From Candidatus Woesearchaeota archaeon (GTDB lineage Archaea > Nanobdellota > Nanobdellia > Woesearchaeales > JAFGLG01): a stretch of 64,000 bases of DNA. This document shows positions 1 through 64,000 of this stretch, piece after piece. The translations under genes and the position numbers were made by a program. Positions within the stretch are counted from its first letter, which is position 1; each line of letters starts with the position of its first letter. The DNA is taken from NCBI GenBank assembly GCA_016928155.1, contig JAFGLG010000005.1:62001-126000 (forward strand). Reading direction: 5' to 3'. Below the pieces are notes generated by a model. The model worked only from the letters and a program-made list of their open reading frames with translations. It had not been told where the DNA came from and ran no database searches.

Positions 1-435
1 ACAGTGTATGAAATCGTGCGGCAAAACCCGCGCAAAATCAGGGGAAGAGATATTATTATTATATTCACCGACGTGGGCGATGCTGTTCTTCATGCTGTTG
101 ATGACATAGGCCCCATCCGGCTCATCAGCAGACTCATCATCCAGATAATTCATGAAAGCCGCAATATCCTGGATAGGCACAAACTGGGGAGGTGCAGAGT
201 CATGGATGACCTTGCTATCCAGGCTATCTGGGCTCTTCTGTATCTTCTGGGCTAATGTATCACCATTCGCGACTATAAGGAAACCATGATAGATATCATT
301 CTCATATTTCCCCACCTTAATCTTCTTCCCAAGAGGATGGACAAATCCGCCTCTGTCCATGTGAGGAAGCACTTTTGGGAGGTTGACATCAGCATGATAT
401 GCAACCAACCACCAAAAAATCTGGTCTTTTTCCAT
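1..435 (-). CDS. Partial conserved protein, N-terminal 145 residues
   Basis: An uninterrupted reading frame starts with ATG at 435 and runs off the left edge. It begins MEKDQIFWWLVAYH and has no signal peptide or membrane segment in the visible part. A segment DGAYVIN near residue 109 faintly recalls the DG(A/Y) strand of DisA-type diadenylate cyclase (DAC) domains, but the diagnostic GTRH motif would lie outside the window, so no function is assigned. A TATA-like AATATTTAAG on the minus strand lies just upstream (about 445-475). It is divergent from the Lrp-like gene at 545. Confidence 0.75.
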   Translation of the reverse strand, partial: MEKDQIFWWLVAYHADVNLPKVLPHMDRGGFVHPLGKKIKVGKYENDIYHGFLIVANGDTLAQKIQKSPDSLDSKVIHDSAPPQFVPIQDIAAFMNYLDDESADEPDGAYVINSMKNSIAHVGEYNNNISSPDFARVLPHDFIHC

Positions 436-544
436 GACTCATAAGTTAATACCAGCAATATTTAAGCTTTTTTGGGCACATTTTTTTAATTATTGGTACA
501 AAAAACGTAAAATTTATTAATAAATAAAAAAATATCAAAAAATA

Positions 545-1537
545 ATGGCCAAAATTGATAAAAATCTGCTATTCCTGATTTCAGAAGAATCCCGCTCAAA
601 GATAAAGGCAATAGGGCTGATCCTCAAAAAAAGCCCCCAAAGGATAAAGTATGAGATAAAGGTATTCAAAAGGGAAAACATCCTGGCTGAGCCATACTGC
701 ATCATCGACTATGGCCAACTGGACCTCATCCTGTTCAGGGTATATTTCAAAGGAGGATACACAAGCGAGAAGGACAAGGCAAGGATCATCAGATACCTGT
801 CAGATAACCACTACATCACATCGATACATGAATTCAACGGAGAATATGACCTGGCAGTTGATATGATAAGCCCGAACCCCTCCAGATTCAACAAGGAGAT
901 AAAGAAGATCGCAAGCCAGGTGCCATCCCTCAACAATTATATTGTCCTCCTGAATGTGGTCACACACATCTATCCAAAGAATTACCTTGCAAGCCCACAT
1001 CTGCAGAGGACAGGCGCAGACCAGGAGACAGTCGTGGGCGGGGACAGGCCGATAAAGAACATCACAAAGGATGAGATGACCCTTGTAAAACTGCTCAGCG
1101 AGAGACCGAACTCCAGGCTCACCTATCTCTCAAAGGATGCAGAAATGAACATCAAGACAATGAAAAAATCACTGCACCATCTCATATCAAGCAGGATAAT
1201 AAGGGGATTCAAATACAATATCAACATCACAAAGATCGGCGCCTACAAATTCAGGCTGTTCCTGAACCTCCACAATGTGAGCCAGGAAAGCGACAATAAC
1301 CTGCTGCAATTCCTGCTGACAACGAGAGAGACGGTCCAGATGAACAGGACAGTCGGAGAGTGGGACATGGAGATCGACATCGAATCCCTCGACAGGGCAA
1401 GAGTCAGGCAGATAATCCTGAAACTGAGAGAAGAATTCAAGGATATTATACAGTCATTCAAGATAATCGAGGTCCTTGAGGCGCATAAGATCAGCTATAT
1501 CCCCAGATACATCTTCGATGAGAAAGTCATGACCTGA
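545..1537 (+). CDS. Two-module Lrp/AsnC-like transcription regulator
   Basis: A 330-residue protein with two similar halves. Each starts with a winged-helix segment (about 1-50 and 180-225) followed by an alpha/beta ligand-binding-like segment (about 55-140 and 230-320) typical of Lrp/AsnC RAM-type domains. Ordinary Lrp proteins have one such module of about 150 residues, so this is a tandem or fused version, a form known in archaea. The start at 545 follows an AT-rich promoter region. The 3' end overlaps the convergent gene below by 11 bases. The ligand and targets cannot be read from sequence. Confidence 0.72.
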   Translation: MAKIDKNLLFLISEESRSKIKAIGLILKKSPQRIKYEIKVFKRENILAEPYCIIDYGQLDLILFRVYFKGGYTSEKDKARIIRYLSDNHYITSIHEFNGEYDLAVDMISPNPSRFNKEIKKIASQVPSLNNYIVLLNVVTHIYPKNYLASPHLQRTGADQETVVGGDRPIKNITKDEMTLVKLLSERPNSRLTYLSKDAEMNIKTMKKSLHHLISSRIIRGFKYNINITKIGAYKFRLFLNLHNVSQESDNNLLQFLLTTRETVQMNRTVGEWDMEIDIESLDRARVRQIILKLREEFKDIIQSFKIIEVLEAHKISYIPRYIFDEKVMT

Positions 1538-2264
1538 GAAATCCTATCTCCTTAATCTGCTTCTCAAAGACCTGCGGCGTCTCAATCGTGACCTCGGCAT
1601 CCTTGGGCAGGAGACCCTTAAGCATATCCAGATCAATGCCGCCTTCCCAGAAATTCATGTGGATCTCACGATAGGAACCTATAGGCTTCTTCTCAAGCTT
1701 CGTGTCAGTCATATGGAAATGGGAAGGCTTGAGATCAACCATCCTCTGGATGAATGGCCTGACATCCAACCCGAAGTAATGGGCATATTCGAATGCATGG
1801 CTCAAGTCAAGGCAGAAACCTATCCTGCAAGGCCTGATGACAGACTCCACATCTTCCGGTGTATTGACAAGATGCCTGAAACCATGGACTGCAGGAGGCA
1901 TGTTCTCGATCATCATCCTCCTGTCATGATGCTTTCTCACAAAATCCCTGACTGAATCGATATTACAGGCAGGATTCTCGGCAAGCTCCGGGTGTATTAT
2001 TATCTTCGAAGAATCGAACCTGTCAGCAAGATGCTGAGACCACATCAATGATGCAAGATTGATCTTCCCCTTCGCAGGATCAGCAAAATTCACCTTGTTG
2101 AAGCTGTGGGCGTTATGGATGATGATCGGCCTGCCTATCCCAAGGAAATCATCATACCCATGATCAGGGAAAGCATACAGCTCAAAGAAATCAACATGGT
2201 CCCTTATCCTCCGGACATATTCCAGAGGCACATCAGGCCAGACCTTTATCCCGACCTTCATCAT
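1527..2264 (-). CDS. TIM-barrel sugar phosphate isomerase/epimerase-like protein
   Basis: About 245 residues resembling the AP-endonuclease-2/xylose isomerase-like TIM barrel family. Metal-ligand candidates follow strands in the family order: H in IIIHNAHS, HPE, IENMP, D in LDLSHAFEYAH, H in SHFHMTD and E in VTIETPQ. The chosen start MMKVGIKVW overlaps the upstream stop as TCATGATG, so translation is probably coupled to the DegT-like gene. An extended start 60 bases upstream would lie inside that gene and is rejected. Substrate unknown; a sugar or sugar phosphate is likely given the partner. Confidence 0.75.
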   Translation of the reverse strand: MMKVGIKVWPDVPLEYVRRIRDHVDFFELYAFPDHGYDDFLGIGRPIIIHNAHSFNKVNFADPAKGKINLASLMWSQHLADRFDSSKIIIHPELAENPACNIDSVRDFVRKHHDRRMMIENMPPAVHGFRHLVNTPEDVESVIRPCRIGFCLDLSHAFEYAHYFGLDVRPFIQRMVDLKPSHFHMTDTKLEKKPIGSYREIHMNFWEGGIDLDMLKGLLPKDAEVTIETPQVFEKQIKEIGFLRS

Positions 2265-3100
2265 GACAGCCTCTTGACCTCGATGCTTATTGCTGGCCTG
2301 CCTACACGGATGTACCTGGGGCATTCTGTGAATTCAAGCTTCTTCTCACTGCAATATGAGATTATCTTCTCCCTGTCTGCCTCAAGATGAAGAGCCACGA
2401 CGACAACCAAGGATCTCGAATCCCTGTGGATGATGTCAAAATCCTGCAGGTCATCCTTCACCATCCCGCATCGCTCCATGAGCATCTCAATCCTTTCACG
2501 GGCTCTCTGGAGCTTCTGGTAGAGCTCGATGTACTGCGGGAAGAAAGACGAGAGCGAGAAGATATCCTTGGCACCCTCAAAAAGGCCCTTGTCCTTCACG
2601 GAGATGAAACCGCCATACCCAAGATCGACAACCTTCCATCTGCCGAAAGAACCTATGAGCACATCAGAAAGGGCGCCATTGCACAAGAACTCATCACCTA
2701 TAGCACCGCTGGCATCCTCAATGAGAATGCACCCGGCTTCCCTGCAGATACCTGAGATCCCTTCCATAGGCTGCTGGACAAAATAACCGCCGAAAGAAGG
2801 CATGATGAGGACACTGAGACCATCTGCCTTGTTCCTGAGATCATCAAGGTCCAGAAGGGCATCCTTTGTCTTCACTTCAACAATATCCATATCCAGGATC
2901 TTTGGATAGGTCCTGTAAGTGAGCCATCCGCCCTGATCAGGAACAACAACCCTTGTCTTCCCCTGCTGCTTTGCGATGTACAAAGAGAAGAATATTGCCA
3001 TGTCGCCAGAATCGACAATCCTCACATTCTCATGGCCTGTCATGCTCTGCAGCAGCTTAATGCATTTCTCCTTGAACTCAAGCTGGAATTTCGGATCCAT
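2261..3100 (-). CDS. DegT/DnrJ/EryC1-like PLP-dependent aminotransferase family protein
   Basis: A 279-residue fold-type I PLP enzyme. It has the Asp-containing EDASGAIGD segment and the PLP-lysine region GSFGRWKVVDLGYGGF, which matches the SFGxxKxxxxGxGG pattern of the DegT family. It is shorter than the usual 360-400 residues and lacks much of the C-terminal domain. The start at 3100 is chosen because a TATA-like box (3122-3130) lies about 25 bases upstream, implying a leaderless mRNA; the longer alternative at 3157 lies upstream of the box. It forms a two-gene operon with the TIM-barrel gene. Amino-sugar metabolism is an inference. Confidence 0.72.
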   Translation of the reverse strand: MDPKFQLEFKEKCIKLLQSMTGHENVRIVDSGDMAIFFSLYIAKQQGKTRVVVPDQGGWLTYRTYPKILDMDIVEVKTKDALLDLDDLRNKADGLSVLIMPSFGGYFVQQPMEGISGICREAGCILIEDASGAIGDEFLCNGALSDVLIGSFGRWKVVDLGYGGFISVKDKGLFEGAKDIFSLSSFFPQYIELYQKLQRARERIEMLMERCGMVKDDLQDFDIIHRDSRSLVVVVALHLEADREKIISYCSEKKLEFTECPRYIRVGRPAISIEVKRLS

Positions 3101-3120
3101 GCTTTGGCAGAGTAACTGAT

Positions 3121-3131
3121 GATTTATATTG
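3121..3131 (-). promoter_or_regulatory. TATA-like box for the DegT-like gene
   Basis: AATATAAATC on the minus strand about 25 bases before the ATG at 3100. The spacing fits an archaeal TATA box and a leaderless transcript. Confidence 0.5.
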
Positions 3132-3235
3132 GTTTTGATAGGATGATCCGCACCCATAAGAGGATATATCCTGAAAGTTTTATTGTCATTGAGAGGATAA
3201 TAATCTTTTTATATCTGATAATGCAGAGGATGCAG

Positions 3236-3484
3236 ATGGAAAGGCATTTTGTCCACATACTTGAGATGCTCGTCGGATGGCTCATAATACCCAGAGTCAT
3301 AACCTTTTTTTGGGTGCTTCTTGTGCCATATCTCGGATTGAGCGCGCAAGCAGCGATAATCGTCAAGCTTGTCATCTCTGCAGCAATCCTTCTATTATGC
3401 TTTGTCTACAGAAAAGCCCTTGCACTCGGATTCCTTATAGCGATGGCCTGGGATGTGACAGGGATGTTCATGGCACTTAACTGA
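3236..3484 (+). CDS. Small two-helix membrane protein
   Basis: An 82-residue protein with hydrophobic helices near residues 10-35 and 40-75, a basic linker (YRKA) and no recognised domain. A TATA-like TTTTTATAT at 3206-3214 lies about 26 bases before the ATG at 3236, favouring this start; in-frame ATGs at 3221 and 3230 are alternatives. It is transcribed divergently from the DegT-like gene. Function unknown. Confidence 0.5.
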   Translation: MERHFVHILEMLVGWLIIPRVITFFWVLLVPYLGLSAQAAIIVKLVISAAILLLCFVYRKALALGFLIAMAWDVTGMFMALN

Positions 3485-3532
3485 GTGACACTGCATAACC
3501 AGACCTGGACCGCCTATCCTAATGACCCATGC

Positions 3533-4474
3533 TCACTCTTCGCCACGATACCAAGCGGCAGCTTTTTCCGGGGACATAGAATTTATTATTGTGCCAGAGA
3601 ACTCGAAACCCGCCCACAGGGCAAGCCTTGGGGCGATGATCAGCTGGAGATGCATCTCCTTGCCTTTCGGCGCATAATGAATCCAGTAATTGAACGGGGC
3701 ATTTATCTCCCTCAATCTTGCCAGAATCTTCTTGAGAAGGAGAGCCATATCATAAAGCTCTGTGTCAGTGAGATCATCAAGCCTGCGGACATGACGCTTA
3801 GGCATGATCCACGCCTCAAGAAGAAACTCGCTCGCATAAGGACAGAATGCCATGAAAGTGCTGTTCTCCTCTATCTTCCTTACCTCTTTTGACTCGCGCT
3901 CAATGACCATGCAATAAGGGCATCGCCCGTTCTCATAAATCGCATCAACCTTCTTCCCCACCCAGAAAGGCACCTTATTGGTTGCGATTACCTGGCTGTG
4001 GCTGTGTATCAAGGATGTGCCCGCAGCTGCCCCATGATTCTTGAACACCTGGACATATTCAACACCATCCATCTTCTCGATCTCTGATATGCGCTCATTG
4101 TATATCTTGAGCAATTGGACCATATCATCCGGGGAAAGGTCAGAAAGCTCCTTCTCATGATCAGGAGTCTCCACTATGACCTCATGCTTGCCGAAATTAT
4201 CAGAATGGACAAATGGGGAATCAAGCTTCATCTCAGGGCTGCTGTCAGTGGTGACAGCAGCAAACTTGTTCGGGAAGACCCTCATCTGCCAGCCGCCATC
4301 TGAACCCACCCTCATTATCTCAGGAGGAGTCATATTCTCATTGCCAGGACAGAAATAGCATACATCGACCTTCTTGTCAATCGCACCCTGCTTGAGCTGA
4401 TGAGGCCTCCTGCCCCTATCCTCGGCGATGATGACCCACTTGTCCAGGACATAATCCCTTCGAAGCTGCCCCAT
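3533..4474 (-). CDS. galT: Galactose-1-phosphate uridylyltransferase-like (GalT/HIT fold)
   Basis: A 313-residue GalT-family nucleotidyltransferase. The catalytic HSHSQ motif is at about 157-161, preceded by NHGAAAGTSLI, with zinc-type cysteines CYFC at 39-42 and a second CPYC cluster near 190. The family exchanges hexose-1-phosphate with UDP-hexose through a uridylyl-histidine intermediate; some archaeal relatives act as UDP- or ADP-sugar phosphorylases. The ATG at 4474 starts two bases after the stop of the glycogen synthase gene, so both are probably one transcript. That context suggests supply or recycling of UDP-glucose rather than a Leloir pathway, since no galK or galE is nearby. Confidence 0.88.
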   Translation of the reverse strand: MGQLRRDYVLDKWVIIAEDRGRRPHQLKQGAIDKKVDVCYFCPGNENMTPPEIMRVGSDGGWQMRVFPNKFAAVTTDSSPEMKLDSPFVHSDNFGKHEVIVETPDHEKELSDLSPDDMVQLLKIYNERISEIEKMDGVEYVQVFKNHGAAAGTSLIHSHSQVIATNKVPFWVGKKVDAIYENGRCPYCMVIERESKEVRKIEENSTFMAFCPYASEFLLEAWIMPKRHVRRLDDLTDTELYDMALLLKKILARLREINAPFNYWIHYAPKGKEMHLQLIIAPRLALWAGFEFSGTIINSMSPEKAAAWYRGEE

Positions 4475-4476
4475 TT

Positions 4477-6318
4477 TCAGTGACTGATCCCCTCGACGAC
4501 ATGAATAGCGCTGCATCTGGCAAGTGCGCTGTTATGCGCATCAATGTAATTCTTGATCAGGACTTTCCAGTCTGCAAGGCCGCTGAGATTCTTGGCTATC
4601 AGCTTCTGCTCAACCCTCTCAGCGCGATTGAAATTCGTGTACTTGTACATGATGTCGGCGAACTGGCTGACCTGCTCCTCTTCAGACCTATCCCTCCTCC
4701 TGAGGACATAGATGCCGCCCTGCTGCTTGGCATTCTTGTTCATGAACATGCCGAAACCGGCAAGATCAGATGTTATCGACGGGACACCCAATGCAGCAGA
4801 TTCCAGGGGGGTGTAACCCCAAGGCTCATAATATGAAGGGAATATGCCAAGATGACAACCCACGATAGCCTCATAATATGACAGATCGATCAGACCGTCA
4901 GCACCAGTAAGATAAACGGGATAATAGACAACCTTCACACGGTCATCTTCCTTGTTGTCAAGACCTGTCTCATTGAAGCTCCTAATGATTATATCATCAT
5001 GCTCATTAGGGATGTCATGCGTGCAGAGAACCGGGTTGCCTTTCTGCATGAATTCAAGTCGGAGCTTCTTGACGTTGTTCAGGAAATCCCTGTCAAACAA
5101 GTCGATAGTCAGGTTCTTGTTAGAGACTATGTTCATCTCAAGCCTCTCACCGATTACATACTTATTCTTATCAATAAACGAGTGGATCCTCCTGTAGCCC
5201 TGCTTGTTGGTTATGATCTGCTGCTTCACATTCCTGACATCTCTCGGTATCCAGAAGAATGCAACAACAGTCTTCTTGGACTGTTCGGCCTTCAGCCTCT
5301 CATTCAGCACCTTCAAGGCCTTGATCATTATGTCAATCCCCTTGTTCTTGAACTCATACCTGCCTACAATGAAGAAATTCAAGGTCTCATCGATGTCAAA
5401 GGAATAATGGGCCATGAAATAGTATGTCAAGAACTCCCTGATCTGATCACGATTATCCTGATGCTTTATGGAAATCTCCTCAAAGGTCGGGAACTTGCCT
5501 ATGTCGAGACCGTTCAGGACAAGTATCTCGGGCTTCCTGCCAAGAATCTTCTCAGCCTCGATGCCAGTTATCTCAGAGACTGTGGTGAATATCACAGCTG
5601 CATTGGCAGCAGCGCGTTCTGTAGTGAACTTGTCCTGTATGCCATGATGGTAGGCTTCAGCAGCCGGATCAATATACTCGAGCTCAGAATAGAGATTCCT
5701 GCCAGAGCCAGCGATGGAACGGCCCAGCATCGTCGCATGCGTGGTGAAGACTGTCGCGACCCGCGCATTATTGGCTTTCAGATACAGGATCGCAAAACCG
5801 GCAAGCCACTCATGGCAGTGGGCGCAGATATCTTTGTTCGGGTTGAACCTCTGGAACTTCTCCAGCAGTTTGCCTACTGCTGTCGCCCAGATCATAGGCT
5901 CGTCAAAAGACCATTGGGAATAGAGGGAATCCACTTGGTAAGAATCCCAGTACATCTTCTTGAATTCATCCCTCCTCCCGACCAATCCGCTTGAATCAAT
6001 GAGGATCACTTGAGGGTTGCCCTTGACATTCCATGTGCCGAAATGGCACCTTATCCCTTCTGACTCAAGCTCCTTGAATACCGAAGCCAACGTTTCAGGA
6101 GGATTCTGCTCCTCAAGCTCGAACTTGGCCTTATCTTCAAAATAGGGCCCAACAAGGAAATACTTATCTGAATAATTCTGGACCATCAATGCGGCTTTTG
6201 ATTTGACAACTGTGTAGATGCCGCCTACTTTGTTGCAGACCTCCCAAGAGGCTTCAAACAAGAAATCTGCGGATGGAGTCTGATCCAGAGTGACACCCTG
6301 ATTTTTTTGGTCTTCCAT
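4477..6318 (-). CDS. Glycogen synthase, GT3 (eukaryote-type) family
   Basis: A 613-residue glycosyltransferase of family GT3. The N-terminal signature WEVCNKVGGIYTVVKSKA lies at about 25-42, and the C-terminal catalytic segment SYYEPWGYTPLESAALGVPS at about 495. Length and motifs match eukaryotic GYS-type UDP-glucose:glycogen synthase rather than the bacterial GT5 GlgA. The regulatory arginine cluster of eukaryotic enzymes is partly echoed (RRRDR about 540), but allostery is not shown. The ATG at 6318 is preceded by AGAGG. It heads an operon with galT and is divergent from the GT4-GH57 operon. It extends alpha-1,4-glucan chains in the cytoplasm. Confidence 0.9.
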   Translation of the reverse strand: MEDQKNQGVTLDQTPSADFLFEASWEVCNKVGGIYTVVKSKAALMVQNYSDKYFLVGPYFEDKAKFELEEQNPPETLASVFKELESEGIRCHFGTWNVKGNPQVILIDSSGLVGRRDEFKKMYWDSYQVDSLYSQWSFDEPMIWATAVGKLLEKFQRFNPNKDICAHCHEWLAGFAILYLKANNARVATVFTTHATMLGRSIAGSGRNLYSELEYIDPAAEAYHHGIQDKFTTERAAANAAVIFTTVSEITGIEAEKILGRKPEILVLNGLDIGKFPTFEEISIKHQDNRDQIREFLTYYFMAHYSFDIDETLNFFIVGRYEFKNKGIDIMIKALKVLNERLKAEQSKKTVVAFFWIPRDVRNVKQQIITNKQGYRRIHSFIDKNKYVIGERLEMNIVSNKNLTIDLFDRDFLNNVKKLRLEFMQKGNPVLCTHDIPNEHDDIIIRSFNETGLDNKEDDRVKVVYYPVYLTGADGLIDLSYYEAIVGCHLGIFPSYYEPWGYTPLESAALGVPSITSDLAGFGMFMNKNAKQQGGIYVLRRRDRSEEEQVSQFADIMYKYTNFNRAERVEQKLIAKNLSGLADWKVLIKNYIDAHNSALARCSAIHVVEGISH

Positions 6319-6655
6319 CAAATATCCTCTTTTTAGGCTAAGTTTTTAAATTTGATATTATTTGATATGAATAGGATATTTAAAAATTTTTGGTAAACAA
6401 CATATGAGTAAGCAGTTTGGCCACTAGGGGGTACTACTTTTAAGTTTACACGAAGTTTTAAATGTTATTTCGGATTTTTTGTTTATAAATTAGCTGCATA
6501 AAAGATTTAATCAGGTAAGATGGAAAATTATTCCATCCAGATGTAAGTGAAAAAAGGGGACTGATCCAAATACAGAACCCAAAAAAGGGCAATAATAGAT
6601 TTAGTACAATAACATATAATCATAAACATCTTCTATCAGGAAGAGGTGGGATTAA
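6319..6655. promoter_or_regulatory. Divergent intergenic region between glycogen operons
   Basis: This 337-base AT-rich spacer holds no gene. On the minus strand, TTTAAA-rich TATA-like boxes at about 6340-6350 and 6378-6390 can drive the GT3 gene. On the plus strand, TTTATAAAT near 6482 and ACATATAATC at 6612-6621 are candidates for the GT4 operon; the latter would give a short leader containing the AAGAGGTGGG ribosome site at 6641-6650. The two operons could be co-regulated from here. Confidence 0.5.
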
Positions 6656-7873
6656 GTGAGGAAAGTTCTTATGTTCGGCTGGGAGTTCCCACCATATTAT
6701 TCCGGCGGATTAGGGACAGCCTGCTTCGGACTGACCAAGAGCATGAGCAAGCTCGGAGCACAGATAACATTTGTCATCCCGCACGCACCAGATGATATCC
6801 ATTCAGACCATGTCAAGCTTGTCGGGGCAAGCAATTCAAAGATCAGGATAAAGACAGTCAGCAGCATACTGACACCCTACATCTCAGAGAATGAATACAA
6901 TACAAAATACCTTCAGCACACAAAGGGCGGAACAGGCGGCAATTACGGGCGCAACCTGTATGAAGAGGTCAGGAGGTATGCAATGAAAGCCCGCATGATA
7001 GCTGAAGAAGAGGATTTTGAGATAATCCATGCGCACGACTGGCTGACAGCAGTCGCAGGAGTGGAAGCCAAAAAAGCATCAGGAAAACCCCTGGTCCTGC
7101 ACATCCACGCGACAGAGTTCGACAGGACAGGAGGCAACCCGAACCAGTATGTGTATGACATCGAGAGATATGGGATGCATAACGCAGACAGGATCATCGC
7201 AGTAAGCAATTTCACCAAGGAGAAGATAGTGAACCATTACGGAGTGCCAGCAGACAAGGTGGAAGTGGTCCACAATGCAGTGGAGTTTAGCGATAAAAAA
7301 TTTAACAAGGGGTCGTTCGGCATCAACAAGGAAGATAAGGTAGTTCTCTTTCTGGGAAGGATCACAATCCAAAAGGGACCTGATTATTTCCTTTATGCAG
7401 CCAAAAAGGTGCTGGAGTCAGACCCCCATGTTAAATTTGTGATGGCAGGGAACGGGGACATGCAGCCATTCATCATCGAGAAGGCAGCAGAGCTCGGCAT
7501 CGCAGACAGGCTATTGTTCACTGGCTTCCTGCGCGGACCAGACATAGACAGGGCATATGCAATGGCAGACCTCTATGTGATGCCATCAGTGTCAGAGCCT
7601 TTTGGCATAACACCGCTCGAGGCGCTCCGCAACAATACGCCGGTGCTCATATCAAAGCAGAGCGGAGTATCAGAAGTGCTCCAGAATTGCCTTAAGGTCG
7701 ATTTCTGGGATGTCCATGACATGGCCAACAAGATAATAGCCACGCTCAAGTACCGACCCCTGCATGAAGAGCTGACTTCAAATGGAGTCGAAGAGGTCTA
7801 CAGGTTCTCATGGGACAACCCTGCCCGGAAATGCCTCAATGTATATGAGGATGTGCTAAGAGGGGTGATGTGA
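6656..7873 (+). CDS. GT4-family glycosyltransferase of the glycogen operon
   Basis: A 405-residue GT-B glycosyltransferase. The N-terminal GWEFPPYYSGGLGTACFGL resembles starch-synthase-like glycine loops, HAHDW lies near residue 125, and the C-terminal GT4 motif EPFGITPLEAL at about 314 holds the two conserved glutamates. The GTG start at 6656 is supported by AGAGGTGGG upstream. The stop overlaps the next gene (TGATG), so expression is coupled to the GH57 enzyme. It likely transfers glucose from a nucleotide sugar to an alpha-glucan or makes a primer; the exact acceptor is unknown. Confidence 0.85.
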   Translation: MRKVLMFGWEFPPYYSGGLGTACFGLTKSMSKLGAQITFVIPHAPDDIHSDHVKLVGASNSKIRIKTVSSILTPYISENEYNTKYLQHTKGGTGGNYGRNLYEEVRRYAMKARMIAEEEDFEIIHAHDWLTAVAGVEAKKASGKPLVLHIHATEFDRTGGNPNQYVYDIERYGMHNADRIIAVSNFTKEKIVNHYGVPADKVEVVHNAVEFSDKKFNKGSFGINKEDKVVLFLGRITIQKGPDYFLYAAKKVLESDPHVKFVMAGNGDMQPFIIEKAAELGIADRLLFTGFLRGPDIDRAYAMADLYVMPSVSEPFGITPLEALRNNTPVLISKQSGVSEVLQNCLKVDFWDVHDMANKIIATLKYRPLHEELTSNGVEEVYRFSWDNPARKCLNVYEDVLRGVM

Positions 7874-9102
7874 TGGTCAATCTATGCATGTACTTCCAGG
7901 TGCACCAGCCATATCGCCTCGGGAAATACCAAGTATTCGACATCGGAGAGAAGCATGAGTATTTCGACGACAAGAAAAACAGGGAGATAATGCGCAAAGT
8001 CTCAGAGAAGTGCTACCTGCCGACAAATGCTGCGCTGCTTGACCTTATCAAAAAGCACGGCGGGAAATTCAAGGTGAGCTTCAGCATATCAGGAGTGGCA
8101 CTTGAGCAGTTCGAGAAATACGCGCCAGAGGTCCTGGAGAGCTTCAAAGAGCTGGCAAAGACAGGATGCGTCGAGTTCCTCGGCGAGACATATTACCACT
8201 CATTGTCATTCCTCTACTCAAAAGACGAGTTCAAGAAGCAGATAATAAAGCACAGGCATAAGATAATGACACTGTTCGGACAGAGACCTGCAGTATTCAG
8301 GAACACAGAGCTCATCTACAACAATGAGCTAGCGATGTTCATCGAAGAGATGGGATACAAGGCCATACTGGCAGAAGGAGCAGACCACATACTTGAATGG
8401 AGAAGCCCCAACTTTGTCTATAAACCAAGACACTGCAAGGACATAAGGCTCCTGATGAAGAACTATAAACTGTCGGATGACATAGCATTCCGGTTCAGCA
8501 ACAGGGGATGGAAAGAATGGCCGCTCACAGTGGACAAGTATTCCAGATGGATAAATGCAGTGAACGGCAACGGAGAGGTCATAAACCTGTTCATGGATTA
8601 TGAGACATTCGGGGAACACCAATGGGAGGATACTGGCATATTCGAATTCCTGAAAGTGCTTCCAGGAGAGATACTCCGGCACCCTGACAATGGATTCGTG
8701 ACAGTGAGCGAAGCAGCCAAGCAGACTGTAAGAGGGGACATGGACATACATTCGGTAGTGAGCTGGGCAGACCTGGAAAGGGACCTCAGCGCCTGGGTTG
8801 GGAACATGATGCAGCACAGCGCACTGAATGAGATATATGCAATTGAAGGGCAGGTATTGTCTTCGGGAGATGAGAAGCTGATCGATGACTGGAGGAAGCT
8901 GCAGACCTCAGACCATTTCTATTACATGTGCACCAAATATTTCTCAGACGGAGATGTGCACAAATACTTCAATCCATACGACAGCCCGTATGACTGCTTC
9001 ATAGCATACATGAATGTGCTCAATGACATAAAATTAAGATTGAAACTGGGCCAGAAGGAAAAAGGCGCAGTCTGCACAGAGGCAACAATCGCAGAGGGGT
9101 GA
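7873..9102 (+). CDS. Glycoside hydrolase family 57 alpha-glucan enzyme
   Basis: A 409-residue GH57 (beta/alpha)7-barrel enzyme. The HQP motif is at 11-13, the nucleophile Glu in RNTELIYNN at about 146, and the acid/base Asp in MDYETFGEHQW at about 242. No signal peptide is seen, so it is intracellular. GH57 members hydrolyse or rearrange alpha-1,4/1,6-glucans (amylase, 4-alpha-glucanotransferase, branching enzyme); its short length favours alpha-amylase-like or debranching activity. The ATG at 7873 overlaps the GT4 stop; a GTG at 7870 is less likely. It works with the GT4 and GT3 enzymes. Confidence 0.9.
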   Translation: MVNLCMYFQVHQPYRLGKYQVFDIGEKHEYFDDKKNREIMRKVSEKCYLPTNAALLDLIKKHGGKFKVSFSISGVALEQFEKYAPEVLESFKELAKTGCVEFLGETYYHSLSFLYSKDEFKKQIIKHRHKIMTLFGQRPAVFRNTELIYNNELAMFIEEMGYKAILAEGADHILEWRSPNFVYKPRHCKDIRLLMKNYKLSDDIAFRFSNRGWKEWPLTVDKYSRWINAVNGNGEVINLFMDYETFGEHQWEDTGIFEFLKVLPGEILRHPDNGFVTVSEAAKQTVRGDMDIHSVVSWADLERDLSAWVGNMMQHSALNEIYAIEGQVLSSGDEKLIDDWRKLQTSDHFYYMCTKYFSDGDVHKYFNPYDSPYDCFIAYMNVLNDIKLRLKLGQKEKGAVCTEATIAEG

Positions 9103-9107
9103 AAAAG

Positions 9108-9503
9108 ATGCAAGCATTAGTCAAAAGCGTCTATAAAGGCAAGAAACCGACAGCAGAGAGGCTTGTCGAGGAAGCCAGGAAGACAAGGACTGCAAATGAA
9201 CCTAAGATGAGGATCACAGTCAAGAAAAAGATGTTCGGCAAAGCACCGGAAGAGCACACATTCTACCTCAAAGGAGGAGACCAGGTAAGGTCGATCATGC
9301 AACTGGTCGACAAGCTTGAGGGCATGGCAGAAGAGGAATTCAGCCATCATGTAACAGGCTCCAACAATGATTTTGCAAACTGGGTGGAGCATGTCTTTGA
9401 CGAGAAACAGCTTGCAGCAGAACTGAGAGACGCAAAGACAAGGATGGAACATCAGATCAGGATCATGAACCACATGCTGAAAGAGCTAGGGGTAAAGGGG
9501 TGA
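9108..9503 (+). CDS. DUF5752-like small protein (first copy)
   Basis: A 131-residue soluble protein. An N-terminal basic segment is followed by a domain starting FYLKGGDQVRSIMQLVDKL and containing HHVTGSNNDFANWVEHVF. The pattern (helical DELxxAL, then HHVN-x5-NDFxxWV) is the one I know as DUF5752. The ATG at 9108 follows AGAGGGG; a GTG at 9099 would overlap the GH57 stop. It is a member of the GT4-GH57 operon, with a sister gene 4 bases downstream. A scaffold, regulator or glucan-sensing role is inference only. The same domain recurs at the C-terminus of the CheW protein at 39824-40642. Confidence 0.75.
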   Translation: MQALVKSVYKGKKPTAERLVEEARKTRTANEPKMRITVKKKMFGKAPEEHTFYLKGGDQVRSIMQLVDKLEGMAEEEFSHHVTGSNNDFANWVEHVFDEKQLAAELRDAKTRMEHQIRIMNHMLKELGVKG

Positions 9504-9507
9504 AACA

Positions 9508-9933
9508 ATGAAACTACAACCAGAAGATGCCGAATCGCTGCTTGTGCAGGCCAAACAAGAACATCATTTCAAGCTGCACATGGGAGCAGACATCGGCTCA
9601 CTTAAGGAATTGGCAGACGCGCTCGAGATAATGAACGACACAAGCTTCGGACACCATGTGAACCAGCACAAGAATGACTTCGCTGTATGGGTGGAAGAAG
9701 TCATCGGGGACAAGGAGCTTGCTTCAGAGATCAAGCATGTCAAGGAAAGGGCGAAGATGCTCAAGAAGGTCCAGAAAAGGATCATCTATCTTGAAAGCAA
9801 GAAAGAAGAAGGCATGCCGATCCATACACGCGAGAGCATGTGGATAGGATCAAGGGATTTCCTCGTCGGAATGGTGCTCGGCTTCGTGATAGGGTACATA
9901 ATCAGGAACATAGTGTGGCTTTACGGGATCTGA
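9508..9933 (+). CDS. DUF5752-like membrane-anchored protein (second copy)
   Basis: A 141-residue protein. A DUF5752-like domain occupies about 18-75 (HHVNQHKNDFAVWVEEVIGD), followed by a coiled basic helix and a single C-terminal transmembrane helix (about 115-135). It is a paralogue of the gene just upstream, but tail-anchored to the membrane. A strong AAGGGGTGA ribosome site precedes the ATG at 9508. Placement with glycogen enzymes suggests tethering or localisation of polysaccharide metabolism at the membrane, which is not demonstrated. Confidence 0.75.
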   Translation: MKLQPEDAESLLVQAKQEHHFKLHMGADIGSLKELADALEIMNDTSFGHHVNQHKNDFAVWVEEVIGDKELASEIKHVKERAKMLKKVQKRIIYLESKKEEGMPIHTRESMWIGSRDFLVGMVLGFVIGYIIRNIVWLYGI

Positions 9934-9941
9934 CAGGGCTT

Positions 9942-11108
9942 TCAGTCCAGCATCTTGTGGTCAACACCAATTATATGCTTCAGCACCAGCGGAACAAGAA
10001 GAGTGGTGACAATGGCCACAAATATTATCATTGAATAGACTTCTGCGGAAATCAGGCCTATCAACCTGGCAGCCTCAGCCAATACCAGCTCTGCAGTGCC
10101 TCTCGTATTCATGGCCCATCCGACAAAATGGAGCTGCCTGAAGCTCAGCGACGTGAAAGGCTTTGCCAGGAAAGCAGCGCCAATCTTCCCTGCAAGAGCC
10201 ACAACCAGGATGACAGTCAAAGGGAAAAGATGGGTCTTCAGGATAGAATAATCAAAATGCAGGCCTATATTTATGAAGAAGAAAGGGATTATGAAAGTGA
10301 AGGCCACAAGCTCCAGGGTCTTAAGATGATCCGTGAACTCATAAGTGCCGTTCTCCCTCATGTTGATTATGATCCCTGCAATGAAAGCACCGATATCAGT
10401 CCCGAATCCCAGGCTCTTCGACAATATCGCTGCAAAAAGCCCGAACAGGATGACAACAGAGAAATCCACGATGCGGGAATGCTCCTTATGCACATAATTG
10501 TGGATGTAAGGGAAAATCTTATTGACAATGAAGATTGCAGATACAAAGATCAGGACATAAAACGGCAGCCTGATGAATGAGCCATCGCCATTCGAAGCCA
10601 GCATGAACAGTGAAGCAAGGAAGATCACATGGAACATGTCATCCATTATCGCTGCAGCGAGGGTCGTGAGGCCGACCTTTGTATGGAGAGCCTTCAGATC
10701 AAGGAGGATCTTTGTCTTTGTGGCCTCAGATGTCACTGATATGCCTGCTGCGACAACAAGAGAAGCAGCAGTGGAATAATGCATGAGCCTCATCGCAGCA
10801 AAACCGAGTATGAACGGGACCCCTGCAGAGAGTATGGCGATCGCCAGGGCATCACCTGTCGCCTTCTCAAGCTTCTTTATGTTTATGCGCATTGCTGTGA
10901 GAAAAAGCAGGAATATTATGCCAAGATCAGAAAGAAACTTTATTGAGATGGCAGATTCAGGCGTGAATATTGTGGCGAACAGCGGGACCATTATCACCCC
11001 TGCCAGGATCTGACCGACCAATCTCGGATATTTAATCCTGTGGAATATATCACCGAATATGAATGAGACAAAGAGGCAGATTGCCGCAACAACAATTACA
11101 TCAACCAT
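9942..11108 (-). CDS. CPA2-type Na+(K+)/H+ antiporter
   Basis: A 388-residue membrane protein with about 12 hydrophobic helices and no RCK/TrkA cytosolic domain. It belongs to the CPA2/NapA-KefB superfamily: an early PRLVGQILAGVIM segment, the paired aspartates in AAIMDDMFHVI at about 155-156, and the late GWAMNTRGTAELVLAEAA helix. It exchanges H+ for monovalent cations across the cytoplasmic membrane. It is monocistronic on the minus strand and convergent with the DUF5752 operon. Confidence 0.88.
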   Translation of the reverse strand: MVDVIVVAAICLFVSFIFGDIFHRIKYPRLVGQILAGVIMVPLFATIFTPESAISIKFLSDLGIIFLLFLTAMRINIKKLEKATGDALAIAILSAGVPFILGFAAMRLMHYSTAASLVVAAGISVTSEATKTKILLDLKALHTKVGLTTLAAAIMDDMFHVIFLASLFMLASNGDGSFIRLPFYVLIFVSAIFIVNKIFPYIHNYVHKEHSRIVDFSVVILFGLFAAILSKSLGFGTDIGAFIAGIIINMRENGTYEFTDHLKTLELVAFTFIIPFFFINIGLHFDYSILKTHLFPLTVILVVALAGKIGAAFLAKPFTSLSFRQLHFVGWAMNTRGTAELVLAEAARLIGLISAEVYSMIIFVAIVTTLLVPLVLKHIIGVDHKMLD

Positions 11109-11162
11109 CTTGAAGAATACCCAACCTTCAAGTATTTAAATAGTTTCTGGCACTTCGGCATT

Positions 11163-12665
11163 TCAGCGGGAAGATATATACTGTTCAGTGATATGGGTGA
11201 AATGACGCCCCATTATCGCCAGTGTGACTGCTGTTGAGAATGCTTTCGGATTGGTGGCGAAAGCCCTGCCAAGAAAATCCCAGTACTCTAACCTGCCTTT
11301 CTCAAATATCCCTTGCTTGATCATCGAAGTCACAAAAGCCCGGACATCTGCAAAATTAGGATTAACATGAATCCTCTTGGGATTATACCTCTCCAAGAAT
11401 CTCAAGCAGCGACTATAATATTCTTTCGGAGAGTAGATCGAACCCAGGACATCACGATATTTTTCCATGAGCTTGTCCAGCTGCATCTTGGGTATGAAAT
11501 TCACACTGTTATGGGTATTGTTGCCGTCAGATTCCCCCAGAAGACGCTTCTCCTCTTTCAGACGCCTGTAAAGCTGGGTCCCTTTCATCGCAGTGAGCAG
11601 GCCGACCATCGAAAGAGGGATACCTGATTCCTGGATGAATGATTTCATCCTGTCAAAGGTCGATTCCTTGTCTGCATCGAAACCCAGGATGAATCCTGCC
11701 ATCACCTCCATGCCTGACTCCTGGATCTTCCTCACCTTGTCCTCGAGCGGCATGCCGTGCAGGTTTACCCTTTTACCTGCCTGCAAAAGGCACTCCTCTT
11801 CAGGCGTCTCGATCCCCAGGAAAACTTTCCTGAAACCCGCATCTGTCATCATGTCAAGGAGATCATCATCCTCTGCAAGATTCACAGAAGCCTGAGTGAA
11901 GAAAGCAAAAGGGTACTTGTGATCATGCTGCCATCCTGTTATCCCGGGAAGCAGCTGCTTCACCTTCGCTTTGTTACCTATGAAGTTATCATCGCCAAAG
12001 AAGACAGATCCGCGCCAGCCCTGGTCATACAAAGCCTGAAGCTCTGCAACCATCTGATCATTTGACTTTGTCCTGACCTTCCTTCCGTAGAGCTCAATGA
12101 TATCGCAGAAATCACAATTGTTAGGACAGCCCCTTGAATACTGCACGCTCATGGAATTGTAAGGACGCAGAGAGATGGCCTTATAAGCGGGGATGGGTGC
12201 AGAGCTCAAGGGAGGCCTGCCTTGCGGGGCATACACCCTTTTCGCCTCACCTCTCTCAAAATCTGCAGCAAATCCCGACATTATCTCCTCCGGCTCACCG
12301 ATTATCAGGTGGTCTATCCTATCATCAACACATCCTGATTCAGCATAATCCGCTGTGACCATGGGGCCGCCAGCGACAACAGGAAGACCATAAACCTTAG
12401 CACGGTCCAGTGCTTCATCGAATGAGGCCCTCTGGATAGTCATCCCGGAGATGAAGACTGCATCCGCCCATCTCAGATCCTTATCCTTCAGATTTCTCAC
12501 ATTCAAGTCGACAAGACGCTGATCCCAGCCTGCCGGAAGCATTGCAGCAGCTGTGAGTATGCCTAATGGCGGAAAAGCAGCCCTCTTGCCTTTAAGGGAC
12601 AGAGCATAAGTGAAGCTCCAGTACGTATCTTTCGGTGTTTCGGGATTCACCCAGAGTATGTTCAT
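11163..12665 (-). CDS. B12-binding-domain radical SAM protein
   Basis: About 500 residues. An N-terminal cobalamin-binding-like Rossmann domain (MNILWVNPETPKDTYW) is followed by a radical SAM core with the CxxxCxxC cluster motif in SRGCPNNCDFCDI near 200-210, then a C-terminal region with an MKGTQLYRRLKEE segment as in DUF4070-containing members. It probably performs a cobalamin-dependent methylation or ring reaction; substrate unknown. The start at 12665 gives an ATGA overlap with the small membrane gene upstream; a longer frame to 12860 lies inside that gene and is rejected. Confidence 0.82.
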   Translation of the reverse strand: MNILWVNPETPKDTYWSFTYALSLKGKRAAFPPLGILTAAAMLPAGWDQRLVDLNVRNLKDKDLRWADAVFISGMTIQRASFDEALDRAKVYGLPVVAGGPMVTADYAESGCVDDRIDHLIIGEPEEIMSGFAADFERGEAKRVYAPQGRPPLSSAPIPAYKAISLRPYNSMSVQYSRGCPNNCDFCDIIELYGRKVRTKSNDQMVAELQALYDQGWRGSVFFGDDNFIGNKAKVKQLLPGITGWQHDHKYPFAFFTQASVNLAEDDDLLDMMTDAGFRKVFLGIETPEEECLLQAGKRVNLHGMPLEDKVRKIQESGMEVMAGFILGFDADKESTFDRMKSFIQESGIPLSMVGLLTAMKGTQLYRRLKEEKRLLGESDGNNTHNSVNFIPKMQLDKLMEKYRDVLGSIYSPKEYYSRCLRFLERYNPKRIHVNPNFADVRAFVTSMIKQGIFEKGRLEYWDFLGRAFATNPKAFSTAVTLAIMGRHFTHITEQYISSR

Positions 12666-12925
12666 CTCTGCCTCCTGTAAAGATATCTCAGCCACAACTG
12701 CTTGAACAATGGCAAAGACAACGTTGACAAGACAAAAGCAACTGCTGGCACAATAGCGTTGATGAATGGTCTCTGGATGCCGGCGAAGATGAAGAATACA
12801 ACAATTATTATGTAAGTGAGGACAGCGATGATTATCTTCCGTGAGAGGCTTGTCTCCCATGCCTTGTCAGACTCAACCCTTTTGTTCCTTCTCTTGATAT
12901 ACTCAATTTCTTTATGGATATCCAT
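12662..12925 (-). CDS. Small two-helix membrane protein
   Basis: An 87-residue protein. A charged N-terminus (MDIHKEIEYIKRRNKR) is followed by two transmembrane helices (about 28-48 and 53-75) and a basic tail. It sits in an operon between SRP54 and the radical SAM protein, starting one base after the SRP54 stop and overlapping the radical SAM start by four bases. No known family is recognised. Confidence 0.65.
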   Translation of the reverse strand: MDIHKEIEYIKRRNKRVESDKAWETSLSRKIIIAVLTYIIIVVFFIFAGIQRPFINAIVPAVAFVLSTLSLPLFKQLWLRYLYRRQR

Positions 12926-12926
12926 C

Positions 12927-14288
12927 CTAGAACTTCATGCCAGGCATGCCTCCTTTCTGGAACTTCTTCATCATCTTCTGCATATCCTTGGGATTCCCTG
13001 ATCCCTTCAGCATCTTGACCATCTTCTTGGATTGGCGATACTGCTTCAGCAATTCCCTTATCTCTGTGATTGACCTGCCAGAGCCTCTTGAGATCCTATC
13101 CAACCTCTCTGCAGTCAGCAAATCAGGATCCTCAAGCTCCTCTTTAGTGCAGGAATCCATTATGAATCTCCAGACCTTAATCTTCTCCTCCTGCCCCTTG
13201 AGCATCTCCTTCGGTATGTTCATCTGGCCCATGCCAGGGATCAGTTCCATCACTTTTGTGAGAGGGCCCATCTTCTGCATGGCTTCCATCTGCTGATAAA
13301 GGTCGACAAGATTGAATTTCCCTTTCAGGAATTTCTTGCCAAGATCCTGGGCCTCTTCCTCTGACATCGCTTCCCTTGCTTTCTCCAGAAGAGACTCAAT
13401 ATCCCCCATGCCGAGCAATCTGCTTACAAAACGCTTCGGCTCAAATTCCTCGAGGTCATCGATCTTCTCCCCGACACCTATGAACCTGACATTGGCATCT
13501 GTAATTGCGCATGCTGACAAAGCGCCACCGCCTTTTGCAGTGCCGTCCATCTTTGTGATGATGACTCCGTTGACTCTCACAGTGTCATGAAAAGTCTGGG
13601 CCTGCTTCTCTGCTGCCTGGCCGATGTCAGCGCTGATGACAAGAAGGGATTCGCTCGGCTGGACAGCCTTGTTTATATCATTAAGCTCTTCGACAAGCTC
13701 ATCATTGAGGGCATCACGCCCTGCACTGTCGACGATTACAATATCATATTTGTTCAGCTCAGGCTCAAATTTCCTGAATATCCTGACCGGGTCTTTTTCC
13801 TTGGGATCCCCGAATACAGGGACATTGATCTGCTTACCGAGAGTCTGCAGTTGGGTGAATGCAGCAGGACGCCAAGTGTCAGTGGAGATCATCACGACCT
13901 TGTGCCCTCGTTTTGAGAAGAACTTGCCTAATTTTGCAGTTGTTGTCGTCTTTCCGTTGCCGAACAGACCAACCATGAGGATCTTGAAAGGCTTCTGCTT
14001 TATCTCAGTCTTATGGCCTTCACCGCCCAAGAAATGCGCCAACTCATCATACACTATCTGGATAAGGTGCTCCTTCTTTGTAAGTCCGGGCGGAGAGTCA
14101 TCCTTCAGGGCTTTCTCCTTTATCCTCCTTGTGAGGTCCAATACCAGCTTGACATTGACATCGCTCTGCAGGAGTGCTCTCTGGATGTCTTTGACCAGCT
14201 CATTGATGAGCTTCTCATCCACAAATACAACGCTGGCTATCTTGCTGAGCGTGTTCTTCAGGCTGCTGCCGAGCTTATCCAGTACCAT
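12927..14288 (-). CDS. srp54: Signal recognition particle GTPase SRP54
   Basis: A 453-residue SRP54. The N domain occupies about 1-90. The G domain has the P-loop GLFGNGKTTTTAKLGKF near 107, DTWRPAAFTQL, DSAGRD and TKMDGTAKGGG. The methionine-rich M domain (about 300-450) carries the RNA-binding GSGRS motif and a Met/Lys/Gly tail. It binds signal peptides and 7S RNA and targets ribosomes to the membrane with FtsY, neither of which is in this window. It is first in a three-gene minus-strand operon. Confidence 0.96.
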   Translation of the reverse strand: MVLDKLGSSLKNTLSKIASVVFVDEKLINELVKDIQRALLQSDVNVKLVLDLTRRIKEKALKDDSPPGLTKKEHLIQIVYDELAHFLGGEGHKTEIKQKPFKILMVGLFGNGKTTTTAKLGKFFSKRGHKVVMISTDTWRPAAFTQLQTLGKQINVPVFGDPKEKDPVRIFRKFEPELNKYDIVIVDSAGRDALNDELVEELNDINKAVQPSESLLVISADIGQAAEKQAQTFHDTVRVNGVIITKMDGTAKGGGALSACAITDANVRFIGVGEKIDDLEEFEPKRFVSRLLGMGDIESLLEKAREAMSEEEAQDLGKKFLKGKFNLVDLYQQMEAMQKMGPLTKVMELIPGMGQMNIPKEMLKGQEEKIKVWRFIMDSCTKEELEDPDLLTAERLDRISRGSGRSITEIRELLKQYRQSKKMVKMLKGSGNPKDMQKMMKKFQKGGMPGMKF

Positions 14289-14384
14289 GCTTAGGTTTGA
14301 TAAGGAGAGTTTTTATAAAGGTTTAGGGGCAGGATTTAATTGATTTCTATATAGAAAATATTATAGACGCAATAAATAAATATT

Positions 14385-14415
14385 AGTTATATATAAGTAT
14401 AATTATTGTATAACT
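14385..14415 (+). promoter_or_regulatory. Promoter and operator of vapBC pair 1
   Basis: A TATA box TTATATATAA at 14387-14396 is flanked by inverted arms AGTTATA (14385-14391) and TATAACT (14409-14415). An AGGTGATAAC ribosome site precedes the ATG at 14426. The arms overlap the TATA box, a layout expected for autorepression by an AbrB-type antitoxin. Confidence 0.5.
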
Positions 14416-14425
14416 AGGTGATAAC

Positions 14426-14641
14426 ATGGCAATCGAAGTGGAAGTGAAGAAATGGGGAAATTCATTGGGCATTGTGCTGCCTAAGGAGTTTGTATTGGAT
14501 AAAGGGATCCATGCAGAGCAGAAGATATTGATAGAAGTAACTCCAAGGCTTGACATATCCCGACTATTCGGCAGGCTCAAACTGAAGAGGAAGATGACAG
14601 GGCAGGAATTCAAGGACATGGTGCGGGAAGGATGGAACTAA
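14426..14641 (+). CDS. vapB: AbrB-type antitoxin (VapB-like)
   Basis: A 71-residue protein with an N-terminal swapped-hairpin AbrB/SpoVT DNA-binding domain (KKWGNSLGIVLPKEFV). The C-terminal helical tail likely blocks the partner toxin. It overlaps the PIN-domain gene downstream by 10 bases, the classic arrangement of a VapBC toxin-antitoxin operon. A palindromic promoter just upstream suggests autoregulation. Confidence 0.85.
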   Translation: MAIEVEVKKWGNSLGIVLPKEFVLDKGIHAEQKILIEVTPRLDISRLFGRLKLKRKMTGQEFKDMVREGWN

Positions 14642-15003
14642 AAACATACTTCTTTGATACATATGCGCTTATGGAATTGGTGCTCCTGAACAAGGATTAT
14701 CTCAGATTTGATAATTCAGGCTTCATAACGACAAGACTCAATCTTATGGAGCTGCATTATGGGATACTGAGAAAATATGGAGAAGAGACAGCAGACAGAT
14801 TGATTGAATCACTAATGGCATACACCAGCACTGTGCCGAAGGATGTTGTTGTTGAAGCAAATAAGTTCAAGTATGGACACAGGAAGAAAAGATTGTCATA
14901 TGTCGATTGTATTGGTTATATCATGGCTAAAAGAACAGGCATCAAATTCCTTACAGGAGACAAGGAATTTGAAGGCATGGAGAATGTCGAGTTTGTCAAA
15001 TAG
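14632..15003 (+). CDS. vapC: PIN-domain toxin VapC
   Basis: A 123-residue PIN ribonuclease. Acidic residues include D in FFDTYALMEL (about 9), E in LMELHYG (about 40), D in SYVDCIGYIMA (about 92) and D in FLTGDKEF (about 110), the four expected metal ligands. It is translationally coupled to the AbrB antitoxin. It probably cleaves tRNA or rRNA. Its 3' end overlaps the end of the opposite PIN gene by 8 bases. Confidence 0.85.
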   Translation: MELKTYFFDTYALMELVLLNKDYLRFDNSGFITTRLNLMELHYGILRKYGEETADRLIESLMAYTSTVPKDVVVEANKFKYGHRKKRLSYVDCIGYIMAKRTGIKFLTGDKEFEGMENVEFVK

Positions 15004-15418
15004 GTTTAAAATCCAGAACCTCAATAATATTCTTTGTGGTCAGTGTTATCACAATGGATTGATCCTGCAGTCTGACATCATTTGACCACAGAGGGCAGTC
15101 AAGCTTCTTAGCCAGAGCAAGTAAATCAATATCCTCCAGAAGCTCTTCATCAACAATCTGTTTCGTTAGCTGAGCAAGCTCTTCTTCATAATCTTCCAAT
15201 GCAATGAAATCAACCCTTTCGACAAGCTCTTGCCTATAACTATTGAACTGAGATTCTGATATACTTGCCTTCTTCATTATCTCTTCCTTGTACTTATTGA
15301 TCTCTTCAAGAGCAAATTCAGGAGAAAGCATAATCAAACCGTGACTGCAGAATTCCCTGAATACAGAACTTTCCCAAAAATATGTGAAAAGCACGTTGGA
15401 ATCAATGACCAATACCAT
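14996..15418 (-). CDS. PIN-domain toxin VapC (second, divergent type)
   Basis: A 140-residue PIN domain. It starts MVLVIDSNVLFTYFW, with the first Asp at about 6, E in ALEEINKY (about 38-39), D in LEDIDLLALAKKL (about 98) and D in LWSNDVRL (about 114). It follows the antitoxin gene with no gap. It shows little similarity to the PIN toxin on the other strand and was probably acquired separately. The two loci are tail to tail. Confidence 0.82.
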   Translation of the reverse strand: MVLVIDSNVLFTYFWESSVFREFCSHGLIMLSPEFALEEINKYKEEIMKKASISESQFNSYRQELVERVDFIALEDYEEELAQLTKQIVDEELLEDIDLLALAKKLDCPLWSNDVRLQDQSIVITLTTKNIIEVLDFKPI

Positions 15419-15661
15419 CTAGACCAGCTTCTTCTTTTTCAGATATTCCAAGCGTTGCTTTCTTGATCTTCTCTGCAATCCAACTGCCCACCCATTTATT
15501 TCGGATTCCTTCTCCAGTTTCTGCTTGAGGGATTGCTTCAGCTCCAACTGTCTAGTCTTTTCAATAATTGCGTTCCTGACAAAACCAGACCAGTTTATCT
15601 CATTGAATCTCTCCATCTTCTGCTTGACTTCAGCGGGAATTGCCAATGTGACACTTACCAT
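15419..15661 (-). CDS. RHH-type antitoxin (VapB-like)
   Basis: An 80-residue protein starting MVSVTLAIPAEVKQKMERF, a ribbon-helix-helix beta strand and helix, with a charged C-terminal tail rich in Lys/Arg/Glu. The ATG at 15661 is preferred over an in-frame ATG at 15688 because a perfect 9-bp palindrome and TATA box lie upstream. It ends immediately before vapC, making a tight operon. Confidence 0.8.
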   Translation of the reverse strand: MVSVTLAIPAEVKQKMERFNEINWSGFVRNAIIEKTRQLELKQSLKQKLEKESEINGWAVGLQRRSRKQRLEYLKKKKLV

Positions 15662-15670
15662 GATATCACC

Positions 15671-15692
15671 ATTTATGTTTTTTAACATAAAT
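15671..15692 (-). promoter_or_regulatory. Palindromic operator of vapBC pair 2
   Basis: Perfect inverted repeat ATTTATGTT / AACATAAAT with a 4-base spacer, lying between the minus-strand TATA box (about 15703-15714) and the antitoxin start at 15661. This is a likely autoregulatory operator. Confidence 0.55.
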
Positions 15693-15804
15693 ATGTTTAA
15701 TAATTATATAAAGATTACTGAAATTAAATATATTTTCTATATTGATAAATATTGCAAAAGAATTATGATAATCCTTAAAAAGCAGGGCAGAATTGTGAAT
15801 CTAA

Positions 15805-16365
15805 ATGAAAGAAAAACTGGAAGTGTATGATCTGAATGATAAGCTGATCGGAATAGAAGATAGAGACAAATTCTACAAAGATATTGAAGCAGAATTCAAA
15901 TCAACAGGTAAGATCACCAAAAAAGTGAAATCAATAAGAGTTTTATTGATGAATTCCAATGGTAGAATTTATCTTCAAAAAAGAAGCAAACACAAGGAAG
16001 TCAATCCGGGCTGTTATGACAAAACACTTGGTGGCCATGTTCCTGCTTCTCATTCATGGGACTTGACATTAATCAGGGAATGCGCAGAAGAGCTGGGATT
16101 TCCTGCTACAGTTTTGTCAATTGATGAATTTGACAAAGCAATTAAGGTAACAGATCTATCAGTTATTGGAATTTTCAAAAAGATTGATTATATCAAGGAC
16201 TTCAAATCAAAAAGAAAGACAAGAAATGGAGATTATGTTGATCAACCCTGGATGACAACAATATTTTTTGGTTATTATGATGGTGCAATCAGATTTGTTG
16301 ATGGGGAGAGTACGGGCATAGAAGTGTTCTCATTGAGTGAATTACAAGAGGATCTCAAAAAGTAA
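15805..16365 (+). pseudogene. Nudix hydrolase (IDI/YfcD-like) with in-frame stop near the C-terminus
   Basis: A 186-residue Nudix-fold protein with the box GGHVPASHSWDLTLIRECAE followed by ELGF. The REcAEELG part is intact, but the first box glutamate is replaced (S/H), as in some members. TAA at 16363-16365 is followed in the same frame by 23 more codons (PDRYTEDIKIMIEKYEKF and five more) that resemble the family C-terminus. The frame then ends in TAA overlapping the next start (TAATG). The stop therefore looks like a recent nonsense mutation, a recoding event or a sequencing error. The truncated protein still has the catalytic core and could be active. Confidence 0.75.
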
Positions 16366-16437
16366 CCAGACAGGTACACTGAAGATATTAAGATCATGAT
16401 TGAAAAATATGAAAAATTCTTAAGGCCGATAGCATAA
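16366..16437 (+). other. In-frame C-terminal extension of the Nudix gene after TAA
   Basis: Twenty-three sense codons in the same frame as the Nudix gene, ending in TAA that overlaps the ATG of the next gene by one base. The amphipathic helix it encodes (YTEDIKIMIEKYEKFL) is typical of the end of IDI-type Nudix proteins. Confidence 0.6.
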
Positions 16438-16775
16438 TGGGAATACAGACTGAATACAATCCTGATCTTGCGCTTCGGGCGGCAGGGACAGTAGGAAGGA
16501 AAAAGGAAGAGTGTGTTCCAGAGGATATCTCTGCCGGAAGTATCTATGAATTTCTGAAGAAAGGGCAGAGAAATTATTGGCTTGAAGGAGAGCTGCCGCT
16601 TGTGATCACAAGAGGGAATCAGGAATTATCAAGACCGATAGCAAGCATAATAATCCTTGAAGCAACACATTTCATTTCTGAAGGGGAAGTCTGGACAAAA
16701 GGCAAGTACAGAATAATCGAGGTGTTCGGGGATGACAAGATCCATTTCGACGGATTTGCCAGAATCAGACCTTAA
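16437..16775 (+). CDS. Conserved hypothetical protein, beta-rich
   Basis: A 112-residue protein without membrane segments. The central part (LEGELPLVITRG to ILEATHF) and the end (KYRIIEVFGDDKIHFDGFARI) alternate hydrophobic residues like beta strands. It starts at ATG 16437, which overlaps the downstream in-frame TAA of the Nudix reading frame, so the two genes were originally coupled. No family recognised. Confidence 0.6.
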   Translation: MGIQTEYNPDLALRAAGTVGRKKEECVPEDISAGSIYEFLKKGQRNYWLEGELPLVITRGNQELSRPIASIIILEATHFISEGEVWTKGKYRIIEVFGDDKIHFDGFARIRP

Positions 16776-16828
16776 CTGCTGAATTCTTAGTTTATAGAGA
16801 TTCAGGGGCTTGAATTGTCAAATCAAAA

Positions 16829-16943
16829 CATTTAAAAGCCACCGCATTTCTTTTGATAATATCAGCAAAAAGTAGTAGCTTAAGATTAAGTTTTTTACGC
16901 GTGCTTTTTCTGATTAAAACCATAAGAACAGTGAGGTAATAAA
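16829..16943 (+). promoter_or_regulatory. cspA promoter and 5' leader
   Basis: TATA-like CATTTAAAAG at 16829-16838 predicts transcription start near 16860, leaving a leader of about 80 bases before the cold-shock gene. It contains CTTAAGATTAAG, which can fold as a short hairpin, and ends with the GTGAGGTAATAAA ribosome site. Most nearby genes have far shorter leaders. Confidence 0.45.
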
Positions 16944-17135
16944 ATGGAAGGAACTGTAAAGTTTTTCAACGACATGAAGGGTTTCGGTTTCATCACTGCT
17001 GAAGATGGCAAGGATTACTTTGTCCATCAGACAGCACTTGGTGAGGGAGTCACACTTCATGAAGGGGACGCTGTGACCTTTGACATCGAGCAAGGGGACA
17101 GGGGACCGAAAGCAGTCAATGTGAGCAAACAGTAA
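16944..17135 (+). CDS. cspA: Cold-shock domain protein
   Basis: A 63-residue OB-fold protein. RNP1-like KGFGFIT and RNP2-like YFVHQTA are the nucleic-acid-binding aromatic strips. Length equals bacterial CspA. It binds single-stranded RNA/DNA and acts as an RNA chaperone. Archaeal genomes have CSD genes only sporadically, so transfer from bacteria is plausible at some stage. A T-rich tract after the stop (about 17145-17190) probably terminates transcription. Confidence 0.93.
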
Positions 17136-17144
17136 GCATTGCCT

Positions 17145-17192
17145 GAAACAAAATTTTCCCAAATTTTTCCATTTCTTTTTTTCCTTTTCTTG
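17145..17192 (+). terminator. T-rich terminator after cspA
   Basis: Several runs of T (up to seven) on the plus strand within 55 bases after the cspA stop, matching the oligo-T termination signals of archaeal RNA polymerase. Confidence 0.4.
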
Positions 17193-17371
17193 AGCCATGG
17201 ATATCCTGCCTGTCTTAGAAGCAGTCAGACATGATGCAGTCATCACAAGACCCAATAAATTATTTTCATATATAAAAATATCCCCATAATCTCAGTATCA
17301 TATAAATATAGTACCAACACCCACCATATCCACAAAACCTATTTAAAGGAAGGCCTTGCTCTTGTGACCTT

Positions 17372-18049
17372 ATGGGGAGTAAAAACAAGAAGAACCCCTA
17401 TGAAGGCAAATCAACATGGGGAAAGATCTGGCACTTCATCTGGGATGATGACTCTGTCTGGAGCTGGCTAGTGAACATTGTCCTCGCATTTGTCATCATC
17501 AAATTCTTGGTATATCCCGGGCTTGGGTTCATATTCCAGACATCACACCCGATAGTTGCAGTGGTATCCGGAAGCATGGAGCATGACGGAAGCTTTGACG
17601 ACTGGTGGCAGGTGCACCAGATGTATTATGCTGATCTAGGGATAACAAGAGAAGAATTCCTCGAGTTCGATTTCAAGAACGGATTCAATACAGGCGACAT
17701 CATGGTGCTCTACGGGAAAGACCCCGGAAAGATAGAAGCAGGCGATGTCATAGTGTACCGGAGCATGAGGCCTGACCCCATAATCCACAGGGTTGTCGAA
17801 GTCTGGGATGAAGACGGGGAAATGCATTTCCACACAAAAGGCGATCACAACACACAGGAGATAACCGACTATTTCCTCAACGGGATGAGGGTGAGCCCTG
17901 ACACAGAAGGCGCAGTCAAATACCTCGACGAAAGAGACATCCCTGAAAATGACTACATAGGAAAAGCCGCAGTCAGGATACCCTGGCTCGGCTATGTCAA
18001 GATAATATTCGTGAAGCTTGTCGGATTCATGATAAGTCTCATAAGGTGA
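17372..18049 (+). CDS. Signal peptidase I, archaeal S26B type
   Basis: A 225-residue membrane peptidase. One N-terminal transmembrane helix (about 32-55) is followed by the catalytic Ser in VVSGSMEHDG (about 68) and the catalytic His in DPIIHRVVEV (about 139), with a later Asp in KGDHN and a C-terminal hydrophobic anchor. Ser/His rather than Ser/Lys is diagnostic for the archaeal/ER type. It removes signal peptides at the outer face of the membrane. A TATA box ATTTAAAGG at about 17341 lies 26-30 bases upstream, implying a leaderless mRNA. Confidence 0.93.
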   Translation: MGSKNKKNPYEGKSTWGKIWHFIWDDDSVWSWLVNIVLAFVIIKFLVYPGLGFIFQTSHPIVAVVSGSMEHDGSFDDWWQVHQMYYADLGITREEFLEFDFKNGFNTGDIMVLYGKDPGKIEAGDVIVYRSMRPDPIIHRVVEVWDEDGEMHFHTKGDHNTQEITDYFLNGMRVSPDTEGAVKYLDERDIPENDYIGKAAVRIPWLGYVKIIFVKLVGFMISLIR

Positions 18050-18053
18050 TAAA

Positions 18054-18368
18054 ATGTTCTGCCCAAAATGCGGCTCAATGCTCCTGCCAAAAAAAGACAA
18101 TGGCAAGAAAGTCATGGCCTGCAGCTGCGGGTACAAATCCAGCGACACAGACTCTGCCAGGATAACAGAGAAGAGGAAGGATGACGGCAGAGGCCTTGAG
18201 ATAATAGACAGGCAGCCGGATACATATCCCAAAGTAGAGGCAAAATGCGAGAAATGCGGACATGACAAGGCATTCTTCTCGACACAGCAGACAAGGGCGG
18301 GCGATGAGCCAGAGACAAAATTCTTCAAGTGCGAGAAATGCGGGCATATCTGGAGAGATTACAACTGA
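18054..18368 (+). CDS. tfs: Transcription elongation factor S (TFS) / RPA12-type zinc ribbon
   Basis: A 104-residue protein with an N-terminal ribbon CPKCGS-x18-CSCG (about 3-25) and a C-terminal TFIIS-like ribbon CEKCGHDKAFF to CEKCGHIW. The ribbon loop has TRAGDEPET, where the acidic DE pair stimulates transcript cleavage by RNA polymerase. It starts 5 bases after the signal peptidase stop, preceded by AAGGTGAT. Its end overlaps a convergent small gene by 10 bases. Confidence 0.93.
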   Translation: MFCPKCGSMLLPKKDNGKKVMACSCGYKSSDTDSARITEKRKDDGRGLEIIDRQPDTYPKVEAKCEKCGHDKAFFSTQQTRAGDEPETKFFKCEKCGHIWRDYN

Positions 18369-18583
18369 TTCTCAGGACATTGTCTCTTCAGATGATAGAG
18401 GATTATGGCATTGACATCCAGGCCAATGAGCCTTGATTCCCTATCCAAATCCTTCATCCCAAGATAATTATCGCAGACACCTATCCTGATCGTAAGGCCT
18501 TCTGATTCAACTGTGTCAGGAGAAAAATACCCAGAACAATCAGTATTCATACCATCACAATGCCTGCAGTTAGTCTTATACAT
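18359..18583 (-). CDS. Small cysteine-containing hypothetical protein
   Basis: A 74-residue protein with CRHC near the N-terminus and further Cys at about 16, 37 and 69, suggesting metal binding. It contains no membrane segment and no family I recognise. It overlaps the TFS 3' end by 10 bases on the opposite strand, which weakens confidence slightly. Confidence 0.5.
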   Translation of the reverse strand: MYKTNCRHCDGMNTDCSGYFSPDTVESEGLTIRIGVCDNYLGMKDLDRESRLIGLDVNAIILYHLKRQCPENQL

Positions 18584-18652
18584 CCAGAATCACCGGGCAA
18601 TGCGAGAATGACAGGAGGTATAAATATATTTCCTGAGAAAATGTCGTCCTTA

Positions 18653-18898
18653 TCAGTGGATAATATGCAGGATCTTATCTTTTGAAGCCATGCCTGTCTT
18701 TATCTCCACCCTCCTGCCCAGCTGCTTAGAAACAAATCTCACAAGCTCCTTATTGGCCTTGCCCTTGTCAGGCGGTGCCTTGAACGCGATCTTCGGCAGG
18801 CCCCTGGCCTTGTCCATACCTAGGAATTCAGTCCTCGCAGAATTGGGCCTGACAAGAACCCTGAGAACATCACCCCTGACAAAATCCTTCAGTTCCAT
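18653..18898 (-). CDS. DUF167/UPF0235 (YggU-like) protein
   Basis: An 81-residue protein matching the DUF167 pattern: VLVRPNSARTEFLG, then the APPDKGKANKELV helix and KTGMASKDKILHI. The family is widespread and of unknown biochemical role. The ATG at 18898 starts just after the upstream stop; a TTG at 18904 would overlap it. It is second in an operon with the kinase-like gene. Confidence 0.88.
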   Translation of the reverse strand: MELKDFVRGDVLRVLVRPNSARTEFLGMDKARGLPKIAFKAPPDKGKANKELVRFVSKQLGRRVEIKTGMASKDKILHIIH

Positions 18899-18900
18899 CT

Positions 18901-19449
18901 TCAAGGCCTGCTTATCTCTTCCAGGACAAAATCAATCTTCCTGTACAGCGCATTCAGATCACCCTGATTCAGGACCATGACATCAGCCATGACAATCGGG
19001 CCGCCCATGTCAAACTCCTCAATCATCTTCTTGTCCTTAAGCTTAGCCTGGTCATGAGTCAGATTCTTCGCCTCAGAAAGCCTCTGATAACGGGTGGATG
19101 CAGGCGAGAAAACACCGATCAGAACAAGATTCATGTATCTCTTCTTCAGAAACTTGTATTCGGACCAGGACAACAGGCAGTCGATAACAACATCTCTTCC
19201 CTCTTCCCTCAGCCTGTCTATCTCGGGGAGATTAAGCACGGCATATGCTGCAGAGCCATACTGATCGATGAACTCCTGCCGTATCCTTGCCTTGCTCTCC
19301 CTTGTCGGCTTCATGCCTCTCCTGACGACCTCATCATCAATGATCTTTCCCAGCTTGATGTACGAGAAACCCTTATCAGAGATATATTCAGCAGTCGTGG
19401 TCCTGCCAGATCCTGGCAGTCCGACAATACCAAGCATCTTCATACGCAT
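18901..19449 (-). CDS. P-loop nucleotide kinase (dephospho-CoA/adenylate kinase-like)
   Basis: A 182-residue kinase with the Walker A motif GLPGSGRTTTAEYI near residue 10. The remaining pattern (KPTRESKARIRQEFIDQYG, DCLLSWSEYKFLKKRY, LIGVFSPASTRYQR) matches the archaeal UPF0200/dephospho-CoA-kinase-like group. Whether it is the CoA pathway enzyme is unsure. In-frame ATGs at 19449, 19443 and 19437 compete; a TATA box at about 19464-19472 places the transcript start near 19443. It is upstream of the DUF167 gene. Confidence 0.75.
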   Translation of the reverse strand: MRMKMLGIVGLPGSGRTTTAEYISDKGFSYIKLGKIIDDEVVRRGMKPTRESKARIRQEFIDQYGSAAYAVLNLPEIDRLREEGRDVVIDCLLSWSEYKFLKKRYMNLVLIGVFSPASTRYQRLSEAKNLTHDQAKLKDKKMIEEFDMGGPIVMADVMVLNQGDLNALYRKIDFVLEEISRP

Positions 19450-19488
19450 GAATTATGAAAACAGATTATATAAATTTGATGGTTCCCA

Positions 19489-19704
19489 GGGCTCTGTGCG
19501 GAATCCCGGAGCTGCGACAGCGAAAATGCGCCATTTTCGGCTCACAACAAAGATTATGAGGACAGCTGGCACCTTATTCAAGTGTGGCACAAGGCCCTAC
19601 GAACTGCTCACAAGAGAATAATTGATCAGGGAGCATCCCCCGCAACGCACCAGAACTAGAGTAAGCAAAGCATTCTGACCGCCAATGGCTTACTGGACAG
19701 ACCA
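19489..19704. mobile_element. MITE-like element, copy A (degenerate)
   Basis: About 215 bases between two minus-strand genes, beginning GGCTCTGTGCGGAAT and ending GGACAGACC, an imperfect terminal inverted repeat. The interior shares ATCAGGGAGCATCCCC and CGCAACGCACC-type blocks with the elements at 23.1-23.6 kb, and AAAGCATTCTGACC (19667-19680) exactly with 63317-63330. No coding capacity. No clear target duplication. Confidence 0.55.
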
Positions 19705-19708
19705 GTTT

Positions 19709-20674
19709 CTAAACAGGCACGCTTCCGGCAGAGATGCCCTTTATGTAGAATTCTATTATTATGAAGAACACATACATCAGCACAAGGGCTATGCCCTCGT
19801 TTACGGACAATCTTGACTCAGATTCCAGGAATGTCATGAACAGGAAACCGATGACAAGCATGAATACCGAGCTTGAGAGGAAGATGACAAAGTTCGCTTC
19901 GATAGGCATTATCAGAGCAGTCACACCAACAATGAAAGTCGAGTTTATGACAGTCGCACCGATTATATCACCCACTGACATCTCAGGATGCCCACCCAAT
20001 GCAGCTTTCAATCCGAAGACAAGCTCGGGCAGGCTTGTGCCGACTGCAAGGAGGACCAGACCGACAAACATATAGCTGAAACCTATCTGGTCTGCAATGA
20101 ATCCTGCATACCTGACCACAAACTTGGCGCTGACAAGCAGGATGGCTGCGCTTATCAGGAAAACCAGGAAATCCTTTGCCAAATGCTTCCTTGACACATG
20201 ATCGATTGTCTTATGGAATTCCTTCCTCTGCTTAAGCAGGATCCGCATATATACAATGAATACAGCGATCAGGATAGCGCCGTCAATCCTGGAGATCTGA
20301 TTGCCGAGGGTATAAAGGAAGAGCGGGAGAAGAGATATGACAAACATCATGATAGTGTCCTTCCTGACAGTCTTCGAGGTCACATTGATACCCCTCCCCA
20401 CAATCACAATAAGCCCTATGATAAGACTCATGTTCACTATGTTTGAACCGATGACATTACCAAGAGCGAGGGCAGGAGTGCCATCCAGGGCAGCATTTAT
20501 GCCGACCAAAAGCTCAGGCAATGAAGTTGAGAAAGCGACAAGGACAAAGCTGACAAGGAATTCGCTGTAACGCATGAACCTGGCGATTGTCGCAATCGAT
20601 TTCACAAGATAAGCGCCTGATTCCACCATCACAAAGCAGGCCACCAAAAAAAGCAGCAGATTTGTTATTATCAT
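19709..20674 (-). CDS. Ca2+/Na+ exchanger (CaCA family, YrbG-like)
   Basis: About 321 residues and ten hydrophobic helices arranged as two inverted repeats. The alpha-1 motif (STSLPELLVG, GNVIGSNIVN) and alpha-2 motif (GTSLPELVFG, GDIIGATVINST) carry the ion-binding Glu and Asn/Thr residues. It exchanges Ca2+ for Na+ or H+ across the cell membrane. The start at 20674 is chosen because AAGAGGT lies 6 bases upstream; a longer frame to 20740 crosses the promoter. It is divergent from the MBL gene. Confidence 0.92.
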   Translation of the reverse strand: MIITNLLLFLVACFVMVESGAYLVKSIATIARFMRYSEFLVSFVLVAFSTSLPELLVGINAALDGTPALALGNVIGSNIVNMSLIIGLIVIVGRGINVTSKTVRKDTIMMFVISLLPLFLYTLGNQISRIDGAILIAVFIVYMRILLKQRKEFHKTIDHVSRKHLAKDFLVFLISAAILLVSAKFVVRYAGFIADQIGFSYMFVGLVLLAVGTSLPELVFGLKAALGGHPEMSVGDIIGATVINSTFIVGVTALIMPIEANFVIFLSSSVFMLVIGFLFMTFLESESRLSVNEGIALVLMYVFFIIIEFYIKGISAGSVPV

Positions 20675-20782
20675 GTCATACCTCTTTGATATGGCCCTAT
20701 TTATATACCTATTTAAATGTTGCGCTATAAGGTTTGACAATCTATTTATACATCAGAACCTTGCTTTCCGATAAGAGGTACC

Positions 20783-21694
20783 ATGATAAGGCTGAAGCAC
20801 GGTGTCAGGCTGAGCCTTGACAAGGACTATGTATTTGACGGCAAGAGCGTGAAGGCTGGAGAGGTGCACCTGATCTCCCACGGACACTATGACCACATCC
20901 CTTCTAATTTCGAGCATGACAAGGTGATATGCTCAAAGGTGACAAAGAAGATAATAGAGTTCCGCAAGAGGATCAAGATCAGAAGGATGTTCAAATGGAA
21001 TGTCAAGATGCTGGACGCAGGCCATGTTCTCGGCAGCACAATGTTCCTCGTCGACAAGAAAGTCCTCTACACAGGCGATTTCAATACCGTCCAGAAATAC
21101 TGCGGGAAGGCAGAGCCCAGGAAATGCAGCACGCTCATAATCGACTCCACATTCGGCAAGCCGAAATACGAATTCCCCGAATACAATGACATCACAAAGG
21201 AGATAAGGGATTATGTCGAACATCTTCTCAAGAAAGAGCTGAAGATCATACTGTATGCATACTCATTCGGCAAGAGCCAGGAACTGTGCCATCTGCTGGA
21301 CAGGGCAGGGATAGGATTCTCAGTCAGCAAGAGGATAGGGGAAGCCAATGACCACCTTGGGCTGAGCTACAGGAATGAAGAGCTCAAAGGGAATGTGTAT
21401 ATAACCAACTACCCTCAGATGCTCAGCAGCAAAGAGCATGTGAAGATCGGATTCTCAGGATGGGCAGCAGAGCCATACTATGAGCGGATAATGAAGATAG
21501 ACAAGGCTTTTGTCCTCAGCAACCACTGCGATTTCCCTTCCCTGATGGAGTTCGTGAGGAAGTGCGGGCCGGACAGGGTGATGACGCACCACGGCTTCAA
21601 TGTCGACCTGGCATATGAGATAAGGAAAAGGCTGGGCATAGAAGCAGAGCCGCTTCTTGAGGACCAGAAGCTTTTGACTAATTTCATGGATTGA
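20783..21694 (+). CDS. Metallo-beta-lactamase-fold nuclease-like protein (COG1236-type)
   Basis: A 303-residue MBL protein. The metal motif SHGHYDH is at about 32-38, with further ligands in DAGHVLGST (His), YTGDFNT (Asp) and SNHCDF and THHGF near the C-terminus, the order seen in mRNA 3'-end-processing/Snm1-like exonucleases. It lacks the large beta-CASP and KH domains of the archaeal CPSF73 homologue. It probably cleaves RNA or DNA. TATA (about 20740-20750) and AAGAGGTACC support the ATG at 20783. Confidence 0.8.
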   Translation: MIRLKHGVRLSLDKDYVFDGKSVKAGEVHLISHGHYDHIPSNFEHDKVICSKVTKKIIEFRKRIKIRRMFKWNVKMLDAGHVLGSTMFLVDKKVLYTGDFNTVQKYCGKAEPRKCSTLIIDSTFGKPKYEFPEYNDITKEIRDYVEHLLKKELKIILYAYSFGKSQELCHLLDRAGIGFSVSKRIGEANDHLGLSYRNEELKGNVYITNYPQMLSSKEHVKIGFSGWAAEPYYERIMKIDKAFVLSNHCDFPSLMEFVRKCGPDRVMTHHGFNVDLAYEIRKRLGIEAEPLLEDQKLLTNFMD

Positions 21695-22124
21695 AAAAAT
21701 ATTATTTCTTATTCTTAGTGCTTGCTGATGCTTGGCCTCAAATTGATCAGGGCAAGAAGAATTGCCCGAATGAAACAAACCATAGTCAGACTTTGCCCTG
21801 CAAAGTCTGTCTGCAAATTTTAGGCCTGCACTTAAAGCGCAGGATCATACTTGTCTGGACGGACAATGCCTCTATCTTGGATAAGAGAAAGACAGAGGAG
21901 TTAAGAACAACAAGCCATAAGTGGCCTGTCCGGAAAGTCCTAAAATAAGCAAAAAAATATTTTAGGTATCAGCCCACAATATACCTCAGTCCTTGTTGTC
22001 TTGGCTTTCCTGTTGAAGGTATATCCTCCAATTGTCTTTGTTAAAGCATGAAAGAGATTCCCATAAAATCAATTTATAGAATAATAATATTTTTGCACGA
22101 TTTTAAAATAAGCAATTGCAACAA
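21695..22124. other. Intergenic region with clustered hairpins
   Basis: This 430-base spacer has no convincing gene. It contains GGGCAA/TTGCCC near 21758-21776, a perfect 10-bp stem CAGACTTTGC/GCAAAGTCTG with a 3-base loop at 21787-21809, and CCTGC/GCAGG just after. GGCCTGTCCGGAAAG near 21932 resembles the left end of the MITE-like elements nearby. It may be a decayed element or a structured RNA. Confidence 0.4.
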
Positions 22125-23063
22125 TTATTCACATACCTTTGGACCTTCAGGATCCTTGTATTGTGCTGGTTGGAGGCCGAAGCCAGGACAGATATCAGAA
22201 TAATATGTTGATTGATCCCACCCTCCTGCAGGGCATTTCTCAGAATTTCCAGGGTAATTCCAGGTGTATACTGAAGGATGCAAAGACCAGTGATGGAAAT
22301 TACCAACATGATCATTGTAGATAGTTGTTGTATCATAGTCAATAAATGCCCCATTATTTTCAGTAAGATAGCGCGTAGCTGAATTGAAATAGTCTCCTAT
22401 CGGGCCCCAATCCATCACCCTGTAGGCATTCTTATACAAGACAATGTTATATTCATGGGAATGACTTCCTCTTGCTGTAAAGACACATCTCCAGCTGACA
22501 CCAAGCGACCTTAGTAATGCTGTCTTCAGATTAGTATGCTCCTGGCAGTCTGCGCAAAGCGTGCAATAAGGACAATTGCTATTGCAGCAAGGGCTGCCGC
22601 CCCTGTCCAAGACATCACTTACAGTTAGATGAGTTTCTTCAGACCCATCACCGGGAATGTAAAGATAAACATGGTTGTGCACATAATTTGAAATAGCTTC
22701 CAGATACTCATCGCTTGTGTCTAGCTCAGCATAAGGAGTGCCGTTTACAGCAGACCACCAATACAGGGCTTCCTGAGCCATCTGATAGACACGAGGGTCA
22801 TCCAATGAAAACAAATATGCAGCATCACCATTTCCAGGAGCAGCTTCGGCAGGATTAAGACAATCTATTTTTTCAAAATCCGGAGGGTGAATGTATCTCT
22901 GTGGCGAGCCTATCCCTTGCAATGCCTGTCCAGCAACATTTTCTGAAATCAGCCTTCTTTCTTCTGATTTGACCCCGCCTTCAATAAAAAAACCCAAAGT
23001 GAATCCTGTCAATAAAGCAAGGAAAATGAATATCCAAAAATATTGAAATCCCTCTTTTGCCAT
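22125..23063 (-). CDS. Membrane-anchored transglutaminase-like (papain-fold) protein
   Basis: A 312-residue protein. An N-terminal transmembrane/signal anchor (about 6-28) is followed by an extracytoplasmic domain. The transglutaminase-core triad is visible as Cys in CADCQEHTNLKTALLRSLG, His in SHSHEYNIVLY and Asp in YRVMDWG. A cysteine-rich insert (CCNSNCPYCTLCADC) just before the catalytic Cys is unusual and may be metal- or disulfide-stabilised. The start at 23063 has an excellent AGGAGATATT ribosome site; an ATG 21 bases upstream is less likely. Probably a protease or amidase acting outside the cell. Confidence 0.75.
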   Translation of the reverse strand: MAKEGFQYFWIFIFLALLTGFTLGFFIEGGVKSEERRLISENVAGQALQGIGSPQRYIHPPDFEKIDCLNPAEAAPGNGDAAYLFSLDDPRVYQMAQEALYWWSAVNGTPYAELDTSDEYLEAISNYVHNHVYLYIPGDGSEETHLTVSDVLDRGGSPCCNSNCPYCTLCADCQEHTNLKTALLRSLGVSWRCVFTARGSHSHEYNIVLYKNAYRVMDWGPIGDYFNSATRYLTENNGAFIDYDTTTIYNDHVGNFHHWSLHPSVYTWNYPGNSEKCPAGGWDQSTYYSDICPGFGLQPAQYKDPEGPKVCE

Positions 23064-23110
23064 AATATCTCCTTTCTTGTTCAATATTTTATTGAATTTA
23101 TAAATATTGT

Positions 23111-23373
23111 GCTAAAAAAGGCTCTGTCCGGAATCTTGCTAACACTCGGGTTAGTGGCTTCAAAGTCCCAGTTAAAACCAATCCAAAGCTGACATTCCCC
23201 GAGCATGAAAGGCCACGCTAGCACCCCTAATCAAGTGGGACATAAAGCCCCACAGACAAACCCATATTGATAAGCATTTATCAGGAAGCATCCCCTTTGT
23301 CAACCAGAAAATCACTCATTAGGACTTTGACCTGATGCCACTAAACTACATCCCGGACAGAGCCGCTAAAAAA
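23111..23373. mobile_element. MITE-like element, copy B, with target-site duplication
   Basis: Core 23120-23364 (245 bases). Terminal inverted repeats: left GGCTCTGTCCGGAAT, right end reading GGCTCTGTCCGGGAT on the other strand (14 of 15 match). The core is flanked by the 9-base direct repeat GCTAAAAAA (23111-23119 and 23365-23373). It has no reading frame of note. Terminal repeats plus target duplication identify a non-autonomous DNA transposon; the parent transposase is not in this window. Confidence 0.8.
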
Positions 23374-23378
23374 AAAAG

Positions 23379-23584
23379 GTCTGCCTGGAATATTACTTAT
23401 TTCAATTTTACTTATTCCAATTTATGTTGGCTTCAAAATGCTTGCTGTATTTGCATAGGTGCTATGTTCGCTTTGCAAGTGAGCTCACAAGCTCGCTCAT
23501 ATCTACCAGAACAATCCCTCACAACGCACCCCATACCCATATTGGATGTCATTGACCATATGACAACAACTTTCAGGACAGACC
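23379..23584. mobile_element. MITE-like element, copy C (diverged)
   Basis: A 206-base segment directly beside copy B. It begins GGTCTGCCTGGAAT and ends with GGACAGACC, whose complement reads GGTCTGTCCTGAAA. The interior shares a CACAACGCACC block with copy A and is otherwise diverged. It ends about 45 bases before the deoxyhypusine synthase gene, so it may contribute to that gene's promoter. Confidence 0.5.
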
Positions 23585-23630
23585 CAGCCATAAGATAATA
23601 TTTATAAAGGTAGGATGGAGACCATCAGAC

Positions 23631-24599
23631 ATGGACAATCCATCATTCAAGCGGGATATAAAGGATAAGAGCATCAGGGAAGGGACGATGCTAGAGATAA
23701 AAGGCTTTGATGCAGCTTCTGATGTGGGTCTTAAGGATCTTCCTGGATTGTACAAGAAGATAGGATTCCAGGCAACGCACCTCGGCCAGGCAGCTGAGAT
23801 AATAGGCAAGATGAAAGGGAGTGCTATTTTTCTTGCTTGTACAAGCAACATTGTTTCATCTGGTCTTCGTGAGATGATTGCGCAGCTGGTTAGGGAGAAA
23901 AAGATTGTTGCGCTGATTACCAGCACCGGAGCAATTGAAGAGGACTGGATGAAATCACAGAAGCCTTTCCTTGCAGGGGATTTCAATGCAGATGATGTGC
24001 AGCTCAAGGAGAACGGCATGAACAGGATCGGGAACATATTTGTCCCTGATGAATATTATGGAAGGCTTGAAGACTTCCATATGGGATTCATTGCAGAGAT
24101 GATGGCTAAGAAGAGAATATGGACACCATCAGAATATGTTCGCGAGATCGGATTGCGTATGGATGATGAGAATTCCATCCTTTATTGGGCTGCAAAGAAC
24201 AATATCCCAATATTCTGCCCAGGATTTGTAGACGGGGCAATAGGGGACCATTTCTTTTTCTATAACCAGAACAAGCCAACTGAAGAGAAGATAGTGATCG
24301 ACCAGGCAGGGGATGTCGAGAGGTTCTACAAGATGATACTCGCACCTGAGAAGATATCAGCAATCATCCTTGGAGGAGGGATAGCGAAACACCATCTCAT
24401 CGGAGCATCAATAATCAGGGACGGGCTTGACTATGCAGTCTATGTGCAGACAGGAACAGAAGGTGATGGTTCGCTATCTGGAGCAAAACCAAAAGAAGCA
24501 GTAAGCTGGAACAAGCTCAAGGAAGGGAAGAATTCTGTGTGTATCGAAGCAGATGCAACGCTCGTGTTCCCTATACTCGCAGCAGGGCTGCTAGAATGA
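23631..24599 (+). CDS. dys: Deoxyhypusine synthase
   Basis: A 322-residue enzyme that transfers the butylamine group of spermidine to a lysine of aIF5A, the first step of hypusine formation. The catalytic lysine is in GGGIAKHH (about 253), with NAD-binding segments TSNIVSSGLR and TSTGAIEED and the C-terminal TGTEGDGSLSGAKPKEA. A TATA-like ATATTTATAAAG at about 23597 gives a leaderless or short-leader mRNA. aIF5A itself is not in this window. It overlaps the S4 gene by ATGA. Confidence 0.94.
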   Translation: MDNPSFKRDIKDKSIREGTMLEIKGFDAASDVGLKDLPGLYKKIGFQATHLGQAAEIIGKMKGSAIFLACTSNIVSSGLREMIAQLVREKKIVALITSTGAIEEDWMKSQKPFLAGDFNADDVQLKENGMNRIGNIFVPDEYYGRLEDFHMGFIAEMMAKKRIWTPSEYVREIGLRMDDENSILYWAAKNNIPIFCPGFVDGAIGDHFFFYNQNKPTEEKIVIDQAGDVERFYKMILAPEKISAIILGGGIAKHHLIGASIIRDGLDYAVYVQTGTEGDGSLSGAKPKEAVSWNKLKEGKNSVCIEADATLVFPILAAGLLE

Positions 24600-24805
24600 A
24601 ATTCGTCGAGCTCAACAATCTCCTGAAAGCAAAAGGCCTGGCATCCACCGGCGGGCAGGCCAAGATCATGATAAGGTCAGGGAAAGTCCTTGTGAATGGG
24701 GATGCTGAAACGCGTGTCAGAAGAAAACTGGTTCCTGGAGACAGAGTAGAGGCAGCAGGACAGCAGTTCACAGTCAGGGAAGAGGAGTGCAGGCAGTCAA
24801 AATGA
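24596..24805 (+). CDS. S4-domain RNA-binding protein (YbcJ-like)
   Basis: A 69-residue single S4 domain: FVELNNLLKAKGLASTGGQAK then VLVNGDAETRVRRKLVPGDRV. Similar free-standing S4 proteins bind structured RNA or ribosomes. It starts within the deoxyhypusine synthase stop (ATGA) and is therefore coupled to it. The 3' end overlaps the convergent nuclease gene by 9 bases. Confidence 0.85.
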   Translation: MKFVELNNLLKAKGLASTGGQAKIMIRSGKVLVNGDAETRVRRKLVPGDRVEAAGQQFTVREEECRQSK

Positions 24806-25630
24806 ACCAAGACCTGACTGTTTTTCAGTCTTTGGGACCTCTTTACCATTGAAGCAATAGTCATAGAAGTCGCACTGGCCAGAGCTCCATTTGCATAGCG
24901 GGCTGGGATTCAGCGGATAATCAACCATCTTATCCGATTCTGTCAACGAATGGATCTGCTCTATGGCTGCTTGGGCGTTACGGATCATCCCCTCGCTGAC
25001 AGACAGAAGATGCTCAGTGTCCTTAAGGAAGTAGATGCCGACTTTGCTGGGGACCTTGCCGAACCTTCTCTTGTAAAGCAGAGCATAAATCCCGAGCTGG
25101 AGCAGATAAGCATCAGTCATCTTAGGGGTCTTCGATGTCTTGTAATCCATCAGCCTGACGTTCCCATCAATCTCCTCCACAGTATCAATATAGCCCTGCA
25201 CCATGAGCTCAGGGTCCCTGATGAAGACCTCACGCTTCGGAGTCAAAGCGGCGAAAGCCTCATTGAAAGAAAGGCCGATGCCCATGAACTTCTCCATCTT
25301 GCTGCTGAACTGGTTGACCCAGTTGACAAGCATCATCTGGGTCTCGTCATGATAGAACTGGAGCTCTTCAGGCGACAGGTCCAGCCCAGAGAAATCAGCA
25401 CTGCCCCAGTGCTCCCTGAACAATTCAAGGATCCTCTTCTGGAAGACTGACCTGAAATTCCTCTGATCAGGCCCGAAATCAAAGAAATGCTCCAGAGCAG
25501 AATGCGCGACAGAACCCCTCACAAGGTGGATTGATGGGAGTGTCGGGAGCTTAAGGTTATAGATATAATAATATTTTCTCGGACACTGGAGATAGGTGTT
25601 TATTGATGAGGGAGACTGCACACGTTTCAT
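24797..25630 (-). CDS. RecB/Cas4-like PD-(D/E)XK nuclease
   Basis: A 277-residue protein. An N-terminal SSINTYLQCPRKYYY motif is followed by GSVAHSALEHFF, the metal/catalytic PD-DxK part VQGYIDTVEEIDGNVRLMDY then KTSK, and a Q-containing helix LLQLGIYALLY. Cys at about 17 plus a C-terminal LCKWSSGQCDFYDYC cluster can hold an iron-sulfur cluster, as in AddB/Cas4. There is no CRISPR or cas gene nearby, so a DNA repair role is more likely. TATA (TTTTATAAAA) lies at about 25650. Confidence 0.85.
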   Translation of the reverse strand: MKRVQSPSSINTYLQCPRKYYYIYNLKLPTLPSIHLVRGSVAHSALEHFFDFGPDQRNFRSVFQKRILELFREHWGSADFSGLDLSPEELQFYHDETQMMLVNWVNQFSSKMEKFMGIGLSFNEAFAALTPKREVFIRDPELMVQGYIDTVEEIDGNVRLMDYKTSKTPKMTDAYLLQLGIYALLYKRRFGKVPSKVGIYFLKDTEHLLSVSEGMIRNAQAAIEQIHSLTESDKMVDYPLNPSPLCKWSSGQCDFYDYCFNGKEVPKTEKQSGLGSF

Positions 25631-25755
25631 AAGTTGACTAGAAAAAGAAGGGTTTTATAAAATTAATGGTGATTCGACCAGTGGGTTGTGGCATACAAAC
25701 CAGATATACAAACCCCATATTGATGATATGTTGATGATATATTGATGCCTTGACT

Positions 25756-26253
25756 TCATCTGGATTCAAAATATGACCTGCATTTCTTCACATTTTCTTT
25801 TACGGCCAGCAGGCTACAGATGGATACATCACCGAGGTCTATGGCAAGGTGGCCAATGCAGTAATCCCTTTCAGTCTCATCACCATAAATCCGGCATAGG
25901 TCCGGGTCCTTCCTGGCAGCAATAGTCTTCCTTATGCAGACATGATTCTCCTCATGATTGTCAACTGATGAATTCTCACCCAGCTCTACATCAAAGACAG
26001 TCTCACATAGGAATACATCACCTTCAGAGACAGCTTTCTGGACAATGCAAGCAAGCTGCTGCTGAGCATCTCCTTCCCTGCATTCTGGAGGCATTTCCCT
26101 TATTTCATAGTACACATCAGAATCATGGATTCCTATATCTTCTGAACCGACACCTGTAAAAACATCTCCAGTCCTGCCGAGAGAGCATCCTGCCAAAAAA
26201 ACTGCAGAAATCATGAAAATGACCAATGACAAACGGACCAATGACAAGCTCAT
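25756..26253 (-). CDS. Secreted lipoprotein, cysteine-rich
   Basis: 165 residues with a signal peptide and lipobox FLAGC (Cys about 23). The mature part has about nine Cys arranged in pairs (CREG, CIVQ, CETV, CIRK, CRIYG, CIGH, CSLL, CRSYF), as in short helical repeats where each step ends in a Cys. The lipoprotein at 30217 has the same style. Function unknown. Confidence 0.65.
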   Translation of the reverse strand: MSLSLVRLSLVIFMISAVFLAGCSLGRTGDVFTGVGSEDIGIHDSDVYYEIREMPPECREGDAQQQLACIVQKAVSEGDVFLCETVFDVELGENSSVDNHEENHVCIRKTIAARKDPDLCRIYGDETERDYCIGHLAIDLGDVSICSLLAVKENVKKCRSYFESR

Positions 26254-26315
26254 AAAGGAACACCTCTTTTTGCATCCGGCATATCAAATCCAGGATACAC
26301 TTATTTATAAAGCTT

Positions 26316-27215
26316 TCAGGAGTTGAGGAAAACCAGGTTGGAGAGTGCATGCCTGATGAATACATTGCAGTACAGGACCCTCACAATCGGATAGCTTGCA
26401 AATTTCCTGTCATCCAGCATCCTTACAGCTGAATCAGCCAATGAACGCCCCCTATCCCTGAGCTCCTGAAAAGAGTTGACATCTATCCTGAATATACTAG
26501 CCCTGAACAAATCGAAGAAATCCTCGAACCTTCTCAGAAGAACGACAAATTCCTTTCTTGGCCTGCCGCACGCTGAAAGCTGTTCATACAGGTGGTAGTA
26601 ATGATGCGTCAGCTTTTCAAGAGTCCTCATCAGCCCGATATAACCATATCCCTTGTCTCCGTAAAGCCGGTTCTTGACGACAGCACGATGGCAGTATTCC
26701 CTGAACTTCCTCTGGTTGTCAGCGATATCCCTCACTGTGTCAAGATTCCCCATCCCGCCTTTCTCAAAATCCTTTCTTGTGATCTCCAGGATAGTCCTGA
26801 CAATCTGGCACATCTTGAGAAGTTTCTTGTCTATGTCCAGCTCCTCATGCTCCATAATGGACTTCACAGTGCAGGATTTTGGCTCCTGATCCGTTATCTC
26901 GAATCCCATGAGATTGGCGACATTCTGCTGGACAGCCTTATAGATGCACTCATCATCATACGCTATGCTTATCTCATCATAGCCCCGCCTGTAAAGGCTT
27001 CCGAGCAAAGAGCGGACAAGCCTCACATCATCTTTCCTGAGCTTCAAGGAGGTCTTTTTCCATGCTTTCCTCGATGCTTTTGTTATGACAAGCTCTCCAT
27101 CGCGCTCTTCGATATCAACCTCATCCCCTGGATGCAGGCCTTTGGAATCAATCCATTTCTTCGGGATATAAAGAGTGGTGCCACCGATGCCCTGACGTAT
27201 CAGTTTGCGTTTCAT
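26316..27215 (-). CDS. AbrB-PhoU fusion regulator (phosphate uptake regulator-like)
   Basis: A 299-residue protein. An N-terminal SpoVT/AbrB DNA-binding domain (RQGIGGTTLYIPKKWID, about 5-45) is joined to an all-helical PhoU-like domain to the C-terminus. This architecture is common for archaeal phosphate-response regulators. No pst or pit transporter adjoins it. The start at 27215 is chosen for the canonical MKRKLIRQG beginning; upstream codons fall in an AT-rich promoter (TATTAATATATT). Confidence 0.8.
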   Translation of the reverse strand: MKRKLIRQGIGGTTLYIPKKWIDSKGLHPGDEVDIEERDGELVITKASRKAWKKTSLKLRKDDVRLVRSLLGSLYRRGYDEISIAYDDECIYKAVQQNVANLMGFEITDQEPKSCTVKSIMEHEELDIDKKLLKMCQIVRTILEITRKDFEKGGMGNLDTVRDIADNQRKFREYCHRAVVKNRLYGDKGYGYIGLMRTLEKLTHHYYHLYEQLSACGRPRKEFVVLLRRFEDFFDLFRASIFRIDVNSFQELRDRGRSLADSAVRMLDDRKFASYPIVRVLYCNVFIRHALSNLVFLNS

Positions 27216-27352
27216 GCTGTGGGGGTTAATATTGTTATATATTAATTTTTTGTTTTTAATATGTCCTAATATTAAACATATCAATAATATATTAATACTT
27301 TAAAATTATCATTATACAGTAATAAACCATCCTTCACTTATGAGGCAATACA

Positions 27353-27688
27353 ATGAGTTATGAGAATCCAAAGTGGGAAAAAGATAATGATATGCATATT
27401 CTTGGATTAGGCCAGAGGTCCGGCATAGCTGTCAGGGCATGTGATGATTGTGATGGAATCAGGCAATATCAGGTTGAAATCAGGGAAAACAGAAGATATT
27501 CCCTTGTGCAGTACAATCCTCTGACAGATGAGCTTGTGATGATACCTGTAGATAGGAGTACAGGAGAAACCATCCTTCGGCACAGGTGGTTTGTCGAAGA
27601 GATCCCAGGACTACCATCTGAACTCAAAGGAGGGCTTGAACTGCTCTTCGACAGGATAACAGAAGCATCAGATCATCCGCATCAGTAG
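27353..27688 (+). CDS. Hypothetical protein 1 of an unknown operon
   Basis: A 111-residue soluble acidic protein. A CDDCDG motif lies near residue 30 and the strands IRQYQVEIRENRRYSLVQYNP resemble a small beta domain. The phrase YNPLTDELV is echoed by YDPHTGEIA in the next gene, suggesting related modules. It is first of a run of five tightly spaced plus-strand genes. No family recognised. Confidence 0.6.
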   Translation: MSYENPKWEKDNDMHILGLGQRSGIAVRACDDCDGIRQYQVEIRENRRYSLVQYNPLTDELVMIPVDRSTGETILRHRWFVEEIPGLPSELKGGLELLFDRITEASDHPHQ

Positions 27689-27697
27689 GTGAAAAAA

Positions 27698-28453
27698 ATG
27701 AATATTGAAGAGATGAAGAAAAAGCATCCAAGCTGGTTCACAGCAGTCGGAGAGACACCAGAAGAATATGTCAAAAGAGTCACAGAAGGATTGCCGAACA
27801 GGGCAGAGAAGTTCAAAAGGCTACTTGGATCTTACAGGAAGATAATGGAATGGGATGATACAGATCTCAGGATAAATATCAGGAACCAGGAATTGCTAGT
27901 CATTGATCCTGTGACAAACCATCCAGAAACGCCGCCAGCAGTCATATTCTCAATACTTGACAGGAAAGTCAATGGCATCTCAAGAATATATTTTGAGGGA
28001 ACCTATTTTGAAAAAGTAAAAGAATACCATGAAAGAAGAGGATATTGGACAGAACAGAATCCTTGGGCAGGATGCGAGCTCAGACTCCGCCCCTGCATCA
28101 GCCTCAAAGCAATGGATATACAGGATGACCAAGGCCGCAGAGAAGTGCTGCTGATCGCAGACTACAACTTGGCGGGAAAGCGTGAGATTGTCAGATATGA
28201 CCCCCACACAGGCGAGATAGCCGCAAGGAACTCCGATGACATGCCGAATGACATACTGAATTTTAGCGGCGTCTACCTTGATCCGCATCAAAGGAACCAG
28301 CTAGCACATTATATCAAAGAGGGGACCAGGAGGGCCGGATTATCTGGACAGATGAAGCAGGACCTTGAAGCGATTACGCAGAAACTGTCTGTAAGAGATC
28401 CTGCAATAGTCGGCACAGACATGACAATACATCTCGGAAGATATGGTGAATAA
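27698..28453 (+). CDS. Hypothetical protein 2 of an unknown operon
   Basis: A 251-residue soluble protein. ATG 27698 is preceded by TAGGTGAAAAAA; a GTG at 27689 is part of that ribosome site. The C-terminal half has REIVRYDPHTGEIAARNSDD, similar to the corresponding stretch of the upstream protein. No signal peptide and no known domain seen. It is two bases from the next gene. Confidence 0.6.
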   Translation: MNIEEMKKKHPSWFTAVGETPEEYVKRVTEGLPNRAEKFKRLLGSYRKIMEWDDTDLRINIRNQELLVIDPVTNHPETPPAVIFSILDRKVNGISRIYFEGTYFEKVKEYHERRGYWTEQNPWAGCELRLRPCISLKAMDIQDDQGRREVLLIADYNLAGKREIVRYDPHTGEIAARNSDDMPNDILNFSGVYLDPHQRNQLAHYIKEGTRRAGLSGQMKQDLEAITQKLSVRDPAIVGTDMTIHLGRYGE

Positions 28454-28455
28454 AG

Positions 28456-28872
28456 ATGAAAAAGATAATATTGATGGTCTTGACTGTGATAGTGCTCCTC
28501 TCCTCACCGAGCGCCATTGCACTCATGCCAAAGGACAGCGGATCATGCAAAGTACAGGCATTCGGATTCCAGGAAGAGCAGCTATCCGTGCATAACACTG
28601 CATACTGGGAAATACTGACAAAAGACTGCAAAGGCGGATTCATGGTGAACATGCATGACACAGCGACAGGGAATGCCGTGGCATCAGTCATCTTCAATAT
28701 ACAGAATGATTTCCAGCACACCACAGGCAGATTCGTTGCAGCACCGCAAGGCAGCCTGATACTCCAAGCATACAGGATAACACCCAATGGTGATGTAATC
28801 TATCTAGGCAGCTCGATCCAGAAAGGGAAACCAGAATGGGGATATTATCCAGTGCTTGAGGTGACAGGATGA
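28456..28872 (+). CDS. Hypothetical secreted protein 3 of an unknown operon
   Basis: A 138-residue protein with a clear signal peptide (MKKIILMVLTVIVLLSSPSA, cleavage after about ALA at 23). The mature part is a beta-rich domain with two Cys (SCKV, DCKGG). It overlaps the next gene by ATGA. It is the only exported member of the operon. Confidence 0.6.
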   Translation: MKKIILMVLTVIVLLSSPSAIALMPKDSGSCKVQAFGFQEEQLSVHNTAYWEILTKDCKGGFMVNMHDTATGNAVASVIFNIQNDFQHTTGRFVAAPQGSLILQAYRITPNGDVIYLGSSIQKGKPEWGYYPVLEVTG

Positions 28873-29285
28873 GACCAGAAGACAGGCAATACACCCAGAT
28901 AGGACAAGAGAATGGATTTGAGGTAGAGCCGAAAACAGTAGGTCCTGTTGAAGGGTATACCGCAAGAAGGGACAGATTACCATTTGACATAACATTCAGT
29001 TATCACCCTGGAAACAATGAGTATGAATTCTTCCTCGGGCTTGATGCCACGGAACTCTCAGGAAGCGGAATGATATACAGGGCAGTCGGACTGATGGATG
29101 TTGTTGACCAGCACCTGAAGAGAAGATTCAGAAGAAATGATATCAGCTCTGACAGAGGATGCATCGATTTCGTCTACATGGTGCCGAATAAGGATTTCAA
29201 GGAGAACCCAGAAGCAACAAGACCATTCTTCAAAACCCTTGATCAGGCCATAAGACAATATGATGAAGCGTTCCCTCAGAATTGA
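28869..29285 (+). CDS. Hypothetical protein 4 of an unknown operon
   Basis: A 138-residue soluble protein with alternating strands (FDITFSYHPGNNEYEFFLGL) and a C-terminal helix. It is translationally coupled to the secreted protein upstream through an ATGA overlap. It ends two bases before a 50-codon frame. No family recognised. Confidence 0.6.
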   Translation: MRPEDRQYTQIGQENGFEVEPKTVGPVEGYTARRDRLPFDITFSYHPGNNEYEFFLGLDATELSGSGMIYRAVGLMDVVDQHLKRRFRRNDISSDRGCIDFVYMVPNKDFKENPEATRPFFKTLDQAIRQYDEAFPQN

Positions 29286-29287
29286 AA

Positions 29288-29440
29288 ATGCAAACCCAGG
29301 AATGGTTCAGTTCAGGAGGCGAATATATTCTAATCCTGTCCCCAGGATACCTGACAGCAGGACAGATCAGGGGATATTTTGACCTTTTTGCAAAAACAGA
29401 AGGGATTCGCGGATGGGTGGATCACAGGAGATGCACATAA
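29288..29440 (+). CDS. Very small protein (50 residues), last gene of the unknown operon
   Basis: An open frame from ATG 29288 to TAA 29440, two bases after the preceding stop, encoding MQTQEWFSSGGEYILILSPG and 30 more residues. Close spacing and codon choice like its neighbours support a real gene. No known family. Confidence 0.4.
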   Translation: MQTQEWFSSGGEYILILSPGYLTAGQIRGYFDLFAKTEGIRGWVDHRRCT

Positions 29441-29464
29441 CAAACCACATCTGAGAATATGAAA

Positions 29465-29722
29465 TCAACTGCCTTGCACAAAAGTCTTCTCTCCTGCCCT
29501 GCACTGTGGCGGATTTGACTCCATTATAGGATAGCCTGCTGCTTTGCATTCTTCAAAGCTGTTGATGTTCTCTGTCTGGCAGGGTGCGAACTCACAATTC
29601 GGACCTGTCCTCCCTACTGCAGTGCCGTCAGGGCAGATCTTTGCATCAGCTGTGCATACTGTCTGGGCAGGAGTGCATCCTGCAAGAAATACCAACAGAG
29701 CAGCAAGGATCAGTGTTCTCAT
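29465..29722 (-). CDS. Small lipoprotein with CPDG cysteine domain
   Basis: 85 residues with lipobox FLAGC at about 16. It has the widespread secreted motif CTADAKICPDGTAVGRTGP followed by NCEFAPC, plus FEECKAAGYPIMESNPPQC. These disulfide-rich motifs occur in many bacterial and DPANN lipoproteins of unknown role. It is convergent with the unknown operon. Confidence 0.7.
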   Translation of the reverse strand: MRTLILAALLVFLAGCTPAQTVCTADAKICPDGTAVGRTGPNCEFAPCQTENINSFEECKAAGYPIMESNPPQCRAGEKTFVQGS

Positions 29723-29808
29723 AGAAGGAGAGAATCAAACAGGGTTATTAAATGTTTCAAAAATATTTATAAATATGTATATCAATCAATCATCAAAAGA
29801 GGTGTTGC

Positions 29809-30183
29809 ATGAAAGAAAATCATCTATATCTAATCACAATCTGTGTTGTAGGAATTGTGGCACTGTTTCTTACATTATCCTCGAGCTTCAGCCCATCAGG
29901 GACAGATCTTGTGGGACAGGGGCTGACCCCGGCAGAGAGAATAGTGGACATACAATATGAGGTTGTGCGAGAATTTGATTATGAAAGTGGTTCATCATTT
30001 ACAAATGTTTATTGCCCACAAGGAAAGTATGTACTCGGGGGATTCTGTTCAGCAACCCAAGTCACGTCTTTCTATGCTTCTGATCATGGCGGAGATGGTT
30101 ATTATGACCTGTGGACATGCGTAGTAGAACCGGGCGGCAGCCTCCCAGTTGTTGCAGGAGTAATCTGCGGGAAGGTCAAGTGA
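29809..30183 (+). CDS. Secreted or membrane-anchored hypothetical protein
   Basis: A 124-residue protein. An N-terminal hydrophobic helix (about 6-26) acts as signal or anchor, and the extracellular part has four Cys (YCPQG, FCSA, TCVV, ICGK). TATA (ATTTATAAAT) and AAAGAGGTGTTGC upstream support the ATG at 29809. No family recognised. Confidence 0.6.
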   Translation: MKENHLYLITICVVGIVALFLTLSSSFSPSGTDLVGQGLTPAERIVDIQYEVVREFDYESGSSFTNVYCPQGKYVLGGFCSATQVTSFYASDHGGDGYYDLWTCVVEPGGSLPVVAGVICGKVK

Positions 30184-30216
30184 ACATTTAAATAGATTAT
30201 TTCATTTCTACTTATC

Positions 30217-30600
30217 ATGAAAAAGTATATCCTGCTTATCTCCCTTGCGCTGATCATCATATCAGGCTGTGCAGAGCACACAGAGGACAATCCTCTTGAT
30301 GCGAAAACAAAAGAGAAATGCCTCTACCTCGCATCAGAGAAAGCCAAACTCGAGTACGCAGAATGCCTGAGCACAACCTTTGAAGACTGCCCTGCGGCAG
30401 AGATGTACAGGCACAATGCGATAATATGCATCGCAAACCTGGCAAAGAGGAACAATAATTTGACAATTTGCAGTGATGAAGGCATCATGACAGAAATCTG
30501 CGAGACCTACACACGGCTGATGAACAAAGGCAATCTTACAGAACCCTGTGTGGCATATTCTGAGGAACTGTGCATCTTCCAGTATAATGCAGAAAACTAG
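30217..30600 (+). CDS. Cysteine-rich lipoprotein
   Basis: 127 residues with signal peptide and lipobox IISGC (about 18). The mature domain is helical with regularly placed Cys (KCLYL, ECLST, DCPAA, ICIAN, ICSDE, ICETY, PCVAY, LCIFQ). The pattern resembles the lipoprotein at 25756-26253. Its last codons overlap the DEAD-box gene stop on the other strand. Confidence 0.6.
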   Translation: MKKYILLISLALIIISGCAEHTEDNPLDAKTKEKCLYLASEKAKLEYAECLSTTFEDCPAAEMYRHNAIICIANLAKRNNNLTICSDEGIMTEICETYTRLMNKGNLTEPCVAYSEELCIFQYNAEN

Positions 30601-31907
30601 AATCTCCTTTGCCTTGATTGGGCAGGATTTCTTCTCGGACCGAATCTCTCACCCTGACGGCCCTGCTGCTGACCCCGGCCCTGTCTGCCCTGCTGACCCT
30701 GACGAGGCGCTGGACCACGCCCCCTTCCTTGATTGCCCCTGAAACCACTCCTGCCTTCCCTGAAACCGGTTCTGGGCTGATCAATCTTCACCCTTATCTT
30801 ATCGATAAAAGGCCTCTCCATCTTCTCGATCTGGAGATCATAATCCTTGAACACCCTTGACATATTGTCATGATCCCTAGGCGACAGGATATTTATCGCT
30901 ATCCCATCCTTGCCGGCCCTGGCAGTCCTCCCGATCCTGTGGATGTACTGCTTGCTCTCTTTCGGGATATCATAATTGTATACGTGGGTCACGCCCTTTA
31001 TATCAAGGCCGCGTGCAGCCACATCTGTGCAGACCAGGACCTTGAAGCTCTTATTGTGAAAATCATCCATTGTCCTTGTCCTCTTTGCCTGGGTGAAGCC
31101 TCCATGAATAGCTAAGGCACTGATGCCTGAAAGCTTAAGATTCCTCGCCACAAAATCAGTGTTCCTCTGCGTGTTGCAGAATATCATCGCCAGGCCCGCC
31201 TGCTCATTCCTCAAAAGATGGACCAGAAGAGAGAACTTCATGTTATCCTCGACATCATAATATACCTGCTTCAGCTTCTTAGGGTCGACATAGGAATCCA
31301 CTGATACCTTGACTGCGTCATGCATATACCTCTTGGAAAGGCTGGCCAAGTCAGGGGGTATGGTCGCTGAGAAAAGCAGTGTCTGCCTCTCTTTCGGACA
31401 CACCTTTATGATCCTCTCGACATCATCGATGAAACCCATGTCAAGCATCCTGTCAGCCTCGTCAAGCACAAGGATCCTGACCTTCGAAAAGTTGACAGTG
31501 CCCCGGCTCATATGATCAAGTATCCTGCCCGGAGTGCCGACAACAACATCAGCTGTCCTCAGCTTGCTCATCTGGGGATCTATAGCAACACCGCCATAGA
31601 CCACTGCAACCTGCAATGGCTTGTACTTTGAGAATTTTATCAGCTCCTTGTGTATCTGCTCCGCAAGCTCGCGAGTAGGGGTGAGGATCAGTGCCTGTAT
31701 GCCTCTCCCTCTCTCTGAATTCTGGATGATACCTGCACCAAAAGCAAGTGTCTTGCCAGAGCCTGTTGCGGATCCTGCAATGACATCCTTGCCTGACAGG
31801 ATCAGAGGGATGGATTTCTGCTGGATATCGCTGGGACTAACAAACTGCTGGTCTTTTATAGCCTTCAATATCGGCTCAATCAATTTCAAATCCGTGAACT
31901 CATTCAT
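30597..31907 (-). CDS. DEAD-box RNA helicase with RG/Q-rich tail
   Basis: A 436-residue helicase. It has the Q motif (SDIQQKSIPLIL), Walker A GSATGSGKT (about 45-53), PTRELA, DEAD in VLDEADRMLD, SAT, and domain 2 motifs through HRIGRTARAG. The last 60 residues are rich in Arg-Gly-Gln (for example GRGRGPAPRQGQQ), an RNA-binding and condensate-prone tail. It unwinds RNA during ribosome assembly or cold stress. A perfect 9-bp hairpin lies in the leader just before the ATG. Confidence 0.94.
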   Translation of the reverse strand: MNEFTDLKLIEPILKAIKDQQFVSPSDIQQKSIPLILSGKDVIAGSATGSGKTLAFGAGIIQNSERGRGIQALILTPTRELAEQIHKELIKFSKYKPLQVAVVYGGVAIDPQMSKLRTADVVVGTPGRILDHMSRGTVNFSKVRILVLDEADRMLDMGFIDDVERIIKVCPKERQTLLFSATIPPDLASLSKRYMHDAVKVSVDSYVDPKKLKQVYYDVEDNMKFSLLVHLLRNEQAGLAMIFCNTQRNTDFVARNLKLSGISALAIHGGFTQAKRTRTMDDFHNKSFKVLVCTDVAARGLDIKGVTHVYNYDIPKESKQYIHRIGRTARAGKDGIAINILSPRDHDNMSRVFKDYDLQIEKMERPFIDKIRVKIDQPRTGFREGRSGFRGNQGRGRGPAPRQGQQGRQGRGQQQGRQGERFGPRRNPAQSRQRRF

Positions 31908-31916
31908 GATAATCTC

Positions 31917-31944
31917 AAGAAAAAGTCAAAACTTGCTTTTTCTT
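31917..31944 (-). promoter_or_regulatory. Leader hairpin of the DEAD-box gene
   Basis: AAGAAAAAG and CTTTTTCTT form a perfect 9-bp stem with a 10-base loop, ending 10 bases before the ATG at 31907. A minus-strand TATA box (ATTTATAAAG, about 31977-31988) places the stem inside the mRNA leader, where it could mask the weak TTGAGA ribosome site. Confidence 0.45.
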
Positions 31945-32083
31945 ATGGACCTCGATATACTCAAAAAAGTGCTCCTCTTTATAAATCTTTACATAATCAA
32001 CCGAAAATCCGGACTTTTTGTCCCAGTAATGCATAATGATGGCCAACTGAATATTTAAGTGAAAAAGGAAAAAATCAGGCCAT

Positions 32084-32611
32084 ATGAAAAATCTTGCCAA
32101 ATATGTCATAGGCCTGCTGACTGTGCTTCTCCTAAGACTGATGCCCCACCCACCGAATGTGGAGCCGATAATGGCAACAATGATGCCATTCGCGAAACGA
32201 TGGGGTTGGATGTCCGGTCTGGTTTTCACATCACTTGCGATGCTCCTCTTTGACTTAATCACGAGGACAATAGGTGTGTGGTCAATACTGACAATTGGGA
32301 CCTATTGCCTGATATCCTCTTGCGCTGGGATTTACCTGAAACAAAGAGAGAACAAGATAAGATATTATGTGGGTTTTGCCATAATCGGCACTATCATCTA
32401 TGATGCAATAACCGGCATTGGTACAGGCATGATATTCTTCAACCAGAGCTTCATGGACACCCTGATCGGACAGATACATTTCACACTCTATCATCTGGCA
32501 GGCAATGTCCTCCTGTCAGCAACCCTCTCGCCTTTGCTTTATAAATGGGCACTGGATAACCCAAACCTCGAGACAGAGGCTATAATGGCCAAAATCGGGG
32601 CTTTAGCATGA
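32084..32611 (+). CDS. ECF-transporter-S-component-like membrane protein
   Basis: A 175-residue protein with about five or six transmembrane helices. The N-terminal MPHPPNVEPIMATMMPFAKRW segment and the size resemble the DUF6580/ECF substrate-binding (S) subunits that capture vitamins. No EcfA or EcfT gene is adjacent, so it would share an energising module elsewhere. Assignment is by general pattern only. Confidence 0.55.
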   Translation: MKNLAKYVIGLLTVLLLRLMPHPPNVEPIMATMMPFAKRWGWMSGLVFTSLAMLLFDLITRTIGVWSILTIGTYCLISSCAGIYLKQRENKIRYYVGFAIIGTIIYDAITGIGTGMIFFNQSFMDTLIGQIHFTLYHLAGNVLLSATLSPLLYKWALDNPNLETEAIMAKIGALA

Positions 32612-32716
32612 AAGGATAAATTTAAATACAAGAGATATAAAAACCATGCCAAGCTATACAGATGACCTATTTCCAGTTCATGTGTATATAGCTAAGAAAA
32701 TGAATAGGTGAAGAAT

Positions 32717-32944
32717 ATGGGATATGAAGATAGGAGCGACCGAGGATTTGACAGGGGCGCAGGCAGAGGCGGCGGAAGAGGATTCAGAGGAGGCCGCGAT
32801 TTCGGTCCAAAGGAAATGCACAAAGCAACCTGCTCAGAATGCGGACAAGAATGCGAAGTCCCGTTCAAACCAGGAAAGGATGCAGACGGCAATCCGAGAC
32901 CAGTATACTGCAAAGAATGCTACAGGAAAAGGAAAAGCTACTGA
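32717..32944 (+). CDS. RGG-repeat plus CxxC zinc-ribbon protein
   Basis: A 75-residue protein. An Arg/Gly-rich N-terminus (about 1-30, GRGGGRGFRGGRDFG) is followed by a treble-clef/ribbon CSECGQECEVPFKPG to RPVYCKECY, the same CxxC-YCxxC pattern that many DPANN and candidate-phylum bacteria carry. Likely binds RNA. ATG 32717 follows TAGGTGAAGAAT. The RGG region parallels the tail of the DEAD-box helicase nearby. Confidence 0.75.
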   Translation: MGYEDRSDRGFDRGAGRGGGRGFRGGRDFGPKEMHKATCSECGQECEVPFKPGKDADGNPRPVYCKECYRKRKSY

Positions 32945-32963
32945 TTCTAAAAGATAAAAAAAT

Positions 32964-35078
32964 CTAATAAATTTTTATATCACCATAGCTCAGTTGAATC
33001 TCTTTGACTGAGCTAAGGTCTTCTATCTCATTGATCCTCAGGAGACCAGGAGATTTTGTATAGAGCAATTCCTCAATATACAATGATCTCTCGACAGCAG
33101 GCTGATAATATCCCCACCCAGGCTGGTCACCGGCGAAGCCCTCTGAATGATCCACAAGACCACGCAGCTCAATCTCATCCTTTGTGATATGGAAGACAAA
33201 TGCCCCGTTATAGCTCTGCTGGCCGTCCCGATAATCCATGCTGTATGCCGGGATCACCATCAGCTCCTTCTCCTTGGAGAAGAGGAATGCCTTGTGCTCC
33301 CAAAGGGCAGTTGAGTCAGCATAATCTGATTCAGTCACATACTTGGCGATCTCCTCCGGGTTCTCCACATCAGACACATCAAACAACGAGACCTTGAGGC
33401 CTGCCTGCCTGCCATCATCAGTATCCTTGCCGATGCCGATTATGGTATCCTCATCATAAGGATGCAGATATCTGGAGAAACCAGGTATCTTAAGCTTCCC
33501 AAGCTCAGTGATATCAGTCGGATCGCTCAGATCAATGACAAAGAAAGGATCAATCTGCTTGAAAGTCACCATATAAAGCCTGTCACCCATGAACCTTGTG
33601 GAGAAGATGCTCTCATCCTCTGCAAGGCCTTCAAGCTCTCCGATTATGCCAAGATCCATATCCAGAGCATAAACATTGTTTGAAGACAAGGATCGCTCAC
33701 CTTCAAATCTTGACCACCTTGGGCTCAGGGTTGTCGCAATCCTGAACACACCATCATATTCATCCATGGAGAACTGATTGAGCACTCTTCCAGGGACCTT
33801 GCCATTGGCTTCAGGATCGATATCAAGGCCATCCACCTCAATCCTGTTGATGACAGTGTACTCAAAATACTTTATCTCCTCAAGCCTCTGCTCCAATAAT
33901 CCCTCAGCCCTCTCCTCAAACGTCTCCTGCTCGTCCTCGTCAAGGGTAACGATCACAGACTCATACACCTGATATATCTTCGCCTCTTTCTCAAGCCTTG
34001 AAAGCACAGCATTGTCTGTCTGCTTTATCTTAGAGATGAGATCCCTGTGCTTCTCTGCAAGATGAGGCTCAAGCAGCTCCATGACTATGCCCTTCTGGAT
34101 ATCATACTCATTGACATATTCGCCATAAGTCACATAGATATTATTCCCTGACATATAGAGTTCCTGGGAGCCTTCGACAGCCACTGAAACAGAATCCATA
34201 TCACCTGAGCCAAGCTCGAGGGCATGTATATTGACAAACATCGGATAATTGTAAGGGATGTTGAAATAATGGACATGCCCAATCGGGACAGATCTCACCA
34301 CATCATCCTCAATTATCAAAGGAGTCGGCATCTCAAGCCTGTACTCTGGCTGTGAAGTGGTAAGCATATAGACAAAGCCATCGCTCATCCTGCCCCTGAA
34401 ATAATTGCCTTCAAACTTATACTTCCTGATCGGCTCAGGATCGCTCCTGTCGCTGATGTCATAGACATCAAAGAAGGTCATGCCCTGCCTCGGCACAATA
34501 TCTATCTTCTTATAATAATCATTGTCATAATAATTCCCGAACACAGCAAGATAATCCCCATCAACAAAAAGGGACTCTATCTGCTGATCAAACCTGATTG
34601 TCGATATTATCTCAGCATCCTCGCCAGGATAAGCCCTGATAATGAACAATGTCTGTCCGGTGACAGTGTAGATGTAATTGCCGTCAGTCTTGATTATATC
34701 CGCCTCATCAACACCCTGGACCTGGACATTTGTCCCGGAATAATCAAGGCCATCATAATCTGCGCCTGCAGCTGGCGCAGACTCAGCCATGTCCATAGCA
34801 GGCATCGGCTCTGAGAGTCTTTCTATAGAGGCACCCTGCATCTTGACAGAAGAGCCATAGCCCAGATTTGCGCCTGAGTTATCCTTAATGAAGCTGAGAA
34901 GCTGGTCTTCAGTATCGAATGTGAGTGTCTTCACCTCTGCGCCATAATCAAACTTAAGCTCATCATAAGTGCCCGCACCATACCTGTAAACCACCTTGTC
35001 CGGAGGAGGTGTGGTCTGCTGGCAAGCTGCTAAAAAAACAATGCTGAACAATGCAATGACCGCGATTATCTTTCTCAT
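32964..35078 (-). CDS. Secreted beta-propeller-domain lipoprotein
   Basis: A 704-residue exported protein with lipobox FLAAC near residue 18. The rest matches the archaeal and bacterial 'beta propeller domain' family (PF09826 type): repeated strands such as VDEADIIKTDGNYIYTVTG, FFDVYDISDRSDPEPIRKY and FVIDLSDPTDITELGKL are blades. Start MRKIIAVIA at 35078 is chosen because GGGTGATACTT is its ribosome site; a GTG 9 bases earlier is part of it. It probably sits on the outer face of the membrane; ligand unknown. Confidence 0.85.
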   Translation of the reverse strand: MRKIIAVIALFSIVFLAACQQTTPPPDKVVYRYGAGTYDELKFDYGAEVKTLTFDTEDQLLSFIKDNSGANLGYGSSVKMQGASIERLSEPMPAMDMAESAPAAGADYDGLDYSGTNVQVQGVDEADIIKTDGNYIYTVTGQTLFIIRAYPGEDAEIISTIRFDQQIESLFVDGDYLAVFGNYYDNDYYKKIDIVPRQGMTFFDVYDISDRSDPEPIRKYKFEGNYFRGRMSDGFVYMLTTSQPEYRLEMPTPLIIEDDVVRSVPIGHVHYFNIPYNYPMFVNIHALELGSGDMDSVSVAVEGSQELYMSGNNIYVTYGEYVNEYDIQKGIVMELLEPHLAEKHRDLISKIKQTDNAVLSRLEKEAKIYQVYESVIVTLDEDEQETFEERAEGLLEQRLEEIKYFEYTVINRIEVDGLDIDPEANGKVPGRVLNQFSMDEYDGVFRIATTLSPRWSRFEGERSLSSNNVYALDMDLGIIGELEGLAEDESIFSTRFMGDRLYMVTFKQIDPFFVIDLSDPTDITELGKLKIPGFSRYLHPYDEDTIIGIGKDTDDGRQAGLKVSLFDVSDVENPEEIAKYVTESDYADSTALWEHKAFLFSKEKELMVIPAYSMDYRDGQQSYNGAFVFHITKDEIELRGLVDHSEGFAGDQPGWGYYQPAVERSLYIEELLYTKSPGLLRINEIEDLSSVKEIQLSYGDIKIY

Positions 35079-35173
35079 AAGTATCACCCTTTTTCTAATA
35101 AATATACACTTGGATATATAGTTTGTTTTGATTTTGGTCCGGATTGAAGCTATACATAATATCCAATAACAAA

Positions 35174-35345
35174 AATCGCACTAATCCCCAACCTGAAGGT
35201 TGGGGTATTTTATCGTGCGATTCCCTCAAAAATCTTTGATTTTTGGGGCCCTAAAATTGCTTTGCAATTTTATGGTTTGGAATTGAAAATGACGCCCTGA
35301 AGGGCGTGGTATTAAACCCCTGAAAATGACAGGCGTCATTTTCAA
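35174..35345. repeat. Cluster of four nested hairpins (PATE/IS605-end-like or ncRNA)
   Basis: Within 172 bases: AATCGCAC/GTGCGATT (35174-35181, 35215-35222) enclosing CCCCAACC-TGAA-GGTTGGGG (35186-35205); CAAAAATC-TTT-GATTTTTG; AAAATTGC-TTT-GCAATTTT; and a perfect 14-bp arm pair TTGAAAATGACGCC/GGCGTCATTTTCAA (35283-35296, 35332-35345) enclosing GCCC-TGAA-GGGC. The flanking spacer 35079-35534 holds no gene. Such stacked palindromes are typical of IS200/IS605 ends or structured RNAs. Confidence 0.6.
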
Positions 35346-35534
35346 TAATCCAATAATCAATATTGATAATAAGTATGATTGACAGTCATGATAATCTTGT
35401 GTTGTTCAATTACAATAATAATAAGTGTAATAAATAGTATTTTCATTCATATATGCACTTATAAATGTAATGCTTTTCGTCACCTATGCCAGATGCCAAA
35501 TCTTTATAATGAATCCTGACCGCACCCATATAAA

Positions 35535-36152
35535 TTGGCAATACTATACCAACGGAAAGGATATGCAGGGATAGATGAAAAGAACCATGGCTCTTTCCCT
35601 GAAATATATGTCGCTGTCTTCTCGATGAATCCTGGATTCCTAAAACAATTCAAAGGCCTATCCAAGAGCCACAATCCCAATCCTGACATCAGCGAATACC
35701 TGAAGCCAGACAAGGCATTCAGGTATATCGTACTGACAAAGGAACAGAAAGAAGCTATGGGGTACACAAAAGCTAAGATAATGGTGGTCGCTGAACTCAT
35801 ACGAAGCCTAAGCCCGCTGGAGATTGCAGCCATCGACGGATGCATCCCGAGAGAGCCTATGAGGATGCTGAAATGGCTGACAGGACCTCAGAGGCCGAGT
35901 GAGATCAGGTCCGGCAAGAAGTTCGACAAGAGATACCCGCTTGTGAACGATGCACATCATGCTGCCCACATCCTATACAAATACGAGACAGACGAACTCT
36001 ATGCTCGAAACAGGGATACCTGCAGAGAATTCATGATAACCCCCAATCTTGATGCATATATACATCTTTATGATGAGATGAGGAAAAAATTCCCCCATGG
36101 CATAACAGACATAAATGATCCGACACCCCAGAAATTTCTCGATGCTGCATAA
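35535..36152 (+). CDS. Hypothetical protein, possibly RNase H-fold
   Basis: A 205-residue soluble protein with a TTG start at 35535; no ATG precedes it in frame before a stop, and a TATA-like CTTTATAAT at 35502-35510 predicts a leaderless mRNA. Strand-like PEIYVAVFSMN, the helix and strand of KIMVVAELIRSLSPLEIAAIDG, and a late DAHHAAHILY resemble RNase H-like archaeal DUFs, but catalytic acids cannot be confirmed. The next ATG (codon 31) would truncate the fold. Confidence 0.5.
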   Translation: MAILYQRKGYAGIDEKNHGSFPEIYVAVFSMNPGFLKQFKGLSKSHNPNPDISEYLKPDKAFRYIVLTKEQKEAMGYTKAKIMVVAELIRSLSPLEIAAIDGCIPREPMRMLKWLTGPQRPSEIRSGKKFDKRYPLVNDAHHAAHILYKYETDELYARNRDTCREFMITPNLDAYIHLYDEMRKKFPHGITDINDPTPQKFLDAA

Positions 36153-36183
36153 TCTTTAAATACATCTCTCCAACAGCAATAGC

Positions 36184-36855
36184 ATGGCACAGATAAATGG
36201 TGTTAAGCACATAATCTTTGACTGGGACGGCGTGATCGCTGACTCATTCGAGCACCAGCACAAGTTCTTCAAGGCAGCATGCAAGAAATTCGGAAAAACA
36301 TACAATATCAAGACAATCGACGAGCTCAGGGAATATTACAAAGAACCATTCAGACTCATGTATGAGGATTGGGGATTTGACCTTGACAACAAGGAAGAGC
36401 TTGATGCGCTCACTGGATATTTCAGGAAGTTCAATGACAGCAACCATGTAAAACTGTTCCCGAATATGCCAAGCATACTGAAGGAACTGCATGAAAAAGG
36501 GTTCAGCCTGAACATCGTCTCATCCAACAGGGAGTTCGTGGTCCATAAATGGATGAAAGAGCATCATGTCGACAAATATTTCACGCATGTCATAACATAT
36601 GACAGGAGAACAGCCCATAGGGAGAAGCCGGCACCTGACCTCATATTGCTGTGCATCGAAAAGCTTGGAGCAAGAAAAGAGGAATGTGCCTATATCGGCG
36701 ACCAAAGGTTTGATATCCAGGCAGCCAGGCATGCCGGCATAAGGAGCATAGCTGTGACATGGGGCTATGGACATGTGACAAAGCTCATCGCAGAGAATCC
36801 AGACCACACAGTCAACAAGCCAGAAGAGCTGCTGGAATTATTCATGCATCCATAG
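36184..36855 (+). CDS. HAD-superfamily phosphatase
   Basis: A 223-residue HAD hydrolase in canonical order: motif I DWDGVIADS (about 13-21), cap domain, motif II VSSNR (about 117), motif III Lys in HREKPAPD, motif IV YIGDQRFDIQAA. It resembles phosphoglycolate phosphatase/beta-phosphoglucomutase types. The substrate is probably a small phosphate ester. It begins 32 bases after the upstream gene, with TCTTTAAATA before it. Confidence 0.88.
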   Translation: MAQINGVKHIIFDWDGVIADSFEHQHKFFKAACKKFGKTYNIKTIDELREYYKEPFRLMYEDWGFDLDNKEELDALTGYFRKFNDSNHVKLFPNMPSILKELHEKGFSLNIVSSNREFVVHKWMKEHHVDKYFTHVITYDRRTAHREKPAPDLILLCIEKLGARKEECAYIGDQRFDIQAARHAGIRSIAVTWGYGHVTKLIAENPDHTVNKPEELLELFMHP

Positions 36856-37453
36856 AATCAATCTTCTTCTTCAGGCCCTCAGTGTCCTTGAGAATCAGAA
36901 GACCCTTGATGTCCCCCTCATAGAAGGATCTCTTTGTCCTGAAATTCACCTGGAACAGCATGAGATCCTTGGGGGTGATGCCAGAGACCTCCTTGATGAA
37001 ATGCTCGACGCTGGGCGCTTTTGATATGACAATCTTCACAGGATGATGCTTGATCCCCATCTTAAGGAAGGAATTCAATGAATCCAGATATGCCATAGTC
37101 GATACCTCCGATAGCTGGACAAGCTCTTCCTCATCCTTTGGAGTCAGATAATCGATATGGGAGTCCTTGGAGATGATCCCCGAGATCATCAAAGCGCTTT
37201 TGAAAGGGAAGAGAAGCATGAAGAAGCCATTAAAACCATTATCATAGACAGCAGTATAGCTTATCACCACTTCCTCCTCTGCAAATATGATATCCCTTAT
37301 CTCATCAAATGTCTGGAACCTAGCAAATATCACATCAAGATCTATTGGGTCGCTGATTGTCCTCTCCTTGAAATAGGCAGAGAGAGCTGTTGCCAGATTG
37401 CCGGCGCCTACATTCACCACCTCTGACAGTGGATCACGGTATCTCTTGTCCAT
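36842..37453 (-). CDS. cheC: CheC-like CheY phosphatase
   Basis: A 203-residue CheC/CheX-fold protein. The first active motif SEVVNVGAGNLATALS (Glu and Asn about 11-15) is intact. The second repeat reads SEVSTMAYLDSLNS, where the conserved Asn is replaced, so only one phosphatase site seems functional. It would dephosphorylate CheY. Start 37453 is chosen for MDKRYRDPL with GAGGTG upstream. It is last in the chemosensory operon, and overlaps the convergent HAD gene by 14 bases. Confidence 0.8.
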   Translation of the reverse strand: MDKRYRDPLSEVVNVGAGNLATALSAYFKERTISDPIDLDVIFARFQTFDEIRDIIFAEEEVVISYTAVYDNGFNGFFMLLFPFKSALMISGIISKDSHIDYLTPKDEEELVQLSEVSTMAYLDSLNSFLKMGIKHHPVKIVISKAPSVEHFIKEVSGITPKDLMLFQVNFRTKRSFYEGDIKGLLILKDTEGLKKKIDSMDA

Positions 37454-37526
37454 CCTAATCCAACACCTCAACCCATCCTCACATAAACCACATCCCATCA
37501 ACAATGCAACATCAACCGCATTATGC

Positions 37527-39452
37527 CTAAAACAGGGACATGACATCCAGTATCATGCATATCCTCCCATCACCAAGTATTGTCGCACCGGCAATCCCCT
37601 TCACATCCTTCAGGACCCTGCCCATGCTCTTGATGAGGATCTCCTGCTCATTGAATATCGAATCAGCCAATAAGGCCACAGGCCTCTCATCCTTCTCCAC
37701 AATAACAGCAATATGACGACCTGGACCAGGGCCGCCTCTGATGCCGAAAAAATCATCAAGCCTGAGAACAGGGACCTGACGTTTGTTATGGATAATAACT
37801 TCCTGCATCTGGATAGACCTGATGGCGCCCTGTTCTATATGGAATGTTTTCTGTACATTCGTCAATGGTATGGCAAAGACGTGATCCCTGACATTGACAA
37901 GCAGCGCTTTTATTATAGCAAGAGTCAATGGAATATGCAGCCTTATAGATGTGCCTTCACCAGGCTTTGAAGCCAGTTTCACAAAACCTCCATAAGAGCT
38001 GACCTTCGACTGCACAACATCCATGCCTACACCTCTTCCTGATACAGATGTCACTTTCTCTGCAGTCGAGACACCCTGCCTGAACACGAGCCTCTGTGAT
38101 TCCTGAGGGCTCAGCTTTTCAGCCTCCTGCATTGAGATGATGCCCTTCCTGACAGCAGCCTCCCTGACCTTGACAGGATCTATCCCCCTTCCGTCATCAA
38201 TCAGCTCAATGGTTGCAGAATCCCTGCCCCTGCTGGCGATGATCCTGATGGTCCCTGCAGGATTCTTTCCTGCTTTCTGCCTCTCCTCAGCCGATTCGAT
38301 GCCATGATCTATCGCATTCCTCAGCATGTGCATCATCGGATCACCTATCTCCTCAAATACAGTGCGGTCTATCTCAATATCCTCCCCCTCAATGATGAGA
38401 TTCACATTCTTCCCTGCCTGGTTCGCCAGATCACGCACGACCCTTGGCAGTTTTGAGAACATCTGCTTTAGGGGAAGCATCCTCTCATCCATCACCTCAT
38501 CCTGTATCTCACGCACAATCAGGTCAAGACTATTCGCGAGCTCGACAAGCTCCTTATTCCCTGCCCGTTCAGATATCTGCCTCAGCCTTATATTGCTGAT
38601 TATCAGTTCTCCCACAAGATTCAGGAGATGATCGAGCTTCTTGATGTCAATCCTGATGGATCTTGAAGGCCGGGCAAACACCTGCGGAGCCTCTGCCTGA
38701 AGCAGATCAGGATTCATCTCCTCATCCCACCCGATGACAAAGAATTTTGAAGTCTCTGTTATGCCTGACAGGACACTGCTGATCGAGTCTTCATGACCGG
38801 CAGTCACCGCTATTATCAGCTCGAAGAAATTGAAGCTGTCCTCAGCCATACTATCGAATTTCGGGTTGACTGCCAGGACCTCGCCCACCCTTTCCAGGTC
38901 CCTCTTTATTATCATGCTCTTCGCTTTCTTGAAATTGCAGGCCTTCTTGAACAGGATCACGGCCCTAAGGCATCTTAATCCTTCAACCAGCCTCTTCCTT
39001 ATCTGCGCCTTTGCGGGCGCTGCCAGCGGGAATCTCGTCTGCACCTCCTGCTTTTCAGAGACAATATCCTTATCCCCTGAGAGATTCGCCAGCTCCCGGT
39101 CCATCTCATCAGTGGAGAGCTCGTGCTCGCGGTCATCCCTGATCAGGTCGATCCCTGCATCAAGGAGATCCACTGCCCGGAAAAGCGCATCAATGACCTC
39201 TGGCGTGGCCTTCAGCTCCTTTGACCTTATCTTGCCGAGAAGATTCTCAGCAGAATGCGCCAGCGCGGAATACCTCTTGTAAGACAGGGCAGCAGAATTC
39301 CCCTTCAGGGTATGACAGAAACGGAATATCTCATTGATATAATCAAGATTTCCAGGCTCCCTCTCCAGGTTGATGAGCAGGGTGTTTATCTTCGTTATCT
39401 GGTCCTTGGCCTCACTCAGGAATTCATCCTTGTATGCAGCAACCTCCTGCAT
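37527..39452 (-). CDS. cheA: Chemotaxis histidine kinase CheA
   Basis: A 641-residue CheA. The P1 Hpt domain carries phospho-His in FRFCHTLKGNSA (about 47). A reduced P2-like middle region follows, then P3 dimerisation (IDIKKLDHLLNLVGELI), the P4 ATPase with N box HMLRNAIDHGIE and G boxes DDGRGID and GRGVGMDVV, and the P5 CheW-like domain to the end. It phosphorylates CheY in response to receptor signals. ATG 39452 follows GTGAGGTG; the CheY stop lies 8 bases upstream. Confidence 0.94.
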   Translation of the reverse strand: MQEVAAYKDEFLSEAKDQITKINTLLINLEREPGNLDYINEIFRFCHTLKGNSAALSYKRYSALAHSAENLLGKIRSKELKATPEVIDALFRAVDLLDAGIDLIRDDREHELSTDEMDRELANLSGDKDIVSEKQEVQTRFPLAAPAKAQIRKRLVEGLRCLRAVILFKKACNFKKAKSMIIKRDLERVGEVLAVNPKFDSMAEDSFNFFELIIAVTAGHEDSISSVLSGITETSKFFVIGWDEEMNPDLLQAEAPQVFARPSRSIRIDIKKLDHLLNLVGELIISNIRLRQISERAGNKELVELANSLDLIVREIQDEVMDERMLPLKQMFSKLPRVVRDLANQAGKNVNLIIEGEDIEIDRTVFEEIGDPMMHMLRNAIDHGIESAEERQKAGKNPAGTIRIIASRGRDSATIELIDDGRGIDPVKVREAAVRKGIISMQEAEKLSPQESQRLVFRQGVSTAEKVTSVSGRGVGMDVVQSKVSSYGGFVKLASKPGEGTSIRLHIPLTLAIIKALLVNVRDHVFAIPLTNVQKTFHIEQGAIRSIQMQEVIIHNKRQVPVLRLDDFFGIRGGPGPGRHIAVIVEKDERPVALLADSIFNEQEILIKSMGRVLKDVKGIAGATILGDGRICMILDVMSLF

Positions 39453-39460
39453 GCCGCACC

Positions 39461-39823
39461 TCACTTGTCATTTGCGGCGACGATATTCTTTATCTCATCT
39501 GCCCTGAAAGGTTTAGTGATGAAATCCCTCGCCCCAGCCTCTATAGCCTCATTGATTATCTTCTCCTGGCCCACAGAGGTGCACATGACAACAACGGCAT
39601 CCTTCCTTATCTTCATGATCTCCCTCAGGGCCTCAATGCCGTTCTTCTTGGGCATCATGATATCCATGAATACAAGTCCAGGCTCATTATCCCTGAACAT
39701 CTTGACAGCCTCATCACCGTCAGAAGCCTCCAGTATCTCCTTCACGCTTGTCTCCTTCAGGATGTTCTTTATCATGCTCCTCATGAAATTAGAGTCATCC
39801 ACAACCAATACCCTCAATGCCAT
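39461..39823 (-). CDS. cheY: Chemotaxis response regulator CheY
   Basis: A 120-residue single receiver domain: acidic pair Asp9-Asp10, phospho-acceptor Asp54 in VFMDIMMPKK, Thr82 and Lys104 (ITKPF). No output domain. It starts immediately after the CheW gene. In archaea it would signal to an archaellum motor through CheF; neither archaellum genes nor cheF are in this window. Confidence 0.94.
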   Translation of the reverse strand: MALRVLVVDDSNFMRSMIKNILKETSVKEILEASDGDEAVKMFRDNEPGLVFMDIMMPKKNGIEALREIMKIRKDAVVVMCTSVGQEKIINEAIEAGARDFITKPFRADEIKNIVAANDK

Positions 39824-40642
39824 CTAAGCACCTCCTTTGATTATCCTGTCCAGAACCTTCACCATATCATCCCTGCCCTGTACCTTCCTGATGCTCTCGA
39901 CTACCCTGCCATGATCCTTGATGCCTGAAAACTCATGCTCAATCCAGTTGGCGAAATCATTCTTCTCCTGGTTGAGGTATCTCCTGAAATCTTCGTCAGT
40001 TATCTGGAGCAGGTGCTTCCTCAGATGGACAAGATTCTTTATCCTCATACCATCCAGCCAGAAAGGATTCTCAGGGATGTGGAATTTTGCCAGCCCCTCA
40101 GGTCTTTCTCCCTCTGCATCCCCCTGCTTCTTCACCGGCACAGGAGCCTTGTCCTGCACCTCCTTGCCGAGCTCCAGGTCCTTGACCATCTGCATAAGAT
40201 CCACGAGTATTATCATCCTGTCCTCTGCAATGCTTACGCCTTCAAGGTATTTCACATTAATCCTCTTTGCTATGACCGGCGGAGGAGGCGCTACAGACGA
40301 CTCGTCTATCTGGACAATCTCCTCGACAGCATCCACCATTATGCCGACGATCTCATTCGGCTCAACCTCAACTATGAGTATCCTCGATTTCTCCCCTTCA
40401 TCAGGGAAATTGAAGACTCTCGCAAGATCGATGACAGGACATATTGTGCCCTTAAGATTCATTATCCCGGAGACATAGCTCTTGACATTAGGCACCCTTG
40501 TCAGGCCTGAGCTCTGGACAACCTCCTTCAGGTCGCTGATATCCGCTCCGAACTCCTCATCCAGTATCCTGAATACCAGAACTTTCCTGAACCTGACCTC
40601 AGGTATCTCATCCTCAATATCCTTCAGATAGGACTGCACCAT
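39824..40642 (-). CDS. cheW: CheW adaptor fused to a DUF5752-like domain
   Basis: A 272-residue protein. A CheW SH3-like adaptor (about 15-155; RFRKVLVFRILDEEFGADI, SGIMNLKGTICPVIDLA) is joined by a Lys/Glu/Pro linker to a C-terminal domain (about 190-270) containing RYLNQEKNDFANWIEHEF. This tail matches the two DUF5752-like proteins of the glycogen operon (HHVTGSNNDFANWVEHVF). CheW normally ends near residue 150-160, so the fusion is unusual. It links receptors to CheA, and the tail may bring in another input or partner. Confidence 0.88.
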   Translation of the reverse strand: MVQSYLKDIEDEIPEVRFRKVLVFRILDEEFGADISDLKEVVQSSGLTRVPNVKSYVSGIMNLKGTICPVIDLARVFNFPDEGEKSRILIVEVEPNEIVGIMVDAVEEIVQIDESSVAPPPPVIAKRINVKYLEGVSIAEDRMIILVDLMQMVKDLELGKEVQDKAPVPVKKQGDAEGERPEGLAKFHIPENPFWLDGMRIKNLVHLRKHLLQITDEDFRRYLNQEKNDFANWIEHEFSGIKDHGRVVESIRKVQGRDDMVKVLDRIIKGGA

Positions 40643-40643
40643 T

Positions 40644-41942
40644 TTACAGATTTATCCTGAACCTATTTGTCATATCCTTGAGCTCATTGATGGCCTTCGC
40701 CAGCTCCTGCGCAGACTTCGCCACCTCCCTTATCTCAGAAGCCTGCTCCTCTGCTGAAGCTGAGACCTCCTCAGTCGAGCCCGCGCTGTCCTCGGAAATC
40801 TTGGCGATCTTGTCCACTGAGACCTCGATGCTCTTGATGGCATCCACCTGCTTCTCGATTGCGCTTGAGATATCCTTAACCTCATGGGAGGCATCCTGCA
40901 CCATAGAAGAAATAGATTCCAGCAATGTAAGTGTGTTTCGGACGCCCTCAGCACCCTTCTCGACTTCCTTTGAACTGACATTCATGCTGTTGACCGCATC
41001 ATCAGCGCTGCCCTGGACCTCAGAGATCAGGCTGTTTATCTGGCCAGTGGCTCTGCTCGACTCCTCAGCGAGCTTCCTTATCTGGTCAGCGACGACAGCA
41101 AATCCCTTGCCGGCCTCCCCTGCCCTCGCTGCCTCAATCGCAGCATTCAATGAAAGCAGATTGGTCTGCTCTGCGATCTTATTTATGAGATCTATGATCC
41201 TGCCAATCTTCTGGGTCTTGTCATTCAGGCCCCCGATGACCTCAGAGCTGTTCCTCACAGCAGAGATGATATCATTCATCCTCGTCACAGAATCCTTGGC
41301 TGTGATGGCACCTGACCTCGCTGTCTCATTTGCCTTGGTAGAGGATGACACCGCAATCCTCGCAGAATCAGTCACAGCAGAAGACAATGCCGCTATGTTC
41401 CTCACGAACTGGGATGTCTCAGCAATCCTGTTGCTCTGCACCTCAGCACCCTCTGCAATGAAATGAATGGCCTTGAGGATGTCATCGGTGTTCTTGTTGA
41501 CCTGTTCGCTGGATTTCGTGAGCTTGACAGAGTTCTCAGAGACAAGCCTGGAGCTGGAATGGATCTGCTTTACAAGCTCCTTGAGATTCTCTACCATGAT
41601 ATTGAAGGAAAATGCAACATCAGTTATCATGTTGTACTTATCTATGATTATGCTCTCGCTCAGCTCGAAAGTCAAGTCGCCCTTCGCTACACGGCTCATA
41701 TCCTTCACAAGATCCTTGAGCTGCTTATCGATTATGTTGGACAAGTAGATGGCGATAGCTATACCCACTATTATCCCTATGAAGATGTCAAGAGTCAGGA
41801 GGACCCATGTATCAGTTGTCAGGTCACTGAGCCTTGTGATGTTCGAGATGACAAAAATGTAAGCCAATGTCATGAAGAATATGATGAGCAGAACACCGGC
41901 AACCAATGTCTGCTTCAGTCCTTTCAGCCTAATAATTGCCAT
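40644..41942 (-). CDS. Methyl-accepting chemotaxis protein (membrane, no sensor domain)
   Basis: A 432-residue receptor. Two transmembrane helices (about 12-32 and 45-66) are separated by only about a dozen residues, so there is no extracellular sensor domain. HAMP follows (about 67-120), then the coiled coil with the conserved hairpin tip [20 protein letters not shown] then [19 protein letters not shown]. It would sense membrane, redox or cytoplasmic cues or act through partners. First gene of the operon; TATA CTTTATATAAT at about 42013-42023 gives a leader of about 45 bases. Confidence 0.93.
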
Positions 41943-42099
41943 TAATCATCCTCTTTTTTAGTCCCTGACTTCCAGTCTTCTAACCCCTTTAAAAGTACAT
42001 TAATAATATATTATATAAAGATTAATATTCACTTTAGAGTACTAAAGATTGCCATGAAAGATTGCCATGACCAACATCCACGATTCCAGAGGCTTTTTC

Positions 42100-42357
42100 T
42101 CATTCAAGCATATCACGCAGCTTCTGCTTCCATTTATCAAGAAGATTGGGCTCATTTGTGACAGCATGCCTTATTATCTCCTTGTCATCGGCTTTCTCAT
42201 CATAGTAATGCTGCATTGTGCGCAGAAAAAGGTCTATCTCATTCACTGCACCATAGACCTGGTGCTGTTCAGCAGCATCCATCGTATCCCTCTGCTTCTC
42301 AAGCAGGTCAACAAGATTCGATCTCCTCTTCTCAAAAATCCTAATTAGTTCTTTCAT
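42100..42357 (-). CDS. Small helical protein paired with RHH regulator
   Basis: An 85-residue charged, all-helical protein (KELIRIFEKRRSNLVDLLEKQR to YYDEKADDKE) without known motifs. It overlaps the RHH gene by 17 bases and so is co-translated. The gene pair could be a toxin-antitoxin-like or regulator-effector unit, but no catalytic residues are recognisable. Confidence 0.6.
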   Translation of the reverse strand: MKELIRIFEKRRSNLVDLLEKQRDTMDAAEQHQVYGAVNEIDLFLRTMQHYYDEKADDKEIIRHAVTNEPNLLDKWKQKLRDMLE

Positions 42358-42523
42358 GAAGGGTCACATCATGATCCTGATCCTTTGTCCTGTAATTATC
42401 TATGAGCTCGATTATTATGGAATTATAGCTGTCATTCTTAGAAACAAAATCAAGCCTGTCCAGCATCTCTTTTGTCTGGCGCTTGATACGTATTGAAGTA
42501 TCAGTCAAGTCAGTGACTATCAT
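42341..42523 (-). CDS. Ribbon-helix-helix DNA-binding protein
   Basis: A 60-residue protein starting MIVTDLTDTSIRIKRQTKEM, a beta strand followed by two helices (SYNSIIIELIDNY), typical of RHH repressors. A TTG-initiated longer form from 42601 is possible. A palindrome between the TATA box and this start (42612-42626) is a likely operator. Confidence 0.7.
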   Translation of the reverse strand: MIVTDLTDTSIRIKRQTKEMLDRLDFVSKNDSYNSIIIELIDNYRTKDQDHDVTLHERTN

Positions 42524-42611
42524 CTCTTTCTCAATATTAACCACCCCCAGCCCAAAAACACCTCTTTTCCGCAGATAATAGAGTGAGTGCTCAGTATGCA
42601 ATCACTATGGG

Positions 42612-42640
42612 GTATGCTTTGCATACAAGTCTTTATAAAT
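42612..42640 (-). promoter_or_regulatory. Promoter and palindromic operator of the RHH gene pair
   Basis: Minus-strand TATA box within CTTTATAAAT (42631-42640) is followed at once by the perfect palindrome GTATGC-TTT-GCATAC (42612-42626). A third GTATGC half-site lies at 42595-42600. The location overlaps the predicted transcription start. Confidence 0.55.
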
Positions 42641-42679
42641 GTTTTGATTTGAAATCATGATAACCAGATCAGCAAATCC

Positions 42680-42718
42680 TGCAACCAATCCAGCAACCAA
42701 TCCAGCAATCAATCCAGT
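42680..42718. repeat. Short tandem repeat after pyrC
   Basis: Three copies of a 12-base unit close to CAACCAATCCAG immediately downstream of the dihydroorotase stop. It spans the last codons and the 3' flank. No function evident. Confidence 0.5.
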
Positions 42719-44007
42719 TTACAGTGTATCGGCCTGCCCTTCTTCTCATCATATATGCTGCCATCCTCAAAGACAAGATTGCCATTCACAAAGGTCTTGA
42801 CCGGCCATCCCTGAAGCTCCCTTCCCTCAAAAGGGGACCAGCCGCACTTGGTGAAGAGATCATCATTCTTAATACGCTTCTTCATCTTCATGTCAACAAG
42901 CACAAGATCTGCGTCATAGCCCTCCTTGATCCTCGCCTTCCCTATCATCCTGTACCTCAGTGCAGCATTCAGCGATGTTATATTGATCAGCCTGGACAAG
43001 GAGAGAGCTGTCTTATTCACCTCATTGAGAAGAAGAGGGAGAGAGGTCTCGACACCTGGCACGCCGCCAGGAGCCTTCCAATAATCCTCATGCTTCTCTT
43101 TCAGGGAATGTGGTGCATGGTCTGATGCTACAAAACAGTTATTGCCTGTCTTCAATGCATCCCAAAGAGCCTGCCTGTCAGCATCATATCTGAGAGGAGG
43201 ATTCATCTTCGCGCAATTTCCCAGCCTCTTGTAGTCCTTGATCGTCATGAAAAGATGATGAGGGGTGGCTTCCCAGCTCAAGGGAAACCTCTTGTCCCGG
43301 ATCACCTGCAGCTCATCGCTCGTCGAGAGATGGCAGATATGCAGCTCAGACCTCGTGGCCCTTGCAGTCTCGATGGCGCGCATCACAGCCTGGACAGCAA
43401 CCTGATGGCTCCTTATCTTTGAATGGATTGAGGGATCATGCTCGCCCCTGAAATGGGCCATGTTCTTCTCTATAAGCCTCTCATCCTCGGCATGCACAGC
43501 TATTATCTTCCTTGAGGCGCTGAAGACCTGCTTCAGGATGAGAGCATCATCAATGAAAAGCTCTCCTGTAGTGGATCCCATGAACACCTTGAGAGCAGGG
43601 GAGAAACTCACATCATTGGCAAGCCTTATCTCCTCAAGATTATTGAGAGCAGCACCGAAATGAAGGCCGAAATTGACAATGGATTTCTTGGCCATCCTAA
43701 GCTTCTGCATCAGCTTCCCCTTAGTTATTGTCGGAGGCACAGTGTTCGGCATATCGCAGACTGTTGTCACGCCGCCGGCTGCTGCAGCACACGAGCCTGT
43801 GTAGAAATCCTCCTTATTGGTCAGGCCGGGCTCCCTGAAATGGACATGAGGATCAATCATGCCGGGCAGCAGGATATTATTGTTGCCATCGACAACCTCA
43901 TCGCCTTCCAGAGGGTGCTTTGAGATGATGTCAATCTTATCAGAGAAAGAGAGATTCACAGGCTCCAGCCTCCCATTGAGAAGCATCCTCACATTTTTCA
44001 GTATCAT
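42709..44007 (-). CDS. pyrC: Dihydroorotase
   Basis: A 432-residue amidohydrolase of the class I dihydroorotase type. Metal motif DPHVHFREPG at about 52-61, metal-ligand His in AVHAEDER and HICHLST, catalytic Asp in ASDHAPHS (about 306). It cyclises carbamoyl-aspartate to dihydroorotate. It starts one base after the pyrK stop, as the last gene of a pyrD-pyrK-pyrC operon. Confidence 0.94.
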   Translation of the reverse strand: MILKNVRMLLNGRLEPVNLSFSDKIDIISKHPLEGDEVVDGNNNILLPGMIDPHVHFREPGLTNKEDFYTGSCAAAAGGVTTVCDMPNTVPPTITKGKLMQKLRMAKKSIVNFGLHFGAALNNLEEIRLANDVSFSPALKVFMGSTTGELFIDDALILKQVFSASRKIIAVHAEDERLIEKNMAHFRGEHDPSIHSKIRSHQVAVQAVMRAIETARATRSELHICHLSTSDELQVIRDKRFPLSWEATPHHLFMTIKDYKRLGNCAKMNPPLRYDADRQALWDALKTGNNCFVASDHAPHSLKEKHEDYWKAPGGVPGVETSLPLLLNEVNKTALSLSRLINITSLNAALRYRMIGKARIKEGYDADLVLVDMKMKKRIKNDDLFTKCGWSPFEGRELQGWPVKTFVNGNLVFEDGSIYDEKKGRPIHCKLD

Positions 44008-44008
44008 A

Positions 44009-44797
44009 TCAGAATCTCACCAAATTCCCGGCAGCATCACGACGGTACTCGCCGAATTCCTTCACCTTCTTCAGCTTTTCCTGATCAAGCACAGGCCCTT
44101 CCTTGCACATCCTGAACCCTGAATCATCGACGCAGCACTGGCCGCAGACGCCGAAACCGCATTTCATATAGCGCTCCAGAGACACCTCGACAGGGATCCC
44201 ATAACGCTCGCACAGAGTGACCACAGACTTCATCATCTTCTCCGGACCGACAGCAAACACCTTATCAGGGCTCCTCTCCTGGATCCTTCTCTCCAGAAGT
44301 TCAGTGCAGAAGCCATGGTGGCCGCATGAGCCGTCGTCAGTAGCAGGGAGATAATTCACACCTCCTGATCCCAGCCTCTCTCTGAAAAGAAGCTTGCTCT
44401 CATCACGGGCACCGATAACAAAATCTACCTCAAGACCCCTCTTCTTTGCCTCTTCTGCAAGGAAAGCCAGGGGAGCAGCGCCATAACCTCCTGCCACGCA
44501 GATTATCAACTCACCTTCAAGACTGAAGCTTGAGCCATAAGGCCCCCTTATCCCCAGAATATCCCCGACCTCCAGGGCATGCATCCTGGATGACCAAGGG
44601 CCCACTGAACGCACAGTTACTGCAAAAGAAGCCTCATCCTGATAAGAGACACCGACCGGCTTCTCATCAACACCCGGAAGCCAGACCATGAGGAACTGGC
44701 CGGGAGATGCCTCGATATGATGACGGAAATAAAATGTCTTGACCCCTTCAGCCTCCTCGACTATCCTGCTTATCCTCAATGAGACAGGCTTATTCAT
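44009..44797 (-). CDS. pyrK: Dihydroorotate dehydrogenase electron-transfer subunit PyrK
   Basis: A 262-residue flavoprotein. FAD-binding beta barrel, NAD-binding segment IICVAGGYGAAPLAFLAEEA, and the C-terminal 2Fe-2S cysteines in CGFGVCGQCCVDD to MCKEGP. It passes electrons between NAD and the PyrD flavin. The ATG at 44797 overlaps the end of pyrD by 8 bases, ensuring coupled production of the two subunits. Confidence 0.93.
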   Translation of the reverse strand: MNKPVSLRISRIVEEAEGVKTFYFRHHIEASPGQFLMVWLPGVDEKPVGVSYQDEASFAVTVRSVGPWSSRMHALEVGDILGIRGPYGSSFSLEGELIICVAGGYGAAPLAFLAEEAKKRGLEVDFVIGARDESKLLFRERLGSGGVNYLPATDDGSCGHHGFCTELLERRIQERSPDKVFAVGPEKMMKSVVTLCERYGIPVEVSLERYMKCGFGVCGQCCVDDSGFRMCKEGPVLDQEKLKKVKEFGEYRRDAAGNLVRF

Positions 44798-45713
44798 GAG
44801 CACCACCCACAAGCTGATTCACGTCTGAATAACCATTCTTCTGCATGAAATCCTTAAGCTCCCCGACAGAAGTCCTGAAAACATCAACCCCCCTGTACCA
44901 GACAGCAGACCCTATGCCCACTGCATTCGCGCCTGCAAGAAGCATCTCGACAATATCATTGCCGGAAGATATCCCGCCCACACCGATTATGGGCACATCA
45001 ACAACCTTCCTTATGTCATAGACGCAGCGCACTGCAATCGGTTTGATAGCCGGACCTGACAAGCCTCCCACAATGTTCGCAAGAACAGGCTTCCTTGAGA
45101 CAGGATCTATCAGCATGCCTGGGCCCACAGTGTTTATTGCTGTTATGCCATCAGCCCCTCCGGCGACAGCAGCGATAGCAGCGTTCTTTATGTCAGGGAC
45201 ATTAGGGCTCAGCTTCACAAATACAGGGCAATGCACATTATCCTTGACAATCTGGGTGACCTTCTGCAAGGCCACGAGATCCATGCAGAACATCCTGCCG
45301 AATTCAGACTCGACATTAGGGCAGGAAACATTCACCTCGACCATGTGGGGGCCTGCTTCGCCGATTATCCTGGCAACCTCACCATACTCATCAACAGTCC
45401 TCCCGAATATCGATGCAAATACCGGGACAGAGCATCGCGCCCTGGCCTCGACAATCTCACCTGCACCTGCACGGGCGCCAGGATTCGACAGGCCGACTGC
45501 ATTTATGATGCCCGCAGGGAATTCAATAACTGTAGGATTAGGATGCCCTTTCCTCGGTTCAAGGCCTATGGATTTAGTGGTCAGGGCGCCAGCGCCGTTC
45601 TGCTCGCAGAACTTCAGAGATGAAGGAGTCACGCCCATTATCCCAGAGGCCAGTACAGTCGGGTTTTCCAGTTCAATATTATGCAGCTTAACTGAAACAT
45701 CTATTCTCGCCAC
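44790..45713 (-). CDS. pyrD: Dihydroorotate dehydrogenase catalytic subunit (class 1B)
   Basis: A 307-residue FMN TIM barrel. The catalytic base is Cys in VEVNVSCPNVES, as in class 1B enzymes that need PyrK; FMN-binding KLSPNVPDI and GVGGISSGND also present. It converts dihydroorotate to orotate. GTG start at 45713 directly after AAGGGG. First gene of the operon; other pyrimidine genes are not in the window. Confidence 0.94.
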   Translation of the reverse strand: MARIDVSVKLHNIELENPTVLASGIMGVTPSSLKFCEQNGAGALTTKSIGLEPRKGHPNPTVIEFPAGIINAVGLSNPGARAGAGEIVEARARCSVPVFASIFGRTVDEYGEVARIIGEAGPHMVEVNVSCPNVESEFGRMFCMDLVALQKVTQIVKDNVHCPVFVKLSPNVPDIKNAAIAAVAGGADGITAINTVGPGMLIDPVSRKPVLANIVGGLSGPAIKPIAVRCVYDIRKVVDVPIIGVGGISSGNDIVEMLLAGANAVGIGSAVWYRGVDVFRTSVGELKDFMQKNGYSDVNQLVGGAHE

Positions 45714-45823
45714 CCCCTTGATGAAATCACGAAAATAAAATCATTAACTGATCAAATGATAAAAATAAAATTATCAAATGATTAAAGGATACAAATAGTA
45801 AAAATTAAAAAAAATCCCAAAAC

Positions 45824-46054
45824 TCAATGCCTGCCCATGCAGCAACAGACACCTGTAAGATTCAGCAAGAGCAGTATTGCAGCAGCGATGGTTATGGCCC
45901 AATGGGTCCAAGCGCCGCTCATCCAAGTGAAGATTATCACAAGCAATGCAAGAACTGCTGAGCAATAACACGGCCCTCTTGAGCAAGCGCATGCTGACGC
46001 AGCAGATACAGCCGGTGCTGTCTTTTTAGCTTTGGTTGTCTTTTTCTTTGCCAT
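45824..46054 (-). CDS. Small Cys-rich two-helix membrane protein
   Basis: A 76-residue protein. A Lys-rich N-terminus (MAKKKTTKAKKTAPA) is followed by CACSRGPCYCS, two short transmembrane helices (about 33-50 and 53-70) and a terminal CCCMG. The ATG at 46054 has GAGAGGTGGGATC upstream and overlaps the regulator gene by 29 bases, so it is in its operon. Unknown role; Cys clusters may bind metal. Confidence 0.65.
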   Translation of the reverse strand: MAKKKTTKAKKTAPAVSAASACACSRGPCYCSAVLALLVIIFTWMSGAWTHWAITIAAAILLLLNLTGVCCCMGRH

Positions 46055-46547
46055 GATCCCACCTCTCCAATCCAAATTCCTTATCGACTTTCGATGCATA
46101 CTCCAAGACCCTCTCCTTGACTGTGGACAGGAGATATGTCTCGATCCTGGTCGCAAAAATATTGCTCAGTGAATCAAATTCAGTGATGCGATAATTGTTC
46201 TTGACCTTCTCAACAAGATGCATCTCTCGCAGCCTCTTGATCTGTCTCCTGATATTCGATGACGCAGTGCCATTGACTGAGAGATTATTATGCTTCCTGA
46301 GCCCTATCACCTTATCCCGTATCTCTTCAGAACCCATAAGGACCTTATCCCTCCCACTGCTGAGGATCACATAGACCACATCAACAACAATATCCCTGGA
46401 ATCACCAGGCTGGAGAAGACCGAAAGAGAGGCAGAGCTTCCTGACAAGCTCCCTGTCAGTCAGGTCAAAAGGCCTCTCATACCTTCTCAAAGTAATTTCA
46501 GAAATAGGAGCATCCTTGCTTCTCTTAGTGATTTTGCTGACACCCAT
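46026..46547 (-). CDS. Winged-helix transcription regulator
   Basis: A 173-residue protein. After a charged N-terminus, a helical part (FDLTDRELVRKLCLSFGLL) precedes a winged-helix segment (NGTASSNIRRQIKRLREMHLVEKV) and a long C-terminal helix. Resembles DNA-binding wHTH proteins common in DPANN archaea. ATG 46547 lies 13 bases from the predicted transcript start below a TATA box (CATTTATATAC, about 46583-46593). A longer frame to 46919 would cross the divergent DUF211 gene and is rejected. Confidence 0.7.
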   Translation of the reverse strand: MGVSKITKRSKDAPISEITLRRYERPFDLTDRELVRKLCLSFGLLQPGDSRDIVVDVVYVILSSGRDKVLMGSEEIRDKVIGLRKHNNLSVNGTASSNIRRQIKRLREMHLVEKVKNNYRITEFDSLSNIFATRIETYLLSTVKERVLEYASKVDKEFGLERWDHGKEKDNQS

Positions 46548-46659
46548 TTTCCCAACCCTTTTTCTAAAAACTTTTAAGCGTTTTTGTATATAAATGTATT
46601 GATTCCCAGCCAAAATATTTAAAAGGCAAACCTTCCGGAGCCATGGTTGAGGTGGTTTG

Positions 46660-46950
46660 ATGATCAAAGTGAACCTTTTGATATTAGACATATTAAAGCC
46701 CCACCAGCCAAATATCCTGGAATTCGGGAAGGAGATAATCAACAGCATGGAAGGGGTCTCCATAAACCTGCGAGTGGTCGAGATAGATGAGAAGACAGAA
46801 TCTGTTGAGCTTGTAGCGGTCGGAGACATTGATTTTGAAGAGCTCAAGAAGCACATAGAATCCCTCGGAGCAAGCATCCACAGCATCGATGAAGTCTCTG
46901 TCGGCAGAGAGATGATCAATTCTCAGAAGTACCTCAATGTAGGAAAATGA
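46660..46950 (+). CDS. DUF211 protein
   Basis: A 96-residue protein matching archaeal DUF211: MIKVNLLILDILKPHQPNI, then a ferredoxin-like fold, ending GASIHSIDEVSVG. ATG 46660 follows TGAGGTGGTTTG; a TTG at 46657 is less likely. DUF211 proteins form small ferredoxin-fold oligomers of unknown role, possibly metal binding. It overlaps the VIT-type transporter gene (ATGA), which supports a metal-homeostasis link. Confidence 0.88.
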   Translation: MIKVNLLILDILKPHQPNILEFGKEIINSMEGVSINLRVVEIDEKTESVELVAVGDIDFEELKKHIESLGASIHSIDEVSVGREMINSQKYLNVGK

Positions 46951-47519
46951 ATCCCAGCTCATACCTGAAGCTCACAAAGAGCCATGAGATAGCAAGAAGA
47001 TATTTTGTCACGAACGGATTCGACGGCACAATATCAATACTCGGCATACTTGCCGGCAGCTTCTTCGCAGGCATGAGGGATCCGAGACTGGTGCTGGTTG
47101 CAGGGCTGAGCGTTGCCCTCGCACTCGGCATATCCGGCTTCGCCAGCACCTACCTCAGCGAGGATGCAGAGAAGAAATCAGAGCTCAGGAAGATAGAGAG
47201 AGCCATGCTCAAGAAGCTGAGGAAGACAAACCAGGGCAAGGCTGCAAGATGGAGCGCGATCTTCACATCTTTCATCAGCGGGATATCACCTCTTGCACTG
47301 TCGATGCTGATACTCCTTCCTTTCATATTGCATGATCTTGTCGGCAGCATAACAACAATGTACTACCTGTCATTCACGCTTGTATTCCTTGTCCTTTCCG
47401 GACTTGGCTATTATGTCGGGAGGATAAGCAAGGACGGGGTGCTGAAATATATGATAAGGACCCTTCTTGTCGGCGGGCTGACTGCAGTGCTGCTCTACTT
47501 TGTCGGCGGGTTTTTCTAG
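46947..47519 (+). CDS. VIT1/CCC1-type iron or manganese transporter
   Basis: A 190-residue membrane protein with five hydrophobic helices. It has the family start DGTISILGILAGSFF, a GISGFASTYLSE motif after helix 2, a charged cytosolic linker (AEKKSELRKIERAMLKKL) and three further helices. VIT/CCC1 proteins export Fe2+/Mn2+ from the cytosol. Coupled to DUF211. Confidence 0.88.
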   Translation: MNPSSYLKLTKSHEIARRYFVTNGFDGTISILGILAGSFFAGMRDPRLVLVAGLSVALALGISGFASTYLSEDAEKKSELRKIERAMLKKLRKTNQGKAARWSAIFTSFISGISPLALSMLILLPFILHDLVGSITTMYYLSFTLVFLVLSGLGYYVGRISKDGVLKYMIRTLLVGGLTAVLLYFVGGFF

Positions 47520-48826
47520 AGCGGTTCTGCATGCAGATAAAATTCTGAAGATTTCACAACCCTGACATCAATGAACATCCCAATCATATTCTCCTGGCTA
47601 TTCTTTTGGATCATAACCTTTTGGATCATATCCTTCTGTATTATTATCTGCTTGTAAGCAAAGTTCCTTGCTATCCAAGTGTTGTTCTTGCCATGGCCTT
47701 CAACCAACACCCTTCCCTGCCAGCCGAGCCACTTCCTGTTCTCCTCTCCTGATATCCTGTGATGGATCTCACGCATCATCCTGCTCCTCTGCACACGCTT
47801 CCTATCAGATACAGGCTCCAGGGCTTCAGCTTCAGTGCCAGGCCTCAGCCAGAATTTTGAGATATGCATCACAGCGGGCCGGGTCCCCTCTACAAGGCTG
47901 ATTGTATCCTGGAACTGCTGATCTGTTTCAGTCGGGAAACCGCAGATAATGTCAGTCGAGAAGGTCATGCCCGGAATCACTCTCTTGAATTCATTAATAA
48001 TCCTCTTGTAATCTCCAACTGTGTATCTCCTTCTCATCGCTCTCAGGACAAAATCACTGCCGGATTGTATTGGACAATGCAGGAACTTGAAAATCTTCTC
48101 TCCCTTGAAAGCCCTGATAAGCTCCGGGAGGAATTGCATAAAATTATTGGGATTGCCCATACCAACCCTTACCATGAAGTCGCCTTCCAGATCGTTGATG
48201 TCATTGATGAGATCCGGAAGAAAATATTTTTCTGGGCGTCTGTCAAATCCATAGCAGCCTGTATCCTGGCTTGTGAGCCAGATCTCCCTGACACCTTCAT
48301 TGATTGCCTGCTCTGCCTGCCGGATTATATCTTCCTTCTGGTAAGAATGAAGAATGCCACGCGCCTGCTTTGTCTTGCAGTATGAACATGAGTCAATGCA
48401 GCCTGCATTGATCGGGATTATCTCAATAATATTGTTATTCCTCATCTTCGGCAGATTGAGCCTCTGCGAGTGGACCCTGTCCAGCATTCTCACATTGCTG
48501 CCGTCAAGAGTCTGTGTGACAGCATCCACTACCCTATCAATCTGATAAGTCCCTATGCAAGAATGGCTACCTGCGGCACCTGGATCAGACTGCGGGATGC
48601 AGCCAGCAACAATGACCACTTTTCCTTCCTTCTCCAGCTCTTCCAGCTTTTTCCTGAAGAATGATTCAGTCGGGCCCTTTACTGTGCAGGTGTTGAATAT
48701 GATGATGTCTGCATCTCTCTCATCACCGATGATCTCGTGATCAGCCTCCCTGAGCAGGCCCATCATCACCTCAGAATCTGAATGATTCATGCTGCAGCCC
48801 TGGGTTATGAAATGGATTTTTGCCAT
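47516..48826 (-). CDS. tRNA t6A37 methylthiotransferase (e-MtaB/CDKAL1-like)
   Basis: A 436-residue MTTase. N-terminal UPF0004 domain with Cys in ITQGCSMN, FNTCTV and VAGCIPQ; radical SAM CxxxCxxC in AGCIDSCSYCKTK (about 142-150); C-terminal TRAM domain. It inserts a methylthio group on t6A at tRNA position 37. The TRAM part contains a 5-residue tandem repeat (IIQKD-MIQKV-MIQKN) encoded by a 15-base DNA repeat. ATG 48826 is the family start; a longer frame to 48871 covers the promoter. Confidence 0.92.
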   Translation of the reverse strand: MAKIHFITQGCSMNHSDSEVMMGLLREADHEIIGDERDADIIIFNTCTVKGPTESFFRKKLEELEKEGKVVIVAGCIPQSDPGAAGSHSCIGTYQIDRVVDAVTQTLDGSNVRMLDRVHSQRLNLPKMRNNNIIEIIPINAGCIDSCSYCKTKQARGILHSYQKEDIIRQAEQAINEGVREIWLTSQDTGCYGFDRRPEKYFLPDLINDINDLEGDFMVRVGMGNPNNFMQFLPELIRAFKGEKIFKFLHCPIQSGSDFVLRAMRRRYTVGDYKRIINEFKRVIPGMTFSTDIICGFPTETDQQFQDTISLVEGTRPAVMHISKFWLRPGTEAEALEPVSDRKRVQRSRMMREIHHRISGEENRKWLGWQGRVLVEGHGKNNTWIARNFAYKQIIIQKDMIQKVMIQKNSQENMIGMFIDVRVVKSSEFYLHAEPL

Positions 48827-48916
48827 CTTGTATGTGATTTTAGAATCATTTTTATTTTCTTCTATCCACAATATTTATAAGTACTGACCCCATAATTCAA
48901 ACAAGAGGTGAAATAT

Positions 48917-50083
48917 TTGAACCTGATACTGTTCTTGGCTGGCGTATTCCTCCTGACATTCCTTGTGGGAAGGTTTCTCGAAAGGATAAGAATACCTTGG
49001 ATATTCTCTTCTCTTCTCATAGGTCTCGCATTAGCTGCATATAACCCTTTCTCAGACATTACATCTTCATCATCATTCCTGTTCCTGGCAGAGCTAGGCA
49101 TGTACTTCCTGTTGTTCATAATAGGCTTTGAACTGGAGATAAAGAATATCCTGAAGCAGGGAAGCTTCATATTCAAGACAACAGCGGCCATCATTGTCTT
49201 TGAGACGATTGTCGGAGCTGTACTCGTGCACTATATCTTCAGAACTCCCTGGATGATTGCAATACTTGTGGCCTCATCATTCGCAACAGTGGGAGAGGCA
49301 GTGCTCCTCCCAATATTGGATGAGTTCAAGCTGACAAAGACCAAGCTCGGGCAGGCCATTCTCGGCATAGGAGTGCTGGATGACATTGTGGAGATAGCTA
49401 CAATAATCGTTGCAGCCATACTTGTCGGAAGATCGGTGGGGCATACCCACCTGACCATATGGGGAGACCTTTTCCTGCTTGGCTTGCTTTTTGGAGTAGT
49501 CTTCCTGTTGATAAGATACCACAAAAAACTGCCTTCATTCAAATTCAAGGATATTCCCTCATTCTTCCTCTTCATAATATTCTTCATCTTCCTTTTCATA
49601 GGAGTGGGGGCATTTGTCGAATCAGCTGCACTCGGTGCCCTGCTTGCCGGCATTGCATTGAGAAACATCGTGCCTAGAGAGAAGCTTAAATTCATAGATT
49701 CAGAGATAAGGACCATGTCTTATGGTTTCTTCGCACCAATATTCTTCGTGTGGGTCGGTCTCGATACAGATGTAGGTTATATACTGAAGTTTCCTTTGCT
49801 GATAGTGCTCCTAGTGCTGATGACAAACATGACCAAGATATTGGCCAGTTATTTCACAGGCAAGGCTGTCCTTGGCAAGAGAAAATCAATCATCCTGGGA
49901 ATTGCCCTGACTGTAAAATTCAGCACAAGCATTGTCATCATCAAGTTCCTCTTCGACAGAGGATTGATACATTCTGAGCTTTATTCTGTCCTTATCGGCA
50001 CCACAATAGCATTCAAATTCGTAGTGCCTATGCTCATGTCTTATCTTATCACCAAGTGGAAGATAGGGCCGAAGGCTTCTTGA
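48917..50083 (+). CDS. CPA2-type cation/H+ antiporter (tandem copy 1)
   Basis: A 388-residue membrane protein with about 12 helices. It has the paired aspartates in GVLDDIVEIATII and the early SSLLIGLALAAY segment of the CPA2 family; no RCK domain. The start is either TTG 48917, well spaced behind AAGAGGTGA, or the GTG at 48908 that is part of that ribosome site. Its neighbour downstream is a divergent paralogue, so the two may form a functional pair. Confidence 0.86.
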   Translation: MNLILFLAGVFLLTFLVGRFLERIRIPWIFSSLLIGLALAAYNPFSDITSSSSFLFLAELGMYFLLFIIGFELEIKNILKQGSFIFKTTAAIIVFETIVGAVLVHYIFRTPWMIAILVASSFATVGEAVLLPILDEFKLTKTKLGQAILGIGVLDDIVEIATIIVAAILVGRSVGHTHLTIWGDLFLLGLLFGVVFLLIRYHKKLPSFKFKDIPSFFLFIIFFIFLFIGVGAFVESAALGALLAGIALRNIVPREKLKFIDSEIRTMSYGFFAPIFFVWVGLDTDVGYILKFPLLIVLLVLMTNMTKILASYFTGKAVLGKRKSIILGIALTVKFSTSIVIIKFLFDRGLIHSELYSVLIGTTIAFKFVVPMLMSYLITKWKIGPKAS

Positions 50084-50125
50084 AATCAGCAAGATTTATT
50101 AAGTAGAATCACCAGTAGCCTAAGA

Positions 50126-51310
50126 ATGATTATCCAGCCAATAACTGCGGTGCTCATCTGCCTCATATCCGCCTATGTTTTCGCGGAATTCTTCAGACTA
50201 TTGGGTCTGCCAAGGGTTGTAGGCCAAATAAGTGCAGGATTGTTTTTAGGCATAACTTTCAAATTCGTAACATTAAGCCAGCCATCAATAGACACCCTGA
50301 CATTTCTCTCAGATCTGGGGATAATATTATTATTCTACTATGTGGGACTTGAGACCAACTTCAAGGCATTCTCCAGAAATATCAAGAGATCAATATTAAT
50401 CTCATTGTTCAATACAACAATACCCTTCTTGACTGGCTTCCTCGTGATGCGATACCTATTTTATTTTGAGATGCTGCCAAGCATAATAATCGGAGTGAGC
50501 CTTTCAGTGAGCGCACAGTCAGTATCAATCGATATACTGGAAGAGATGAAGAAACTGAAATCCAAGCTCGGCAATCTTGTGATCAGCATAGGCGCAGTCG
50601 ATGACATCATTGAACTTATCCTCGTGACATCGTTGCTTTCCATATTCCACTTCTCGATATCGAACCTGACCCTGTCAAGACTCTTGATAGATCTCCTCAT
50701 ATTCCTGTTCATCGTGGTCGCATCAAGGCTATGGTTCATACCACACACACTGAAGTACTTCGATAAGGAAAAATCAAGCACTGCAAGATTCATGGGCTCC
50801 ATGATAATAGTCCTGCTGATCGCAAGCCTCTCAGAATTCCTGGGTTTCGGGTTGCTGATAGGGGCCATGATAGCCGGAATGATAGTGAGGCAGACAATCT
50901 TCAAAGAGGTCAATATACCAAATTGGGAGGAGCATGATATCGCAAAATCGACACATATAATCGCGTTCGGATTCTTGATACCATTGTTCTTCATATGGGT
51001 CGGATTCAACACAGACCTCACACTGATACAAGGAAATTTCCATCTAATACTTGCATTTATCCTGATTGCAGTATTAGGTACAGTCGGCGGGACAATAATA
51101 GGCACATTGCTTGGCAAGGGATCTTTCAAAGAAGGCCACATGCTCGGATGGGGGCTAAACCCAAAAGGGGATGTTGAGCTTGTCATAGCCACGATAGCGC
51201 TGAAAGCCTCTATAATCAGTCCGCAGATATTCACAGCAATAGTCATAATGTCCCTATTCACAACAATAATATCCCCTATCATATTCAAACAACTTGCTGC
51301 AAAGTACTAG
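50126..51310 (+). CDS. CPA2-type cation/H+ antiporter (tandem copy 2)
   Basis: A 394-residue paralogue of the preceding gene and of that at 9942-11108. PRVVGQISAGLFLGI, the aspartate pair in SIGAVDDIIELIL, and GWGLNPKGDVELVIATIA at the C-terminus are seen. It starts 42 bases after copy 1 and probably shares its transcript, although a separate AAGATTTATTAAG box precedes it. Confidence 0.86.
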   Translation: MIIQPITAVLICLISAYVFAEFFRLLGLPRVVGQISAGLFLGITFKFVTLSQPSIDTLTFLSDLGIILLFYYVGLETNFKAFSRNIKRSILISLFNTTIPFLTGFLVMRYLFYFEMLPSIIIGVSLSVSAQSVSIDILEEMKKLKSKLGNLVISIGAVDDIIELILVTSLLSIFHFSISNLTLSRLLIDLLIFLFIVVASRLWFIPHTLKYFDKEKSSTARFMGSMIIVLLIASLSEFLGFGLLIGAMIAGMIVRQTIFKEVNIPNWEEHDIAKSTHIIAFGFLIPLFFIWVGFNTDLTLIQGNFHLILAFILIAVLGTVGGTIIGTLLGKGSFKEGHMLGWGLNPKGDVELVIATIALKASIISPQIFTAIVIMSLFTTIISPIIFKQLAAKY

Positions 51311-51354
51311 ATCTTTCACAATATTTTTAAAGGGATAATAATCTGACAGAATCA

Positions 51355-52149
51355 ATGAAAGATATTATCGTAGCTAAGAACCTGAGCAAGAGCTTCAAGC
51401 ATATCAAGGCGGTTGATGATATATCATTCAGCGTGAAGCCCGGAAAGATAGTGGCTTTCCTCGGACCGAACGGAGCCGGCAAGACCACCACAATAAAGAT
51501 GCTCACCACACTTCTGAATCCGACTTCTGGGACATTAGAGATAGATGGCAATGATCCTGTGACAGAGAAGGATATCGTGAGAAAATCATTCGGGATAGTA
51601 TTCCAGGACCCAAGCGTGGATGATGAGCTAACAGCATACGAGAACATGGAATTCCATGGAGTGCTGTATGGAGTTCCAAAGAAGGAAAGAGCTGAAAGGA
51701 TCAAATACCTGCTCTCTATCGTAGACCTCTGGGACAGGAAAGATGATTTTGTGAAGACATTCTCCGGCGGGATGAAAAGGAGGCTTGAGATCGCTCGCGG
51801 GCTTATCCATCATCCGAAGATATTATTCCTCGATGAGCCTACATTAGGGCTTGATCCGCAGACAAGAGAGAACATCTGGGAGCATATCCTTGAACTGAAC
51901 AAGAAAGAAGGCATGACCATCTTCTTCACAACACATTACATGCCTGAGGCAGAGAAGGCAGCTGATGAGATAATCATCATAGACCATGGAAGGATAATGA
52001 AGAAAGGATCCCTCCAGAAGCTCAAGAAATCAACAAAATCAAGATCACTGGAAGAGGCTTTCCTGAAGATAACAGGGAAGACGATACGAGAGGACCATGC
52101 CTCAAAACTCGACAGGATGAGGCTAGTGAGAAGAATAAGGAGGAGATGA
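51355..52149 (+). CDS. ABC transporter ATPase (DrrA/CcmA-like)
   Basis: A 264-residue ABC ATPase: Walker A FLGPNGAGKTTT (about 34-44), Q loop, signature TFSGGMKRRLE (about 134), Walker B ILFLDEPTLGLD and switch His in TTHYM. It is of the drug-exporter (DrrA) type and partners the ABC-2 permease, with which it overlaps by ATGA. Confidence 0.93.
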   Translation: MKDIIVAKNLSKSFKHIKAVDDISFSVKPGKIVAFLGPNGAGKTTTIKMLTTLLNPTSGTLEIDGNDPVTEKDIVRKSFGIVFQDPSVDDELTAYENMEFHGVLYGVPKKERAERIKYLLSIVDLWDRKDDFVKTFSGGMKRRLEIARGLIHHPKILFLDEPTLGLDPQTRENIWEHILELNKKEGMTIFFTTHYMPEAEKAADEIIIIDHGRIMKKGSLQKLKKSTKSRSLEEAFLKITGKTIREDHASKLDRMRLVRRIRRR

Positions 52150-52895
52150 TGCAAGTTATCTATATACTCTGGCTCAGGCAGATCAAAAGATACTGGCGTT
52201 CAAAGCCAAGGATAATCGGATCACTTGGACAGCCACTGCTTTTCCTTGTAGCACTGGGATTCGGATTCGGGCCGATATACCAGAGAGCAGGAGGAGGGGA
52301 TTACATACAATTCCTTGCTCCTGGAGTGATAGCGATGAGCATACTGTTCACATCAATGTTCAATGGGATAGAAGTGATCTGGGACAGGCAGTTCGGATTC
52401 CTGAAAGAGACTCTTGTTGCACCGATATCAAGAGTGAAGATAATGTTCGGAAGAACATTAGGGGGAGCAACTGTGGCCACAGTGCAGGGCATAATAGTAT
52501 TCCTCATGAGCATGATTGTCGGTTTCAGGCCAGCCAACTGGATGCATCTCCCGCTGGCTTTCTTATTCATGTTCCTGATAGCCATGCTCTTCACCTCATT
52601 AGGCACAGCAATAGCATCAAAGCTCGAGGACATGCACGGCTTCCAGCTAATCATGAACTTCCTGATAATGCCCATATTCTTTCTCTCAGGAGCGCTGTTC
52701 CCCTTGGAAGGCCTGCCGAAGGTGATTGACACCATCACGATATTCAACCCATTGACATATGGGGTGGATGCACTGAGATATTCATTTACCGGGGTGGCTC
52801 ACCTAGGTGTGATAACAGATCTCTCTGTTGTTGGAGGGGTAGCATTAGTCGTCGGCCTGATAGGAGCATACTTGTTCTCGAAGATAGAAATATAA
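52146..52895 (+). CDS. ABC-2 type permease (DrrB-like)
   Basis: A 249-residue permease with six transmembrane helices and the ABC-2 signature region (FFLSGALFPLEGLPKVIDTI to NPLTYGVDALR). With the preceding ATPase it forms a two-gene exporter of unknown substrate, perhaps lipids or hydrophobic compounds. Confidence 0.92.
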   Translation: MMQVIYILWLRQIKRYWRSKPRIIGSLGQPLLFLVALGFGFGPIYQRAGGGDYIQFLAPGVIAMSILFTSMFNGIEVIWDRQFGFLKETLVAPISRVKIMFGRTLGGATVATVQGIIVFLMSMIVGFRPANWMHLPLAFLFMFLIAMLFTSLGTAIASKLEDMHGFQLIMNFLIMPIFFLSGALFPLEGLPKVIDTITIFNPLTYGVDALRYSFTGVAHLGVITDLSVVGGVALVVGLIGAYLFSKIEI

Positions 52896-52900
52896 AAAAA

Positions 52901-53296
52901 TCATATTTTTTTCGGCCTGGAGATAATGAATTTCAGCAGAATAAATATGAATATCAGAATTGCAGGAATCCAAGTAAGTGCAACAAAAGGTTCAATTATG
53001 AGCTCTTCCAGCAAATGATTAACATGAATATGGAATTTCCATAATACTGCAAATACTAATTCCAGTATTATAAATGCAATGTAAAAAGTAGTCCTCGGAT
53101 CACTTCTTTGATAATTCATCTCTAATCTGTATATGCAATACAAAGAGGACACCCCAAATATTATTGACAATAGTATCAATAATATGAGTAATACAATATT
53201 TGGCGATAGACCTGATAATAGGACAGTAAACGCAGAAATAACAACTATCAGAATTAAGGAAAATACAGAAATATTAAATGCCTTGTCTTTATCCAT
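52901..53296 (-). CDS. Four-helix membrane protein, unknown
   Basis: A 131-residue hydrophobic protein with about four transmembrane helices and a basic tail (ISRPKKI). The start codon is clear but no ribosome site is obvious. The base composition is AT-rich relative to neighbours. No family recognised; convergent with the ABC exporter. Confidence 0.55.
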   Translation of the reverse strand: MDKDKAFNISVFSLILIVVISAFTVLLSGLSPNIVLLILLILLSIIFGVSSLYCIYRLEMNYQRSDPRTTFYIAFIILELVFAVLWKFHIHVNHLLEELIIEPFVALTWIPAILIFIFILLKFIISRPKKI

Positions 53297-53331
53297 TGTT
53301 TACATCTCAAATATCAAAAATGGGTTAAAAA

Positions 53332-53580
53332 TCATAACCCTAAAAACTTCAACAGCCCATGCACTACAAATGCCGGCCAGACAATCGCCTTCAGGAAACC
53401 GAGAACTCCGTTCCAGAAGCCTGTCGCTGTTGAGATATAATATACTGCAGCGCCGATGAAACCAAGACCATAGAATGCGCCAGTGCATCCGTTCATGCTG
53501 CACCTGCTGTCTGTTGCACACATATCCATCCCGGGTTTAGTATCCTTTATGGTACCCTTTTTTGCTGCCTTTCTTGCCAA
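53332..53580 (-). CDS. Small conserved two-helix membrane protein
   Basis: An 82-residue protein. A basic N-terminus (MARKAAKKGTIKD) and Cys pair (MCATDSRCSMNGC) precede two membrane segments and end FLKAIVWPAFVVHGLLKFLG, a C-terminal motif I associate with small archaeal membrane proteins. The TTG at 53580 is chosen because GAGGTGATATTA precedes it and the TATA box (about 53615-53627) puts the transcript start after the ATG at 53604. Confidence 0.6.
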   Translation of the reverse strand: MARKAAKKGTIKDTKPGMDMCATDSRCSMNGCTGAFYGLGFIGAAVYYISTATGFWNGVLGFLKAIVWPAFVVHGLLKFLGL

Positions 53581-53708
53581 TAATATCACCTCAGGAAAGA
53601 TCATAGACTATGTATTTAAATATATTATGGTGCACCCCTCTAAACATGCCCTGATGGATATATTATACAACACAAAGGATTAAATAATCAATACCCCACA
53701 GAGGATGC

Positions 53709-55079
53709 ATGAGAATACTATTGGTGTCATTGACAAAGGATTTCCTTAGAGCTGCAAAGCCGCACAAGCCAAAAGGCACAATCTTCTTGAGATTCCCATC
53801 ACTTGCACTGGCGAACATCGCTGCCCTCACCCCAAAAGAGGATAGGATAATTGTTGCTGATGAGCAGATCTCTCCTATAAATTATGATATTGAAGTTGAC
53901 TTGGTCGCAATCTCAGTCAATACATCGATTGCAGAAAGAGCCTATGAGATCGCTGATAGATTCAGAAAAAAAGGAGTCAAGGTTGTTTTTGGCGGGTTAC
54001 ATCCCAGTCTGATGCCAGACGAATCCCTGAAGCATGCAGATTCCATCATCATAGGAGATGCAGACGGCATGTGGGAGAAGATGCTGAAGGACCTCAAGGC
54101 AGGCAAGCTCAAGAAGAGATATATAAATGACCAGAAAAGAGACCTAGGATATCTGCCAATCCCCAAATGGGAGATATTCAAAGGCATGGGCTATGTCAAC
54201 ACCAACTTTGTCGAGACATCAAGAGGATGCCCGCATCACTGCAGGTTCTGCTCAACATCACCATTCTATCATCACAGGCACAGGACAAGACCGATACAGG
54301 ATGTGATCCGGGACATAAATAATGTGAAATCCTTCCCGAAAAAGTTCATCTTCTTTGTGGACGACAACATAATCGGGGACCGGGAGTATGCAAAAAAGCT
54401 CTTCAAGGCACTTATCCCGCTCAAGATATACTGGATCAGCCAGGCTACAGCGGATATAGGAGAAGATGAAGAGCTTGTCAGACTGGCAGCAAAAAGCGGC
54501 TGCTTCGGGCTGTTCCTCGGATTCGAATCAATATCAAAAGCCAATCTCGACGACATGGGAAAAGGGCATAACCACATCGCAAAGTACAAGAAAAGCATCG
54601 CGACACTGCACAAGCATGGCATCGGGATCGAAGCAGGATTCATATTCGGGTTCGACAAGGATGACAGGACAGTGTTCAGGCACACCCTTGATTTCCTGAA
54701 TGATACAAAGACAGACTCATTCCTTGCCATCTATCTTACCCCTATTCCAGGCACAGTGATGCACAAGGAATTCCGGAAACAGAAAAGGATAATATCTGAT
54801 GATTATCCCAAGTATGATTTCAGGCATATAGTATTCAAGCCGAAGAACATGACAGCACAGGAAGTGTATGATGGTGTGAGCTGGATAACAAGAAGATTCT
54901 ATTCAAAGAAAGCAGTCATCAGGAGGCTGTTCTACAGATCAGGCAGCTTCCTCTCAAGACCCTCAATCAGGAGGCTGCTTGGGGTGATAGGCCTGGTTGC
55001 CATCAGCGTCGGCTTCAGGAAAAGGATAAAAGACCTATCCAAAGACGGCACATTCCCCAGATCATTCCGGAATATTTAA
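53709..55079 (+). CDS. B12-binding-domain radical SAM protein (second)
   Basis: A 456-residue protein. An N-terminal cobalamin-binding-like domain (SVNTSIAERAYEIADRFRKK, VVFGGLHPSLMP) precedes a radical SAM core with CPHHCRFCST (about 180) and a C-terminal accessory region with HIVFKPKNMTAQE. Similar to hopanoid- or lipid-modifying and unknown archaeal enzymes; substrate unknown. It begins after TAAATAATC, likely leaderless. Confidence 0.82.
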   Translation: MRILLVSLTKDFLRAAKPHKPKGTIFLRFPSLALANIAALTPKEDRIIVADEQISPINYDIEVDLVAISVNTSIAERAYEIADRFRKKGVKVVFGGLHPSLMPDESLKHADSIIIGDADGMWEKMLKDLKAGKLKKRYINDQKRDLGYLPIPKWEIFKGMGYVNTNFVETSRGCPHHCRFCSTSPFYHHRHRTRPIQDVIRDINNVKSFPKKFIFFVDDNIIGDREYAKKLFKALIPLKIYWISQATADIGEDEELVRLAAKSGCFGLFLGFESISKANLDDMGKGHNHIAKYKKSIATLHKHGIGIEAGFIFGFDKDDRTVFRHTLDFLNDTKTDSFLAIYLTPIPGTVMHKEFRKQKRIISDDYPKYDFRHIVFKPKNMTAQEVYDGVSWITRRFYSKKAVIRRLFYRSGSFLSRPSIRRLLGVIGLVAISVGFRKRIKDLSKDGTFPRSFRNI

Positions 55080-55104
55080 ATAATAGCCTGTCCTTGGGTA
55101 TTGC

Positions 55105-55509
55105 ATGGCAGACAAAGAGGGGTTCTTCAAAGCACTGTTCTTGGTGGCTGCAATATATGATGTGATATTGGGGCTATTGTTCTTCTTTTTCTACAAGCCA
55201 GCCTACGCATACTTCAACATCACACTCCCAGTATATCCGATGTACCTGCAGATGGCAGCAGCGTTCGTCATAGCAATGGGAGTCGGTTATTACTTTGTCT
55301 TCAGAAACCTCTACAGGAACATCGACCTTGTGAAGCTCGGCATCGTCTACAAATTCGTGTACAGCGGATTGACAGGCTACTTCTATTTTGCAGACCTTGC
55401 CAATGTGACCTTCTTCTGGTTCGCAATAATCGACGCAATATTCCTGCTCTTGTTTGTGTGGTTCCTGGTGCATGCCAGCAAAGACGGCAGATACTCAAAA
55501 TGGAAATAG
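55105..55509 (+). CDS. Four-helix membrane protein
   Basis: A 134-residue protein with four hydrophobic segments and an aromatic-rich core (LLFFFFYKPAYAYF). It resembles small DoxX-like/unknown membrane proteins but is not assignable. The last codons overlap the next gene by 10 bases. Confidence 0.65.
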   Translation: MADKEGFFKALFLVAAIYDVILGLLFFFFYKPAYAYFNITLPVYPMYLQMAAAFVIAMGVGYYFVFRNLYRNIDLVKLGIVYKFVYSGLTGYFYFADLANVTFFWFAIIDAIFLLLFVWFLVHASKDGRYSKWK

Positions 55510-55895
55510 GGAAGAAAAATATATCTTTTGGATGGATCTGGATCCTAGTCGGACTCATTGTCGGAGCAGTCATGGGGATGTGGGCATTCAACGGGCCGAT
55601 TATCTCTCCTGTCGGGGATTACACAGCGCTTCCCAGAAGGATGCTGCGGCTATCTCACATCGCCTTTGTTGCGCTTGCAATCATCAACATACTGTATGGG
55701 TATGAGATTGATAAAGTAAAGCTCAAAGAAAAGATTAAAAGGATAGGCTCAATATGCATGATCATCGGAGCTGTCCTGATGCCACTGTTTCTGATTGCTG
55801 CAGTGTTCTTTGAGCCACTTAAATACCTGACAATGATCCCGGCAACACTTGTGATCCTCGCTGTGGCGATCATGGCTGTCGGACAAGTGAAATGA
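55500..55895 (+). CDS. Membrane protein, unknown
   Basis: A 131-residue protein with about four transmembrane helices and a central charged loop (YEIDKVKLKEKIKRI). ATG 55500 lies within the end of the preceding gene, implying coupling. Function unknown; an operon of two membrane proteins after the radical SAM gene suggests envelope work. Confidence 0.62.
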   Translation: MEIGKKNISFGWIWILVGLIVGAVMGMWAFNGPIISPVGDYTALPRRMLRLSHIAFVALAIINILYGYEIDKVKLKEKIKRIGSICMIIGAVLMPLFLIAAVFFEPLKYLTMIPATLVILAVAIMAVGQVK

Positions 55896-55900
55896 GTCCA

Positions 55901-56272
55901 CTATCTTCTCTTCTTGGACCAGCCAATAAGAAACAGAATCCCTATGAGGAAGGCAATCCCTGATATCTGTATGGCCCATGCCAGATAGTACCACTCAAAG
56001 CCTGACTTGATAGAAGTGATCAAAAGCAAAGTGATATAGATAATTCCTGCTAATATAAACGCAATTCCTCCCACAATCTCGTGCTTCCAGGATATCAACA
56101 ACACAATCAATAAGATAAATACTGGGATATTATGCATGAATAATGCCAGGATTGTCTGCCAGAAACCTGCACTCATCCCAAATACATCCAATGACATGAG
56201 AGCTAGGAATATGATGAATAAAATTGATAAAATCCTCGGTGTCCAGTAAATGAATTTGGATGTCTTCTTCAT
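55901..56272 (-). CDS. Four-helix membrane protein coupled to TspO
   Basis: A 123-residue protein with four transmembrane helices (MKKTSKFIYWTPRILSILFI onward) and a WKHE motif between helices 2 and 3; similar DUF membrane proteins are frequent in archaea and bacteria. It starts in the TspO stop (ATGA). Function unknown. Confidence 0.68.
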   Translation of the reverse strand: MKKTSKFIYWTPRILSILFIIFLALMSLDVFGMSAGFWQTILALFMHNIPVFILLIVLLISWKHEIVGGIAFILAGIIYITLLLITSIKSGFEWYYLAWAIQISGIAFLIGILFLIGWSKKRR

Positions 56273-56742
56273 GTTAGATTCAGTCTCCAGATATAGAAGT
56301 TCAGGACTGCAGCAAAAGAGACCCAGAGGATGTAGGGCACTAATAATAATGATGCTGTCCTTGAGATGGGGTAGAAAGAGATTATTGATGCCAGGATGAA
56401 TATCCAAAGGATTATTATTTCTATAAAGGCATAAAAAGGCGACTGGAGCCCGAAGAAGAGGATGGACCACAATGTGTTGAGGACAAGCTGGATCCCGAAG
56501 ATGATGATCGCTATCTTGGCAGCCTTTGTGCTCAGGCCAAGATTCCAGATAAGATAAAGGGAGATGCCCATCATGACAAACAATGTAATCCAGACAGGGC
56601 CGAATATCCAGTTAGGAGGATTGAATGCTGGTTTCTTGATTGCTGCATACCAAGTCGGGATTGAAGATGAAGTGAAGATAGAGCCTATAATGCCAGCAAG
56701 CTGGCATACTACAAGTGAGATTATGAGCTTTGTCCAGTTCAT
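56269..56742 (-). CDS. tspO: TspO/MBR family membrane protein
   Basis: A 157-residue five-helix protein with the family motifs WYAAIKKPAFNPPNWIFGPVW and a W/N-rich helix (LNTLWSILFFGLQSP, WVSFAAVLNFYIW). TspO binds porphyrins and sterol-like ligands and affects tetrapyrrole handling. TATA ATTTATATAC at about 56764-56774 implies a leaderless mRNA from ATG 56742. Confidence 0.9.
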   Translation of the reverse strand: MNWTKLIISLVVCQLAGIIGSIFTSSSIPTWYAAIKKPAFNPPNWIFGPVWITLFVMMGISLYLIWNLGLSTKAAKIAIIIFGIQLVLNTLWSILFFGLQSPFYAFIEIIILWIFILASIISFYPISRTASLLLVPYILWVSFAAVLNFYIWRLNLT

Positions 56743-56925
56743 AGAAGGCAATAATCATGCTGGGTATATAAATTTAGTGATGCAGGAGACTGATATTACC
56801 CCCATAGATATTATCAGTCTTTTATTCATTTTGGGCACATATCCATCATGGACCTGCTTGATAACAGCAGAGTGTTGCTTATGATTGCTGTAAAATGAAA
56901 TTTTTGAATTGCTAAAAACAAAAAA

Positions 56926-57777
56926 AAGAGGGGGATTTTACTAAAAAGATTTATATATGAATTGTTGCAATTAAATTATATAATGAATAATACAGAACCA
57001 CTTCCTTTTTACAAAGAACCATTATATTATACTGGATTAGTTGCTCTTATCGGAATCGGTTTAGTTATTTATTCTATTGTTGGAAATAATGTTTCTTCAA
57101 ATCTAATGGTTCCTTCCGTCGTTGTAGCTTTTATTTTTGGAGCAGCAACATATTTTATGTGGAACACAAGATGTCCGCATTGTAAAAGACCTTTCTCTAA
57201 AAAAGAACAAAGAGAATGGGAAGAAGATTTAGGTATTAAAAAAGAACCATATAGATATTATTCAAAAGTTTACAAGTATTCTGATGGAACAACTGAAAAT
57301 GTTCCTGGAAGTGAAAAAACAATAATGCGAGATAGAAAGTATGATAAGCATTATTATATATGTAAAAAATGTGAATATGGCTCTGATAAAGAGTGGAACG
57401 AAGAAAAAGGTCAATGGTTAGGAGAAGCACCAAAACCCCAATACATTAAGAAAAAAGGAAGTTCGATGAATTTAGGATTTGATGACGAAAAGGAATCAAA
57501 TAGAAAAGTTAGAGTTCCAATAAAGAAGAGTGTTCAAAGAGAATTATTTAATAGGGCAGACAATGCTTGTCAGTTATGTGGAGAAAATAAAAGACAATTA
57601 CACATTCATCACATAGATAAAAATCCATCAAATAATAGCAAGAGTAATTTAATTGTGGTTTGTGCAGGTTGTCATTCTATTGCTGAATCTTTGACAAAAA
57701 TACAACTTCAAAATTCTGCACAAAAACCTTATAGAAAATCTAAAACAATCAACATATACAAGTAAAATCCCCCTCTT
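56926..57777. repeat. Inverted repeat bracketing the HNH module
   Basis: AAGAGGGGGATTTTACT at 56926-56942 and its exact complement at 57761-57777 (17 of 17). The left arm lies just upstream of the TATA box and the right arm includes the stop codon of the HNH gene. The repeat differs in sequence from the other modules' repeats. Confidence 0.85.
56983..57765 (+). CDS. Membrane-anchored HNH-nuclease-like protein
   Basis: A 260-residue protein. Two N-terminal transmembrane helices (about 15-58) are followed by a zinc ribbon (CPHC and CKKC) and a C-terminal HNH domain (NACQLCGENKRQLHIHHIDK, NLIVVCAGCH) with complete CxxC/HH ligands. HNH domains cut DNA or RNA; membrane tethering is unusual and could indicate a defence effector. 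AT-rich codon use (AAA, TTA, GAA) contrasts with neighbours. TATA ATTTATATA (56949-56957) about 26 bases upstream predicts a leaderless mRNA. Confidence 0.78.
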   Translation: MNNTEPLPFYKEPLYYTGLVALIGIGLVIYSIVGNNVSSNLMVPSVVVAFIFGAATYFMWNTRCPHCKRPFSKKEQREWEEDLGIKKEPYRYYSKVYKYSDGTTENVPGSEKTIMRDRKYDKHYYICKKCEYGSDKEWNEEKGQWLGEAPKPQYIKKKGSSMNLGFDDEKESNRKVRVPIKKSVQRELFNRADNACQLCGENKRQLHIHHIDKNPSNNSKSNLIVVCAGCHSIAESLTKIQLQNSAQKPYRKSKTINIYK

Positions 57778-57905
57778 AGTTCTTCGAACATTTACACTCA
57801 CTTCGTTCGAAATTTATATACGCAATTCAAAAACTCAATGGGACATTGCACTTTGGGACTTCGTCCACACCCTCATTTAACAGCACCCGATGTTATATTA
57901 ATTGA

Positions 57906-57955
57906 CCCGAGCCGATAGGCGAGAGCACAGCGAGGTCGAAGCGAAGCCGAAGAAG
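57906..57955. repeat. CGAAGCGAAG-type dispersed repeat, copy 1
   Basis: A GC-rich 50-base segment ending GTCGAAGCGAAGCCGAAGAAG, located directly beside the left arm of the transglutaminase-like module. An almost identical segment occurs at 58520-58567. GC content contrasts sharply with the surroundings. Confidence 0.7.
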
Positions 57956-58496
57956 TTATTTTTAAGTGTGCGTTATCTTATAGGATTAAATTTTATTGAA
58001 TCAAAACCAGAACCATATTGACCATAATTTATTCCAAATTGATAATTCCAAGGATCAAGATAAATCTTTTTTTTATCTGAAACTTTAATTTCCAAATATC
58101 GGTGTGGTGCAATATACCAAGAATTAGTTAATTTAATTTGAATATCTTTATCATTAAAAAGACCGCTTTTTACTGCCATAATTCTCAACAAATAATTCAT
58201 AGTAGTGCAATGCATATATCCTTTTGTTTGAATTATTTTATTAAGGTCTTTTTGATATAATCTAGAAAATTTACAAAATAAATTAATTCTACTTCCACCC
58301 CAATTATTTACAATGTAATAAAAAGACTTTTTCAAAAATTCTTCCTTGTCTTTTGATTTGGAAAATTCCTTAATTTTGTCATCAAGTTCTTTTGGAATTT
58401 TACTTGGAATCGGAATTTTTTTGAATAAATTTGGAATCATATTAATTCTTAAATGTCTCTGGTTAATAAATCTTCTGCTAGCACACTAAAAAATAA
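57956..58496. repeat. Inverted repeat bracketing the transglutaminase-like module
   Basis: TTATTTTTAAGTGTGC at 57956-57971 and GCACACTAAAAAATAA at 58481-58496 (15 of 16 complementary). The left arm ends just before the stop codon (57973); the right arm is 40 bases upstream of the start. Confidence 0.8.
57973..58440 (-). CDS. Transglutaminase-like (papain-fold) cassette protein
   Basis: A 155-residue protein with a possible Cys-His-Asp triad: Cys in MHCTTMNYLLRIMAVKSG (about 79), His in APHRYLEIKV (about 114) and Asp in IYLDPWNYQ (about 129). No signal peptide. AT-rich codon use. The ATG at 58440 lies about 25 bases below a TATTAA-like box, leaderless. It is one module in the cassette-like array. 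Confidence 0.65.
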   Translation of the reverse strand: MIPNLFKKIPIPSKIPKELDDKIKEFSKSKDKEEFLKKSFYYIVNNWGGSRINLFCKFSRLYQKDLNKIIQTKGYMHCTTMNYLLRIMAVKSGLFNDKDIQIKLTNSWYIAPHRYLEIKVSDKKKIYLDPWNYQFGINYGQYGSGFDSIKFNPIR

Positions 58497-58514
58497 TTGA
58501 GTTTAATCACTGTC
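58496..58514 (-). repeat. Cassette junction motif, site 1
   Basis: ATTGAGTTTAATCACTGTC begins exactly at the outer end of the transglutaminase module repeat arm. It matches sites 2 and 3 (common form ATTG, 4-5 bases, ATCACTGTTC). The whole inter-module site is about 73 bases (58496-58568). Confidence 0.75.
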
Positions 58515-58519
58515 AAGTT

Positions 58520-58567
58520 CCCCGAGCGAAGCGAGAGGACAGCGTGGTCGAAGCGAAGCCGAAGAAG
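58520..58567. repeat. CGAAGCGAAG-type dispersed repeat, copy 2
   Basis: A near copy of the segment at 57906-57955, again ending GTCGAAGCGAAGCCGAAGAAG directly next to a module repeat arm (58569). Confidence 0.7.
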
Positions 58568-58568
58568 C

Positions 58569-59205
58569 TGAAAAAGTGCGCCGTCATTGAGCTATCACTG
58601 TACCATGCCATATTTCTTATTCTTTGCAGTCATCTTAAGAAAATATTCCAGTCTCTTCTTAAAAAGTCCAGGGCGAGTTCTGGCTCCTTCTATCCATTCA
58701 ATACGAATACGTTTGTATGACTCAGGGAATCTCCGGAAGTTCTCCCAAGTCTTTTTGTCTTCCTTTAATAATCTTAGAATATCTGCTTTGATTATACATT
58801 TTGAATCTTTCAAAGAATCATCAAACACGTGTTCAACAGCATTGAGACCATCAACTGTCATTTTTTTTTGTTTGATAAGCCTATGGATGCGTTCCTTGTT
58901 CATTTGTGAAAGCACACTATTCGGTTTTCTTGGAGAAAATCTTTGTGCAAATTTTTCTTTGTCTATGCTTTTTTGGATACTATCTATCCAGCCATAGCAA
59001 AGTGCCTCTTCAACAGCATCATTGTAAGGAATCCTTTTCTTGCCAGACGATTTCCTATAATAAATGAGCCAGATCTCTTTTTCTTTATTATGGTTAGCGA
59101 GCCATGAACGCCATTTTTTTCTATCAGTCACATACAGTGTTTTTCCTAACTCCATGTTATCTTAAGAGGTTATCACATATATAAAACATTCGGCGCACTT
59201 TTTCA
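58569..59205. repeat. Inverted repeat bracketing the YdeI-like module
   Basis: TGAAAAAGTGCGCCG at 58569-58583 and its exact complement at 59191-59205 (15 of 15). Left arm 12 bases beyond the stop; right arm 36 bases upstream of the start and 5 bases from the TATA box. Confidence 0.85.
58595..59155 (-). CDS. YdeI/OmdA (bacteriocin-protection) family protein
   Basis: A 186-residue protein with the YdeI pattern: TDRKKWRSWLANHNKEKEIW, KRIPYNDAVEEALCYGWIDS, and AQRFSPRKPNSVLSQMNKER. These bacterial proteins are linked to bacteriocin or antibiotic tolerance; mechanism unknown. It is rare in archaea, so transfer is likely. AT-rich; TATA (59177-59186) about 25 bases upstream implies a leaderless mRNA. 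Confidence 0.85.
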   Translation of the reverse strand: MELGKTLYVTDRKKWRSWLANHNKEKEIWLIYYRKSSGKKRIPYNDAVEEALCYGWIDSIQKSIDKEKFAQRFSPRKPNSVLSQMNKERIHRLIKQKKMTVDGLNAVEHVFDDSLKDSKCIIKADILRLLKEDKKTWENFRRFPESYKRIRIEWIEGARTRPGLFKKRLEYFLKMTAKNKKYGMVQ

Positions 59206-59225
59206 ATTGCAATCAATCACTGTTC
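59206..59225 (-). repeat. Cassette junction motif, site 2
   Basis: ATTGCAATCAATCACTGTTC begins at the base after the right arm of the YdeI-like module. The inter-module site is about 75 bases (59206-59280) and contains TGCC-TTC-GGCA on the minus strand. Confidence 0.75.
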
Positions 59226-59280
59226 TCTCCTTTTAGGGATTGATTTTTAATACGATGCCGAAGGCAATATTTCAGAGTTG

Positions 59281-59795
59281 AGGAGCCAGCCATAATTAGA
59301 TACAACCTAATAATCTTACAACATCTCCGTTTTCACTTACATCAAAAACAGTCTGAATTCTCCACTTTTGATCATCTTCTGAAAACCAAGAAGCAGTTAC
59401 TTTCCAATACTTTGTTCCTTCATACAGACCGTGAACTGTTGCATTCTCAAATCTCCAGTTATTACCATATCCAAAAATGTCTTCATCATTATCCTTGGCC
59501 CAAGAGATATAGTTGTTGAATACTTGCTCAACATCTTTGTCTTTACTTACGACAATTTCTGAATCATAATCCACCCGAACACCCACAATACATTCGGTTA
59601 TTTCAGAAAAATCTTCACCAATCGGCGGGATATCCCATTTTTCCTTCTGCATACAACCAACAATCAAGAGTAAACATAATATGGCAACAATCCCAATAAA
59701 TGGATATTTATTTTTCATCATAAGTATTGTAAAGACAGGATTTTATAAATGTATTGATAAAGTCAAATTGAGTTAAAGATAAAGGCCGGGCTCCT
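59281..59795. repeat. Imperfect inverted repeat bracketing the lipoprotein module
   Basis: AGGAGCCAGCC at 59281-59291 and GGCCGGGCTCCT at 59784-59795: a 7-bp perfect core extended by four bases with one gap. Weaker than the other modules but in the same positions relative to stop and start. Confidence 0.5.
59296..59721 (-). CDS. Lipoprotein of the cassette array
   Basis: A 141-residue protein with a signal peptide and lipobox LIVGC near 23. The mature part is acidic with a beta-rich C-terminal half (TKYWKVTASWFSEDDQKWRI). No known family. TATA ATTTATAAAA (about 59741-59750) implies a leaderless mRNA. Confidence 0.65.
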   Translation of the reverse strand: MMKNKYPFIGIVAILCLLLIVGCMQKEKWDIPPIGEDFSEITECIVGVRVDYDSEIVVSKDKDVEQVFNNYISWAKDNDEDIFGYGNNWRFENATVHGLYEGTKYWKVTASWFSEDDQKWRIQTVFDVSENGDVVRLLGCI

Positions 59796-59797
59796 GG

Positions 59798-59817
59798 ATT
59801 GAATATCATTCCTGTTC
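59798..59817 (-). repeat. Cassette junction motif, site 3
   Basis: ATTGAATATCATTCCTGTTC begins two bases after the lipoprotein module arm; 11 or more positions match sites 1 and 2. The site to the next arm is 118 bases (59798-59915) with no gene. Confidence 0.65.
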
Positions 59818-59927
59818 TTCTTTTTCCATAAGAAAGTGTGGAAAATTGCGTCCGCAGAGTCGGAAAAGAGGGCGTTCTATCAAGCGAACAAAGTGAGCAA
59901 TCAAGACACAGAATCAAAGGGCAATTT

Positions 59928-60674
59928 CTATTTTTGTGCTTTAGAATTCTTCCAAATGAATTCAAACTGGGATTTTTCAGTATCAACTATGTCTTTATTT
60001 TCAATCATTACACCTATTATATTATCTGCTTTCATTGTCATTATTGCTATTTTGTTATTATATATGAAATTAGAGGTAGTTATCTTGAAATTAGCTGGTA
60101 AAAATCTCACTTCACGCAATGCTTCTTTTCCAGTTCTTTTATAATAAATCATTTTAGCTGTTTTTTGGTTCAAGATTCTTGTTTTAATTTTGTTCTCAAT
60201 TCTTTTTTTAATCCAATGAGGGAAATAGAATTGTAAGGTCTCAAGAATATCTGCTGAGCTTAACTGCAATAATTCTCTTGGTTTATCTTTAATAATCATA
60301 TCAAGAATTGTCTTCAATCCTGTTTTTCCTTCATAAACTGTTATTTCTGGTTTTTCCATAACAGACATCTTCATATCTATCAAATCAGGCAAGATTGATT
60401 CAATTTTGGTTTTCTTTTCTTCTAAAATATTAATTAATTCACTGGGATCAACAGCTTCAAAATACTTAATACCAGATTTGATAACATGACTAACTAATCC
60501 TTTTTCTATTAATGATCTTAACACAGCATAAGTTGTTTCTCTCAGAATATTTGCTTTTTTTGCGATTTCATTAACTTTTGAGGTGCCTATCTTTAAATTT
60601 GCCAAATATACTCTTGTCTCTTTTTCTGTCAGTCCAAAATCCTCTAAATTATTTATTATCTTAGGTTCTTCCAT
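59928..60674 (-). CDS. TrmB-family transcription regulator
   Basis: A 248-residue protein. N-terminal winged helix (EDFGLTEKETRVYLANLKIG, NILRETTYAVLRSLIEKGLV), coiled dimerisation helix, and a C-terminal effector domain (EITVYEGKTGLKTILDMIIK) of TrmB type. Such regulators usually sense sugars or metabolites. It is divergent from the kinase-HAD pair and probably controls it from the 106-base gap. Confidence 0.88.
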   Translation of the reverse strand: MEEPKIINNLEDFGLTEKETRVYLANLKIGTSKVNEIAKKANILRETTYAVLRSLIEKGLVSHVIKSGIKYFEAVDPSELINILEEKKTKIESILPDLIDMKMSVMEKPEITVYEGKTGLKTILDMIIKDKPRELLQLSSADILETLQFYFPHWIKKRIENKIKTRILNQKTAKMIYYKRTGKEALREVRFLPANFKITTSNFIYNNKIAIMTMKADNIIGVMIENKDIVDTEKSQFEFIWKNSKAQK

Positions 60675-60780
60675 ACTTTTTGATAATATTTGCTTGTATT
60701 TAAGTCTTTCTATTTTGTAGTAAATTATTTACAACAAATATTAATATACCTGTATATGTTATTCATATTAGGTAATAAAA

Positions 60781-61359
60781 ATGAAAATTCCAAAAAACAC
60801 AAGGGTATTCATATTTGAAGGAATAAGTGGTGCAGGTAAAAGCACGATAAAGAAAGAACTTTATGATCATTTCAGAGATAAAAATATCTATACATTTACA
60901 GATGAACAGCTGTTATTTAACTATACCCACGTTCATATACCAAACGTATCAGAGATTAGATTAAGATTTTATCAAGTTTTTTTAGATTATGTTAATGATA
61001 CCTTAAAAAAAGATTCAAACGCAATATTCATACTAGAAAGATTTCATATTTCAGCAAGAGTATTAGAATGGGAATTTAATAAAGATTTTGAAGAAAATTA
61101 TTCTAAAGTTATTTCAAAATTGAAGAAGCTTCCCTGTCATGTCATTGTACCTGTTTTAGAAGAATCTGAGATTGAAGAAAAATCTGCTCATAAAGAGAGA
61201 TTCAAAGATAGTTTTCTGGATTTTCAATGGAGATTGTATTTAGAGGAAAAAATGAAATTAAGAGGTTTTCCAAATATTGAATCTTTGTACATAGATGAAC
61301 AAAGAAAAGTTTTGGCTGCTATAAAAGAGCAAGATATACCCCATTCAATAATAAAATGA
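60781..61359 (+). CDS. P-loop kinase (thymidylate/deoxynucleoside kinase-like)
   Basis: A 192-residue kinase with Walker A EGISGAGKSTIKKEL (about 14-22), an LERFHIS segment resembling the (D/E)RY/F-H motif (about 86) of thymidylate/deoxynucleoside kinases, and a lid-like KSAHKERFKDS. The first residues MKIPKNTRVFIF form the start of strand 1. AT-rich. It overlaps the HAD-like gene by ATGA. Substrate unknown; nucleoside or small metabolite phosphorylation is likely. Confidence 0.75.
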   Translation: MKIPKNTRVFIFEGISGAGKSTIKKELYDHFRDKNIYTFTDEQLLFNYTHVHIPNVSEIRLRFYQVFLDYVNDTLKKDSNAIFILERFHISARVLEWEFNKDFEENYSKVISKLKKLPCHVIVPVLEESEIEEKSAHKERFKDSFLDFQWRLYLEEKMKLRGFPNIESLYIDEQRKVLAAIKEQDIPHSIIK

Positions 61360-62240
61360 AATCTGCAAGTGAATTCTGGAAAGAGCATTTAGGAGCAAGT
61401 TTTGAACCAGATTATAGTCTAGTAGGCAAGAAGAAAACATTAGATGGCATTTTAGGAGTTCTTGCAAGCGCATCTAAAAGATTTGGTAGCTTTGTTATTG
61501 TAGGAGATAGCTGGGGAGATGGCATTGTGTTAAACAATCCCCAAGATTTTGACGTTTATGTATTAGGTTATGGAAATCAATGGGAAGGAGAATATGATGA
61601 AAGATTGATAAAAGTTAATGATGATAATGTTGGAACAGAATTTGACAGATTAAAAGAGGAAAAGGGTTTAGAAGATGTTTTATTTCTATTTGATGCTGAT
61701 GAAACTTTAATACATAGCGAGCAGATTGTATCTAAAGCTTATGAAAATGCATATAGAAAAGCTTGCAATTATTTTGAAATTGAAGAGATCTATTCAGGTA
61801 CTCAACTTTTCTCAATATTGGATGATTTAAACATGGGTCTTTCAAAGAATCGAGAAACTCCAATCTTGATGGCTGTCCTTGGATCGTATCTTGGACTTGA
61901 GTATAATGAATTAATGAAAGACCTGAATGGAAAATCTGTAACTGATTATCTAAAGGAAGCTGCTCCTAGAATTAAAAATGATACATTGCGTGAAGTGGTT
62001 GAAGTGGCTAATGGAATAATGACAAATGCTAGTGAGAAATTTAACTTATGGTCTTTACCATATATTGGAAATTATTTTAAAGAATTCAGAGAGGAAATTG
62101 CTCAAGAAACAAATGTAGAGAATTTAGAACCTCATCTAAACCAACCTCTTGTATCTCAATTTAGGATTATATTTGAGAAAAATCCCAGTTTTAGAGCAGG
62201 CTTGTACACACTAAGTCCATATTATTCTTGGTTAGAATAG
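61356..62240 (+). CDS. HAD-like protein with motifs in permuted order
   Basis: A 294-residue protein. An N-terminal part (about 24-72) has a Lys cluster followed by FVIVGDSWGDGIVLNNP, resembling HAD motifs III-IV. Motif I, LFLFDADETLIHSEQ, comes later (about 110-124), followed by a helical cap and AGLYTLSPYY at the end, resembling motif II. The order III-IV-I-II differs from the normal I-II-III-IV, suggesting circular permutation or a remnant of two fused HADs. It is coupled to the kinase gene; a kinase/phosphatase pair acting on one metabolite is inferred. Confidence 0.6.
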   Translation: MKSASEFWKEHLGASFEPDYSLVGKKKTLDGILGVLASASKRFGSFVIVGDSWGDGIVLNNPQDFDVYVLGYGNQWEGEYDERLIKVNDDNVGTEFDRLKEEKGLEDVLFLFDADETLIHSEQIVSKAYENAYRKACNYFEIEEIYSGTQLFSILDDLNMGLSKNRETPILMAVLGSYLGLEYNELMKDLNGKSVTDYLKEAAPRIKNDTLREVVEVANGIMTNASEKFNLWSLPYIGNYFKEFREEIAQETNVENLEPHLNQPLVSQFRIIFEKNPSFRAGLYTLSPYYSWLE

Positions 62241-62561
62241 AAATTGCCCCTTCTATTTTTAGGACTTCAAATTTATTGAACTTAATTATTGATATGCTAA
62301 TATGTTGTGTTTGGAAGGCTGATTTCTTCTTGTTAGTGCAATATATGATTGTGGATAATCCGGGTGATCTGCAAAGATAGTTCTGGGAGGGTTATCTGAA
62401 GATTGATTCTTCTGCTGGAGATGCAAAGCTTTCGAGAACTTGACAAATCTTTCAAGGATATGTGCAAAAGGCATTTATTGCTTGCGAACAGATAGAAATC
62501 TATGCTTAGATTGATAAGGGACACAGAAAGATTTATATATCAATTGATATACAAGGGATCT
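62241..62561. other. Intergenic region with a fourth junction-like motif
   Basis: A 321-base spacer. ATTGAACTTAATTATTGAT at 62275-62293 matches junction site 1 at 13 of 19 positions. After it no gene is supported up to the toxin-antitoxin promoter; composition rises back to the host level after about 62310. Confidence 0.45.
62531..62551 (+). promoter_or_regulatory. Palindromic promoter of the HTH-RelE pair
   Basis: The perfect 16-base palindrome TATATCAATTGATATA (62536-62551) overlaps the TATA box ATTTATATAT (62531-62540), with the ATG at 62562. This is a probable autoregulatory site of the antitoxin. Confidence 0.6.
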
Positions 62562-62825
62562 ATGATAGAGAATGCCAGATCACCCACACTGAGGACTGTC
62601 AAGATGATTGAAGAGACCATAGAGAGATACAGCGGAGAGCTTAACAGAAGGCAATTGTGGGAGAAGCTGCCAAAGAAAGTCATGTGGCAGACATACCTTG
62701 AAGCCATCAATCATCTCCAGAAGAGCTTCAGGATAGGGATTGACCGCAATGGGACCATCGGCTGGATCTGGAACCCGAAGCTCGCAGAAAGAACCCTATC
62801 TAGACCCGATCTACGGGCAAGATGA
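62562..62825 (+). CDS. Winged-helix antitoxin-like protein
   Basis: An 87-residue protein with a winged-helix pattern (SPTLRTVKMIEETIERYSGEL, RQLWEKLPKKVMWQTYLEAI, wing GIDRNGTIGWIW). The ATG at 62562 is chosen because TATA lies about 27 bases upstream; a longer frame from 62502 crosses it. It overlaps the toxin-like gene by ATGA. Confidence 0.75.
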   Translation: MIENARSPTLRTVKMIEETIERYSGELNRRQLWEKLPKKVMWQTYLEAINHLQKSFRIGIDRNGTIGWIWNPKLAERTLSRPDLRAR

Positions 62826-63136
62826 AATCAAGAATATATTTCGCGACCAAAAGACTGAAGTCAGAATTTCTCGGACTGAAAGATGACAAGATCAAGGACT
62901 GGATAAACAGGGCCTTGGATAATATCTCTGATGATGCCTTCATCGGAGTCCATATAGGCAAAAGGAAGATACCAAAGACATACATCAAGAGATATGGAAT
63001 CACTAACCTCTGGAAATATGACCTCCCGCAAGGCTATCGATTGCTTTACTCGATAACTGGCTCTGATCCAGCACCTATTGCAATCATCATATCATGGATG
63101 AACCACAAAGAATATGAGAGGATCTTCAAGTATTAG
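62822..63136 (+). CDS. RelE/ParE-superfamily toxin-like protein
   Basis: A 104-residue protein with the RelE-fold pattern: an N-terminal helix pair, IPKTYIKRYGITNLWKYDLP then GYRLLYSI, and a C-terminal strand with WMNHKEYERIF. It resembles archaeal RelE-type translation-dependent mRNA nucleases. It is coupled to the antitoxin; codon use is like the host genes rather than the cassette array. Confidence 0.8.
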   Translation: MKSRIYFATKRLKSEFLGLKDDKIKDWINRALDNISDDAFIGVHIGKRKIPKTYIKRYGITNLWKYDLPQGYRLLYSITGSDPAPIAIIISWMNHKEYERIFKY

Positions 63137-63289
63137 AGAAATCCATGAGCATCTTCTGGCGCTTGCCATCAAAAGAGATGATAGGTTTTTGCGAGGTTAA
63201 ACACACTATGCGCGAAGCACCGAACCCCTGTTTTCGTAATTTAGAACTTAAACACAATTGAGCTTAACAAACATCAGGAGAGCGACTGC

Positions 63290-63357
63290 CCGCAATGCCC
63301 CCGAACCGCACTAAAAAAAGCATTCTGACCCAAAGCCGATGCTTCCCGCACAGAGCC
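63290..63357. mobile_element. MITE-like element end fragment, copy D
   Basis: GCTTCCCGCACAGAGCC at 63341-63357 reads GGCTCTGTGCGGGAA on the other strand, matching the left end of copy A. AAAGCATTCTGACC at 63317-63330 is identical to 19667-19680. The other end is degraded or absent. The 63137-63403 spacer has no gene. Confidence 0.5.
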
Positions 63358-63403
63358 ATAATCCAAGAAAAATTTATATATCCAGCATTGAAAAATACAA
63401 CAC

Positions 63404-63751
63404 ATGAAAGTAATACATACTCTGATCATCTTGTCAACCATCATATCAATGGTCCTTTCAATGGCCATCCTCTATGGATGCCAGCCAAGTGAAGTGATCC
63501 CTGCCCAAAAAATCATAAAATGCTCAAGACTGGCTGATTCCTATTCACCCTGCCCAGAAGGATATTTCTGCTATGAAAGCATTGCAGGAGGAAACAGCCC
63601 CGCAGGACAAGTGCCACAGGAAAGCATAGGCGGGGACAAAATCTGCCACAAGATATGCACAACTGACTCTGACTGCGATGGCAGATGCAGAACAGTCGAT
63701 ATACTGACAGATGATTACAGTGAGAAATACCAACTATGCTTTGAATCCTGA
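63404..63751 (+). CDS. Cysteine-rich secreted lipoprotein
   Basis: 115 residues. Signal peptide and lipobox ILYGC (about 26), then a disulfide-rich part with CPEGYFCYES, KICHKICTTDSDCDGRC. The C-x-x-DSDC pattern is common in extracellular cysteine-knot-like domains. TATA (ATTTATATATC at about 63371) supports leaderless ATG 63404. Function unknown. Confidence 0.65.
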   Translation: MKVIHTLIILSTIISMVLSMAILYGCQPSEVIPAQKIIKCSRLADSYSPCPEGYFCYESIAGGNSPAGQVPQESIGGDKICHKICTTDSDCDGRCRTVDILTDDYSEKYQLCFES

Positions 63752-63869
63752 CATACTGGCCAGCTTCTTTGGATCAGACAATACCAATGCTTAGCCATGA
63801 TTTAATCACTTGCATGTGAATACCTTCCTGGTATCAGTATTAAATACTGAATCCTGATGACATGACCGA

Positions 63870-64000
63870 ATGACACTGCTTGGAAGGCTCACAAACCGGA
63901 ATCCGCTGGACATATTGGGAGAAGGAAGCGAAGAGCTCCAGAAGATATACAAGAAATTCCCTGCACTGAAGGAGCTGGCATGCTCCAGCTTCTACTTCGG
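63870..64000 (+). CDS. Partial protein, N-terminal 43 residues
   Basis: An open frame from ATG 63870 runs off the right edge, beginning MTLLGRLTNRNPLDILGEGS. It continues without stop for 43 codons with host-like codon use, so a real gene is likely. A TATA-like ATTAAATAC at about 63839-63847 lies about 26 bases upstream. Identity unknown. Confidence 0.55.
   Translation, partial: MTLLGRLTNRNPLDILGEGSEELQKIYKKFPALKELACSSFYF

Follow-up and report, generated by a model that had tools for sequence, protein, structure and literature searches.

An OrfY/DUF5752-like tail on the CheW adaptor of a woesearchaeal chemosensory cluster is shared with two small proteins of a glycogen locus

The window analyzed in this work, a 64,000-nucleotide stretch of a Candidatus Woesearchaeota contig, contains a tight cluster of chemosensory genes on the minus strand, in the order MCP, CheW-tail, CheY, CheA, and CheC-like. 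These genes and the parts of the CheW-tail ORF are as follows.

40644..41942 (-): MCP with two transmembrane (TM) helices and a loop of ~15 residues between them (PF00015, 2.5e-44; loop read from the sequence)
39824-40642 (-): CheW-tail ORF, 272 aa
40178..40582 (-): CheW domain, residues 21-155 (Pfam PF01584, 1.5e-30)
40076..40177 (-): linker from CheW to tail domain, residues 156-189, ~35 residues, no family match
39842..40075 (-): tail domain, half-DUF5752/OrfY-like, residues 190-267, ~75 aa (external profile, 1.6e-18)
39461..39823 (-): CheY, directly after the CheW stop codon (PF00072, 9.2e-30)
37527..39464 (-): CheA with Hpt, P2, dimerization, ATPase, and CheW-like domains (Pfam)
36842..37546 (-): CheC-like protein, assigned by reading and by its position in the cluster (no Pfam match at 0.001)

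The genome is small and 99.7% complete and contains one MCP, one CheA, and one CheW gene besides the CheW copy inside CheA. As the fused CheW is the sole CheW gene, it is the only adaptor found for this chemosensory system. The MCP has no external sensor domain, since its two TM helices are separated by ~15 residues, and input from elsewhere is therefore plausible. Searches of the genome with family models revealed, at that sensitivity, no match for archaellin, CheR, or CheF, and four matches to T2SSE-family ATPases. The chemosensory system of this organism is thus a stripped-down one. Upstream of the MCP gene, an ORF at 42341-42601 (-) reads like a ribbon-helix-helix regulator and has no Pfam match at 0.001.

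The CheW domain of the fusion scores 106 bits against a Pfam cut-off of 23.5, and its nearest relative of solved structure is 2qdl (1.6e-28). With a full CheW domain above cut-off in an MCP-CheW-CheY-CheA cluster, the protein resembles classical CheW, but it differs by its OrfY-like tail, a folded domain absent from classical CheW. The length of the linker is strongly variable between CheW-tail fusions, and linker residues 159-182 have pLDDT values of <50 in the model of the full chain, in which the tail reaches ~90 and the CheW part is poor, the alignment being short of CheW relatives. The AlphaFold model of the tail, with a pLDDT of 92.5, consists of a beta hairpin and five helices. These predictions indicate that the tail is a real, separately folding domain behind a low-confidence linker. 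CheW and the DUF5752/OrfY domain are already known; what is new here is a CheW with a tail of this type.

A preliminary description of the locus had proposed that the tail shares an uncharacterized domain with two proteins of polysaccharide metabolism, one of them membrane-anchored, encoded in a glycogen operon of the same window. The features of that operon are as follows.

4477..6321 (-): glycogen synthase (PF05693, 1.4e-159)
6656..7873 (+): GT4 glycosyltransferase of the glycogen cluster (PF00534, 2.5e-34)
7870..9102 (+): GH57 enzyme of the glycogen cluster (PF03065, 1.1e-79)
9246..9482 (+): second domain copy, in the soluble protein P0002, ORF 9099-9503 (external profile, 3.9e-26)
9556..9786 (+): third domain copy, in P0003, ORF 9508-9933 (external profile, 4.3e-29; PF19027, 29.3 bits)
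9859..9915 (+): C-terminal TM helix of P0003 (hydropathy of 2.07 over 19 residues)

The residues quoted in that description, RYLNQEKNDFANWIEHEF, are present identically in the CheW tail. In Smith-Waterman alignments, the tail scored 101 with P0002 (Z 14.6) and 86 with P0003 (Z 10.9), and none of 2,000 shuffles reached either score. An external profile was made of 136 domain copies from other genomes, excluding the copies of the host genome itself; one misaligned CheA fragment was omitted from the final alignment. This profile matched only 3 of the 736 ORFs of the window, namely, P0003 (4.3e-29), P0002 (3.9e-26), and CheW (1.6e-18). The profile thus unites all three proteins, and the domain common to them is not a chance motif match between unrelated domains. 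The membrane anchor proposed for one of the two operon proteins was likewise recovered, as the C-terminal helix of P0003. In contrast, both P0002 and P0003 are small domain-only proteins and not enzymes, so that the label of polysaccharide metabolism had to be dropped for the proteins themselves.

All three proteins had been expected to belong to DUF5752 (PF19027), for which the Pfam gathering cut-off is 23 bits. This was the case for P0003, at 29.3 bits, but P0002 (19.4 bits) and the CheW tail (11.2-15.1 bits) remained below the cut-off and were joined to the family by a single-unit profile instead. The CheW tail of a related fusion (L024) passes it with 25.2 bits. The Pfam model, of 208 positions, covers two copies of the domain: a tandem protein (L044) fills positions 22-187 without a break, and single copies fill one half or the other. 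Single copies score poorly because the model spans two of them, and in the organism's own genome P0003 was its sole match. As the Pfam model was too insensitive, the single-unit profile was built from an alignment of 57 rows (A2). A fold of the tandem protein was discarded, because single copies aligned to its first half only.

A search of the PDB with the single-unit profile returned one significant protein, OrfY of Thermoproteus tenax (4cso; E 2.8e-8), which was matched in two stretches. The same entry was the best Foldseek match of the tail model (probability, 0.96; TM score, 0.59 over the query; E 0.13). Judged by sequence profile and by modeled fold, the CheW tail is one half of DUF5752 and of OrfY, and since OrfY has a solved structure, the domain is not wholly uncharacterized. 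The likeness extends to a single unit: OrfY, the DUF5752 model, and proteins L044, L009, L011, and L130 have two copies per chain, whereas the CheW-tail ORF has one, behind CheW and below the Pfam cut-off. The most conserved residues of the domain (F, G, N-D-F, and W) are located in the model at the hairpin and at the start of a helix, where they look structural.

The depositors of 4cso name the entry "OrfY protein, transcription factor." Our literature search returned nothing on DUF5752 and no paper describing T. tenax OrfY, and a paper on the T. tenax trehalose operon makes no mention of OrfY; the depositors' label thus stays putative. If the domain bound DNA or RNA, as this label suggests, the CheW tail would keep the fold and perhaps the activity, and a fusion with the condensin subunit ScpA, described below, would fit. 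However, such binding makes little sense on CheW, a GH57 enzyme, an E2 enzyme, or an ABC permease, and the lack of an OrfY paper in the search also counts against it; we give this explanation hardly any credence.

Among the 13 CheW-bearing genomes of the order, 4 (G000, G022, G256, and G329), from four different families, carry the tail on CheW; L024 and the G329 match are the same fusion protein. In the remaining nine, CheW has no tail or a low-complexity one; CheW function in general therefore does not depend on the tail. A fifth candidate fusion, in G498, was rejected, its tail being charged low-complexity sequence with no domain. The fusion gene adjoins an MCP gene in three of the four families; it comes after CheR and MCP genes in L024 and L104, and that of G022 stands alone beside translation genes. 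In a tree of the tails, three of the four CheW tails form a clade (SH-aLRT 95) and that of the window is unplaced, the trees being weakly resolved. As the window tail was not grouped with the other three, a single origin of all CheW tails and a common CheW-specific role are both only possibilities.

A His present in 91% of the family is replaced by Tyr or Phe in all four CheW tails, versus 9 of 146 other copies (Fisher, 3.5e-5). The real weight of this value is much lower, since the calculation assumes independence of related copies and one clade comprises three of the four tails. The tail might also be the product of a chance fusion, retained without a function of its own, as the tailless CheW proteins of most genomes and the weak resolution of the trees would allow. 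Nevertheless, the conserved core (F, G, N-D-F, and W) is kept in four families and the His is swapped in every CheW tail, making such a history very unlikely in our opinion.

The single-unit profile detected four domain copies in the organism's own genome, and a search with the tail alone likewise gave P0002, P0003, and the fourth. The latter lies in an 1180-aa protein (L140 3150-6692 [-], contig C8), the only carrier of the genome outside the window, in which a secreted repeat region is followed by one TM helix, a cytosolic domain copy, and a short further C-terminal segment. In the order, a model of CheW plus the domain matched 219 of 353 genomes at 1e-10, almost always via the domain part alone, and the named relatives are mostly Candidatus Woesearchaeota. 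In a draw across the phylum, 167 of 371 genomes had a domain match at 1e-6, with a maximum of 14 copies per genome. It is also present in Aenigmatarchaeota and, rarely, in bins labeled Paceibacterota, Chloroflexi, Bacteroidetes, and Methanosarcinales, for which mis-binning is possible. No relative was found in viral contigs with the one query searched.

The domain is joined to a variety of partners. Fusions confirmed with Pfam comprise a KaiC-type ATPase with two domain copies (L009), ScpA with a C-terminal domain above the DUF5752 cut-off (L018 703-1731 [+]), a 2-oxoacid dehydrogenase E2 with the domain between its lipoyl and E3-binding domains (L013 511-2046 [-]), an ABC-2 permease (L014), and CheW (L024 and L074). 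The domain also occurs alone and on several long proteins that read as coiled coils. Thus, the list of partners includes the CheW and glycogen loci of the preliminary description, but the KaiC, ScpA, E2, and ABC-2 fusions contradict a restriction to those two. As far as sequence matches tell, the domain is a widely reused module, specific neither to glycogen nor to chemotaxis.

Homologues of the GT4, GH57, and glycogen synthase genes of the window adjoin the domain in 22 of 47 loci from named genomes, usually in the order GT4, GH57, one or two domain genes, and glycogen synthase. Pairs of domain genes consist of a soluble member and a member that often has a membrane helix at its end; a TM helix follows the domain in 27 of 87 glycogen-locus copies versus 2 of 60 elsewhere, with some glycogen genes hidden by short flanks. 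The domain is fused to GH57 in three Aenigmatarchaeota loci (L045, L069, and L070, with Pfam run on L045). The adjacency of these genes, together with the MCP devoid of its own sensor domain, would fit a sensor of a small ligand (perhaps a glucan or sugar nucleotide) that informs the array, via CheW, of the carbon status. The structural appearance of the most conserved residues speaks against this, as do the ScpA and ABC-2 permease partners, which have no evident link with glycogen. We therefore regard ligand sensing as quite improbable.

The partners of the domain, i.e., CheW, GH57, KaiC, ScpA, E2, the ABC-2 permease, and the coiled coils, share nothing enzymatic, which is what an interaction module would be expected to show. 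Because of these unlike partners, the tandem copies, and the neighboring genes for soluble and membrane-anchored copies, the best explanation is that the tail, at the end of a flexible linker, acts in protein docking, perhaps by pairing with further copies, and would tether the CheW array to a partner; we assign it a probability of about 0.45. What we infer is the docking itself, the pairing of copies, and any passage of a signal via the tail. The presence of two copies in one chain is consistent with copies packing together; however, duplication can also yield tandem and neighboring copies that do not pair. The transcription factor label of OrfY and the absence of the tail from most CheW proteins of the order count against docking.

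With a docking tail, the CheW part would build into the CheA/MCP array in the usual way, and the tail would hold a partner or anchor, the simplest candidate being a second domain-bearing protein. Candidates of this kind in the genome are the soluble P0002, the membrane-anchored P0003, and the 1180-aa surface protein with its cytosolic copy. At glycogen loci, a soluble copy or a GH57 fusion might meet the membrane copy and so tether glycogen enzymes; by analogy, the CheW tail may locate the array to an assembly at the membrane or surface, or connect it with one. Coupling to carbon stores, a special case of docking, is possible. The 1180-aa surface protein is just as good a candidate and, speculatively, might provide the MCP, which lacks a sensor, with a path for external signals. 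Of the two suggestions made in the preliminary description, localization or docking is better supported than coupling to carbon status.

A tethering role does not require copies to bind one another. The domain might dock glycogen enzymes, CheW, and others onto one shared hub other than a domain copy, such as a polarity or membrane-organizing protein, which would agree with the great variety of partners and with the up to 14 copies per genome. There is precedent in Vibrio, where ParP becomes part of the array core and links it to ParC, the polar anchor (PMC5706961). ParP is comparable to the fused CheW only in the way it works, as a CheW-like protein that places an array; it has ParC as its anchor at the pole (PMC5706961), and no kinship of the tail with ParP is claimed. 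For the hub, no gene has been identified, and the regular pair of soluble and TM genes points instead to pairing of copies, so that we regard a common hub as rather unlikely.

With these data, an anonymous DUF with one solved relative becomes a recognizable, reusable DPANN module with a concrete list of partners, and there is a suggestion of how a stripped-down chemosensory system with a single sensorless MCP might be wired or placed. In its broadest form, a family of self-pairing docking domains would organize glycogen synthesis, chemosensory arrays, condensin, 2-oxoacid dehydrogenase, and KaiC-type ATPases at DPANN membranes; the only adaptor of the array would plug into it, and, via CheW, a surface or storage protein with the domain would supply the sensorless receptor with input. 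We consider this whole scheme unlikely. For pairing, the four copies in the genome leave only ten pairwise combinations, self-pairs included.

Some of the long carriers have features of their own. The coiled-coil proteins L058, L063, L087, and L095 share a C-terminal motif like LYYDI.[DE]LKTDI.LA.L and are perhaps structural. In very large carriers of 1155-1379 aa (L025 1502-5638, L038 1-3852, and L046 2827-6291), the domain is located near the C terminus, and the L025 protein additionally contains HerA-type ATPase and carboxypeptidase-regulatory-like domains.
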